DNA of 64,000 bases from Argopecten irradians (Eukaryota > Mollusca > Bivalvia > Pectinida > Pectinidae). Numbering within the stretch: the first letter of the stretch is position 1; each line of letters starts with the position of its first letter. The DNA is taken from NCBI RefSeq assembly GCF_041381155.1, contig NC_091135.1, positions 8,671,620-8,735,619 of the forward strand, read 5' to 3'. This document shows, in pieces, positions 1-64,000 of the stretch. Below the pieces are notes generated by a model that worked only from the letters and a program-made list of their open reading frames with translations, did no database searches and was not told the DNA's origin. A program made the position numbers and the translations under genes.

Positions 1-473
1 CCACACCATTTTAAATTTTTCTTATTTCATTTGTGTTGAAATATTGATTAATATTCTTCATCTGTAATAGAATAAGCTATGATGTGCAATGTGAAAAATA
101 GTCAATTTTCATTTACCAGTAACTTATCTATCAGAAAGACCATATATAAACATTATTCAGCATTGGACATCTAATAGATTAAATATATACTACAACTGTT
201 AGTAAAATAGCGTCCGATAAAAATAGGCTGAACTTTGTCCTACCATGGAATGAGAGTAAATACATAGGTATGCAGCTATATCTCATTAACACAAAGACCC
301 GTTATCTTTTTTATGCTATATGTATTTTACTTACATTTATAGCAGATATATGCTATCAAATTTAAAATCAAACATTCAGCTCCATGTACTCTTATTAATA
401 CATATCAAAAGACGTTATTATGAAAGATAATAGTTTAACAATACATTAAATCTGTACAATTGCAATTACTTAC

Positions 474-3400
474 CAGGAATAGTTAATTTGTAAACTGTGG
501 TAGAGGTATTTTTATACAAGACGTTAACAAAATATTGACGAGTTGTCGGGTTCTGTCTAAGCTCTACAGATACCATTGCAGCATAAGGTGGACTTTTTCC
601 ATGTTCAAATAGGCCAAGAGCTGTTAAAAGGGCTGCTACAGTGGTATCATGCTGTGGAAGATAAGTCAAGAACAGAATCTGGTCATGGTGTTTATGGATT
701 TTCCAGAATCTGGTCATGGTGTTTATGGATTTTCCACAGTTACTCTTTGGTTCATAAGGCCAAATAAAAAAGGTCTGTTTTGGGTTGCATTGGCAAACAA
801 AATAGGGTCAGTAGGTCGTGAAGATTTTTTTTTTTTTAGTGTCTTTCACTCTAAATTAATGGCCAGAACCAGAATCTGAGATTGAAATCCGGCCTTTTAA
901 TTTTTTTGCTTAGAAAAGTGGGGAAAAAAATTAGGGTCGGTCGGGTAAGCCAAAACAGGCATTCTTTTTTTTTGGCCTAATACTGTACAATGTATATCGC
1001 TATATTTCGAAAGTGGTTCATTTTCAGTATATTTGTATTTCCATTGAAATCCAAGAATTTTCAACACCAATGAAATATTCAGAAAACCATTAACATACCT
1101 AAGAAACAACAGTATAGTATATAGATTCACAAATTGTAGGGATAAGTTAACCGCTTAATTTAGCCTCTGCAAAGAATGTGTCCCTTATAGAAACCACGAA
1201 ATACTGACCTAGAAAATGTTAAGCCCTATACAGTAAGTAACCTTCGGCATTGTCATACACAGTAAGATGAGCACTTATGAGTCTGCAATCGCTCCCAGGG
1301 TGCATTGCGGTTCTCTAAATATCACCTCTGTAAACAGCCCAGCGAAATTTTAAGATTCTTGAAAAACGTATTTCGGACACATACTAAATTCTCAAATACA
1401 TATTGTTAGGTGCCATATGTATCATTTTCCTGTAAACGACTGTGAGTTCTGACATTATATAATTTGATCACTCAATATCAAACCAAACAATAATGGATTC
1501 TTTTGCGGATACACTAGTTTTACTTGTAGGTAAATAGTCATGATTTGCATACGACGTCCTCCGTTTCAAAAACACTCACTGTGACGTCATATGAAAAAGA
1601 GGCCCCACGTATTAAACAATCGTCATGACATAATATTCTGTGACCTGAGGTCAACAGACGGTCAGTCCGTGAGTTGACAGAGGTGAATGTGGGGACCGCA
1701 ATGAACCCTGGGAGAGACTGATGGGTCTGTGACGTAAATTACAGCAAATATGGGGTTTACACTGGCTGAAAATTTGCATGAAAAGGATGACATGCAATAG
1801 AAACGTGTATAGGATCAATATTTTAAAAAAAAATTTGTCACTCTAACTGTTTATTTACCAAAAAAATATTGTCGGAGTCTATTTTGAAATTTTCTTGAAA
1901 TGATAAAAAGCTTGTAAAACAATATAATAACCAAACAAAGCTTTAATACTTGCAAAGAAATCATTCTAATATAATGTAGATATACAATTTAGGTATTGTT
2001 AAGTGTCAAATATCATTAAATCTTTCATGCTATCTTTCATCAGTGATGTAAGATTTGGATCTTTTAAATATTCAAATGAATTAATTTAAACAACATTTAT
2101 ATGAAGTATTTTGAAAAATATCAAAGCTTGCAATGAACGAAAGTCTAAGTTACCCTAAATCAAAATGGCTATCAGCACCATGTATGTAAAGTGAAATGTC
2201 CAAAGTCCACTAAATATACTGTATTTTATGTATTACCTACCCCTGAATGCATATATAGCTTTGGAAGTGCCTCACCATTCACACGATGCTTCATGTTTTC
2301 AATTATTTCTTTAAGTAGGGGTCCTGCAAAATAAAAACATATTTAGTCTATAGAAATCAATGAAACAAATATAAGTTAAGGGGAAACCCTGTATATGTAT
2401 ACAGATATTTTTGCATTATAGGAAAAAACAAACATAACATAATCATACATATATTGAAAAAAATCATGATGGCTGTCTCTCGATCAGCACCTTTTTTTAC
2501 TGTTCAGTTACAAAATCGGCATATTCAGTGAAGCAATATGATATATGTGCAGACACATGCATTATAATTCCTGAGTTTGGCATTCAAATATATGCAAGAC
2601 TCAAAGAGTTCTGAAAATGATTTGCTATAAAGCACCCTGGGATCCATTGTTGTTGACAAAATAGAATACAAATGGATCCATGTAAAATGGTAATTGTTAT
2701 TTGATCACTGTCAGGCTATATATTCTGTTTATGCATGGTAATGAAAGGGTTATCTACCCTTGCAGGTATAGATATCGATTGTCATGATACCTTTACATTT
2801 GTGAGCATAAAATCATATTTTTCACACAAGTTTCAATCATCCACAAAACCATGATGTCACAATCAATACCTTCATGCAAGGGTGATAACTCTGTAATATG
2901 GAAAGATGGAATACAACAAGTAAAGATATCAAAGACATTTGAGCTGACTTACCTCCCTTTAACCTACTCTTTGGCCCACTGAACAGTAACCTAAAGCCTA
3001 TATCATCCAGATCACGCAGCTTTTCATACACAGTCTTATTCTCATTTTTCCATACTTCTGTTGCCCAGGATGTTAAATTGAATCCATGTGTTTTCTGATA
3101 CATAAAAAAGGAGATATATCATTTTTAACTAAAAAGATACTATAGGTACAGTGTGCATAGATGAAATTATCATGGGAGAAAATATGATTCACAGCAACAA
3201 AAGATACATTATATTCTATATATCTTTACATTGCAATATGATGATGTTTTTTAACTGTAAAATTTCTATTTACACTTTCCTCTCCGATTTAAAGGGATGA
3301 TTCAATATCAAAATAATCTTTTCACCATATTTATATTTTTTATGTCATAGCATTTTCATTACAATATTATGACATTGACAATAACATACAAATTGAGAAC

Positions 3401-6400
3401 ATAAAACATCTTCTCCCTAACAAGGAAGATAGAAGTTTGTCTGACTTGCACTGTTCCAGGTACTCCAGCCCAGGGTATGGGGATAATAAATGTGGATGAG
3501 ATGCGGGAAATTTAATCCGTGTCCCAACTGCATCAGTGCATTTAACATTGTAATTACCTCACACAGAAATAAGTCAGCTATCTTCCATATAGTTGTGACA
3601 TTCTCTGGTCCCCAGCCTGTCTTATTGTACAGGAACTTGTAAAATTCCTGAAAAAATAGTAATGACAAAATTATAAGACTAACATTTGACAATTATTACA
3701 ACCACAAAATGTTACCTTGTCTGGAAAAAAATTCCAGTGAATAATGAAAATTACTGAACCGTGACCAGTTGCAAGTGCAAGGTTCTGAATGCATTTAACA
3801 GGATCAGAGACAGTACAAAGGGAGTTTCAAACAGCCAAACATAAGACTTGCAAAGAAGGTTACTATAATGGACTTCGTCATGTGAGCTAGGACACAGTAA
3901 AACATTCAAAGGGAGGTAACTCAAAAATGACTAAATTAATGAGCAGATCAAAATGGATTTGCAGAAAGATCATGTTTGGCTGAAAATGATTTTAAGTACC
4001 ACAGAATTAACTTGAAATGTCTTATTTGATACAGAGATTTTTGCCTGAGACTCCTACCTATATGAAGGATGGACAGGATATATCATGCGGCAGAATGGAC
4101 CAGCCCTGATGAACATTATACATGTGTATGTACCTTATCATTTAATCAAGGGGATTTAATATTTTAATCAGTAAATTAGCTAATATAAATGATGGTCATG
4201 CATGGCAAAACATCACCATCTGCAGGACCATGCAGCTGATTAATAAACAGAACTTGATTGTCACTTATACATGTATTTGATATGAAGATATACACTGTTG
4301 TGTTAAACTTGAGGCCACATGTGAATTCATGATCTGACAGCTTTTATTGGGGGAACTCAACAATTTATATGACATATATATATATTCATTAACAAATTGA
4401 TGCATCCGATACATGCCTCATTAGCCTTGTCAATGGCAGCTATTGGGGGAGACTTCATGTCTTCATCGTACTGCTGGGTATAGAATGGACATTCCTCTCC
4501 CATATTGATACGCTGGAAAGGAAACAGTCCATTTAATGCTTTGAAAACATGTGGAGAATAATGTATACAACATCAACATTTATAAAAATTGTAAGATACA
4601 TTTATCCATTTTTTGAATACACCGATTGTTTTAGTAATGTTATCATGTATAGAAGTTTCATTATACACAATGTATACAGTCATTCTTGTCTGCAAGAACC
4701 ACCAAAGGGAAAATAAAAACCATTATTATATATAGTCTTCATAGCCATAATGTTTGGTGTACGTGGTGTGCTAGTGATATGTATAAATTTACACTTACGT
4801 TATCCTCGTACTTGGGTTTGGTATGGATGGGGATAGGCTGCCAGCTGATATTTGTATTCCACACCTGGTCACCAGTTGGAGGATAAAGGCCGGCCAGGTT
4901 ACAGGCTGCACTCATTAGACACCGATCCTCGTCTGAACTCGTCACTAATATCTGTTAACAACAATCAGAAATCACTAAAAATATCGTTATCTGTTAACAC
5001 ATTATATACAGTTGTCTCCCTTTGTAAGATGATAGTTGACAAATTATACAGAGTTGTCGACTCCTTCTTAATACAAGTTTCTGACTATTTTACGGCATAT
5101 AAGATACGAGTCATAAAATATACTCATATTCTGATCAGTTTTCAGGGGCAGATAACTCTGATGATTATTTTTCTACTTCATATTATTATTAATTTTTGTA
5201 AGATTTTGCAGTACATATACGATCATGTACACACTTTACTCCTAACTCACATAGAACCATTCACCCGTTTGCAGTTTAACAGTAATCATCATTATATATC
5301 AATTAAATTCCCATCACACAAATATAAAAAAAAAAATATATATATCTAAATCTCATATCATACTCCTTGGTGTATAAATTGTACAGTAACACATACCTGG
5401 TACATATATATATATGACATCTAAGCAGTTTATCAGGGGCAGATAACTCTGATAATTATTTTTCTACTCAGTATTATTATTTTTTTGTAAGAATTTACAG
5501 TACAGATACAATCATGTACACAATTTCATCCTAGCTCACATAGAACCATTCACCCGTTTACAGTCATCATCATTATATATCAATTAAATTGCCATCACAT
5601 GAACTAAAAAAAAAAAAAAAATACTATCTACATGCATCTCATATCATACTACCTGGTTTATACACTACACACATACCTTGTACATATATATGACATCTAT
5701 ACACTTTCACATATTTTATGATAAAAAAAATATGACATATCTACTCAGCATTATATTAATTAGCATAGTGTATAGACATGATAACATTCAAAATATTTGA
5801 TATTGAAACAAAAAACAAACAGAAATTTAAAAAATGAAAAAAATTTTTTTTTTTTTTTTGGATAGAATTTTTAAATATATCTTTAAATGAATATTTAGTA
5901 GAAGGTAATTTGAATGTGAAATGTAAATTCAATAGAATGAAACCTTATCGCATATTGATGCTAAATTGGATATGGAATTTTAACTTTTAAAGCCATATTA
6001 TTTTTAATGTTTAAAGGTTCCTGTAGGGTAGTGCATACTAACTTCTGAATGTTGATAGTCACTACTCAGGAAGCCATTGTATCTCTCCCGTAGCCAGTGG
6101 CCGAGTTCATGGTGCTGGTTCATCCCAATCTGTCAATAAATTATCCACAATAATAATAAAGTCAAAGCTATATCAGGTATAATATGTCACCCCTGAAGCC
6201 ATATCTAGGCTTTTCTAAATCAAAGACTAGACCAGTCCATTATGAAATTTCAGGGTGAATGAGTTTAAGGAGCAATTTCAATCAAAAAGATGCATTAAAC
6301 ACATGATTTACATACATAAAAGGTAGGATTTGGTTTGGTTTTGTTTATCATATTTACGTCCTATTAACAGTCAGGGTCATGTAAGGACAGCCTCCCTTGT

Positions 6401-9400
6401 ATGTGATTTGCAGCATATTTGTAATGCATGTTTTGGGAGACTGCGGTATAAAAAAAATCTGTCCTAATGAAAGTTGGGGTATATACATGTATACGTAGTT
6501 GCCATCAATTTGACCTGTCCATAAGTGTTTATACAATACAGAAACTATATGAAATTCTGAGTCCTTATATATTCATATACCAGTATCTATAATTTCTTAT
6601 GCTTATTTATCATTTTTAGTTGCAAATTTCCTGGTTATATTTTCTTCATCCCTGTTATTTCAGCATTGGTTGTCATATGGCCAAAAACAAATGTCTGTTT
6701 AGGGTTACATTGCCAAAAAATATAGAGTCAGTAAGTCAGGATTTGTTTTTTGTGTCTTTCACTGTAAAGTAATTGCCAGAACTGGAGTCTAAGATCAAAA
6801 TCCTGACTTTTAATTTTTTTCATAGAAAAGTGGGAAAAAAATAAGGGTCGGGGTAAAAAATTAGGGTTGGTCATGTAACCCTACATAGACATATATTATT
6901 TTTGGCCCAATTTTGAGATGCATTAGTGTGTAACATACACTGTCTGGGTGTTCTTCACATGCATGACATCCAACGGTGCATGCTAAAAAAGCTAAACCTG
7001 TGTCTATTCAAATTATCTTGAGTTTGATAAACATGATAAAACAACCGGCACTAGATCGGGAATTATATTTCTATAATGTACTTACCGTAGAAAGCCATCC
7101 TAATCCATTTGGCCACTTATCTTTACCATTTGGGTCTCCTTTGTATACCTCAATTGGTGATCGGTCACCATGTCGATATACCTGCAAAACATTCATGATC
7201 AAAAGTACAAATTAAAGTTTCACATATTATACATGTACAACCATTCAAATGCTATGTGTGGGTATATATGTACAATTATTATATGACTGGTGTATTTGCT
7301 GTATTTTGATAGGCCGATACGTTTCTCGGAAGTATTCATCAACTGCGATATCAACCCCGAAATCGGTGGCGAAAAGCATGCGAGGTTACTGGACTCAGTC
7401 CAGATACCTCTTGCGAGTCCAGTAACCTGTGTCAAAAATAGATTGAGGGAAACTCCCTTTAGATGTGATGTTATAATCACTTTTGACGTCGATTCGTACC
7501 CATATATAGCGTAACAGGAGTTTCCTTATTCAATGACGTCAGGATAATCTATTGTGACGTCATTATTATAGTTGGCAACATATATGGCGGAAGGCAGCAA
7601 GTTTACTGCGATCAATGGTGATCAACTGCGAACTTCAATTTATGGAAAACGTTCATAAATGCCAGATGGGCAGTTGATGCAGTGATAAAATATTCCAGTT
7701 CTGCCAGTCTAAAACATTAGCAAGAAACATTTGGATATTTACCATATACTACATGTAATGGATAAACTACTTTTGTGAAGAGAACATTTGCAAATATCAT
7801 CCTGTTTTTTGTAGTAAAGTCTTTTTGAATAGGCGGGTTAATATCATATAAATGTCGTATAATAAAACAATTATTGACCTATTTTCAGGTGGATACGATG
7901 AGTTAACAACCCTCGAAAATGATATAACCCTGGCCTCTGGCCTCGGGATATATCACTTACTCGGGTTGATAACTCATCGTATCCACCTGAAAATAGGTCG
8001 ATAATTGTATAATATATATACTGACTATATTTATATATCTAAACTAAATTAATATTGTATACATTATAAAAGGCCCACTACCTTTCTGAAACAGCTTTTA
8101 ATTTTTAAAATTGGAATGTAAAATGTATGAGATCTATAGTTTTGTAGAGTCACAAAAGTTATTAACTTACCTTTAATACTTCACTAATATCATTATCTTC
8201 TGAACAATTTAATTAAAATCAATAAAATGTTAATTTTCATAACAGCACCAGACAGCAAAACAGCGAAATGAATTTCCACATTTATCATATATTACGCAGG
8301 GAATCTGGCAAATGTTTGGTGTTGTTACCTCATCTTGGCCATTGATATGTATATTTTCTTATGTTTTTAAGAAACCTTTAAATTTTGCTCCAGAAAGGTT
8401 GTGGGCCTTTAATAATGTAACAGGATTACAAGGTAACCTATATATGTCCTCCAAACACTAGCCAGGTGCTTTATATCATACCAATTGATCATATCAGCAA
8501 ATGTACCTTCATAGTCAGCGAAGATTGCCCTATCCAATATGCCAGTACAATTCATCAACACTCATTCTAACACATATATTTAAGCATTAAACTTTCTCCC
8601 TATCGTCTCATCTCTAATCTGCATCAAATGTCTAATCATCTCATTATGTGCTAGCGTAAGAACACATTATGAGGATTGTCTGCAAAGCTCAGGCATCTAT
8701 ATAGACCATAGATGCCATAGGAAGTTAGTTTAATGCTTATATTTACTTTATCAACTCATTTTAGGGTCTCTGCATTAATATTGTTTAAGTTAGACCAGGA
8801 AAACTGTTTATCAACGACAAAATAATCCCCAAGATGGATTGCTCTTTATAGCAAGCAGTTAAGTGATAAACCACCTTCCAATATAATCAGTTGACCAAAA
8901 ACGGAACATCTGTTATGGAAATGAAAATTTTTCCTTCTTTTATGTGGATTTCCTTCTCAAATGTAGGTTTTGGGGCAGGATAGGGTGTGAATATATGACT
9001 AAAAAATAAACAAAAATTTGGCTCTGTTATTTCCATAAATTGAACTTTTTAACAGTGCATAATTAATGGTTACTGAAACATCTGGCTGCGCCCTTTAAGG
9101 CCTTGCCTTCAGTCATATTATTATATTAATAACACCATTTCTATTATACATGCACATTTCATTTTTGTTACACTGATCAAGTTTCTACGCATGTAAACAA
9201 TTTTTAATTTAACCTGTACATTATTTTGATATGCTTTTCATCAGATAAACCACACAAGCCCTTGGCATTCACAGCTAATAGCGACCTATATAATCATACC
9301 ACCCCTGCACTTTCTCTGACCATCTGTCAGAAATATTTCATCTATCATCCAGCGCTATGTCTGTTGATCGTCACAGTTTTTAATAGCCACTGACTAAAGG

Positions 9401-10409
9401 GATCATCCCGACAAATATAATAAGCATTGCTGTTGTCCCTATAGTTTTTTTCTATATGTTTTTAGTTGCGCTATATGTCCTCATCTCCCATAAATCGTAC
9501 TGACCCTATATACCTTTATAGGGGTTCAGTAACTGATAATCATATACTATTGTAGCGGGATTGGACTGGGTCGATCATTGGTGACCAGGTAGCTCAGTCG
9601 GTAGAGCACTCGGCTAGTGTTCGGAGGGTCCCGGGTTCAAATCCCAGTCTGGCCGCTACATTTTCTCCTCTCCTGTTACACTATTAATGTTGCAACAAAT
9701 TTATCGTATCAAGGACCATTGATGATTTGTTTTAAGTATTTTTTTATCATTAATTTTGCCAAGAATCAGAAATCAAAATCTTGGAACATTTCTTTCCAGA
9801 ATTTGCGAATACCCTGGAATACAATGTATAAAGGACCAGTCACCAGGTGTATAATAATTAAATAACCAAACAAATGAAAAAATCAACAATCATTTTGACA
9901 CTATAACTCATTAGGCCGACCTCAGTGATTTTAAATAATGATGTATCAGACATCATATATATGACATTCATTTAAATCACATGTGAAGTAATACTCCAAC
10001 AATGCTAGTGGTAAAATGAGACATGTTTGAATCATTATATAATTCTAGGTTTTGCAATAAAAAAAAACCTAAGAAATAACCGTTAGTCCTAGTTAACAAT
10101 AAATGAAATAATATATTGATCTTTACGTTGGATTAATCATGTTGCTTTCAGTTTCATTGCTTATCATTACAAACTCCTGTGTTTTATTTGTACACTAGAC
10201 CTTTTTTCGCATCATCTAAGATAAATCTCTGATCCTCTTTCAGTTTCGATTCACGTTCATGATCAGCATGAAACAAAATGGAAGCATTACTGTAACGTTA
10301 TGTTTCTTACCAAATTAACAAGTCTTAAGTTTGAGATGTCATCGCTGTAACAAAGTTGGACGAATGTTGTAACTAAAACACACACAACTAATCGCCAACC
10401 TTCGACCAT
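474..10409 (-). CDS. Histidine acid phosphatase (lysosomal/prostatic type), 3' end outside window
   Basis: Hydrolyses phosphomonoesters at acid pH through a phospho-histidine; the family acts in lysosomes or is secreted. Exons in coding order (complement): 10311-10409, 7086-7181, 6043-6129, 4799-4951, 4417-4512, 3558-3647, 2953-3094, 2241-2323, 474-651, giving 341 codons whose phases all join. Exon 1 begins with a signal peptide (hydrophobic core [13 protein letters not shown], likely cut near CYS-DD). Exon 2 opens with VYRHGDRSP, the RHGxRxP active site; exon 4 has [11 protein letters not shown] and WQPIPIH, close to human ACP3/ACP2; exon 8 ends MHSG and exon 9 begins HDTT, the catalytic HD. 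Six N-x-S/T sequons fit a secretory protein. One intron uses a GC donor. The terminal cysteine-rich part and any membrane anchor lie left of base 1, so a lysosomal (ACP2-like) versus secreted (ACP3-like) type cannot be decided. All introns carry repeats. Confidence 0.93.
673..734. repeat. 31-bp direct duplication beside the last phosphatase acceptor
   Basis: A unit starting CAGAATCTGGTCATGG occurs twice in tandem with a 31-bp period. It lies just upstream, in gene sense, of the acceptor for the HD-motif exon (474-651), so it lengthens the intron end without touching the coding exon. Confidence 0.85.
758..977. mobile_element. MITE with GGCCAAA-type inverted ends, copy 1
   Basis: A short non-autonomous element bounded by GGCC...GGCC. 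The left end (GGTCTGTTTTGGGTTGC) and right end (GCCAAAACAGGC) are inverted relatives. The interior shares GTGTCTTTCACT and AGAAAAGTGGG with the copy at 6679-6907. No coding capacity is seen. Confidence 0.7.
1279..1727. mobile_element. Non-autonomous element with ~50-bp inverted ends
   Basis: The left arm 1279-1330 (with CTCCCAGGGTGCATTGCGGT) is matched in inverse by the right arm 1679-1727 (with ACCGCAATGAACCCTGGGAG). The interior is AT-rich and noncoding. It lies in the intron between phosphatase exons 8 and 9. The family is not recognised. Confidence 0.65.
5139..5705. repeat. Diverged ~290-bp direct duplication in a phosphatase intron
   Basis: Two neighbouring copies share GGGGCAGATAACTCTGAT, TAGAACCATTCACCCGTTT and ATCATTATATATCAATTAAA in the same order. 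They differ by many substitutions and short indels, so the duplication is not recent. Confidence 0.8.
6331..6535. mobile_element. SINE-like fragment
   Basis: Contains CCTATTAACAGTCAGGGTCA followed by TGTAAGGACAGCCTCC, the same core as at 59565-59790 (TTTAACAGCCAGGGTCATGC). This core is widespread in bivalve short repeats as I remember them. The head is missing or unrecognisable. Confidence 0.5.
6679..6907. mobile_element. MITE with GGCCAAA-type inverted ends, copy 2
   Basis: Second copy of the element at 758-977. The ends are GGCCAAAAACAAATGTCTG and, inverted, CATAGACATATATTATTTTTGGCC. It lies in the intron between phosphatase exons 2 and 3. Confidence 0.75.
7383..7428. repeat. Perfect 14-bp stem hairpin
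   Basis: AGGTTACTGGACTC (7383-7396) pairs perfectly with GAGTCCAGTAACCT (7415-7428) across an 18-base loop. It is in phosphatase intron 1, in unusually GC-rich surroundings (about 7300-7440). Confidence 0.8.
7867..8008. mobile_element. Foldback hairpin element, ~45-bp arms
   Basis: The arms 7867-7911 and 7963-8008 are nearly perfect inverted copies (ACAATTATTGACCTATTTTC and its complement). The loop contains GGCCTCTGGCCTCGGG. Similar hairpins with CTCG-rich centres occur at 30825-30971 and 57920-58046. Confidence 0.8.
8068..8410. mobile_element. MITE with AAAGGCCCAC ends
   Basis: The left end AAAGGCCCACTACCTTTCTG is mirrored at the right by CAGAAAGGTTGTGGGCCTTT. Noncoding interior. A partial relative is at 41999-42158. 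Confidence 0.8.
9551..9660 (+). mobile_element. tRNA-like (Thr-AGT-like) sequence inside a short inverted-repeat element
   Basis: Bases 9583-9655 resemble a tRNA: A box TAGCTCAGTCGG, B box GGTTCAAATCC (one base off consensus) and AGT in the anticodon position. The acceptor, anticodon and T stems carry mismatches, so a working tRNA is unlikely. The flanks TGTAGCGG (9551) and CCGCTACA (to 9660) are inverted copies of each other. This fits a tRNA-derived SINE head or small element better than a tRNA gene. It is in phosphatase intron 1. Confidence 0.6.
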
Positions 10410-10483
10410 GATGAACAGTGAACACCTCTCGATCTCCTGTCTGTCTGCAGGCTAGCTGGGTCTAAATTTACCGGTCACAAATT

Positions 10484-10493
10484 GTCATGTGAC
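10484..10493 (-). promoter_or_regulatory. CLEAR/M-box-like E-box upstream of the acid phosphatase
   Basis: The minus strand reads GTCACATGAC, one base from the CLEAR consensus GTCACGTGAC and containing the MITF/TFE-type core TCACATGA. It lies about 75 bases before the ATG at 10409. TFEB/TFE3/MITF control lysosomal genes in animals, so a role here is plausible, but it rests on one short match. Confidence 0.35.
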
Positions 10494-12095
10494 ACTTTCT
10501 CATTCTGGGTGCGTTCGCTTGTTTGCGTTTTGTAACAACTAAAGCTATAGCGGTGCGTTCGACCACGGAGTTAAAGGTACGTTATATGGAAAACCATAAC
10601 TTTTGGTGAATTAAAGCATTCAAAGGCACGGGCAAAAATGTATGAAGCTCTCAACCATTTGCATCAACAAGGATTATTTTTACTGTAACACATCTGAAGA
10701 AACTAATAATTTACACGTGTTCGCTGTAAAAATTTAAAAGGAAATTTTAGACCACATTTTGGCGTCTTGATTTGACCATATGTCTTGTATAGTAAATATA
10801 ATGGTTTTTGATAGTACTGTCAAATTTATTTCGAGCTCGTAAATATGTATAGCTAAAATATTTTAAAATTAAAACCTCTCAAAATATATTATGTTGGTAT
10901 TTTTGGTGGTTAAAATATTAAAAGCTCTCGTTGGTTCGCGAGTATGAAAATTACGACACATACAATTAACTTTAACTTTAAATATCAAATAAACCATGCG
11001 GAAACAAGTCATGATCATTTTATCAGATTTCAAGGAAGAAAAACTGTAGTGATCATAAGTACAGGTAATATACAATGTAGGTAACATCCTTATACAGGTA
11101 CAATTTTCGCTTGTAAATGTACATCTGTCAATAGATCCATAGGTATACACAACAGGTATGCGTAATTTATTTTTTTAATACGACAAATGATCTATGTCCG
11201 TATTCAATTAACATACAAAATTATTGATTAACAGATATCTTTGTGTGTACGACTGTCCATTTCAATGTGTGTGTACACACATATATGTATATAGTTATCT
11301 CATTGTTATTTTCTCCAGTACTAATCCAGCATGCAGTATTTCACATCTTTGGCATCGACAAATCACGCCGGAAAGTTAAATTTATTCCAATGATTACAAT
11401 TTAACATTCCTCTGTCAAAGTGATGATGCAAGAAACTCCAAACACTTAAACAATATTTGCATGGCAGCGTTAATATGAAGACAATGAGATGAAGGCATCG
11501 ATCTATTTCAACAAAAGACACACTAATCTACCGGTATTAGCGGCAGAAATAAGTGAATACATGGCACATGTATATTCAAATGTTCTGACTAAAGGAAGAC
11601 AGGCTCACTAGTTCAGATCAGGGTTTTTTTCCCATTGCGTTTCGCTTTCAGTCTAATTACGCAATACATTGTACATGTTTGATGTACAGTTCCATATGCC
11701 AGTATAATCGTTTCTTCACAGATTTCTACTCATATCACATTAAACTTTTATAGAAGGCACTCGACGACATGAATGTGAATATTTTCCTGTCATGCAGTAT
11801 AAAAATAAACAAACGATATATATAATAATTGTAAATTACTAGCTTATATATCTTAGAGAGCAATTTTAGGCACTAATTATCACATGCAAACAAAATATAA
11901 GGACAAATTATCAGTCAATAACTAGATATCCAGGAGGTACAAATGTACATCTTGACGCCCACAATTGGATATCTATCAGTCAATTTCTTAAATGGACCCT
12001 TTCTCTCGTCCTCTCTGTAAATGCTATAAAGCACTGGTACTCAAATAATGCAAGAAATCAAATGACAATAGTCACTATTCTGTTTTTTTTTTTTA
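10494..12095. other. Intergenic, no gene seen
   Basis: AT-rich sequence upstream of the acid phosphatase. The open frames are short and show no family features. The start holds the distal promoter region of the minus-strand gene. Confidence 0.6.
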
Positions 12096-12537
12096 AACAA
12101 GAGATCCCAGAGGGATCTTGGCGCCCACCAAAGAATTACATTGATATATGAATAAATGCAATTTGAGAAAGTTTCCTTCATTACTTTTTGAGAAATAGCG
12201 GTAACAAAGTTTTATAGACCTAGGGGAAACTACATATGAATTCTGAGACAGATCCCTTCAGCACTTTCTGAGAAATAGCGGTAACCAACTTCAACTATCA
12301 AAATCCAAGATGGCGACTTGTTGGTAATCTTGTCGACCGAACGCTCCCAAAATGCAATATGCACAACCAGGGACATACGAAACATACATTATATATATGC
12401 AATTTGAGAAAGATCCCTATGGTAGATTATTATAAATAGCAGTAACAAAAATTGTTAACGAACGGAAGGACGGACGCAAGGACGACGGACCATGGGCGAA
12501 AGACGATTTGAACCATAATTAGATAGTGGGCTAAAAT
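12096..12537. mobile_element. Non-autonomous repeat starting ACAAGAGATCCCAGAGGGATC
   Basis: It begins with a short hairpin (GATCCCAGAGGGATC), contains twice TGAGAAATAGCGGTAAC and a CCAAGATGGCG motif, then a GGAAGGACGGACGCAAGGAC run, and ends GGGCTAAAA. The order (hairpin head, GACGG-rich run, CTAA end) is the same as in the larger element at 44897-46521. A Helitron-like non-autonomous origin is my inference. Confidence 0.55.
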
Positions 12538-15500
12538 GAGCATTAATAAATAGAAACCCATGACATTAAAAATTCAAAATATATATAGTAAACAAGAGAT
12601 GTGAGAAATTGCCCTTAAACAGAACTTCCGAGAACTTATGCATATGATAACAAAAACTTCAGCTATCAGTTTGTCATCAGTATGGACCCACCAGAGAGCA
12701 ATTAGAAATTTTTTTAGACGTTTTAGGGTCGTAAAAGTTTTTTCGGTAAAACATAAAAACCTTCTATACATAGGGTACGTATACATACGTATACATATAC
12801 GTACTATGAAGAATGTGATTTTACCAATATTGCACAACGTAATACGTTCGTCTAATTTTGATATAATGGGCATTCATACACGTATACAGTGTAGCACAAG
12901 TAAAATCATATTATCATTATGCACAATGAGAAGATATTCAGTACAATTTGCAGTAGAAATAGGACAAAAATGCAAATCTCAAATTAATTCAATAATTTTT
13001 CACTTTGAAAAAAAATAATGTGTTATAATTATATTGCGGTTTTTAAAGAAAAACATATTTTTAATGGAGACGCATTTCGCGTCACATAAAACCACATTGA
13101 CAATTTGACAATAATTAGTATAAAACTTCTTACTTTATCTAAGATAAAAAACTAGAAGGTATATAAGCATTTTTATGGACTTTTGTATTTTTTATGGATA
13201 AAAAGATCTGATGAGAAAGTGCATTCATTGAATGGCATTCCTTTCATCTCAAGCATTAACTTAAAGTTACTTTTCCAGGACAATGTTTCAATATACAGAT
13301 GCATGTTTCGTTTTAAAAAGGTTTCTTTGTTGTGCGAAACAAGCCTTTTTTGATGACACCTACATAATGACCATGAAAACATTTTTTGAAATAGCTACTT
13401 TGCATTAAAAGCATACGAAGAAATATGGCACAATTTAGAATAAATATAATCATGTCACCTTGAGCGATAGGCAAAATCTTAATGTACAAGCGATATCGAG
13501 CTTAATATTGGCAAAAATGTTGATATATATCCCTATTCAATTATGTGAATAAGACTAAATATTGATTTATAACATTTTCATCCACTAAGCCACCGCGGCC
13601 CAAGATGCCACAATGGTTGAAACGGGAGAAAAATATATTGACTCATCAAATTATCGTGAACACCCATCTGTAGACAAGGTAATGTATCATATCAGGTTAT
13701 CACAAGAGATAAGGCATAACTAAATTGAATAAAAAAGTTGTAATTGAACGCATATCATCTGTTGCACGCTTAGGTTTACAATTACAAAATAAATGTATGT
13801 AGGGATTCCGGAAATCAAATATAAAAAAGTTATCTATAAATGTATATGTAATATCAGAAAATCAAGTATCTCAAACGTTAATCTCAAATAACACAGAAAA
13901 TCAAGTATCTCAAACGTTAATCTCAAATAACTAATACATGTCCTGCTAATAATGTTGTAATCGTATTTTTTTACCCCAGTACATAATCATAAAAGGCGAC
14001 TTTTGGGAACTTTTCACTCACTACCCCTATTCTTCATAACTGACTTTCTTCTTCCTGATGTGTTTATTTAATACAACCTCTCTTTAGCATTTAGTTGACA
14101 GTAAGCGTAAGAGAAAGACTGTTTACAGGGCAAAACTCACCATAGTCGACAAATGTTTAGTTTCTGCACTCGCATACCGTTCAGCATAAAGACAATCAAG
14201 CAACTAGTTTGCATGTGCATGTCATGAGTAAGCGATCACAAATATTTCATGATATAGAGTATATTTTATTTTGAAAAGTAACAACGCGTTGATTATAATC
14301 GTTGATCGGTTTGTAATTTTATAGGAGTTTGAAAACTGATTCACGGAATTTTCAAACATTTGTAAATACCCAATGAAATTACAAAAGTGACATTATCAAT
14401 GCTAAAATAAGCTTCATAATAATAACGTTAATACGTTGTTATTATCAGAACATGTATTTAATTGAGACTTAATTACACCTGAAATAAATGACATTATATA
14501 CAGTTACTACATGGGCTACTACGTGTATGAAAGTATTTAATTAAAGACGGGGGAATATACATATAGCTAATCTTTTCAAGGTGTAACGATAGAGACATGT
14601 TTAGACAACTTGAAATAAAATATCACTGTTTTATCATGTTCCCGATCTAAAACAAAAACAGAGACACGAAATATGACGTTTTTCGTGTTTGTTTTCTATA
14701 TGCAATGTATATACATGTAGATCAAACCCTCTTTGTAAGTTCACATGTATTACGCATGTAGTAAGTGCTGATTAACAGTGCTATAGATCTGTGTTTTTAG
14801 TATTAACAATATTTGAAATAACGCTTACGAATTGAGTGGTTTCTTAAAACTTATCAAACTTAATTTTTCTATTTATCATAACATTGTTACGATTGATATT
14901 TATCTGCCATTTTTAATAAGTATACATTAGATTTAAAGTAGTTATTTTAAGTAGATATGATTCAATCTCTTTTCTGAAATAGGTAATACTATACATTAGA
15001 GTACAAGTAAATAACATTACACATATGCCATCTAAGAAAGATAAAATGAAACGCTGTAAAATGACATCATTCTTTATATACATGTTATGAAGACATTTTA
15101 CGACCGCACTCATCAATTGATACGTTGCAATGTTTGTTTATTGGCGGAAATTGAACAAAAATTGTTTGTTGACGATATTAGAACTTGTAGTTTTTAAAAT
15201 AATAATTGTAGCGTAAGACTTTAACACTCCTAGCTACATTGTGTAAATGTAGTTGCCTGCTTTTTTCCTTCACAGAACCGAAAGTAACATAATTCCTATA
15301 TATAGTTGCTGAATGTCCATGAATATAAATATGATGAATAACATGAATATAGGCAAGTGGTTGTACAGAGCTTTTTAAAATCGAATATCTGGTTATAGAT
15401 AAAATAAGCTTTGATTAACTTCCATAATGGAAACGGTCCAAAGCAAATCGTAATGATCCGATACCAAACATGTTGGCGCCGATATCATATATTATAGTCT

Positions 15501-16634
15501 GTTCAGAGATGTGTCAGTCATTACTTTCATCTGTGGTTTATTCATATGCCATATTCAAAAGACACGTAGCTTACTTATGCAGTTATTATATAGAAGAAAT
15601 CATAATGGCCATGTGATGTGCTGTACGTATATATAGTGTCAAATTCTAAAAATAAAACCATGCAATGTACCATAATAAGAAAATTAATGCTATTTATATC
15701 ATACGCATCAATTTCAAAGAAACATTACACGGACATATTTCCTTATGTACAATATATGCATATGTCAAATATATGCACGGTTGATATTTTATATGCTTGA
15801 CGCATGTGGAAGTTATTAATGTCGTAGATTTTTCAGCAAGTCATTAATTATTTTCACAGTTTCGATATAACCGATTGGATTGATAAAGAATCATCACAAT
15901 ATCAATTTGCTATTTGATTTGAAAAGTACATTTGCTCTCTTTATATGAATCAGTTTTTTCATTAATTTAGGTCACCAGGTAACGAGGATGAAAACATGTA
16001 TCATTAAACTTATGCGTGTAAGGTTAAAGGTTAAGGTTAATAGTTAGCGATGATGAACTCGTGAACTAAACAATTATTTAGGAAAGCTCGATTATTATTA
16101 TTGTTTGTTTGCATTTGTTTTAATGTAAAAAAAGAGCTTAATTAAAATCTTCATTATTCAAAATAGGTTTTGTACTGGTAAGTATAGACGTTGTGATGTG
16201 TAATTTATGGAGTGCAATGTTTACAAATAAAAGCATTATTTTTATGATGTTCGATGAACCGAACAATAACTATCCTCTGACCTAGCTGTTCTAACAAGAT
16301 TATGGTAATTTAAACATTCATTCCACATTCACGTGTCCGAGGCGTGGTCTTATATTTCCTACAGCTTACGGGCCCATACAGCAGGACGTGTTCTTATATT
16401 TAGACGTAAAGTCACAATATATTGTCAGCTTAAGATGGGGAAGTTTATTTAACAACTTCTCTATATCTGTATTCTACGTACAAACTTAAGCTCATGATTA
16501 TGCTGTAAACTCATTGCCAGGCGATATAGATCAATAAGGTGAATGTATGTGAAGCAAACACAAACTAAAGCAATATGTAGGGATTTTGTTTATCTGACTA
16601 CTTACGTTAAGCTAACAACGCACATTTGGTTTTG
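12538..16634. other. Intergenic; one small tandem duplication
   Basis: No gene is recognised. Bases 13855-13931 are two near-identical units with a 39-bp period (CAGAAAATCAAGTATCTCAA). A 126-codon frame at 12638-13018 has low-complexity, basic composition and no family signature, so I do not call it. Confidence 0.6.
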
Positions 16635-16681
16635 ATTGCATCAGCTGTTTTCCCCTTCCCGTTAGGCTGGGGGTTGCATCA
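16635..16681 (+). promoter_or_regulatory. Two ATF4-C/EBP composite (CARE/AARE-type) sites
   Basis: ATTGCATCA at 16635-16643 and GTTGCATCA at 16673-16681 are, on the other strand, TGATGCAAT and TGATGCAAC, matching the TGATGxAA(T/C) C/EBP-ATF response element. They lie 64 and 26 bases upstream of the TATA box of ASNS-1. Vertebrate ASNS is induced by ATF4 through such an element (NSRE-1, TGATGAAAC). Amino-acid-starvation control here is inferred. Confidence 0.6.
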
Positions 16682-16706
16682 TCACTAGGGCTAACACTAG
16701 CGGGAC

Positions 16707-16714
16707 TATAAAAG
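16707..16714 (+). promoter_or_regulatory. TATA box of ASNS-1
   Basis: TATAAAAG lies 30 bases before an initiator-like TCAGTA whose A is 16737. About 60 bases later a clean donor (ATTAAG|GTAAGT) begins the first intron. Confidence 0.75.
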
Positions 16715-16736
16715 ACAAACCAAAGGTTTCATCATC

Positions 16737-16796
16737 AGTATACGAATCGAGAAGATCCAAAGCGAAACTTTGAGCATTATTTCTACTGGAATTAAG
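16737..16796 (+). other. ASNS: Noncoding first exon of ASNS-1
   Basis: Predicted 5' UTR exon from the initiator to the donor AAG|GTAAGT at 16796/16797. It would splice to the acceptor TTTTTACAG at 19471, 17 bases before the ATG. It carries no ATG in frame with the coding exon. The 2.7-kb intron holds two MITEs and otherwise nothing recognised. Confidence 0.6.
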
Positions 16797-18575
16797 GTAA
16801 GTCGCGGCTATTAATGGCTCTATCATTGATTATAGACCATGCTACTGCTTGATGTTGTGTGTTTTATTTTTTTGTATATGCCATAGGTATTGATCGTTTA
16901 AGATGCTATATTTCCTACGTTAAAATTGTATATGTGTTGATATTCATAATATATTAGCAATTGCTGTATGTAAATGTTTATATGTTGCATATGTTTTTTA
17001 TCATAACTGAAAATATAATAAATTTAAAATATCTACCTGAAAACAGACGAAACATACGCAATTAAAGAGATATAAGATATGTTAAAATGGATATTTAATT
17101 TTACAAGTAACATTACTATGCACCTTTTTATCTGTCAACTGTCTTCATATATTGATAACTTTAATTCAGTTGAGTTAATTTGTTTTCATGTACCATACAT
17201 GTAGCAAAGTTTGCAATCGATAATGACGATAGTGTAATGTAAACTGGCAAACATGTGGTATATTTACTTTCAACACAACTGTTCGATCTCCCTGTGATCT
17301 GGGAACCAGACAAAATCAACAAATTATATAATCAGATCATTGAGCAGCCCTACTCATGTACACATGTTCTGTTTGGTATTTCCCAGAAGTAGGATGAATA
17401 TAATGCCTGGAGATTGTATGCATTAAGGTCCACTGACCTCTCATGCAATGAAGGACAGATGATAAACTGTAAACTTAATTATTTACCGGGTGACTTTATT
17501 TAGGATTTTGAAGCGTTTTGTTTTTGCTGGTATTGAACTCGCGGATTAAAACTCGTCTGGTTCCCCTGTACAAGATTTAAGTAAATTTTGCGGAAATAAA
17601 TATTAAGCTGTTTTACAGTTTACTAATACTTTCAACTACCAATCAAAATTCGTCTCGCTACATCACAATTGCATTTATTTTGTTTTGTGATTTTACCTGT
17701 TTTAGACTAATGCATGTGCATTTTAATGAATTCCAATTAATGAATGCCTTCCCGTCACAGCAATACAGTTATACTGTAGCACAAGTGTATGTTTGTACAA
17801 TGTACTATGGCTATACAGTCATATAAAATGAGTATATTATATACATTTAGATAATTAGGAACAGGCATGTTTCCTATTACTAAGAAGGTATAGGACAGAG
17901 TTTTCTTACGTTAAGTTGAAGTTACATTATCTGTAAAATATCATAATTAATTCATAAATTAAGTTTATGATACGTGTACATATACATGTATGTAGACATA
18001 TGTAAATTTACATACGTTTTACGCTATCTTCGGTATCCTAATATACTGTGTCAAAATTACTTGTTATAAACCATTTTCTATGTGCACAAGCATATTTTTA
18101 AAATAATATCAGATGTTGATTTTGTAACACTTTTTAAAGTATATGTGCAAAACGTGTTGGTTAAATGATTAATGATCATTCAGGGCAAATCCCGCAAACC
18201 CGCTATAAAATTTACATACCATAACAAAATATAACTGTGTATATACAATAATGTATATAAAACGTGTGTATATAAAATGGCATTTGCCCTAAATACACGA
18301 ATGTATGTCACGGTCACGTCAGTACGCGTGTCATTGACCTTCACAATGAACATGGTTTATTTAAAGCTGTTCTACGTGTAGTAAATGCTTTCATCACACA
18401 ATAAAGTTTAAAAAACAGAACGCTCTTCATCGTGTTTTGTATGAATTTGTCGATATATAAACTACATATACAGTAGGCAGGTTTCACAATCAACCGCTTC
18501 TATCTAATGCAATGGTACTACAAGTGCATGGTAGTTGATTTAAATGAAAGATAGTATGCTTATATTTGAAAAAAA

Positions 18576-18796
18576 TACTTTAAACCAACTTTTTTTCGCG
18601 TGCGATTTATTTTCGCGAATTTCGCGATCCAAATACTATTGTTGAAGTTTATCTCCGTAAACTTACACTGCATCATTGGAACTTATAGGAATGCCAAGTC
18701 AATTTTTAAAATTTGCGAATGTTGATCTCCGTGAATTCATTATAAAATGAAAATCGAGATATTAAGCAGCCGCGAAAGAATGTTGATTTACAGTAT
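18576..18796. mobile_element. MITE of the 'TTTAAACCAAC...CGCG' type
   Basis: The left end has TTTAAACCAACTTTTTTTCG followed by TTTTCGCGAATTTCGCGA; the right end GCGAAAGAATGTTGATTTAC is its inverse. Similar ends are at 47021-47168, and a lone copy of the end is near 62280-62340. It lies in ASNS-1 intron 1. Confidence 0.65.
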
Positions 18797-18884
18797 GTTT
18801 TAAAATCGTTGTTAAGAAGTTCATATTACTGATATTATCTAAATATGAATGCACGGATTGTCAGTAAATTTCTTTGATAACAAA

Positions 18885-19117
18885 TACCGTATATACGATA
18901 AAAATGTAGCTGTATATTTTCGCGGTATGATATTTTCGCAATTTCGCGGGACATTATTATGATCGCAAAAATTTGATCTGCGAAATATTGAGAAATAGTT
19001 GAACGATATATATCCTTAAGTCCATATCGCGAAAATCTAAAACCGCTAAAATTGGATTTTCTCGTTTTTAGATCAAATCGAAATGTTTGGTCCGCAAAAA
19101 TAACCGGATATACCGTA
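18885..19117. mobile_element. MITE with TACCGTATAT-type ends, copy 1
   Basis: The left end TACCGTATATACG and the right end CCGGATATACCGTA are imperfect inverted repeats. The interior is rich in TTTTCGCG and CGCGAAAA pieces. A relative is at 58593-58794. It lies in ASNS-1 intron 1. Confidence 0.6.
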
Positions 19118-19488
19118 TGTTAATAATGACGATGGCGCGAAATGATATTTTTGCGAAAATAGAGCAATAAAAAGATATCGCCAGAAACACTGTATGCATT
19201 TCGTGTTTATTATGTAAATTGGCAAAACAGTAGATGAAATAAAATAAAGTAGTGAAGAATACACTACCATTCTTTTCTCTTTCCCTTTAAGCGTCTCCAC
19301 AATAAATTATAATTCTATATCTATGTAATGCACGTGAAAATGGGTTGCCGCACATGATCGTTGGTATAGTTTTGTCAGTTTGTTTCGGTGACAGTATGAA
19401 AATGCAATATTCTCTGTAATAAGAAAAATTAATTGGTACTGAAGCTATAGTTTCAATTTTGCTTTTTACAGAAAACAAAGCTATCAAC

Positions 19489-22400
19489 ATGTGTGGTATT
19501 TGGGCAGTATTCGGTAGTGATGACGACATAGCGGCTCAATGCAATGCCGCACACAAGATTGGCCACAGAGGTCCAGATGCCTTCCGAATTGAGAGTATCA
19601 ACCATTTTCCTTCGTGTTGTCTCGGATTTCACAGACTTGCGATTGTAGATGACTTGCAAGGAATGCAACCTATGCGGGTATTCAAACATCCACATATATG
19701 GCTGATATACAACGGCGAAATCTACAACCATCAATTGGTAATTTATAGATATATCTCAATAAATAATCACATTACAAGCGCGTTCGTTACAGATTGGTGC
19801 ATTTGTCATTACGATTATCATTATTCTCTTGTTATCTTAATCAAGCCAAATACATTATAGCATGCCAAACCGTCCTTTGTCTAATCCATCTCTACCCCTG
19901 TACATTATTTGTATATTCCGGCATAATTGTACATATATGCATTGTAATATATTTCTTCATGTATAGATGGCATAATGCAAATCTGATATGGTAACATGTC
20001 TACATTGGCCAAATATGTCGGGCCATTGACATCCAGTTTTTACTCTACATGAAATGTTTTTTTTATCACTAACGCAATATCTAAATCTTTTCAAACATCC
20101 ATTGATACTACTCTCTTAAAGATTGTATGAAAAAATCATATGTAAATGGTTATATATCTGATCATTGTTTCATTATTGTTAGCCAATACACACTATACTC
20201 AACGACTACATTTTACCCACAGCTGAAGGAACAGTTCGACTTCCATTACGCCACCCAATGTGATGGCGAATCCATCATCCATCTCTACGCACAAGGCGGG
20301 ATAGAGTTCGCGGCCAGTCAGTTGGATGGAGTGTTTGCCTTTTGTCTTCTGGATACAGCCAACCGGAAAGTGTACCTCGGCAGAGACACATTTGGGGTCA
20401 GACCCTCATTTCGACTTACTACCGAAAGTGGGTTCCTAGCCGTATGCTCAGAGGCAAAAGGTACAGCAATCAGCTTTGTATGGTTTACCAATCGATATAA
20501 TGAAGTAAAATAACTTTTGTAAGAACCTTCTGTTCTTAAAACAAACTTACCAATATCCTCCATGTGTTTAAAAAGCAACGCATCCAAAGATATTGTATAC
20601 ATTCAATCAAGGACGCACTTATAAATCCTTGAGTCAATAGAGACTAATACACACTTTAAGCTGATGGAAAGAAAACCTGATTTTATTTCATAGTTTTGGT
20701 ACATGAATATGTCTAAAAATAGATCTGCGGAAAAACGGAATAGAACAAAATAATCAAAGCAATTGACATCATTCGCCTCATCGACGACTCCTGCCCTATA
20801 TATATCTGCCAAATCTTCAAGAGAGACATTGATCGTGACCAAATATAAATACTAGTAATATATATAAATTATTAAAGCATCTTGGAGGAAAAGGGTCAAC
20901 TAACGCTATTGTTATTTTAGGACTTATGTCCATGATGGAAGACAAAACAACATCGACCCTCGAACCATTCCTCCCCGGTCATGTTGAGACGTACGATCTG
21001 GATTCAATTGGACGGGCGACCTTTGTGGAGCGGACGAGGTTCCACAAAATAGGAGATGCTCCTCTATATAAAACAGTGGCTAACCCTATAGGTAAGACGG
21101 CTACAAATACACGAGTCTTACAAATCAAACAATAACAGCAATTAACGAAATCAGGAAGTGTTTCTCTCCAATTCTAATAGTAGAAATATAACAGTATAAA
21201 ACTCTTTAAATATAAAAGAACTCATATTTATTGTGCAGTCGGTTGTATCTAATACTGGGGTTTCGAGATAACAAAATGACGTGGGTCATCTATAATTTAT
21301 CGTCGATTAGTCCATGTGACGTCATAATCACAACAAAATATGACGTCACAATCACCAGAAGGTGGGACTAATCGACAGAAAATCGTACTTCACGAACGTC
21401 GTTTTGGTATCTAGAAATAAATGTATTTAAAGCATCACTTGTTAATGAAAAGTAAAATTTTTAGTAAAACACTATTTGTGGGTGTTAAGAGAAGCCCTAA
21501 AGCATTTACCCGTTAAGGGTAATGAAGTTTGTTGATAAACGCATATAAATGAATATGTTTCTTTCGTATTCTTGAGATGTTGAGTGATTTTTTATCTTAC
21601 AGATAATGACATTAAGGCAAGCATTAGAACGCTATTTGAGGGCGCAGTCAGCAAAAGGATGATGGCTGACCGACGTATCGGATGTCTTCTCTCAGGTTCG
21701 TCCAAGTATTATTCTGTAATACTTACATGTACACGTAACCGAGGTTTTTCACTCAAAATAGTCGTAATTAATATTCGATAGAAGTATTGATATTAATATT
21801 CGTATTCCCGAATAAATTCATATAATATGTTTACATGATATTTTATGATTTAAAAAACAAAAACTATACCAAAAATTACCATTCTTCGAAAAATATTAAA
21901 TATGTCATCATGTACAAAATGAACAGTAAACTAACATATATTTTATCTTTTTATTGCAGGCGGTCTAGATTCTAGTTTGGTCGCATCGACATTAGTCAAA
22001 TTAGCCAAAGAGCGAGGCATTCCCTACCCTGTTCAGACATTCTCAATTGGTATGGAGGGCAGTCCAGACCTTCTGGCAGCTAGAAAGGTAACGACAACAT
22101 GATTGAATATACCATATATTGTAAAGACTTCATTGTGGTCATTTAGATAAACAATAGATAATGTAATCTACAAATGTAATGTAAAATATGATGAGTAGTT
22201 TCCAAAGAGGTCCAAGGTAGGGATTGCTTGAAAATAAACACAATGCTAGAAAGATAACTCCCAAATGCATGGCTATTATGCTAGACCAGTAAGTTTTTTT
22301 TATCATAATTTGAATATTTTATAAGAACAAAATGTATAAGTTATGTTAATACCAATATGGAGCAATATGAATGCCACTGTATCTTTTGTTTCAAGTAGCG

Positions 22401-24831
22401 GTCTTTACATATGTTTACATACTCCACGTACAACTCAATCGATTTATCTACAGCATCATCTTTACTAATTCAAAATACATTCATGACCATACAATCAAAC
22501 TAATTTCTTATCAATCGCTTTCGTTTGGTAACAGGTTGCTAAACATTTAGATACAGAACACCACGAAATAATATTTACACCGGAAGAGGGGATCGCCGCA
22601 ATTGAAGACGTCGTTTATCACCTAGAGAGTTATGACATTACTACCATTAGAGCATCTGTCGGTAAGTGTATATAGTTTTTAAAGTTTATTTTACATCGAT
22701 TGTAAAACAAGTTACATAAATGTACGCAAATCACATTCGATGACCTGAATGTAAGCTCACACGAATGGCCTTTGAGTGGGAGGAAACCGGAATGTCTGGA
22801 TAAAATTCACAAATACAACCCATTTCAAACTTGTATTATTACATGTATAGCCAAATACTTAACAAAGTATTTGATGAGCGAACGATTTGATATGATTTTA
22901 TGTTATACCCTAAAATATATGATATCCTATTACATCAGGTAACCTATGATATTGCAAAACAATATTCTGTCAACATTGTCTTATGTAAAAAATAACAGCT
23001 TTGAGCTTCCTTTGGCTAACATTGGAGTATTTAAAATAAACTTTATAATTTCATTTACCAGAATACCTTAATAATACCGCACAACTTTGTATTTATACTT
23101 GTTATTTCTTTAACTCAGGAATGTACCTTGTTAGTAAATACGTCAAGGAAAAGACCGACACCACTGTGATTCTATCAGGGGAGGGCGCCGACGAAATCGC
23201 CCAGGGCTACATCTACTTCCACAAGGCTCCCACCGCACAGGACGCTGACGAAGAGAGCAGACGTCTATGTAAAGATCTGTATATGTACGATGTTCTTAGG
23301 GGCGACAGGACAACATCAGCATGGGGGTAAGAGGTTCATCATATATACATATTATGTAGTATACACGTTTAATTTATCTATGTTGTGTGTGTTTTACGTA
23401 GAGGGTATGCAAAATATGAGGAATATGAAGTTAAAATATTTGTACACATTTGTAAAAAAAAGTTTAGATGGAAATAATAGAGGCTTTGTTTATATATTAT
23501 ACTCTTACTATTACCGGTACCACTTACGTTTTCAAAAATGAATCCATGTTATATGTTTGGTATATATTTGCAGTATTAGTACCTTAATATTTGTTAATGT
23601 CTAAGGGGTATGGATATCTTATCTCAGCTGATGACACATAACATCTATGTGGAATGAATCGCAATACCTGTCTACAGACCATTTTGTAAATGCTATACAT
23701 ATTTAAACGCACTATGAGATGCAGTAATTACAAAATGCGATAGCATTTTACCTATTTCCCTCTGCACATTCGTGCCATATCTTACAGATACATTCACTCT
23801 GTCTTGCTATTTTTATGCCAAGGGTATATGTCTTAAAAATTAATTTGACGTAATGTTGGTCACAATTAACGCAAAAGGGATATGACGTAGAGAGATAGTA
23901 TATGATACGTCTGTTAATATAGACTTACATATGTAACATAAAATATATCCTGGATTATTAGTTTTAATTAAACATTAAACTTACTTTTAACTATTTCAGA
24001 TTGGAAATACGCGTGCCATTCTTAGATCACAGATTCAGCAGCTACTATCTCTCACTCGACCCTAAACTAAAGACCCCCAAGAACGGTATAGAGAAGCATT
24101 TATTGCGTTCAGCCTTCGACGACACTGGTCTACTCCCTACCGAGATCTTATGGCGCCCCAAAGAGGCATTCAGTGACGGCGTATCTAGTCAGACCAGGTC
24201 ATGGTACGAAGTCCTTCAGGATTATATCGACGAACAGGTAAATTATTTCATTAATTTGATATCATTATGAGGCTAATTTTCTTTTAATTTGATGTTCATT
24301 TATAATCTATTTTTATTAATATTTTGTTCAATTTGATACTTTATTTCATTGCCGCTACGCTTTGATATATTTGCATTTGTATTGAAAGAGTTAGTGAAAT
24401 ATGATTTTTTTGTGCAAATCATGGGTCAAAAAGGACAAAAATTCAGATCTCAACCTATGTAGGTTTCCAAAACATCAGTGTGCCTAATTGTATGAAAGTA
24501 ACATGCAGCGTCATTCTTTATGCATTATGATACATTTGCGATCTATCATTCAGTGGAAAGCTGTCCTATATTCCTTAGTCATGTGATCATACTTTGCAAT
24601 AATTTCTTTCATTTTGTTTTTGATTTTGAACAGATAAACGACACAGAATTAGAAGAATGCAGTCACCGTTATCCCCACAACCCCCCACGTAGTAAAGAGG
24701 CATTATACTATCGGCGTATATTCGAAAAATCTTATACAGGCCAGGCTCATTTAATTCCCTACTACTGGATGCCCAAATGGTCAACCTCATCTGACCCCTC
24801 CGCAAGGACACTTAAACACTACAAACAGTGA
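19489..24831 (+). CDS. ASNS: Asparagine synthetase (glutamine-hydrolysing), ASNS-1, complete
   Basis: Makes asparagine from aspartate, ATP and glutamine in the cytosol. Coding exons: 19489-19737, 20223-20460, 20921-21091, 21603-21695, 21960-22087, 22535-22661, 23119-23326, 24000-24237, 24634-24831; 1650 nt, 549 aa, against about 561 in human. The ATG is fixed because Cys2 of MCGIW must become the N-terminal nucleophile. Amidotransferase residues fall at the expected places: Cys2, R49 in FHRLAIVD, N75 in YNGEIYN. The synthetase domain has the PP-loop SGGLDSS (about 250-256), [42 protein letters not shown] and [10 protein letters not shown]. It ends [21 protein letters not shown]-like. All introns are GT-AG. 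Odd point: RPSF where most copies have RPLF. A paralogue follows at 34864-40855. Upstream sites suggest ATF4-type control. Confidence 0.97.
21261..21417. mobile_element. Short inverted-repeat element in ASNS-1 intron
   Basis: The ends TTTCGAGATAACAAAATGACG and CGTCGTTTTGGTATCTAGAAA are inverted relatives. Inner arms GTCGATTAGTCC and GGACTAATCGAC are also inverted, and two TGACGTCA motifs lie between them. A partial relative of its right end is in ASNS-2's first coding intron near 35360-35382. Confidence 0.65.
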
Positions 24832-24998
24832 CCACATCAAGCGTAACATGACTAATAATATACTACACAGAACAAGGATCGTCACCGTCGTTCATTTTCT
24901 TCCTCAATATGTGCCAATATGATTTGACAATGCAGATCACAATTGCAGAGCATCAAGTTATGCCGGTATATTTGAATTGCAATTTTGATATTTGTGTG

Positions 24999-25177
24999 AA
25001 TAAACACATATCAAACATTAAACCAATGGTTTTAAGTCACATACTTTTCATTTTAAACAATCACGGACTTTTTCTTCATTCATACATATTAAGATATTCA
25101 TTTCCATACACAAAAAGATGTATCTGAGAGGCGACAATCACTTTATGCCTTCAATGCAATGGATTTTATCGAATAAA
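24999..25177 (+). terminator. Candidate polyadenylation signals of ASNS-1
   Basis: AATAAA occurs at 24999-25004 and 25172-25177, 168 and 341 bases after the stop. The sequence cannot show which is used. Confidence 0.45.
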
Positions 25178-27317
25178 TGATTAGAAAATCTCTCGTTAAT
25201 AGAACAAGGTAATCTGGTTTTATATTAGATAGTAATAAATGTACATACATTTTTAGGTAATGTTTATATTGACCATTTTGTCATTTTTGTTTTGATATTT
25301 AATTATTATGTAATTAATATGTACTTTATCCGGTTAATAAAAAAAACGGAATTGATATCGGTCTTTTATCTTATTATTACCAATATAGGAGATATATTAC
25401 GTTGCTTTGATTTGACTTGAATGAATTGTCTCTTTACCTTAATAGAATGAGATTGTCTTTTTTCCAAAATTTGTTCCCCTTTCTAACTTAATTATCTTAG
25501 TGTATAATGATCAATGCTATTTATCAATCTAGTTTCAATCTCTTTTTTGTCTGAGCACTTCTAAATCGAACTCTTTTCTCATTGTAGTGTTTTTTATTGA
25601 TATTAAAAAAGTGGAGTAATAATTTGAAAAAAAAACCCAACTAAATAGCCGCTAAAACAATAACATTGTTATGATCTCTCTGTTATAGTAATAATACAAA
25701 ATATTCCTCAACAACCGAAACAAATAATACTGATATGTGAACAAATGACACTAGACGATATTAATAATACAAAATATTCCTCCTACAGCTGAAACAAATA
25801 ATACTGATATGTGAACAAATGACACTAGATGATATTAGATTTAAGTCATGTGGGCCGTCGTGAATGTTTAATTCTATGCTGTAACCCAACTTTCTAAAGA
25901 TTATTTTTCATGACGCTTTAATTTCGCAATGTATTCTTCCATGATTCTATTTGACTTACTTGAAACAATTTTGCGGCAATATATTTTCACGATTTTGCAT
26001 CTCTCGCGAATGGTCATCGCAAACGAACATGTGTTAGTTTATAGTAAGTTAAATGTACGCCAAGCGATCAGAGGAAGGCTTTGAAGTTGGTGTTGCTCTC
26101 TGTAATCTTCAACGGAAGCTGCTGAAATCTGTGATTGGTCAGTTGTTTTCTCCTGAAATGCCTTCAGTTTTGTTATTTGTTATGATATTTAGATCAGGGT
26201 AGATATTTAGCCCAGGCGCTGTACAGTAATAGTATCTTTTAGCATATCGAGGATGAAGTGAGTACTTTGAAAAAAGTTAAATGTAACCCTACGCTTATAT
26301 ATTTGCTCCATAATGACCAATAGGATTCCTGCTTCGGTCTATGATTAATTTAATCCACCAATTCAACGAATTCATCGTTCATAAATATGTAAAAGCTGGT
26401 TAATTGCATTGTCCTTTGATGTCCATATATAATTATAACCAAAGAGATGTTAATATTATCTTGATTTACACGCTGGGTAGGACCGAAGAACAATAATAAT
26501 TCTTCTGTATCAGATGGCTCTTTATCCCTGCATGTTAACAGCTGTATAAGACAGTAAGTACATACATATAAAAGGTCTGTTTTAGTGACACCAAGGCACA
26601 TAATGTGTCGCGTTTTCGAGGCGACCTTCTCCTGTATCAGTATAAGACTGAATCAGACTATTTGATTTTTTCATATTTGCATTTTACTATTATTAACACA
26701 TTTCGGATTGGTAATAATAAATAATATTTATATCTACTCAGATATTTTTTATTATGTTTAGATGTTTAGTCTAAATAAAAGTATTTCAAGCTGTTACCAT
26801 ATAGCACGATATTTTAATTTTAAGAAACAATATCACGTAACAAGTGATTAATTACGATACCATCATTTCATTTAGCTACAGGGAAGTGCCTTTACTGACC
26901 GAATATATCATAATAACATGTAACTAGGTAACATGTGCCTATATTGTCCATATGTTTCATGATATTCAGTGTGATCGCGTGACAGCCATGCGATTAAATG
27001 ATACCGTATACAGGTCAGACAGTTAAATCCACTTAAGTAATCAAGGGGAACCCACCATTCATCCAGGTGTTATAAAGGGTGAGAGTAGGGAAGGGCTCCA
27101 GGATAAGGGTAGAATCCCTCGAACACGGTTGGACCTGGCTGATGACAATGAAAGATGAGCAGTAACAGCGGTTACTATATAAAGAACTTATCAAATGACT
27201 AAATGACGACCTATACCTTTAAAATGGTTTAATGAACGAACGGTGACCTTCAAAATTGTTTAATCAGCAAATAATGAAATTTATTTATTTTGAAAAAAAA
27301 CCCCTTGAATTGAATAA
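25178..27317. other. Intergenic spacer with one tandem duplication
   Basis: Bases 25690-25836 are two units with a 73-bp period (AATAATACAAAATATTCCTC). A decayed TTCGCG-rich stretch near 25915-26045 resembles the MITE ends at 18.6 kb. No gene is recognised; the frame at 26350-26601 (minus) has no family features. Confidence 0.55.
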
Positions 27318-28130
27318 TTATATAATGTCATTTCGAATGTTTACACAGTGTTATATGGCAGGAACAATGCTAGTAAATATGTATATATAAATATTTATAA
27401 TGTAGAATGTGACGTAGAGTACCACGACTTCTCCCATTACGATTATCTGCATTTTTTTCCAAAATAGATTGTAAGATTGATAATACCCGGTACATTTTTT
27501 ATTATTATTTTTGATTGATTTTTTTATAAAATCATGTGATATATTTGTAATGAAGAATAAATTTACAGACAATTACAGACAGATTTTTTGAACAGTGATG
27601 TTGCGGATGAACTTGGATTGCCTTAAGTGATTCCCTGTCTTATGTGACTTTTTTGTGATGGTCCCTTGGAAAATCACATAAGACAGTCTCGACTGTATTT
27701 GACTCGACTTAGTCTGACCGACTTACTCATGTGGTTATTGAAGTACATATATAGAGATTTTTCGAAGTCACGTGTCCGTCACATTGAAAATGTTTACACA
27801 CATGGATGATAAGCACTGAAGGGGAAATAACGAACGTTGATGGGTGGATAAAATACCACGCAGCACTCAGTGAATTCCACATACTACATTACATTACCTG
27901 GATAAAATTGAACATAAAAAAGTTTGTGGCTAAATATCCTACGTCTATACACTTATAAACAACATATTTGATTGACACTTGACCCGATCTAAAGGCTGGT
28001 GAGTTTATTTAATTTTCATTTAGTAAATTATACACGTTCCGATATACCACACTTTTCACTTTATTCACATGGTGATAAATGTGTATGCATTATAAAACAG
28101 GTTGTTTGGATGATGAATTGTAAACCTGGT
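27318..28130. repeat. Direct duplication, copy A
   Basis: Matches copy B at 29301-30229 closely from TTATATAATGTCATTTCGA to AATTGTAAACCTGGT. Copy A lacks about 170 bases present in B (about 29685-29855) and has about 80 extra near 27950-28030. It contains a strong hairpin at 27635-27686. No protein is recognised. Confidence 0.85.
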
Positions 28131-28480
28131 GAACACTTCCTGTTTTCAGGTTTCGGTCTCCGATCCCAAAGAAATTTGGTCTGTAGGGGTTTTAAGGGAT
28201 AGTGAACAACATGCAAAAATTTCCGCAAAGATTTTAATATTCCAAGATGGCCGCTGGGCTAACTTCCTGTTTTTATATTTTGGTCTCTGATTTCAATAAA
28301 AATTAACATGTATGGGTATTAAGGGATGCTGATCAATATGATGAAAATTTTAAAAGACTGTCGCTATGCCAACTTCCTGTTTTCAATTTTTCGTCAGCAA
28401 TTTATTAATAATTGGTAAATGGGGGTTTTAACTTAAAATTTTAAGGGATGCCATACAGTCATGATAACTGCCACATCAAT
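28131..28480. repeat. Degenerate tandem units with 'CTTCCTGTTTTCA'
   Basis: Three diverged units of roughly 120 bp each contain CTTCCTGTTTTCA or CTTCCTGTTTTTA, then a GGTCTC(C/T)GAT-like stretch, then TTTTAAGGGAT. They begin exactly where copy A of the large duplication ends. Confidence 0.6.
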
Positions 28481-28516
28481 TCCTCTGAAAATAGCCTTGT
28501 ATAACCGTATTTTTAC

Positions 28517-28578
28517 GCGTATAGTGCACACTTTTTTCATAAATTATCAAGTGAAAAGTTGGGGTGCGCACTATACGC
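28517..28578. repeat. Inverted repeat, 15-bp arms
   Basis: GCGTATAGTGCACAC (28517-28531) and GTGCGCACTATACGC (28564-28578) pair with one mismatch. It sits immediately before the dispersed element at 28584 but is absent beside that element's second copy, so it belongs to something else. Confidence 0.7.
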
Positions 28579-28583
28579 AGTAA

Positions 28584-29084
28584 CTGCAATATTGTAGCTC
28601 AAAAGAATTTTAGACAGAAAATCGTGTCGTCTTTAGAGCTACAATTGGTGCCTATTACTGCTAATGGAGCAAAGTAATGATTATGCAAATCATTATAAAA
28701 CGTTTTTTGCATTTTATAGTACTTGTTTGATATCGCTTACCTACTAGGCAATAAAACTGAACCACATAAATTATCAAATCCTCATCGAGGCATTGTTTTT
28801 TTACATAATACATATGAAGATTTTTCTGAAGAGCATGTCCACAAATTGTGAATTTGACGTCTTGTGAGCGGTACGGTAGATATTAAGAATGGTAGTTATG
28901 TTTGTTTTGGACAAAAATAATATATTTAAATGAATGTATACGCATAAAATAATTGGAAACTTACGAAAAAGTATAGAAAACTGTGCCCGAGTGATTTTCG
29001 GAGGCAGTGCTCCACTACGACACATAGGGACCAATTCGTACCCGGCCGAAAAGTATAGTAGGCCGGGTACGTATATTCGTTCTA
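28584..29084. mobile_element. Dispersed ~0.5-kb element, copy 1
   Basis: Shares long identical blocks with 56031-56578. It opens with a hairpin (TTGTAGCTC... pairing with GAGCTACAA) and closes with a second one (TACCCGGCC and GGCCGGGTA around an AAAGTATAGTA-like loop). Noncoding. The class is unknown; hairpins at both ends and no long terminal inverted repeat make it unlike the MITEs here. Confidence 0.7.
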
Positions 29085-29300
29085 TATACGCAGGTACAAG
29101 GCATGGCTAGGTCCTGGGTCATGATCACCGAGTTATGTAGTTATGTATGTACATTTTAGGAGAACCTGAATTCCTATATAAAAGTACATCAAAATTCTCC
29201 CAAGATGTTCATATACACTGTGCAACTGCATTCTTGATTTGTTGCAATTGGGGGTGCGTTCGGGGGACTATGTAATGGTGTCAATTACAATGAGTACTTG

Positions 29301-30229
29301 TTATATAATGTCATTTCGAGTGTTTACGCAGTGTTATATGGCAGGAACAATGCTAGTAAATATGTATATATAAATATTTATAATGTAGAATGTGACGTAG
29401 AGTACCACGACTTCTCCCATTACGGTTATCTGCATTTTTTTCAAAAATAGATTGTAAGATTGATTATACCTGGTACATTTATTATTATTATTATTGACTT
29501 ATTTTTTATAAAATCATGTGATATATTTGTAATGAAGAATAAATTTACAGACAATTACAGACAGATTTTTGTACAGTGATGTTGCGGATGAACTTGGACT
29601 GCCTTAAGTGACTCCCTGTCTTATGTGACTTTTTTGTGATGGTCCCTTGGAAAGTCACATAAGACAGTCTCGACTGTATTTGATTTGATGATATACTTTT
29701 GCATGCATATGTTTGTTAAACATGACAAAATGTATGGTATATGCCAAGGTTCAATTATGTTTCAATCAAAACATCATTTATAGTCAATATGTGATAAATG
29801 GATCATGTTATCAAAGAGGTTTTCACAATTTACACACATACAGAGTCGCAAGGTCAATCTTAGTCTTACCGACTTACTCATGCGGTTATTGAAGTACATA
29901 TATAGATATTTTTCAAAGTCACGTGTCCGTCACATTGAAAATGTTTACACACATGGATGATTTTATATCGCATAACATTAGGCATAAGCACTGAAGGGAA
30001 AATAACGAACGTTGATGGGTGGATAAAATTCCACGCAGTACTCAGTGAATTCCCACATACTACGTTACATTACCTGGATAAAATTGAACATAAAAAAGTT
30101 TGTGGCCGAATATCATACGTCTATACACATACACGTTCCGATATACCACACTTTTCACTTTATTCACATGGTGATAAATGTGTATGCATTATAAAACAGG
30201 TTGTCTGGATGATGAATTGTAAACCTGGT
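29301..30229. repeat. Direct duplication, copy B
   Basis: Partner of 27318-28130, about 2 kb away in the same orientation. Its hairpin (29616-29667) pairs slightly better than that of copy A. Beyond 30229 the two copies part abruptly. Confidence 0.85.
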
Positions 30230-31345
30230 TAATTGCCCCGTGTGACGTATTTTTTTTGGCTCTCTGGTAACACTTAACTATATTGTTTTCATTACCCAAA
30301 CTAGCATAGTATATGTGATTAGCATACTGACAGCATACAAGAACTACATACAAGTATAATTTGTAATCATTCAAAAGTATCTACGTAATTGATTGGCGTA
30401 TATGATGAGTGATTTCGGTCTATTTTATAATCTATCTAAAGACTATAAAATCTGTATGGTCCATGTAACCTGAATGAAATACATATCTTTCTTTCATACC
30501 TACGGGTTTAATACTGGGTGGTCTACGGTAATACACTCATGCCGCCTGAGGCTATATTACAAGGCTACGCATACAATAAAGCCTCGTGACGTCACGGCGT
30601 CAACAAAATTTCTATTTCCTCGGTAAAATTTTAACATTTTTTTCACAAATTTGACTGGTTTTACTATAAAATATGCAAACAACGGAATTTTTGTTGAAAA
30701 TATCACATATTTTCCATGTATAAAGATTGACCTTCAGCAGTTGATTTCTTCGAATTTATTTCAAAATGGCGGGATATTATAGTTGTAAAATTGCAATAAA
30801 ACGTCGAGCTAAGGAAGAAAAATACTCTTTCATAAGTTGATATGAAGCATAGGGATATTCTACCCGCGGGATCACAAAATGTTGCAAAACCCTCGGCAAG
30901 CCTCGGGTTTAACTACATTTTGTGACCCTCGGCTAGAATCTCCCTATCCTTCATATCCGCTTATGAAAGAGTCTTATATAATTCTCCCTCCTCAGCTTGC
31001 AAATTATTTCGTCCCCGTCAAGAATTTAGAGGTATTTTGATTGGTCAATCGGTAATAATACCTCATGGGATGTTGTCAGATCGTCCATGAAACAAAGCGA
31101 GAATATTAAAGGATCTGTATTTTAATGTAAAATTTGTAGGTCTTACTTTTAAATTAGTATTGCGTATGCTGGTGTAAATTGTTTCATTGATTACCAGTAA
31201 AGATACTAATATGTTTAAGTAATGACAATAAAATAGATGATGCATCATAATTATACCATTTATCATTTATATTTATTGTTTTTTTAAGTTTTATCCCTAA
31301 ATGGGTTAATAAAATGTTATGATGTAACATCTGCAACTACTACAT
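30230..31345. other. Spacer with foldback hairpin at 30825-30971
   Basis: The hairpin has arms of about 60 bp (CTCTTTCATAAGTTGATATG and its inverse at the right) around a CCTCGGCAAGCCTCGGG centre. Otherwise AT-rich, no gene seen. Confidence 0.7.
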
Positions 31346-34300
31346 TAGGCCATGGGCTAGGAGGGTCCCACATGCACCCCCCCCAAACCTCCGAACCAAT
31401 ATTTTTCTTAACCCTTATGACCCACTGATCACAAATCAAAATGTTAACATTGCATAAGTTGGGATGAACTTCCGGTTATGACGTCATCAAGATGGCCGCC
31501 ATCTCAAATTTCACTACAAAATAAAAAATAGTCATAACATTGACATTTCTCAACCGAAGTAGACAAATGAGGCATCAAAATGACCAAAATAGAACACTAA
31601 AAACATATCAGGACCAAATAACCAAATATATGTAGTGATTTTTACGCAGGAAGTGAAAAAATAGGATTTTAAGCTCAAAAATGGTAATTTTTTAGTAAAT
31701 TTTTCATATTTTGATTGACGCAACAAAAACGTTTTCCAACCGCAAACTATTATTTCTAATTAGTTTTTTGTCCACTTATAAATCAGTTTAAACAAAAACA
31801 AGAAAAAAACCAATGTTAACATTATATAAGTTCCGGTTATGACGTCATCAATATGGCCACCATCACGAATTTCACTAAAAAAATGAAAAATATTCATAAC
31901 ATTGACATTTTTCAACTGAAGTAGACAAATGAGGTATCAAAATGACCACAATAAAACAACAAATACATATCAGGACCAAATCATCCAATATATGTAGCGA
32001 TTTGTACGTAGGAAATGAAAAAATAAGATTTTAAGCTCAAAAATGGTAATTTTTCAGCAAACTTTTCATATTTGTCTTCATGCAGCAAAAATGTTTCCCA
32101 ACAATTATTATTGATCGTAATCAGTTATTTAATCTCTTGTCAATCAGTAAAAACAACAACAAAATATATAGATATGCAAAAGAGAATTATTGTTATACCA
32201 TCATTTGGTTTACAAAGCATCACGGTTTGCGTATACAGGTCATATGATAGTGTATTTTTCCCAAACCGCCGAGACTACAGTTTCCTGGTGTCTTAGAATT
32301 TCCTGAATATAATAGTGGCTATTGAAAATTTAAATCTTAACAAAGAATTTTAGGTTGGCTGAATATCTAAGTGGGACTTCAAAATAATTCACTTTCATGT
32401 TCGAAATGTTGTACACTAGTAGCGTCTCAAACTGAATTATAACTGCAAAATGCCAACTAATAGCTATATGGTATCAAATTAAAACTGAGGTAATTCTGTC
32501 ATACCGTAAATACCATGACACTTTCCGAAACGTTTTGTGCCTTTTAGAATGAGCACATCCAGTATTATTTCCTGTGTATAACGTCAGGAAATGTCAGATG
32601 GTTACTTAACAGTGTCACATATTTCTTTCACTAGTTCTTTGTCTTCGATAGCGATGAGCTGATGAGCTGATGTGACATTACATTACCGGGTTGCCATCGT
32701 GGTTGTAGCTTGTCAACCGTCCATGGCCAGAGTTAACATAAGAAACATCAGTGACAGGGATGTAGGAGCTCTTCCTGTTTCCAACCTAGTGATTCAAATA
32801 TCGTATATGATGTTCCAGACTATCAGATCCCCATTCTGCGAAGGTTTGGGCTGGTTCTCCTTATTTCGTATGAAGCACAATTCCTCAATCTTGTGAACCT
32901 TCAGTGACCATAGATGGCACAGGTGGATTCTTTGAGGTCATAAATGAGGTCTGCAGTGAAGTTCCACTATTTGCCAAGTCTGAAAAGCACTGTAGAAAAT
33001 TTTATTTCTGGAGAGTCTTCAATGGTCTCTTTACGCATACACCAGATGTGACACAACCAGCACCTTCAAGGGAGTGGGAAAAGTCAGACCAATGAAAAAC
33101 ATTTAACATTAATGGCCTCATTAATGACCTCGATGATATCACCTGTGCCATTTATGGGCGCACGAGGGTCCACTAGATTAATGAATGGTACTTCAAATTA
33201 TGGAGCTATGTGCTAAGGAGAACCAATTCCACCATTCGAATAATGTGGATCTGGTGCAGTTTCCATTATGCCGAAGAAGTCTGGAACAGTATATACGATA
33301 TGTTAGAATCTGAGGGAGATCCCACATCTCTGAACCTATTGTTCCTGATATGAACTCTGGCCAAGGATGGGTTATGAAAGATGACAGGCTAGAACAACAC
33401 TGGTAATGTACTGTCACATCAGCTCATCGACATTGAAGATAACGCTATGGCTTTCGACGAATTTGATACTGATATCTCGATTATTCTGATAATTTGGACT
33501 ACCAGCTACCAGACATGCCGAGTCTCTTCAGTGGATGGAGCAGTGAGTCGAGAAAGCACGTACAATGATAATGGTTATCATAAAGAACCAGTGAAAGAAA
33601 TATGTGACACTGTAGTAACCATCTAACATTTTGCCTATGCTATGCATAGGAAATAAACAATGAATGTTCTCATTTTCAAAGACACAAACGTTCTGAAAAA
33701 TGATATAAAGAGAAACACAGGCTTAGGTTACATTTGTTACTCTATCAGTAGGTGTTGTGCTGTAATAATTATTTCTGAGACGCTGGTCAGCGTCAGCGGT
33801 TTCGAGTTCGAAAAATAGCATATGCCCATTATACGCACCTGGTGATGTTTTGTAAACCTAATGAGGGTATAACAATAATTATCTTTTGCATTTCTATATA
33901 TTTTAATTTTTGTTGGTGTTTTCATTGATTTATTGATTTATAAGAGATCAAATAACTGATTACGAATAATGATTTGTTGTTGGGAAACATTTTTGCTGCA
34001 TGAAGACAAATATGAAAAATTTGCTGAAAAATTACCATTTTTGAGTTTAAAATCTTATTTTTTCATTTCCTACGTACAAATTGCTACATATATTGGATGT
34101 TTTGGTCCTGATATGTACTTGTTGTTCTATTGTGGTCATTTTGATACCTCATTTGTCTATTTAAGTTGAAAAATGTCAATGTTATGAATATTTTTCATTT
34201 TTAGTGAAATTCGTGATGGCGGCCATCTTGATGACGTCATAACCGGAACTTATTCAATGTTAACATTGTTTTTTTTCTTGTTTTTGTTTAAACTGATTTA

Positions 34301-34735
34301 TAAGTGGACAAAAAACTAATTAGAAATAATAGTTTGCGGTTGGAAAACGTTTTTGCTGCGTCAATCAAAATATGAAATTTTTTCTAAAAAATTACCATTT
34401 TTGAGCTTAAAATCCTATTTTTTCACTTCCTGCGTATAAATCACTACATATATTTGGTTATTTGGTCCTGATATGTTTTAAGTGTTCTATTATGGTCATT
34501 TTGATACCTCATTTGACTACTTCGGTTGAAAAATGTCAATGTTATGACTATTTTTCATTTTTTAGTGAAATTTGAGATGGCGGCCATCTTGATGACGTCA
34601 TAACCGGAAGTTCATCCCAACTTATGCAATGTTAACATTTTGATTTGTTATCAGTGGGTCATAAGGGTTAAGAAAAATATTGGTTCGGAGGTTTGGGGGG
34701 GGGGTGCATGTGGGACCCTCCTAGCCCATGGCCTA
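31346..34735. mobile_element. 3.39-kb palindrome: foldback-type element, arms ~1.6 kb
   Basis: The outer ends TAGGCCATGGGCTAGGAGGG and its exact inverse close the element at 31346 and 34735. The outer ~800 bp of each arm match very closely; inside each are two ~361-bp direct sub-repeats sharing GGTTATGACGTCATC. Inner parts still match as diverged inverted copies: 32586-32643 with about 33583-33620, 32820-32880 with about 33205-33300, 32917-32950 with 33117-33151. The geometric centre is about 33040, with a loop of about 150 bases. CAT flanks both ends (possible 3-bp target duplication). Inner segments look like decayed coding sequence of a family I cannot name. It ends 128 bp before the ASNS-2 ATG. 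Confidence 0.85.
34576..34611. promoter_or_regulatory. Tight YY1-CRE-ETS motif cluster in the palindrome arm
   Basis: GGCGGCCATCTT (YY1-like AAGATGGC on the other strand), TGACGTCA (full CRE) and ACCGGAAGT (ETS/GABP consensus) follow one another within 36 bases. A second, slightly weaker set is 361 bases upstream (34215-34250), and inverted sets lie in the left arm. Whether it drives ASNS-2 is unknown. Confidence 0.45.
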
Positions 34736-34863
34736 CATGTTTATCAACATGAAAATCGCGTATAGGTTTGTGACATCATTTTACTATTCGACAATTACTT
34801 CACTCAGTCACCGCTTCACTTTTATTTAAGACGACATTGTTCCATCAGCATATTGCGACCAAC

Positions 34864-37800
34864 ATGTGTGGTATATGGGCACTTTTCGGGAGTACAGAGG
34901 ATGTGTTCACTTTATGCCACGCAGCCTATAAAATATCCCACCGTGGACCGGATGCCTTTAGACTTGAGACCATTTATCAATTTCCATATTGTTGCTTGGG
35001 ATTTCATCGTCTTGCCATCGTGGATGCCCAACATGGGATGCAACCGATGCGAGTTAACCAACATCCTCATATTTGGCTCATCTATAATGGGGAAATATAT
35101 AACCACAAAGAAGTGAGTATATTGCAAAGATATTTTCCCAAGTGTATTTCGATGGTATATGTATACATGTCTTTTATTTGGACAAAGGTTTTTACACTTT
35201 ACTTACACAGGGGTAGATAGCTTGCACACAAACGCCAATACGGAGGTAAGTCGATTGGTCATGCATTCCAATGCTTGTGACACAACAAAACTCACATCAG
35301 ACGTCACGATCACGGTCTAACTAGTTAACGACAAATCTTACTTTATCTGTGTCGTTTTGGTATCTCGAAACTAACGTACTATATGACATTACGACAATGG
35401 TACCATGGTACATATAGTTATTGTCTTGTTTTTCCTCTTTCATTTCAGTGAAATAAAGCTGATGATAGTCTGAATATTGTCATTATAATTTTTGTTATCT
35501 CTTCCTACAGCTTCAAAAGCAGTTTGACTTTCATTACAATACCCAGTGTGATGGTGAATCCATCATTCATCTGTATGCTCGGGGAGGGATAAAGTTCACG
35601 GCCAGTCATCTGGACGGAGTATTTGCCTTCTGTCTATTGGATACCAACAACCGGAAAGTCTTTCTTGGAAGGGACACATTCGGTGTCAAACCTCTATTTC
35701 GTTTTCTCAATGAAGACGGGTTTTTATCAACATGTTCAGAACTGAAAGGTAAGTGAATATTTTCTGATGTAGTTTTATGTGGTTTCTCTTTGAAATGCAA
35801 ACACAATAGGGGAGTGATCCTTGTCCGACCCCATTTTCACAAATTAAAGACGTTTTTTGCTTCCCCGGTATTAATAGATGTATACTACTTTCATGAAGAT
35901 ATTAAAAAACCATGAAATCAGAGTTCCAGGCTTAAATTTATCTTTGCTTACCTATTGAACATAGAATAAGAGCTGTTGTGCTCAATACTGCAATACATAT
36001 AATCGTTTTGTAAAAAAAAATTCCAAATAGAGGGAACATTTGACGTTCGTCATTACAAAAGCATACTTGAAATGCCTTCATATATGTAACTAGACAGTAA
36101 CATTTGTAAGTTATAGAGAAGTTGTATTGCATAAAAAAATATTATCTTGATTATACAGTAACAACATATGTGGTTTTGTTTACAATACATCTGTCACAAT
36201 ATTTCTAATTTACTACGCGCATAAAATATACATTATATCGCTGTCAGAATTTAAATTATGAAATCACGCTATAAAAAGCGAATTACGGAGACATCGTGTT
36301 ATCACTAGATGCGTCTTTCGAGTCCAATTGACATATGAAACCATATGTTAATATTCGCAAAGTATATATTATATATTTTCATGGGAATATTAACTATTAA
36401 ATTGATCAGTGATATGTATATATTGATAAGTTAATAACATGATCAATTATCGAAATGTATAGTCCTCGAGTCGCCGATATCACAGTGGAGTTATTGAATT
36501 TCGCAATTTTCTGTTTTAAAAAGCTTCGTGGAAGAATTTACCGCGCGCTGTCACTTAATTACAGTCATACGAATAAGCAGTTTTTTTGACATTCGTTCTG
36601 TTTATTCGCCAGTATTTTAGTTCGCGGATAATAACGCGACCGCGAATAAAATTAATCCTCGCAAATAAATTTACCATGCAGTAAGTATACATGTATATGC
36701 GGCATCAATCTTGTTATCTACTACACGTAAGCAGTATTTATGACGCGCAATATATTTCATAAGTGATGGTTACCCAATTATCTACAATTAATTGGGGAAA
36801 TGTCTTATGGTATAAACATTTTGAGAAAAGTTTACAAACGATATCGCTTGTTTTCCAATAGTTGGACAAAAATCATTTAGTATAAAAAACGCCTACAAAT
36901 AATTTCAAATTTTAAATTGAAGATGATTTGGAATATATGACTCAATCATGACTTATATTGTGTAATTTCAGGATTGATGGATGTAATTGGTCACAATTCA
37001 AAAGACCGTATTCAACCTGTCTTGCCTGGCCATGTGGAGACCTATTCACTGGACAGCAAATGTCGGGTCTCATACGATGGTTTGACCCAGTTCCATGCGA
37101 TTGGTGATATCCCATTTTATGCAACTGTTACACTACTAGGTATGGTCGATTAATCGCACTATTTAACACCAATAACAATTACATATACTGTTCTAAACCA
37201 TCTTATTTTCACGCCGGTATTTGACTTCGCGAATACCATTGCACGAAGCTTAACATTTAATTGCTTCGATTTCTTTTCATAGGTGTCGCATATTAAAATA
37301 TATCAGGGGTTACTTCCCATAACTTAAATCCTTCAATGCAATGAAATAGCATGCAGGAATCAAAATGGAGTTATATATGTTTCTACTCTACCCAATCGAA
37401 ATACGCAAAAATAATCGCACTCGAAACGGAGCTTGCTTACGGAAACTGATACACAGCCAATTATTTTTGTGTTTTATTTATCTCTGAATTTTGCCATTTT
37501 TTTTATTACAGATGATGATGAAAAAACAGGAATAAAAACCTATCTAACGAGTGCGGTTGATAAGAGGATGATGGCTGACCGTCGTATCGGTTGTCTTCTG
37601 TCGGGTTTGTGATTTAAATAATTTAAACGTACATATTTCGCGACAGCAATATTTTAGCGCCCTTTGCGCGACAAGTGATGCACTGAACTATTCATACGTA
37701 TGGATGCGCTAATTTGATTTACCGTTTATCGTTTATGTAACAAGGATGCGCTGAACTGTTCAAGATCGATTATTTGCTAAAATTTTATTCCGCTTTTGTT

Positions 37801-40800
37801 ATTTAGTATACTGGTATTTACTTTTGTGAAATATGAAAAGGTGTTTTCCTGCATTACTATAAATGACTTCTGAATGGAACAGTATAGTTCATACTTAAAT
37901 TAGTTCAGAGATTTAATAATCATTTTCATGACTTGCAGGTGGGTTAGATTCGAGCTTGGTCACCGCGCTCCTGGTTAAATTTGCGAAAGAAAGAAATCTG
38001 CCTTATCCGATTCAGACGTTTTCCATCGGTTTGAAGGGAAGTCCCGATCTAGTGGCTGCAAAAAAGGTAGAATTTCTTAATTAAAATGTTCTCGATTGCA
38101 TCAATATTATTTATCTTCCAGTATATATGAAAATGTTTCATAATTATCAAACGTTTCCTTATGTTCCATATAACAATTATGCATTGAATGAATATTCCAA
38201 TTCTACATTGTTGACTACATTTAACTGATTAGTATAATTATAATGTTTATTTTTAAACTAAGTCTAATAGACTACTATTTTGATGCCTAATTACAACTAA
38301 ATTAAAGATCAAGTTGTCTATTCTATATATCCATTTATATTGCTAAAATAACATGGTATTAAGTTTAGAGCAAAGTACTCTTTCTAACTATAATCATTCC
38401 AATTAATAATAGCTGGTTTTTTAATTAGTTATTTTTAATGCAATTAGGATTCCTTGTCTGGTACTAAGAAGCAAGTGAAAGGAGGTATCCTTATTTTACA
38501 TTAACCAATGTACTTGAAGAATTTTTATTATAAAATTTTCATTAAGGTTGCAGATTACTTAGGAACAGAGCATCATGAGATTATCTTCACGCCTGAAGAA
38601 GCTGTTACCGCCATAGAAAATGTCATCTATCACTTAGAGAGCTACGATATTCTGACTGTCCGAGGCTCTACTGGTAAGTCGTTATCCATGTATCTCTTGG
38701 GTGATAAATCGCCATGTTGTCGGAAGAATATTTGAATTTTCTATAATTGATTTGAATGTCTATGATACGAATACATTCCTCACATTAATATTGAGTATAT
38801 GTTTAAATGCAATTTAAAAAGACACGTGAATTGTTAACGAAATAAGTTGCAACACATTATTTCGGTTGTGATATCAAAGTATCAACTGAATTTTAAATGC
38901 ATATGCATGTTTGTCTTTCTCGTGCAATATCAATTATAATGTATTTAAGACATGATAAATGCACTAATCTGGCTTGCCTTGGAAGTCTTAAAGTGTAAGT
39001 GGGGCTAGTCAACACAATACAACAAGTGTTGAGTTGGTGAAAGAGCGTTATTGCATCACTTTAAACGTTCTTTAAACTTTAACGACATGACATTTAAGCA
39101 AAATGAAATGATTATATAGCTTTTTGTACAGCTGTATACTTACTTTGTAAGTATATTAAGGAGAATACCGACACGACAGTGATTCTCTCAGGGGAAGGTG
39201 CCGACGAGATAGCTCAGGGATACAGCTACTTCAAAAATGCGCCCTCTGTTGAGGAAGCCGACATTGACAGCAGACGACTCTGCAAGGACTTGTGTATGTT
39301 TGACATCCTACGAGTGGAGCGTATGCCTTCGGCTTTTGGGTGAGTTAAAAACATGCATATAATACCATCAACAAACTAATCATTCTGCAGCGTTTTCTTC
39401 TAAACGATGCAGGGTAAGTAACGATATATAGGTGTACTTACTTTCTAACTGATCAGCGATATTTGCCATTTTTAACTTCATATATCTATATGAAACGTTT
39501 CAGTCTGATATCTTAGGTCATGTTGCGATACCCATTTTGTCGGATTTAGACGTCAAAAGAGCGCAATTAAGTATGGGGCAAGATACATAACGAAACGATT
39601 TTATAAAACGAATTACGCTTAACCGTTTCAGTAAACTGCACACATGAATATTTTTCGCGATTTCATTTCACGGTATATGTAATTCGGACTTCTGGTTATA
39701 ATATAAAATGTAGTTTATATATTTACAAACTTTTAGGTCTGGTGGAAATTTTTGCGGTAAAATGGGTTTCGAGTAATTTTCTAAATAGTTAATTAGTTCT
39801 TCCTTGGTGTATATAATCTTGATTTGTTCAGACTCGAATTACGAGTTCCGTTCCTTGACCACGGATTCAGCAGTTACTACCTGTCACTTGACCCCTCCCT
39901 AAGGAGTCCGGTTAATGGTATAGAGAAACACCTTTTACGGTCTGCCTTCGACGACACTGATCTGATACCAAAGGATATACTATGGCGACCAAAGGAACAA
40001 CTCAGTGACGGCTTGACCTCAAAGACAAAGCCCTGGTATGAATTCATACAAGATTACGTGGAGGACAAGGTTTGTTTATTTCATTTATTTAAAATCATGT
40101 CTTCTACAATATGTATTGTATTCTGCTCGAATAATAGGTTACGTGCAACATTATATATACATTATTTCTTTCAAATTTCGTCAAATGTCGACTTACATAT
40201 AACTGTATAAATATATGAGTTATCATTACATACAATTTTCTTCTGATAATGTGTAACGATTACTTTTTTTTCAAATCCGACAATTTTAACGTACATTTGT
40301 ACTTCCATGACATCATTCAATGACATAATACCAATTAATACGTATCCGTTAATCAGAATATTTCATTTAACCCATGCAGTTGAATTATATCAGTACCGTC
40401 TACATGTATCGTCATCTTTGTGGAATGGATAAAGTTGTCATGTGTTTCCTATGCCATTTGTATGTTAATGATCCAAATACTGTTAGCATACATGTTTATG
40501 CGATTATATTATTTTCGCACGAGAAAAGCTGAGGTTAAATATGGTTGTGTTCATTCGATGACTGAACATGTATCTCATACATAGCCATGATGATAATTGC
40601 GCGAGTTTATCTTTCTGCTACCCTTCCTAAGATCATATTTGCGCTAATATTGATTACGCAAATATAGGAAGACTGTAAGTCTATAGTGCTTCATTCCTGT
40701 TACAGATACAGAATTCTGAATTGGAGGAGTGCACTCAGCAGTATTACCACAACCCACCAACTAGTAAGGAATCTTTGTATTACCGAAAGATATTCGAGAA

Positions 40801-40855
40801 GTTTTATCCCGGACAGAGTCACGTGATACCATACATATGGATACCTAAGTGGTAA
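34864..40855 (+). CDS. ASNS: Asparagine synthetase paralogue ASNS-2, divergent, shortened C-terminus
   Basis: Same family and order as ASNS-1. Coding exons: 34864-35112, 35511-35748, 36972-37139, 37512-37604, 37939-38066, 38547-38673, 39132-39339, 39832-40069, 40706-40855; 1599 nt, 532 aa. Every intron position and phase matches ASNS-1; seven exons are the same length, one is a codon shorter and the last is cut. Cys2, R49 and N75 of the amidotransferase site and the SGGLDSS and SGEGADE loops remain. Changes occur where ASNS-1 and human agree: RASV to RGST, YFHKAP to YFKNAP, RTTSAWG-like to RMPSAFG, KEAFSDG to KEQLSDG. A TAA follows IPKW, removing 16 residues. All frames are open and all splice sites good, so it is probably expressed; activity on aspartate is uncertain. 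An upstream in-frame ATG (34837) would bury Cys2, so I start at 34864. Confidence 0.9.
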
Positions 40856-40903
40856 TCGACTACTGATCCCTCACCTAGAACACTAGACCAGTATAAACAA
40901 TGA
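40856..40903 (+). other. Relic coding tail of ASNS-2
   Basis: After the TAA at 40853-40855 the same frame continues with STTDPSPRTLDQYKQ and a TGA at 40901-40903. This matches the ASNS-1 ending [16 protein letters not shown]. The tail is still clearly alignable, so the stop arose late relative to the duplication, or the tail is kept by other means such as read-through. Confidence 0.85.
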
Positions 40904-40959
40904 CCATGTAACTTACACATGTACATCTATATTAAGGGTCGTTTGTTCATGCTAACCAA

Positions 40960-40965
40960 AATAAA
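40960..40965 (+). terminator. Candidate polyadenylation signal of ASNS-2
   Basis: AATAAA lies 57 bases beyond the ancestral TGA. Confidence 0.5.
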
Positions 40966-41696
40966 ATCAAAGAATTACGAGCTTCTTTCAGCTTATATAA
41001 TTATACTCTATGTAAGAAAGATAACTCGCACTACATGTATGTTAAGATAATAAAATGCAAGCTGTGAAAGATGGTTTCGTGATTTTTTGAAAACATAACA
41101 AGGCGGAAATTATAAATAAAACACCACACAACGCTTATTCAAACCATGAACAACAAAATGTTGATTCTTAATTAAGAAAATATAATTATATTTATACGTA
41201 GAAAGATGTCTAGGACGTCAAATACGAAGATCAGCTTTTCTGAAACGTAGACGAGACACTGCATCGTCACAGTTTAAGTTTTGGATAAAAACTCCTCAAT
41301 AAGTGAATGTTATTATCATCTACACTCGTTAGTCAATTATCATATTTTAAAAATACACTCGCGAAAGCTAGTGTCTTTTCAAAATGTGAAAGTTGATTAA
41401 CTCGAGTTTGATCAACTTAATGAATAACAATCACTTGTTGTGGAACCTCTTTTATCTGAACGCAGAACTAAGCAGCATTTAACCACAAACAATTCAGTAT
41501 TTATCATTAGCTAATGAGTTTATTATTTCAACATCAGGTACTTAACATGTGTATTTGTATATCTATAATTTTGGCGAACACAGTTGGACGTAATGGTTTG
41601 CAATGGGAAGCCTCTACCGTATAAAATAAAGAAATACACACGTAACAAGTTAGCACAATGAGTGTATATAGTGCTACAATATAGAATGAAAATAAT

Positions 41697-41776
41697 ACCA
41701 CTATATGATTGTACTAATAAAATACGGAGAATAAGTACCACTATATGATTGTACTAATAAAATACGGAGAATAAGT
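41697..41776. repeat. 40-bp unit in two exact copies
   Basis: ACCACTATATGATTGTACTA... to GGAGAATAAGT is present twice in tandem with no difference visible, implying a recent event. Confidence 0.85.
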
Positions 41777-41998
41777 ACACTGTCACAGGAACAATCTATA
41801 AAATGACTAGTGTTTCTAACATAATGTTATCAGATCCTGTTCGCTAAATAACGGAACGTAATTTACATTGTATACACCTATCAACACCTTTTAAACAATT
41901 GAATTAAAATACATCATATCTTAATTTTATAACGCAGATCGTCTTATGTTTCCCACCATCGTGTCATCCTAATTACAGAAAATTACACCACTATCACT

Positions 41999-42158
41999 GC
42001 TCCAGACAACAAAACATAGAAATAAATCTTCACTATTTTCATATAGGTCACCATAGGAAATATTGCAATGTTTTGTGTTGTAACCTTAGTTTAGACCATC
42101 GATATCATTTTTATGAAACATTTAAGTTTTGTTTCAGAAAGGTAGTGGGTTCTTAACT
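41999..42158. mobile_element. Partial relative of the 8068-8410 MITE
   Basis: Shares GCTCCAGACAACAAAACA and CAGAAAGGTAGTGGG with the right half of the element at 8068-8410. The left end is missing. Confidence 0.55.
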
Positions 42159-42290
42159 TTATTTACTACATAGTAAAATTACTCGATAAATTCGTGTTAC
42201 ATGATATTAATTCAAAACATTCAGCGTTCTTCCACCTTATATTAACATATTGTAATCTTCGACTACTACAATAATAACAAACTACTTGTA

Positions 42291-42833
42291 ACCAAGACAT
42301 GTATGAGAGTTACAAATAAATCCAGAAATGTATAAGGATATCAATGAAATGTATGAGAGGTTACAATAACCAAGAAATGTATGAGAGGTTTACAAATAAC
42401 AATCAAGGAATGTATGAGAGGATATAAATAAAATCAGAAATTATGAGAGGTTACAATAACAATCAAGAAATGTATGAGAGGTTACAATAACAATCAAGAA
42501 ATGTATGAGAGTTACCAATAACAATCAAGAAATGTATGAGAGGTTACTAATAACAACCAAGAAATGTATGAGAGGTTACTAATAACAATCAAGAAATGTA
42601 TGAGAGGTTACCAATAACAATCAAGAAATGTATGAGAGGTTACCAATAACAACCAAGAAATGTATGAGAAGTTACCAATAACAACCAAGAAATGTATGAG
42701 AAGTTACCAATAACAACCAAGAAATGTATGAGAAGTTACCAATAACAACCAAGAAATGTATGAGAAGTTACCAATAACAATTAAGGAATGTATGAGAGGT
42801 TAATAATAACAACCAAGAAATGTATGAGAGGCT
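42291..42833. repeat. 32-bp minisatellite, about 17 copies
   Basis: The unit is CAAGAAATGTATGAGAAGTT plus ACCAATAACAAC. Copies in the left third vary in length and sequence; the centre is regular. Confidence 0.9.
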
Positions 42834-43097
42834 AGCATCTTTTACTACCTTGATAGGTAACAAATGTAAGTAGAGAACTATGCAGTTCCTATCTAAATAG
42901 TTCGTATATTAAAATTAGTGTTCTTGGTACGATTACCTGGGTAAATAAAAATCTTGACCATATTTCACTTGTTTGGACTAGCAACGCATCTACAAACTAT
43001 ATACTCATTATATATTATGCAATTTGTACATAAGAGAAGCTATATTTCTGTTCAGATAAAGGAAAATATACAAGAAAAAAATCCATTTCGCATGAAT

Positions 43098-43670
43098 ATA
43101 AAGGGCTAAGCAAGAAGGTTCCCAGAAATACGAAACATATAAAGGGCTAAGCAAGAAGGTTCTCAGAAATACGAAACATATAAAGGGCTAAGCAAGAAGG
43201 TTCCCAGAAATACGAAACATATAAAGGGCTAAGCAAGAAGGTTCCCAGAAATACGAAACATATAAAGGGCTAAGCAAGAAGGTTCCCAGAAATACGAAAC
43301 ATATAAAGGGCTAAGCAAGAAGGTTCTCAGAAATACGAAACATATAAAGGGCTAAGCAAGAAGGTTCTCAGAAATACGAAACATATAAAGGGCTAAGCAA
43401 GAAGGTTCCCAGAAATACGAAACATATAAAGGGCTAAGCAAGAAGGTTCCCAGAAATACGAAACATATAAAGGGCTAAGCAAGAAGGTTCCCAGAAATAC
43501 GAAACATATAAAGGGCTAAGCAAGAAGGTTCCCAGAAATACGAAACATATAAAGGGCTAAGCAAGAAGGTTCCCAGAAATACGAAACATATAAAGGGCTA
43601 AGCAAGAAGGTTCCCAGAAATACGAAACATATAAAGGGCTAAGCAAGAAGGTTCCCAGAAATACGAAACA
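43098..43670. repeat. 41-bp minisatellite, 14 highly uniform copies
   Basis: The unit contains AAAGGGCTAAGCAAGAAGG then TTC(C/T)CAGAAATACGAAACAT. Almost the only variation is TTCCCAG versus TTCTCAG, so the array is young or kept uniform. There are no spacers, so it is not CRISPR-like. Confidence 0.95.
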
Positions 43671-43910
43671 ATCATGTTTTGATGTAAAATAAAGAGTTGT
43701 TAATTGCATTTTCAGTGCTATCAATTATACTTTTATATTTTTACATGGAATTTACCATCTGTGCAATGAGGAGCTATGTATTCATATACCAAAGAACGTC
43801 ATGGTATATCATAGAGTATCTAAAAAGCTTAATTAATATGATCATTAAATTGACCAGTCATCATTAAATATCATTCAAAATTTGTTCAATAAATCACATG
43901 AGCTCTTTAA

Positions 43911-44479
43911 AGTGACAATTCATTCTACGAGAACATTAAAATTTGTATATATATCGGAAAACCCCCAGTTCTAATGGAAATTAGATCAGTCGGTTTTACT
44001 GTGATATGTCAGAAAATCCCATGGTGATGAAATGCGTGTGAAATGTTCAAACTCACTCGCTGTCCGCCATTACACATTGTGGTCGAATATCTTGTATGCC
44101 GAACCCAGTCCCTTGCTCGTAGAGTAATGCTACTTTTGTCTAGAACTGCTCAAATCGCTCTGACAGAAGTGTGTTTACCTTATTAGGTGAATTGTTTTGC
44201 CTAAAAAATCATTATATCACCTCCACAGTGGTTATGTAGTTCATTTGTTTAACGAGCGTGACTTTGGCTCGGGTATGGGTACAGCGTACATATTGTACCT
44301 GCTTAATCGTATTGATCAACGATTTGTAATTACAACGGTATCAATTAAAATACTAAATAATGACGTGGAATTTGTCAATATCTTATGTTATATGTTTCAT
44401 AAGAAATGTAGAACAATACATTTATGCCATATTTTGCTTCTTGGTTATGTAAAATAATTAGCCTGAGTGAATTGTCCCT
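43911..44479. mobile_element. TTAA-flanked MITE B (AGGGACAATTCA ends), copy 1
   Basis: Flanked by TTAA at 43907-43910 and 44480-44483. The ends AGTGACAATTCA and TGAATTGTCCCT are inverted repeats. TTAA target duplication is the mark of piggyBac-type insertion. The interior has an open frame (44197-44457) also open in the copy at 50669-51228. Confidence 0.8.
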
Positions 44480-45120
44480 TTAACACTAATGATATAATTA
44501 TAAAAAAATCATATCGACGGACAGACATAAGACAAATACCCTAGTGTAAAATTAAAGATTACTTAGACACTACTTATAATGTTTTGTTGATCAATGCCAC
44601 ATAAAATATTTTGGTATATATTTATAATGGAAGATATGAAAAAAACAGAGCTGGAAGTACCACATCAGGGCATTAAAACATTTCTCATAGAAATAAACAA
44701 AAATATATATTTCAAAATGGTACATGTATAGTGTTTATGAACCTTCTAACCGGCCGAGCTTACTTATCATAGGAACCCAAGAATTCAATTGTAAACTAAA
44801 TTTACATTGAAAAACAATATACATATCTATTATATATTTGAAATTTTCAAATACCGATAGTCAATTCGACCTATTGGTGACATGTTAACAATCCTGACAA
44901 GAGGCCCAAAGGGCCTTAACGGTCATCTGACTACCTTTGCAATAGTAAAATTAATTATATATGTTGTCACTTTGTCAGGACCACATCAGGATCATTTTCA
45001 ATTTCTTTCAACAAATTTTATTTCAAACAAGAGGCCCAAGGGCCTTAACATATAAGAAATTAATTAGATATAGTGTCATGGTAGCCATCTTAGATTTGTG
45101 ATCAACCAGAGATGTAACAA

Positions 45121-46372
45121 TACTTTGTCGGGACCATGTCAGGATCATTTCATGCAAGTTTCAGCCAAATCGCACCGGTAGAACTTGAGAAGAGGTTCAA
45201 AATGTGTTTTCAAGATGGCGGCTGTGGCGGCCATCTTGGATTTCGGATCGACCCGAAAAATAACAACACTTTGTCGGGACCATGTCAGGATCATTTGATG
45301 CAAGTTTCAGCCAAATCGCACCGGTAGAACTTGAGAAGAAGTTCAAAATGTGTTTTCAAGATGGCGGCTGTGGCGGCCATCTTGGATTTTGGATTGATCC
45401 GAAAAATAACAACACTTTATCAGGACCATGTCAGGATCATTTCATGCAAGTTTCAGTCACATCCCACCTGTAGAACTTGAGGAGAAGTTCAAAATGTGTT
45501 TTCAAGATGGCGGCTGTGGCGGCCATCTTGGATTTCGGATCGACTCGAAAAATAACAACACTTTATCAGGACCATATCAGGATCATTTCATGCAAGTTTC
45601 AGTCAAATCCCACCTGTAGAACTTGAGGAGAAGTTCAAAATGTGTTTTCAAGATGGCGGCTGTGGCGGCCATCTTGGATTTGGGATCGACCCGAAAAATA
45701 ACAACACTTTGTCGGGACCATGTCAGGATCATTTGATGCAAGTTTCAGCCAAATCGCACTGGTAGAACTTGAGAAGAAGTTCAAAATGTGTTTTCAAGAT
45801 GGCGGCTGTGGCGGCCATCTTGGATTTCGGATTGATCCGAAAAATAACAACACTTCATCAGGACCATGTCAGGATCATTTCATGCAAGTTTCAGTCAAAT
45901 CCCACCTGTAGAACTTGAGGAGAAGTTCAAAATGTGTTTTCAAGATGGCGGCTGTGGCGGCCATCTTGGATTTCGGATCGACCCGAAAAATAACAACACT
46001 TTGTCGGGACCATGTCAGGATCATTTGATGCAAGTTTCAGCCAAATCGCACTGGTAGAACTTGAGAAGAAGTTCAAAATGTGTTTTCAAGATGGCGGCTG
46101 TGGCGGCCATCTTGGATTTCGGATCGACCCGAAAAATAACAACACTTTGTCGGTACCATGTCAGGATCATTTGATGCAAGTTTCAGCCAAATCGCACCTG
46201 TAGAACTTGAGAAGAAGTTCAAAATGTGTTTTCAAGATGGCGGCTGTGGCGGCCATCTTGGATTTCGGATCGACCCAAAAAATAACAACACTTTGTCAGG
46301 TTCATGTCAGGATCTTTTCATGCCAGTTTCAGCCAAATCGCACTGGTAGAACTTGAGAAGAAGTTCAAAATG
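45121..46372. repeat. 146-bp tandem array, nine units (last partial)
   Basis: Unit starts recur exactly every 146 bases (about 45136, 45282, ... 46304). Two sub-types alternate irregularly, AAATCGCAC versus AAATCCCACCTG. The complete units each contain CAAGATGGCGGC facing GGCGGCCATCTTG. Because 146 is not a multiple of three, the 63-aa frames seen in each unit do not join and are not genes. Confidence 0.95.
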
Positions 46373-46384
46373 TGAAAAGTTAAC

Positions 46385-46475
46385 GCACGGCGGACGGCGC
46401 ACGGCGGACGGCGGACGGCGGACGGCGCACAGCGGACGGCGGACGACAGCGGACGGCGGACGACGACGGACGAAA
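46385..46475. repeat. GC-rich GACGGCG/GACGACG run
   Basis: About 90 bases of GGCGGAC and GGCGCAC units, very unlike the AT-rich surroundings. It lies between the 146-bp array and the 3' hairpin of the Helitron-like element. Confidence 0.9.
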
Positions 46476-46607
46476 CATGACGACTATAGGTCATCCTGAC
46501 CCTTCGGGTCAGATGACCTAAAAATGGTCATATATTGATGATCCCTTGGTTAATTCAACAGCAAAGATAAAATACTAAAAAAATGTTATGTTATATTATT
46601 ATATTAA

Positions 46608-46965
46608 AGATGCTCCACCGCCGACGAATGCTATCTTTTCACTATCAAAAACAGGAGCAGACGATTCAGTATTTTTCTTCAGTTACAAAAAAGTTCCTTA
46701 CTTTACACCATTACCACCATTGAAAAGTTTGAGCTTCTAATTTTACATAAAGTTAAAAATATGAAAAAGAATTAATTGCATCCCGAAAAAAATCTGTGGC
46801 ACTATATCCTTTATGAAATGAATTACTGATTGCACATGCACCAATGGGAAAATAAATCATTTTATGCTATTTTTTCTGTTAATTAGACATATATATACAT
46901 GATTAAACACCAATTATTGTTCAAAAGATGTATATTATTTATGCTCTGTCGGCGGTGAAGCATCT
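46608..46965. mobile_element. TTAA-flanked MITE A (AGATGCTCCACCG ends), copy 1
   Basis: TTAA flanks at 46604-46607 and 46966-46969. The ends AGATGCTCCACCGCCGAC and GTCGGCGGTGAAGCATCT are inverted. 358 bp, noncoding; piggyBac-type by target site. Confidence 0.85.
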
Positions 46966-47020
46966 TTAATGCTATACATTTCATTCATAATTGTTGTCGC
47001 TTCACTTTGTAAAATACATG

Positions 47021-47168
47021 AACTGTAAATAAAACAAATTTCCGCGTGTGATTTAAATCTTACGCATTTTGAGAGCTTTTAGATATCACGAAATGTGATA
47101 TCCATTAAAGGCTGTTTGGTATGAAAACAGAAAATAAATTCACCGCGATAGTTGGTTGGTTTACAGTA
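47021..47168. mobile_element. MITE with ACTGTAAA...TTTACAGT ends
   Basis: AACTGTAAATAAAACAAATT and GGTTGGTTTACAGTA are inverted ends with CGCG-containing flanks, the same type as 18576-18796. Confidence 0.6.
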
Positions 47169-47656
47169 TATCTAGCAGCAAAGACGTAAGCTTATATACA
47201 ATTTAGAAGTACGTATAGCACCAATCTCAATTACAGTAGCTACATCTAATTGGTAAAAAATAATGAAATATCGACTTTAAGTCCCTAAGTGTCAATATCA
47301 CGGGGATTCATTAAAAGATACACAACTCCTAGTGCTAAAAGCAAATAAATTGTTATAATGGTACTGTACGAGTTAGCGGGATAGTCGATATTATTGGTAG
47401 ATGTTCCTTCTAGTACCAAATTATTACATGAATATAATGGAATGGTCAGTCAGGTCATGAGGTCGGGATTTGGCTCAGATTTATCCACTGTCATTCGAAA
47501 TAAAGTGCACAATGCATGTTCTAAATGAAAATATGTACTATTAAGAGAGTACAAAAAAAAGTGTTTTATGTAAGTTTACATTGAAGTATTACCCTGAAAT
47601 CACGCTTATCTCTGTAACTCCAATTAAGACTGACGGTATATATACAAACAGTAGCC

Positions 47657-49936
47657 TCACACCTGTGAAACAGAAAGGTATGAATACCTGATGTCATACA
47701 GAGACACATATCCATCAGCGTTTGTAACGGCTAGCGTACTGCCATCCATACTTGTGCACATTTGGTGTTCCATATCATCGGACCCATCCACGGAAATTTG
47801 ACTATGGAGAACATTTTTCATCTGTCCGGAAAATGACGTCACGGACACGTCACCGTTTCTGCTGTCCAAAATCAGGAGCATATCTATCCCACTGGCTATC
47901 GTGATGCCTTGCGGTTTCCCGACACTCAAGGCCGTGTGTGCAACAAATGTTTTCCTGTTAATAGGATCCTCACCGCTTGATTTGAAGTAAATGACTTTGG
48001 ATTTATCGAGGTCACTGAGCATCAGATCAAAGGAATTTGTTACAACTAGGTTTCGGGGGCTTGTGCAATAATCGGCAGGGATCTTTTTTCGCACACGTCC
48101 CTGCAAGTCAATTATGTCAATTCTTGTAGCGCAAAATGGTGGACAAAGACAACCTATCAAATGCTTGCTTTCTTTGTGAAAAGCAATGTGCGCATATTGG
48201 CCGGTTGTAAGGGCCTTTCTGACGACAGTTTCTTCCCCTTTCTTTAGTGCAGGATAGGTGAGAAAGAGCAACTGTTTTTGTTTCGGGGCGGTTACAACGC
48301 ACTCCACATCAGATATAGTGGCAACATCCCATGGTTCCACGTAACCGAAATCATAAACATTTAACAGGCCACCGTACTGGCTAAGAACTTTCATACAATA
48401 ATTTGCTCGGTCTATCAATACAAATGCATCACCAACGGTTGCGATGGCTACCACAGATGGAACACTGACGTCTCCAGACAACTGGATATCGAAATATTCC
48501 CTGTACACAAACCCCGAAATGCCGTCTCTGGTGCTGAAAGAAGCGTTCACGGGTTCATTATAATGGACCAAAGAAGTGGCAGACGATTCCGTTTGGTGTG
48601 TGTCAAGACTGTCCGTGGTGTTACCGCTAGCCTGCAAAGAGTCGCCTAAATATTCTGATGAATTACCTGCAGAATTGGTGAACATGTCAGAATCAAGAAG
48701 CGGCGGAGCTGATGGTTCAGGAATGGGAGTTACAGGCAAATCCAACTCTTGTGGTATTGACAACGGTGGGGCTGAGGGAACTGGATGCGGAGTAGCAGAT
48801 GCGTTAGATGAACTTTGTATTACTAAAGAAGGATGCTGCAATACACGTTCGTATGAAGGAAGACCTTCTTCCTCCGTTATTTCACCCGATGCGTCTTCCG
48901 TCGCAGTCTCTTGAGGGTCATCCTGGTGTTCATCAACATTAAATGCCACAACATACGCCCCTGCGTGACAACTGTTGGTAACCTCAATACTCACAATGTT
49001 TGAAGTTGTCATTTTGTCTTCCAGTTCAGTGTTTATCATATACCTCAGCTCAAATGGTTTGGTTAAATCGGACTCAAGCTGAGGCAACATATTTGTTAAA
49101 GATGCTGTTGTCTTCAACAAATCTCCGGCTAGGACCATATTCTGTGATGGCTTCATAGAAGTATGTAACATTAAAGCCAGAGCCAATTTCTGTTGGGCAC
49201 CTAATGAAGCCAGTAGAGATGAACACACCGAGGAATCTTTTTCCAAATATTTCTTCTCTCTTTCTTCTAATTCTTTGGCCTTTCTTAATACCTTTTCTTC
49301 TTGCTTTTCTAAGTAGTGAATAACCTTTTCTTTCAGACCAGAATAATACGCTTTCACTGTTGCTTCTGTGGCCCCCCGGTCTGGAATAGCGTTTTCAAGC
49401 TTTGACGACATCTTCCCATGTAACACTTCAGTTCGTGACATGACATCCTGCAGATCAGAAGAAATTTGTTTAATTTTATTGTAACAAATCTCTCTCATAT
49501 TTTTTGTGATTGTCTGAAAATTACATCCATGATGCATGGAAGCCTTGCATCGTGGACATGCTAGTGTGTTGCAGGTTTCACAATAGTATTTGCAGCAACT
49601 CCTTGGATGAATTGAACACAGAGGAGCCGATACACCGTCGCTGGTAGGAAGGGCAGGTCGCTCGTTTTCATCACTGTAAAACATACATAAATTTCTTGTC
49701 AGAGAGTCCTCCTCTAAGGTTGATAGCATGGTATCGTCCACTTCCGTTTGCGGGTCTTGTGGTGTATGTTCATAACTACACACAGGACAACAGAATGATG
49801 CCTGGCCGAAATGCTCACTGATGTAACCAACCAAACATTCATGGCAGAAGACATGCTGACATTTCAGTTTCTTTGGATAGTTTACGGATTCATGGCATAC
49901 GCCGCACTTGCACAGCGTTTGAAGTATTTCCTCCAT
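47657..49936 (-). CDS. TRIM-type RING/B-box/coiled-coil protein with late-domain motifs, intronless
   Basis: Single open frame of 759 aa. RING finger at about 11-53 (C11, C14, C26, H28, C31, C34, C50, C53) implies E3 ubiquitin ligase activity. B-box at about 107-143 (CxxH...CxxC...CxxC...HH). A helical coiled coil covers about 150-235. An acidic then proline-rich linker (about 335-425) carries LPSY (359-362) and PSAP twice (387-390, 408-411). The C-terminal 280 residues look like a beta-propeller of NHL or similar type (repeated short strands, e.g. DAFVLIDRANYCMKVL, LLILDSRNGDV, DGYVSLYDIR); I cannot fix the blade count. The TATAAAG box, short leader and lack of introns suggest a retroposed origin. 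Bivalves have large TRIM-like families tied to innate immunity; the substrate is unknown. Confidence 0.88.
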   Translation of the reverse strand: MEEILQTLCKCGVCHESVNYPKKLKCQHVFCHECLVGYISEHFGQASFCCPVCSYEHTPQDPQTEVDDTMLSTLEEDSLTRNLCMFYSDENERPALPTSDGVSAPLCSIHPRSCCKYYCETCNTLACPRCKASMHHGCNFQTITKNMREICYNKIKQISSDLQDVMSRTEVLHGKMSSKLENAIPDRGATEATVKAYYSGLKEKVIHYLEKQEEKVLRKAKELEEREKKYLEKDSSVCSSLLASLGAQQKLALALMLHTSMKPSQNMVLAGDLLKTTASLTNMLPQLESDLTKPFELRYMINTELEDKMTTSNIVSIEVTNSCHAGAYVVAFNVDEHQDDPQETATEDASGEITEEEGLPSYERVLQHPSLVIQSSSNASATPHPVPSAPPLSIPQELDLPVTPIPEPSAPPLLDSDMFTNSAGNSSEYLGDSLQASGNTTDSLDTHQTESSATSLVHYNEPVNASFSTRDGISGFVYREYFDIQLSGDVSVPSVVAIATVGDAFVLIDRANYCMKVLSQYGGLLNVYDFGYVEPWDVATISDVECVVTAPKQKQLLFLTYPALKKGEETVVRKALTTGQYAHIAFHKESKHLIGCLCPPFCATRIDIIDLQGRVRKKIPADYCTSPRNLVVTNSFDLMLSDLDKSKVIYFKSSGEDPINRKTFVAHTALSVGKPQGITIASGIDMLLILDSRNGDVSVTSFSGQMKNVLHSQISVDGSDDMEHQMCTSMDGSTLAVTNADGYVSLYDIRYSYLSVSQV

Positions 49937-50005
49937 GTTTGACTAAATGACTTTAAATCTCTCCATGATGTACAATGTATGTCCGTTCGTTTCAGTCTTT
50001 TGGCT

Positions 50006-50012
50006 CTTTATA
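50006..50012 (-). promoter_or_regulatory. TATA box of the TRIM-type gene
   Basis: TATAAAG on the minus strand, 70 bases before the ATG. It predicts a start about 30 bases later and a leader of about 40 bases. Confidence 0.6.
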
Positions 50013-50668
50013 CTGACACCATTACTTGGTTTGAAGAATTCCCGTCTGCATTAATTCTGCAATGAAAATAACTGTATTTGATACCAATCCTGTGAATGAT
50101 ATAATTATAGATATATTTGGAACCTGCTAACAACTTTAATTTATAAATGTGTTATTATTTCTCTTTGTGATTTTTAACGTTTTAACAATCACCTTTTAGA
50201 TCTAGGCCTATTAGTAGTAAGGAAGGTACACCTACTTAGGTAAAAGCTGGTCTAGAATATTTTCTTGCGCGAAGACCAGTGTTAATCTACCCAAGTTCAT
50301 GTATTGAGCAATTGAAATAGGATTTATTTTTTTATGCTACAGTTATATTGAGCCCAACTTCAGTGGAAGTTGAGATTTTGAGATATGAAAATATACTAAT
50401 AATTAATGATGTGGTACATGCATGTAATGAATTAATTTAAGTTTAAAGTCACTGATCTTCATCATGAACAAGCACCATTGTACTTTGGGAGGAAAATGGG
50501 ATTTTTGTTATGTACAATGTATCTAAATTACACAAATAAGATTAGCAGAACTTGGTCAAAACATGTTGAAAATTAATAAATATATAAACATTGTGCCACT
50601 ACAATACCCTCAGATATATGCATTGTACATGTATATGTATATCATGACAGAGTCTACCATTCGTTCAA

Positions 50669-51228
50669 AGGGACAATTAAGTCTGAGAGTACATTAAAAT
50701 TTGCTTATATATCGGAAACAAACCAGTTACATTACATTTACATTATTATTATTATTATTTATTATATTATTTATTATTATTACATTATTAGCTATTTTTA
50801 CTGTGATATGCCAGTGTCCGCGATTACTACACATTGTTGTCGGACGTCTGGAATGCCAAACCCTGGTTATTGCCAGTGTAGTAAAGAAATTTTGTTTAGA
50901 ACTACTCAAATCGCTCTTACAGTAGTGTATTTACGTAATTAAGTGCATGCTCTTGTCTAAATATACAATATCTCCAATCAGTGGTTATATATCGTATTTG
51001 ATTAACGTACGTGACTTTGGCTCGGGTATTGGTACAGCATACATGTTATACATGTACCTGCTTAATCGTATTGATCAACGATTGGGAATTTCAACGGCGT
51101 CATTTAAAATACATAACAATGTCGTGGAATTTTTCAATATTTCTTGTTATATGTTTCATAAGGAATATAGAACAATACATCTATGTCATGAAATTTTGTT
51201 TCGTGGTTATGTAACAGAATTAGCCCCG
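50669..51228. mobile_element. MITE B, copy 2, right end lost
   Basis: The left end AGGGACAATTAAGTC follows TCAA (a changed TTAA). The body matches 43911-44479 through GTGACTTTGGCTCGGGTAT and TGCTTAATCGTATTGATCAA but stops before the right terminal repeat. It contains an ATT microsatellite (50742-50790) absent from copy 1. Confidence 0.8.
50742..50790. repeat. ATT microsatellite
   Basis: An ATT/ATTT run of about 49 bases, expanded inside MITE B copy 2. Confidence 0.9.
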
Positions 51229-51294
51229 TTGGGATATCCATTTACGGTTGCTTGTAAGTTCATAATGATTACCAAATTCAACTGACAATTTTAA

Positions 51295-51561
51295 AGATGC
51301 TCCACCGCTGACAGAGCATAAATTATATTCTTCATTTGAACAATAATTGGTGTTTAATCCTGTATATATATGCCTAATTAAAACAAAGAATAATATAAAA
51401 TAATTTATTTCGCCTTTGGTGCATGCGCAATCAGTACTTTATTCCATATAGGATATAGTGCCACAGAATTTTTTCGGGATGAAATTTAAATTAGAAGCTC
51501 AAACTCGTCTGCTCCAGATTTTGATAGTGAAAAAATACCATTTGCCAGCGGTGGAGCATCT
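51295..51561. mobile_element. TTAA-flanked MITE A, copy 2 (opposite orientation)
   Basis: TTAA flanks at 51291-51294 and 51562-51565. The sequence is the inverse of 46608-46965 with an internal deletion of about 90 bp. The same inverted ends are intact. Confidence 0.85.
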
Positions 51562-51565
51562 TTAA

Positions 51566-52737
51566 CAAAATCATGTAATAATTCTTATTATCTTCCAGAC
51601 TCTGAACTCTAAAGAGATATGGATTATATACCACCCCCCCCTCCCCACAAAAAAAAAAAAATAAAAAAATAAATAACATTAAAGGTTGTTATAATTCTTC
51701 TCTAGCTAATTAAATTTTGTATTAGGCTATATCACAAGTCTAGGTGAAATTACAAATATGTATTTTGTTTATTATATTCCATTGAGTAAATAATACATGT
51801 TGACTTGACATGCAATATAGCATATTCATTATTGACTCAGGGTTTCCATTTTTAGAATCATGGAGTCAACTTTGCGAACTTCATATCCCCAACGCTGCAT
51901 TCTTCAGGGAGGCGTTCTTTTACAAATATTTTTTCTTGTAATTAATATACACATTATATATTATTTTTGACATTATATCTGATATAAGAATTAAGTACCT
52001 TTGTTGAGTTCTATATGGTGTTATCGCTCCCGTAGAATTAAAGAGGTCGTAGGTCCACAATTGATATTTATTAATATAACAGTATGGAGTGTTCTCTGAA
52101 CGCCAACATACAAAATATTTATCAGCAATAAGTAGGTGCTGTTTTAGGAATCAATAAACCATAATAAGTGATTTAATATAAAAAAATTATATTATTGTAA
52201 ATGCTGAGAATTAATAAGGAGCTACATGCAGATTATCAAGAAAAATGCATTTTGGTTTCAAGGTGAATTTTTTTTTAATTCATATCTCAATTTTAACAGA
52301 AAAACAGGTTTCTTGAACAATATATATCTTAATTTATCAGTATTCTGTATGGACACAGGATTTCTCCAGGGCTACATTCTTAGACAACTTTCATTTCTTG
52401 TGACCGTGCATAGTTGATTTCTTTTATTGCATAATACCTTTAAGTATCTGGTTAGAAAATGAGGGAGAAAAAAAGTGATCATATAAGTTTAAATTAATTT
52501 TGTCGAAAATTTTGACCTGTTGATTATAGTTAAAATTATCTATTGAAGCTGACACAAACAAACATGTATGATATTTTTAAACATTGGTATTGATTACATT
52601 GGAAGTATTATTGGTTATTAAATACTGTATATGTATTTTTGACACAAAGTATTTTTTATTAGAAGTCACTTAATTCTGTAAAAAAATACTAAATGAAATG
52701 AGATTTCATTTCAAAATATTTTATTAAATACAAGAAG
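51566..52737. other. Intergenic, no gene seen
   Basis: AT-rich. A C/A homopolymer stretch at 51632-51670; nothing else recognised. Confidence 0.55.
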
Positions 52738-52911
52738 TTCGACCACAATGTGTAATGGCGGACGGCAGCGAGTTTGAACATCTACACACATGTCACAACC
52801 ACCGGCTTTTCAGGCATATCACAGTAAAACCGACTGATATAATTTCCATTAGAACTGTTTTTTTCCGATATATGTACAAATTTTAATGTTCTCTTAGACT
52901 GAATTGTCCCT
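52738..52911 (-). mobile_element. MITE B, copy 3, end fragment
   Basis: Inverse copy of the first ~175 bases of copy 1 (CCACAATGTGTAATGGCGG ... GAATTGTCCCT) ending at a TTAA (52912-52915). Confidence 0.8.
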
Positions 52912-53351
52912 TTAATAAATTTTTAATTTTTGGACATCATATATGACACATATACAGTTAAGTTACTCTTCTTTAGGTCACTTTATTTTCTGGGATATTA
53001 CTGAATAGAGAAGGTTACTTCCATGTGAATTAAGTTAAAAAAGGATTTTTATTTGATTTTATGAGATGGATACCACAGATTTTAGATATCTTGAAAATTC
53101 CTGAAATAAAATCATCATGAATTTAATTTCATTCATAAATTCTACGTATTATATTTTCATTTCAGAGATAGATATAAACAGAGAAACATTTATTATGTAT
53201 CTATGTTTCTGATACTAATTCTGAACACTTACTGAAATAAAAAATAAAGTACATGTATAATAATCAATATACATGTAGATAACTAAGTATCAACAGGTAA
53301 CCTTTACAGGTAAATTTACCTGTTGGCATTGGGACTCCTTTTAGGAAAAAT

Positions 53352-55405
53352 ACTATAATCACCACTGTCACAACAAACTACCCTACAGGTAAATCCCAAA
53401 TGTTGGCGTTCAAACAATTATAATCGTATAATTCATTCATATTTCAGTCAATTTTAAAGTTGATGTCACCAAATATTTATAAATTGTATAACATTATGCA
53501 TATCTATAGTATTTAGTTCCTTTGTATATAGCTAGTATATAGTCTTTTTGAATCTACAAATACATTTATTATCGCGCTAAACTTTCACCAGCCGCTTGCT
53601 GACACTCTCACTTCACTGTGTGGAAGTTACGTATTGTTGACGCCTCACCTTTAATCACTGTACACTGAACACCTGACTTAAGACCGACACATATATATAT
53701 GAAATCGATTTTTTTTAATGATGTGCTGTCATTCTTTACTATAATTACTAGCGATATCATACATTTACAGCAAAGTTTCTATCTGTCGACGAGATATGTA
53801 CAATATACAAATATATAAAACGGTGTGATCCATGAACGTCTCGCGACAAGTGTAGCTATAATGTAAACAATGCATAGGCAGTGAGAAGAAAAGGCATAGT
53901 CCATTAGAATGATATTTGGGCTACTAATAAATGTCCAAAGGCAATTGTCTTTACCTTGCATTCTTGCATTATTTCTACAGGTAAATCAAATTTTCTCACC
54001 TGGGAGTTAGACGTCGGGACACCGGAAGTACTAAAGGTAACACTACAGTCAGGAGTGTCGCCGTATATCTGTACGGATATACAGGATCGTGTCAACGTAC
54101 AGTACTGCTACGCAAATGTAAATATAATCATGAACAATTAGGCGTAATCGATTCGAGTGATTTTTTTTATTTTCAAAAAATTGTAAAGTACTCTTACATT
54201 TATTTATGATTGTTATTAAAACATAACAACGGGTATATCCTCCTTCAAAAACGGTCAATGATATTTTTACCCGAATTGATTGAATCGAACACCTAGATGT
54301 TGCTGTAGTTTTCTTACATGCATTGGGGAGTGGTATTTGACTCACCAGTGATGGTAAATGTGAAATAGACTATAACCACTGTCACAACAAACTACCCTAC
54401 AGGTAAATCCAAAATGTTGGCGTTCAAACAATTATAATCGTATAATTCATTCATATTTCAGTCAAATTTAAAGTTGATGTCACCAAATATTTATAAATTG
54501 TATAACATTATGCATATCTATAGTATTTATTTCCTTTGTATATAGCTAGCTATATATATAGTATATAGTCTTTTTGAATCTACACATACATTTATTTATA
54601 GCGCTACACTGTTTAACCAGCCGCTTGCTGACACTCTCTTTTCACTGTGTGGAAGTTACGTTGACGCCTCACCTTTAATCACTGTACACTGAACACCTGA
54701 CTTAAGACCGACACATATATATGAAATCGATTTTTTTAATGATGTGCTGTCATTCTTTACTATAATTACTAGCGATATCATACATTTACAGCAAAGTTTA
54801 TATCTGTCGACGAGATATGTACAATATACAAATATATAAAACGGTGTGATCCATGAACGTCTCGCGACAAGTGTATCTATAATGTTAACAATGCATAGTG
54901 AGAAGAAAAGGCATAGTCCATTAGAATGATATTTTGGGCTACTAATAAATGCCCAAAGGCAATTGTCTTTACCTTGCATTCTTGCATTATTTCTACAGGT
55001 AAATCAAATTTTCTCACCTGGGAGTTAGACGTCGGGACACCGGAAATACTAAAGGTAACACTACAGTCAGGAGTGTCGCCGTATATCTGTACGGATATAC
55101 AGGATCGTGTCAACGTACAGTACTGCTACGCAAATGTAAATATAATCATGAACAATTAGGTGTAATCGATCGAGTGATTTTTTTATTTTCAGTTTCTTCT
55201 TAATATTGTAGGATGATACTCTTACACATTTATTTATGATTGTTATTAAAACATAACGAACGGGTATATCCTCCTTCAAAAACGGTCAATGATATTTTTA
55301 CCCGATATTGATTGAATCGAACACCTAGATGTTGCTGTAGTTTTCTTACATGCATTTTTATTAAGTGGTGAAGAGTGGTATTGTGACTCACCAGTGATGG
55401 TAAAT
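53352..55405. repeat. ~1-kb tandem direct duplication (53352-54359 and 54369-55405)
   Basis: The two copies are colinear and highly alike, separated by short indels. Each holds a 105-base block (54000-54104 and 55018-55122) that is open in both directions, differs at one base, and on the minus strand is framed by a GTAGCAG acceptor and a CCCAG|GTGAGA donor. It may be a duplicated exon (YCTLTRSCISVQIYGDTPDC...), but no family is recognised and a full gene cannot be assembled. Confidence 0.85.
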
Positions 55406-56030
55406 ACTTTATAGTAGACGCTATAAAGTTAACCATATATTTCATACTAGCAGCATTTCATAAAAGTTTTATAGATGAATTGATTACGTACATTGTGAGG
55501 CCATTTCGTGTTATCGCCCCATCTTGCATTGTCGTGTTGTCTTGGTCACTAACTGTGACGACCCGAGACAACACACTTCTATCAAAAATCTTTTCTATCT
55601 GTTTCTGTCAACATTATGAAAAAAAATCATCTATAATGATTGATACAAATAAGTAATGTCTTAAAAGGACAGAAAAATAAATAGAATAAAACAAAAAATC
55701 GTACTACTTACACTGTACCATAGCAAACTCGCTTTCATATAAAATTAGTAGCTTATCCCTTTCTCTGTCATAACATAAATGCTTAAACATTTTTACTGCC
55801 AGAACTTCATTGCACAAATGCCGCATTCTTCAGGGTGCCGCTCTTCGATCGACGCTTTTCTTATAATGACTTTGCACACTAGAGATTGTTTAGACTGTCT
55901 TTGTCATCAGAATTTATTTGAAAGATACGGAAGACCATTCCTCTTATTCATTCCTCTTATTGTTTAGTGATGATAATTTTTAATTCATCTCAACACAAAA
56001 CATGATCCGTGAACTCGCGGAATGAAATAG

Positions 56031-56578
56031 CTGCAATATTGTAGCTCAAAAGACTTTTAGACAGAAAATGTTGTCGTCTTTAGAGCTACAATTGGTGCCT
56101 ATTACTAGTACTGCTAATGAAGCAAAGTAATGGTTATGCGAAAATTGCAAACCGTTATTTAAACCATTATTTAAACGTTTGCATGCATTTTTGGTACTTG
56201 TTTTACATGTATATCGGTTACCTACTAGGCAATAAAACTGAACCATATAAAGTATCAAATTCTCAGCAAGACATTTTGTTTTACATATACACATATGAAG
56301 ACCTTTCCGCAGTGAATTTATACAGCAAGTCTACAAAGTATGAATTTGACGTTTTGTGAGAGGTACGGTAGATATTAAGAATGGTAGTTATGTTTATTTT
56401 TTCGACAAAAATCATATATAAATGCTTGTATACGCACAAAATACTTGGAAACCTACAAAAAGTATAGAAAATTGTGCTCGAGTGATTTTCGGAGGCACTG
56501 TTCCACTAGGACATATAGGGACCAATTCGTACCCGGCCAAAAGTTATAGTAGGCCGGGCACTAATTATATTCGTTCTA
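56031..56578. mobile_element. Dispersed ~0.5-kb element, copy 2
   Basis: Partner of 28584-29084 in the same orientation, with both end hairpins recognisable (GTAGCTCAAAAG..., CCCGGCC...GGCCGGG). It has small indels and no coding. Confidence 0.75.
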
Positions 56579-57919
56579 GGAATGAAACGATGGAGCATAT
56601 GAAGTAGCTGTAATAGAACATAATTGTCTGTTTACGAAAAATCTAGATAGCGAATATTTTCAAAATACTGCGGAATAGGATATGGTTTTAGGGTTTAATA
56701 TAATGATGTTACCGTATGTCTAGCATTTGTGACACAATTTTTACATATTTCTAAACCCAATTATGTATCTTGTAATCATATCCTGCAAAACAATTACCAG
56801 ATTTTAATTGGGATAGAAAAAGAAGACATTTTTCGCCATATTTTGTTCTTTCTTTGAAAGCATTGAATCCCCGTAATTTGAACGCCAATTCATACCGGTT
56901 GAGTGTCATTTCAAGAAAGATAACTCGTTCTTACTTATTTACATGATCTTAAACAGTCATACAATTCGTCTGAAAATCTTAATAACGTTATTACAACAAA
57001 TTTCTTTACTTTGTTTTCATGCTTCTGTGTCAAGCTCCATTGTAAGCGTTGTGTTATTACACTTAAAATTAAATTGCGGTTTAACATGAATATGTATTTG
57101 CCGAACTCGCGATCATCAGTATTGCTTGTACTTGTATTATAAATCCCATCTTCATCAGAACTAAAGCGTCTCAAAATCTGTGTTTCTTTTAAAAACGATC
57201 TATTTTTCCATTGACCTAAATACATATAATTGACATTATTTACTCCTAATCCCTGTCTTGTCTGAGCGAGGTGATTAAAGCGACATCCAACGGTGAGTCA
57301 AAGCTTAAATCAACAACATGAATACCCGTAGAGAGAGCCTCATTGCTTACATTGTCTATCTTCATTAAAGTTGAATTTCGAGTCCGGTAGGGGGCTGTGT
57401 GTTCGTAATTTTGCCTAGTTTGATTTTTCCTTTGTCATCCATTTACAGGGGATGAAGGTCATAAAGAAAGTCAACTGGAAGCACAAAGCGAAATAATTGA
57501 TGATAAAAGGTTTCGTAGTCTTTATGACATGCATGTTGTAATGCAATCGAAATCGATACAGTAAGTTTATCACATAACTGGCCCGCCCAGCTATATGTCA
57601 TAAATATCGTAAGACACGTGTGTAATAACACTGTTATGACGTCATACGTAGTTTTGACGTCATAATCTATATATGACGTCGCATAATTTGTCTCAGTAGA
57701 CGGAAACGACACAACGAAGCCAGATTTTTACTGTTTTATATAGAGACGAAATTGATGTCCCAATATCCTTATCTGTCTTTTTTCATGATTTAGAAGAATA
57801 TTAAATAAATGTTTACCAATATCGAATTACAACAACTGCTGTTTAGTGTGGCTTTAAAAGTTTTACTTATATCTCTATCAATAAAAGCTATGTGATGAAT
57901 AGAATCTTACACTCGTAAT

Positions 57920-58046
57920 TATGTGATATGGAATTTATCAAACTCGTTTAAAATTTGATATGCCACTGGCCTAAAGGCTCGTCTAAAGGCTCGAGCTCGT
58001 GGCATATCAAATTATTGAACTCGTTTGATAAATTTCATATCACATA
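57920..58046. mobile_element. Foldback hairpin element, ~47-bp arms
   Basis: TATGTGATATGGAATTTATC and the inverse GATAAATTTCATATCACATA close a nearly perfect stem. The centre has AAAGGCTCGTCTAAAGGCTCG. It is a structural relative of 7867-8008 and 30825-30971. Confidence 0.8.
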
Positions 58047-58592
58047 GCCACGCATGTAAGATCATCTATACCGGCTTAACTGTTTCAAATACAGTTAAAG
58101 TAGAGCTCAAAAAATATCCGCGCAAATGTCCTTTGGTATGGAAACGCATTTGTCCCCATTGTGTACATGTAAAAAGGTCCATTAAAGCAGCTGACTCTGA
58201 CCTGGTTATTCTCAGTTCATAGGGAGTTGGCTACTGGTTGACCTATTGGTGGTACGATGTACAAGGTAAAAGGACGTGTGAAAATGCTCGTTGTCGTCTG
58301 CAGTATGCTTTACATTGAGGGATTTTCCATGCGAATCATGTCTATATCTTCCATGTGTTTGGCGGGGATCCGTTTAAAGAGCTTCAGAATAGTTAGATAT
58401 CGTTTTATCTTGATTTCACCGTCTGGATCATGCTGCTGGACTTGTAAATTGATTTAGGTTGTCACTAAAGATCAGCCAACTGATCGATCAATGAACGCCA
58501 TGTGGTTTTGATACTGTGATCAGGCTTTGTTTGGTAAGTTTCACCAACACTTTAGAAAGAACTCGTGCCTCCTTTGTAATGCATATTTTCAC

Positions 58593-58794
58593 AAAGTCGA
58601 TTATTTTCGGAGGAATGATATTTAAGGATTTTTGCGGGGACACTGCTATGATCGTGAAAATATTAGAATCAATAAAAAATGGTTGGTTCATAGATACACT
58701 TTAAGCCAGATCGCTAACAGCTTTAATTACATTTTCTCGTTTTAAGATCAAATCGCGCAAAATGTTGACACGCGGAAATAATCGGTTATACGGT
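58593..58794. mobile_element. Diverged relative of the TACCGTATAT-type MITE
   Basis: Shares TTCTCGTTTT-AGATCAAATCG and the end CGGTTATACGGTA with 18885-19117. The left boundary is unclear. Confidence 0.45.
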
Positions 58795-61700
58795 ACCTGT
58801 TTCGTAGATGTTTTTGCGTCTTCGCTGTTGATCTTTATACCTTTAGGTACACATGTCTCAAATGTTTCAAACAATCACCTAACGTTCAGTGTATTGTAAC
58901 AATTTATGCAGGGAAATACAACTATCCTACCAAATTACACTTTGATATTCGTGATAATAGTGTCAGGAATCAATACACTGAACCGCAGTTTTATACCTAG
59001 ATATGGGAGGCAATCAACCACATGACCTTGAGTAGAACAAGGATAGTTAATTTCACAGTCTGCAGTCACTAAACATCTGAAGCTTAATCGTGGTGAGCTA
59101 ATGTATTCTATTAATTATAACATTGTGTTAATGTCACCTCCATCAATCAGAAAATTGATATATTTTTTCTCTTTGACGAATTTACCGATTCCAATGTTTT
59201 GAAGATAAATATTAAGATTTTTTTGCCAAAATGATCACCAGAACTAAGTCTAGTGGAAAATACGTACAAAATGTTTGATTCTTGATTTTTCTTAATAAAA
59301 TATGTCAAAGAAGATCTGGAAAAAAGGGAGGGGGATTTCCGAACCAATTTTATCAAAAATGCACTTCAAAAACAAAGACAATTTCTTACAAGCTTTATCA
59401 AAAAGCATAAAGCGGCATTCATATTATCACATCCTTTAACAAAACGTTAATTTTATTTCATCATCTGGAAATATTGGCCTAATGACATAAATTAGATCAC
59501 TACGCCATAATCATCACTAAAGTTATACGCAAAATAATTTAGAGTTAATGTCTGTGGATTGCCTGATCACGAGGTTTGTTTGTTTGTTTGATTGATTAAT
59601 TAACGTTCTTTTAACAGCCAGGGTCATGCAAGGATGACCTCCGATGTATGTGGTGTTTTGACGTGTATGAATTGTGTGATTGGTGTAAATGTTTTCTGGT
59701 AAAGTGAAACTCTTGCAGCATGAGGTGGTCTCAGATTTATCACTTAACACAGAAGGATATCCCGGCAGGCTCATAAACAATTGGTACATCCAAATAAGCT
59801 ACCAGACATAAGGCTTCAAAGCGAGTTAGATCATTTTCTAACTTCTAAAGGTCAAATGGTGACACGGTTCCCTATGGACGTAAACTGTTGCGGTACGGCA
59901 ACGCTATTGACACTTGAACTGCTCTATTTTATTCTTGAAATTGATTTATTTGGCTGTAGTGTTAGACAGACTCCTAAACTTGCTTTCACGTTCTTAAATG
60001 GTATTCGATATGTTATAACAAAATAAAATTTTTACATATATGTTCTAACCATTAAAATGGTGTGTGTTAATGATATAAAAACCATATATTAAATACATAT
60101 TGAGTCGTGCCCTTCAATTCATTCAGAATTAGCAGATATCTTATTCCATTAGCAGTTTTTTTTGCTTTAATAATTTTTGCCAACAAAGTTCAGGAATAGA
60201 TCAGAGATTTTCCATTTAAACTAACGAGATGTATCCCATATGAGAAAATGCATATATTGTTTTTACTTTGTTTTGGTAATTCACTTCTCAGCTTGTCACA
60301 TTAAGCACTGGTTCACAATTTAAGAGCTTTCACAGTTAAATCAATATCTTTAAATCACCGAGAAAAATAAAAATAAATAAAAACAAAATGTCCTGCTTAG
60401 TTATTTCATTAATGGCGAAGTTTTTTTTATCAAATAAATTGAAAGTGCATCGGAATCCGTTAATAGTTAAGTGATAAATGGCCAAATAACACTTAGTTGG
60501 GGAGAATAATGGCGAATGCTATAAAACAAGTTTACTTCATGCCTACGGATGCACACAGACCTCAACTGATATCCAGGAACCACGTTCAAAATAAATTGCA
60601 TCTTCGATCTATTCTCCTTCATAGGAACGTTATTTATCTGTAGGTTAAATCGTCTTGAATTGCATCTTGTTTCCATTCTTGAGATAAATTACAGCTCAGT
60701 CCCTAACGATTTATAAGTGATACTTTTCAAGGATGTGATCTCCTTTTTATATATAAATGCTTTGATAAATATTTTAGTCTGGCATTGAATACCTTTTTGT
60801 TCGATCTTTGAATTTGAAGGAAAATGGAAGAGGCTATAAATATATCTATTTATAGAGATAAATTGATATCTACAAAAATATACCAGATATTTTATCTATA
60901 TCATGTTTTATGCAATCTACGTTTCATAATATAGAGTAATGTGACCGAAATTATATGTTTGCTGCAGTCATATCGTTTCGTCTAAATTTAGTCGGTATGA
61001 ATTTAGTTCATAAAGCTTAATGGCGTCATCTTCCGGGTTCACGAATTCGGGACCCTGTCAAAGCCACCATTTTGTTTCTTGATAAATATTCCATCTGCTC
61101 TCAAAAGATAACAAAAAGCGATGTCAACCAACATTTCACACATTTCAAAAAATAACAAAGAGCTCATCTGACATTTATGTGTGTTGTCTACGTATTTGAA
61201 GTATTAATTCACCAAAATTGGTTTTGATTGTTATACTTACGACCTTCGGGCTGCCGATTGTATCGTTTAGCTGCATTGCCTCATCTCGGATTGCTGAGTG
61301 AATGGCTAAATGTGTTTTGTAAATGAGGTAATGAAAAATATATTTATATCACATAAAATTCTAAAAACTATGACACATAGGAAATAAGGCATGTTCTGTA
61401 TTTCCTTTCGCACAATGGTGTTTTATTTATGTAATTCAACTGCTCAAATAATATTCTACATTAAAAGATTATCACGGAAAAGTGTTCGACAAATTGACTC
61501 AGCCATGTCTTGTAGTAAAATTTATAGCCCTCCTGGATATCAAATCCCAACCTATTTCATTTTCAAGGATGAAGCAGGATCTAGTTACCTTTGTAATCTA
61601 TTTTCCTATAGTGTAGCATTTTCATAGGAAACACATTTTGATTAAGTAATTTTATATGATTCAAAACACATGTTCCCCTTGATACATTGTACATGGTCTA

Positions 61701-63186
61701 AAATATTCTTTATGCAGCAACGGGTTAGTTAAAACAAGATCATTCCATAGTTATTAATATACAAGGGGGAATACGCTGACACAATTGAACCGTTACTATT
61801 TTACATTTAATAGTTAACTTAACTGGTTAGTATAAAAACCCCGTTGAGAATGACACAACAATCACGTCTGATGTTAGAATGGAAGATAATGGTTCATACT
61901 GGGTTTAGGTTACAACCTCTACTCAGGACTGTGTCCTCTTCCTGTTCAACACGGGCTTGGGACCGGCTACGGCGGGTATGGTTCGTTTTCCTTTACTCTC
62001 TTCTTTATGAAGGATGGTTTATGTCGGTACCAAACAAGGAATAACCTATATAGAGACAGGGGCAAACCCACACGCGGGCCAATTTGCTTTGAGTTTAGTG
62101 ATGCGTATCAATACACCATCAGTTAGTGTTGTAAAGCAACGTTCTTTCTCGGCGCCCTACTCAATTTCGAGATTTCCACGTCAAAACAAGTTGGCGAATA
62201 TCAAAATTCGAGAATTTAGATATCGAATGGTTCTTTCTGTCGGTATACGTGATGTAGATCACTGATATTTTGTGAATTTACATTTATCGCGAATTTGGCG
62301 AAGATAAATCGCACGCGAAAGACAGTTGGTTTAAAGTATTTAAGACGTTAAAAATCATTGTTTCATTAACCGTTCTTTCATATCGATTGCTTATAAACTT
62401 TTTTTTATTGAACTTATGGAAAGAAATTAAGATTATGTAAATTAACACGATGTGACGAGAGATAGGGGTAGAAAATGCATATTTACAGTAAATTCACGAT
62501 AAGACTTAAAATAATGCAATGTTTGACGAATGTGCGGCCCACTACAGAATCTATGAGTTAGTTGCTGTATCCCATCCATAAAAAAAATGTTTCGTATATT
62601 TGTCTTAATATGATCCATATTAATGCAAATCCTTTTCCGGACTACAAATCGTCTTGTTTCGAATTTCAATGTGTTTCAACTACATGATATTGCGTAAATA
62701 AAAGATCCCAACTCGTTCAATGTATGGTAATGTCATGTTAAAGGAGGATGTCTGCGAGTGTGAAAATGTTACGTAAGCACTCACTTTAAATTTGTTCGTG
62801 TAAAAATCTAGATGAAGAGAAATAGGATTATTTGTCAAGTAGCCTTGAAATAAATGACAGCAATTTACATGTGTCAGTCAAATCAATGTTCAATGTTTTT
62901 TATGTTAATTTGAGGTGTTGGAATGGCGGACGAGACATTATTTAATTTCAGCGTCCAGTTTGATTTTGTCATCGTGATGTAATTTTATTATCCCAACGCA
63001 AGACTGAAGTGATCGAGACATTTTGTTTTCCTGATCGATTGCACTGTGATTTTCCAGGCATATTGCAGAACGTTACATAATGGAAATAACGTGTCCATAT
63101 TATACATAGATACATGTAATTGGGTTTATTGCTTTTGCTTTCGTGTATTATTTTATTATGAAAAAAAACATGTCTTTACATATTAC
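58795..63186. other. Intergenic; SINE-like fragment, no confirmed gene
   Basis: Bases 59565-59790 hold TTTAACAGCCAGGGTCATGC plus the same downstream order as the 6.3-kb fragment. Near 61831 a TATAAAAA box precedes a coding-looking but interrupted patch to about 62130. A CGCG-rich MITE end lies near 62280-62340. I see no gene I can define. Confidence 0.5.
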
Positions 63187-63380
63187 CACTAGCCCTCCAC
63201 CTCCGAGTCGTGAGGTCGAATCTAATGTGGGACGGGTGTCAGGTACTGACTACTGGTCGATGGTTTTTCTCCGGTTCATCCGTTTTCCTCCACCATCTAA
63301 ATATGGCATATTCTTAAATGACCCTGGCTGTTAAAACAAATTTTTGTTAACAGCCATGGACATTTAAGACATATTCCCTT
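63187..63380 (+). mobile_element. tRNA-derived SINE piece, tails meeting head to head
   Basis: A B-box-like GAGGTCGAATCT is followed by the TTTTTCTCCGGTTCATCCG and TTTTCCTCCACCATCTAAAT core and AAATGACCCTGGCTGTTAA. Ten bases later the same tail restarts inverted (TTAACAGCCATGGACATTT). The A-box half is missing. Confidence 0.6.
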
Positions 63381-64000
63381 GTTCGCAATGTGTTGCGAAT
63401 GTGAATGTCTGCATGTTCCAGCAGGATAAGACATATGCGTTTTGTGTCTCTTTGTAATAGAGGAACTCTAGTCCTTTATAGTGTTATCTTGTTGAACATA
63501 ACTCTCTGAGTCACAGCATACTGACAACACCCATTTTGCTGCGCGCTAAGCAGGAGAAGAATCTACCCGGTACCATACTTTATACTAAGGCGTGGATATG
63601 TATGGAAATACAATAAGAAGACAGAGAGAGGCCTGTGCGACAGTTTTGTTATGCTGGAAGCATTTCATCTGCCAACTTAGGGTCATGAATTCCTTATCCA
63701 TATTACTAGTTATCATGTACCAGACTAGGTAGTGTGTTGGTTAGGTTTAAACGATGACTCTGGTATCGATAAACCTTGGAAACAATATTATCAATAGTTA
63801 AATAAAGCATTCAATCTATCCATTTTACACCATCAAAAACACGTGCCACAAAAATGTAATGTTAAATGCAAAAACATATAAGTGAAAACCGATTTTTTAC
63901 AACATTTTCGAGGTAATAAATTATGGGTTCTCATATACATGTTATGGAGATAAGCCGAAAACTGTACAATATTTTGGAGAGAGAACTGTATCATCAGGGC
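63381..64000. other. Window end, nothing recognised
   Basis: AT-rich, no gene, repeat or RNA I can support. Confidence 0.5.

Follow-up and report, generated by a model that had tools for sequence, protein, structure and literature searches.

The palindrome at positions 31346-34735 of the window (the whole 64,000-nucleotide stretch of Argopecten irradians contig NC_091135.1 analysed here) is, with a probability of about 0.85, a non-autonomous DNA transposon of foldback type that makes a 3-bp target duplication and whose outer arms have been copied onto each other. It belongs to a repeated family with three subfamilies of one plan (A, B and C, the third represented by one copy). The outer and inner arms of the same copies yield opposite trees, and concerted evolution within a single transposon can be read from them as a clean natural record. 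Why the arms of long-armed elements stay alike (through binding sites, post-excision repair or recombination) is thereby testable by sequence alone.

An earlier note on this DNA had described the whole element as a single inverted duplication, and arm alignment confirms its limits to the base: the element spans 3390 bp and belongs to subfamily A (Table 1), its 39-bp tips are perfect inverted repeats, and inward of the tips the arms share stretches of 505 bp and 226 bp, each at 96% identity. The outer arms had been called far more alike than the inner ones, as indeed they are, with 94-99% identity per 100 alignment columns over the outer ~790-800 bp and 67-97% over the alignable columns of the inner arms, which contain large gaps. 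Diverged as they are, the inner arms are still colinear, as claimed (alignment score 365 vs. a mean of 56.6, sd 12.8 and maximum of 92.5 for 50 shuffles), and the centre, formerly placed near 33040, falls within a badly paired segment around 33029-33083. The homogenised zone stops ~800 bp from the element ends, where long gaps begin. The 361-bp direct repeat said to be mirrored in each arm was recovered on both sides (starts at 31467 and 31828 on the left, 34191 and 34552 on the right), with two units per arm and four unit blocks in the window copy. If transcribed, such a palindrome would, by its complementarity, give double-stranded RNA.

Table 1. Features of the palindromic element and its immediate surroundings (window positions).
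Feature	Position	Strand	Evidence
Whole palindromic element, subfamily A, 3390 bp	31346-34735		Arm alignment; 17 other sampled A copies 0.966-0.994 identical
Left copy of the 3-bp target duplication, CAT	31343-31345	+	Flank comparison
Right copy of the 3-bp target duplication, CAT	34736-34738	+	Flank comparison
Left terminal inverted repeat tip, TAGGCCATGGGCTAGGAGGGTCCCACATGCACCCCCCCC	31346-31384	+	100% over 39 bp
Right terminal inverted repeat tip	34697-34735	-	100% over 39 bp
Left outer arm (homogenised zone)	31346-32139	+	94-99% identical to right arm; outer-arm tree
Right outer arm (homogenised zone)	33941-34735	-	Arm alignment; outer-arm tree
Left arm, first 361-bp unit	31467-31827	+	Direct-repeat detection
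Left arm, second unit, recognisable part	31828-32104	+	Direct-repeat detection
Right arm, outer 361-bp unit	34252-34612	-	Limits by symmetry with left arm
Right arm, inner unit, recognisable part	33977-34251	-	Direct-repeat detection
Most constant unit block TTCCGGTTATGACGTCATCAAGATGGCC, presumed binding site	31470-31497	+	Sliding-window entropy, 128 units
Second left-arm block, one change	31831-31858	+	Read from sequence; TGACGTCA placed by motif scan
Block, right arm inner unit	34221-34248	-	Read from sequence; TGACGTCA placed by motif scan
Block, right arm outer unit	34582-34609	-	Read from sequence; TGACGTCA placed by motif scan
Left inner arm, tree input; old inverted duplication, not homogenised	32420-33000	+	Arm alignment; inner-arm tree
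Right inner arm, tree input	33090-33790	-	Arm alignment; inner-arm tree
Palindrome centre, poorly paired	33029-33083		Arm alignment; 33040-33083 (44 bp) matches 405 genome places
ASNS-like gene, first coding exon, outside element	34864-35112	+	GATase_6 at 9.6e-9

Searches of the assembly (845.8 Mb in 1508 contigs) for the first 31 bp of the window-type terminus gave 1153 matches at ≤2 mismatches, and those for the 44-bp centre and the unit block gave 405 (≤3 mismatches) and 2666 (≤2 mismatches), the reversed pattern matching nowhere in each case. The ends typical of subfamily C, TAGGCCGGGATCTAGGGGG, matched 287 places at ≤1 mismatch, and several C terminus pairs among the matches listed stand about 3.4 kb apart. 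By arithmetic that assumes two termini per copy, the family comprises ~720 copies, or ~0.3% of the genome. Thirty-two complete copies, the window's included, were assembled from terminus pairs 2.5-3.7 kb apart, and 29 of them measure 3.31-3.41 kb; 18 belong to subfamily A and 14, which are 0.891-0.899 identical to the window copy, to subfamily B, with subfamily C known from one copy read (L060). Loci with one terminus missing, too changed or too distant (L009/L010, L021, L022, L026, L032, L033, L040 and L046) were omitted. Sampling was not random: most A copies were chosen because they resemble the left arm of the window element, B copies because they match its centre exactly. The A and B majorities are identical throughout 33046-33095, but because B copies were chosen by exact match there, and because the same stretch varies in the independently picked L059 and L060 (0.96 and 0.82), no special constraint on the centre is claimed.

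The earlier note had also considered separate ages for an outer and an inner element, one inserted in the other. Arm identity does drop sharply near 800 bp from the ends, as such nesting would have it, but outer and inner parts correspond in the alignment of all 32 A and B copies, and the single C copy, which runs colinear with them for 2.3 kb at 82% identity, has the same outer-inner-inner-outer plan; this reading is therefore highly improbable.

Outside the TAGG...CCTA ends, a 3-bp duplication is present in 22 of the 32 copies, against a chance level of 9% obtained by pairing left and right flanks across different copies. It is CAT in the window copy, TAA or TTA in nine of the 22, and among the others CAT, ATG, AAA, AAC, GTA, CTA, TAC, TAT or ATA; of the ten copies in which the 3-bp match is absent, one has 6 bp and another 4 bp. 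Since L024 and L025 have common flanks, the figure of 22/32 counts one insertion twice, and becomes 21/31 if it is counted once. The flanks of these two loci (on contigs C14 and C7, respectively) are 93-100% alike in opposite orientation, from either a duplicated segment or an insertion within another repeat. In the C copy, L060, TCG flanks the element at either end, as read by eye. Other copies and empty sites were sought in this genome, yielding hundreds of the former and one of the latter: when the flanks of L044 are joined, they match an unbroken sequence inside L042 over 257 bp at 91% identity, and ATA occurs once where the flanks meet. A second pair, the flanks of L035 joined and compared with L058, reached 74% across the junction, with gaps there, and was not counted as an empty site. 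Together, the 3-bp duplications and the one empty site establish the element ends and the duplication length.

Assemblies are known to go wrong at long inverted repeats, and the palindrome might in principle be a fold-back artefact, as the earlier note had cautioned. The arms of the window copy, however, differ by 3.4%, and complete copies with their own flanks (two in common) stand at 31 other places, most of them with target duplications; given also the empty site, an artefact is very unlikely.

The 361-bp unit carries one particularly constant stretch. Entropy was computed over 128 units drawn from 34 sequences. In sliding 20-bp windows it is lowest within the 28-bp block TTCCGGTTATGACGTCATCAAGATGGCC (0.052), which ranks first by this measure only; in fixed 20-bp bins the minimum lies at 31567 (0.093, stretch AAATGAGGCATCAAAATGAC), and the block scores 0.173 and 0.194. 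The first 45 positions of the unit have a mean entropy of 0.168 vs. 0.379 elsewhere, the latter value including the badly aligned last stretch. The block, which resembles ETS, CRE and YY1 sites, is presumably a binding site for transposase or host factors. The sequence TGACGTCA also occurs outside the element, at window positions 1582, 7534/7555, 21317/21341, 30587, 47834 and 57637/57655, three of these sites being pairs whose members lie about 20 bp apart, and near 7555 it is followed by ATGGCGGAAG.

The right end of the element had been placed 128 bp before the start codon of ASNS-2, and 128 bases do separate it from the ATG at 34864 that opens the ASNS-like exon. If the genome is taken to have 30,000 genes, chance alone would put about five of the ~720 copies within the 200 bp before a start codon, and the nearness of the palindrome to ASNS-2 is probably a matter of chance. 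It is conceivable that the palindrome works as the ASNS-2 promoter through ETS-, CRE- and YY1-like sites in the right arm, ~255-640 bp before the start codon, and TGACGTCA is indeed found in two right-arm blocks, at 34593 and 34232. Yet the blocks belong to the element at every location, TGACRTCA is common window-wide (34 strand matches vs. 5.9 expected), and some five copies this near to start codons are expected anyway; a promoter role is accordingly unlikely. As a copy of a widespread mobile element, the palindrome needs no special reason to lie before ASNS-2, which removes a likely false lead for the window.

Other features were recorded in the same neighbourhood. A second ASNS-like first exon lies at 19489-19734, with 74% protein-level identity to the exon at 34864-35112, and contig C6 holds five further ASNS-like matches, of which one contains a stop codon. 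A separate, near-perfect palindrome of ~155 bp (30822-30976), some 370 bp away on the left side of the element, folds as a single hairpin (z -12.8) and is itself repeated: 40 places were scored out of 1566 candidates, and the other 39 are 94-96% alike. At 42340-42831, 43096-43670 and 45084-46374 lie three tandem arrays whose units measure 32, 41 and 146 bp, respectively, the last starting with GCCATCTTGGATTT.

The history of the arms was read from two trees drawn with a midpoint root, each of 63 rows, the right arm of L034 (B) being too short for the outer-arm tree and the right inner arm of L018 (A) too short for the inner-arm tree. The outer arms split by subfamily, with A (18 left, 18 right) separated from B (14 left, 13 right) by a branch supported at 100/100, whereas the inner arms split into left (32) and right (31) across A and B, again at 100/100. 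Since the inner arms divide by side in both subfamilies, the inverted duplication predates the A/B split; since the outer arms divide by subfamily, left together with right, they were made alike after that split. In the C copy the two arms share 96.4% identity across 468 bp, and their likeness to A and B arms is 86-89%. Columns in which left and right majorities differ (55% rule) number nine in A, three of them at the inner boundary, and four in B, all at the inner boundary. Within A the sides are partly re-sorted, an open group uniting 18 right with 4 left arms.

Copying is not the sole way in which outer arms might stay alike, and selection on binding sites at both ends could in theory suffice; the outermost 150 bp, 96-100% alike between A and B, and the very constant unit block are what such selection would leave. 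A and B outer arms, however, differ by 9.3% on average, and left and right arms have subfamily states in common, so that constancy, under which the two arms would not acquire shared new states, is a decidedly improbable substitute for copying.

Within B, the right arms of subgroup B1 group with the left arms of B1 and B2 (99/95), and the right arms of B2 stand apart (100/99). The placement of B1 right arms with left arms implies that the left arm replaced the right in the B1 ancestor, and the pattern is, to judge from the tree, a polarised copying event from left to right. An exchange of arms between different copies, rather than copying within one element, is a possibility to be taken seriously, if still a tentative one: arm sequences are interchangeable, an inverted exchange between copies yields the same B1 pattern, and a reading of this kind has been offered for Galileo (PMC3573991). 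Against this, the B1 right arm belongs to the left-arm lineage of B1 itself, which is most simply a within-element copy.

The timing of copying follows from a comparison of own arms with those of sister copies, made for 29 of the 32 copies in six subgroups (L015, L016 and L047 belong to none). Own-arm and sister-copy similarities were 0.9654 v 0.9653 in A1, 0.9828 v 0.9817 in A2, 0.9780 v 0.9777 in A3, 0.9830 v 0.9800 in B1, 0.9431 v 0.9422 in B2 and 0.9414 v 0.9391 in B3, an excess of 0.0001 to 0.003 that is nearly absent. In subfamily A as a whole, own exceeded other similarity in 10 of 18 copies (means 0.9732 v 0.9712), and in subfamily B in 10 of 14 (0.9627 v 0.9530), where the excess partly reflects subgroups within B. 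Because own arms are hardly closer than the arms of sister copies, copying would have occurred mainly in source lineages, and it looks like an occasional event there and not constant maintenance of every insertion. A few copies pair their own arms in the tree (L038 at 99/90 and, more weakly, L029 at 98/76, L015 at 84/93 and L048 at 89/71), and post-insertion copying may have made a small contribution. The conversion between arms suggested in the earlier note is thus upheld by the opposite trees and the C copy, but as a process that looks mainly past and proper to source lineages.

In B1, arms are as similar between sides (0.980-0.983) as within sides (0.979-0.983), indicating a founder with near-identical arms; in A1 they are less similar between sides (0.965) than within (0.987-0.992), indicating a founder without them. 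That bursts start from founders with freshly copied outer arms, a near-perfect palindrome being a step towards or a condition for renewed transposition, fits B1 but fits A1, whose arms were already different, poorly, and seems rather unlikely. If true, it would mean that inner arms are left to diverge while outer arms are remade.

Under the transposon reading that we prefer, a transposase made elsewhere would mobilise the element, to be inserted with a 3-bp target duplication. The inverted duplication is older than the A/B split, as the trees show, and in source elements the outer arms would since have been copied onto each other, whether by gene conversion or by gap repair and whether inside a single element or from one element to another, the copy tract halting where large gaps separate the arms. 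Transposase or host factors may bind the 28-bp block as well as the terminal ~150 bp.

No family below E 0.3 was found by Pfam in ten inner open frames of the window copy, and none at E up to 1 in a single inner frame from each of L010, L059 and L060, so the sampled copies appear non-autonomous. A transposase-bearing partner was not found among the long or odd copies read. The 15.6-kb terminus pair L009/L010 (C3:49157770-49173370) proved to be a palindrome copy interrupted by ~12 kb with retroelement-like frames, an identity judged by eye. Among the termini listed, fourteen lack the C-run, and five of these were fetched with one other solitary terminus (L049-L054): L049 is a short palindrome of 588 bp, the arm of L054 is cut off after 318 bp, and in L050-L053 the tips pass into other sequence after 15-25 bp. 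Open frames in three of the six contained one TROVE domain and no recognised transposase; the domain (5.2e-14) lies in a 471-aa frame of L051 (2047-3459), a Ro60-like gene ~2 kb from the remnant terminus at 58. The long copies L059, L060 and L061 (the last read over 10,000 of 12,601 bases) were likewise rejected as partners, being copies enlarged by insertions that hold tandem repeats or no recognised genes; the frames of L059 and L061 look similar and repetitive. Termini that diverge after 12 bp occur at 10 places vs. 2 for the reversed pattern, with two words found twice each. The PIF/Harbinger transposase domain DDE_Tnp_4 (PF13359) has at least 151 genome matches; judged by eye, the 21 listed on contigs C1-C2 are all farther than 10 kb from any of the 100 listed termini.

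The features of a foldback element are all present: long inverted repeats form most of its length, direct sub-repeats occur in the arms, and mobility is evident from the duplications and the empty site. Elements of the CMC/EnSpm group have CAC termini, which are absent here, where the ends are TAGGCC. Academ elements make target duplications of 3-4 bp. The profile PF07592, expected to detect the Zator ISAzo13-like transposase, has no match in this genome and equally none in 14 control genomes. Zator is described as making a 3-bp duplication (PMC10045372) and PIF/Harbinger as duplicating TWA (PMC4482050), a target rule from which the family departs, with TAA or TTA in nine of its 22 duplications. 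Zator, Academ and Harbinger relatives resemble the family in their 3-bp or 3-4-bp duplications, and none of the Academ, Zator or PIF/Harbinger transposases could be tied to its TAGGCC ends. Because Academ, Sola and Zator are apparently bivalve-restricted among the molluscs of one survey (PMC10294476), Academ and Zator may be regarded as leads, and nothing further. In the chiefly open-access literature consulted, no described family was recognised as that of the palindrome, and TAGGCC is absent from the eight papers listed out of 82.

Two Drosophila elements offer the closest comparisons. The target duplication of Galileo is 7 bp. Galileo, a member of the P superfamily, has long terminal inverted repeats that are internally repetitive in some subfamilies and shows sequence exchange among copies, similar to the family described here (PMC3573991); it has a P-type transposase, whereas the palindrome family is without a transposase link. 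Tetris of Drosophila virilis is a non-coding foldback element with very long terminal inverted repeats, whose arms likewise consist of an outer flanking part, tandem units and an inner part, and whose autonomous partner was not found either (PMC4079207). The "foldback-like" of the earlier note agrees with this architecture of long arms and sub-repeats, although Tetris makes duplications of 8-10 bp, as against 3 bp here, and only three structurally complete copies of it were found, as against hundreds; its tandem units measure ~220 bp, as against two 361-bp units per arm here. For both Galileo and Tetris, the tandem repeats have been proposed to be transposase binding sites (PMC3573991, PMC4079207).
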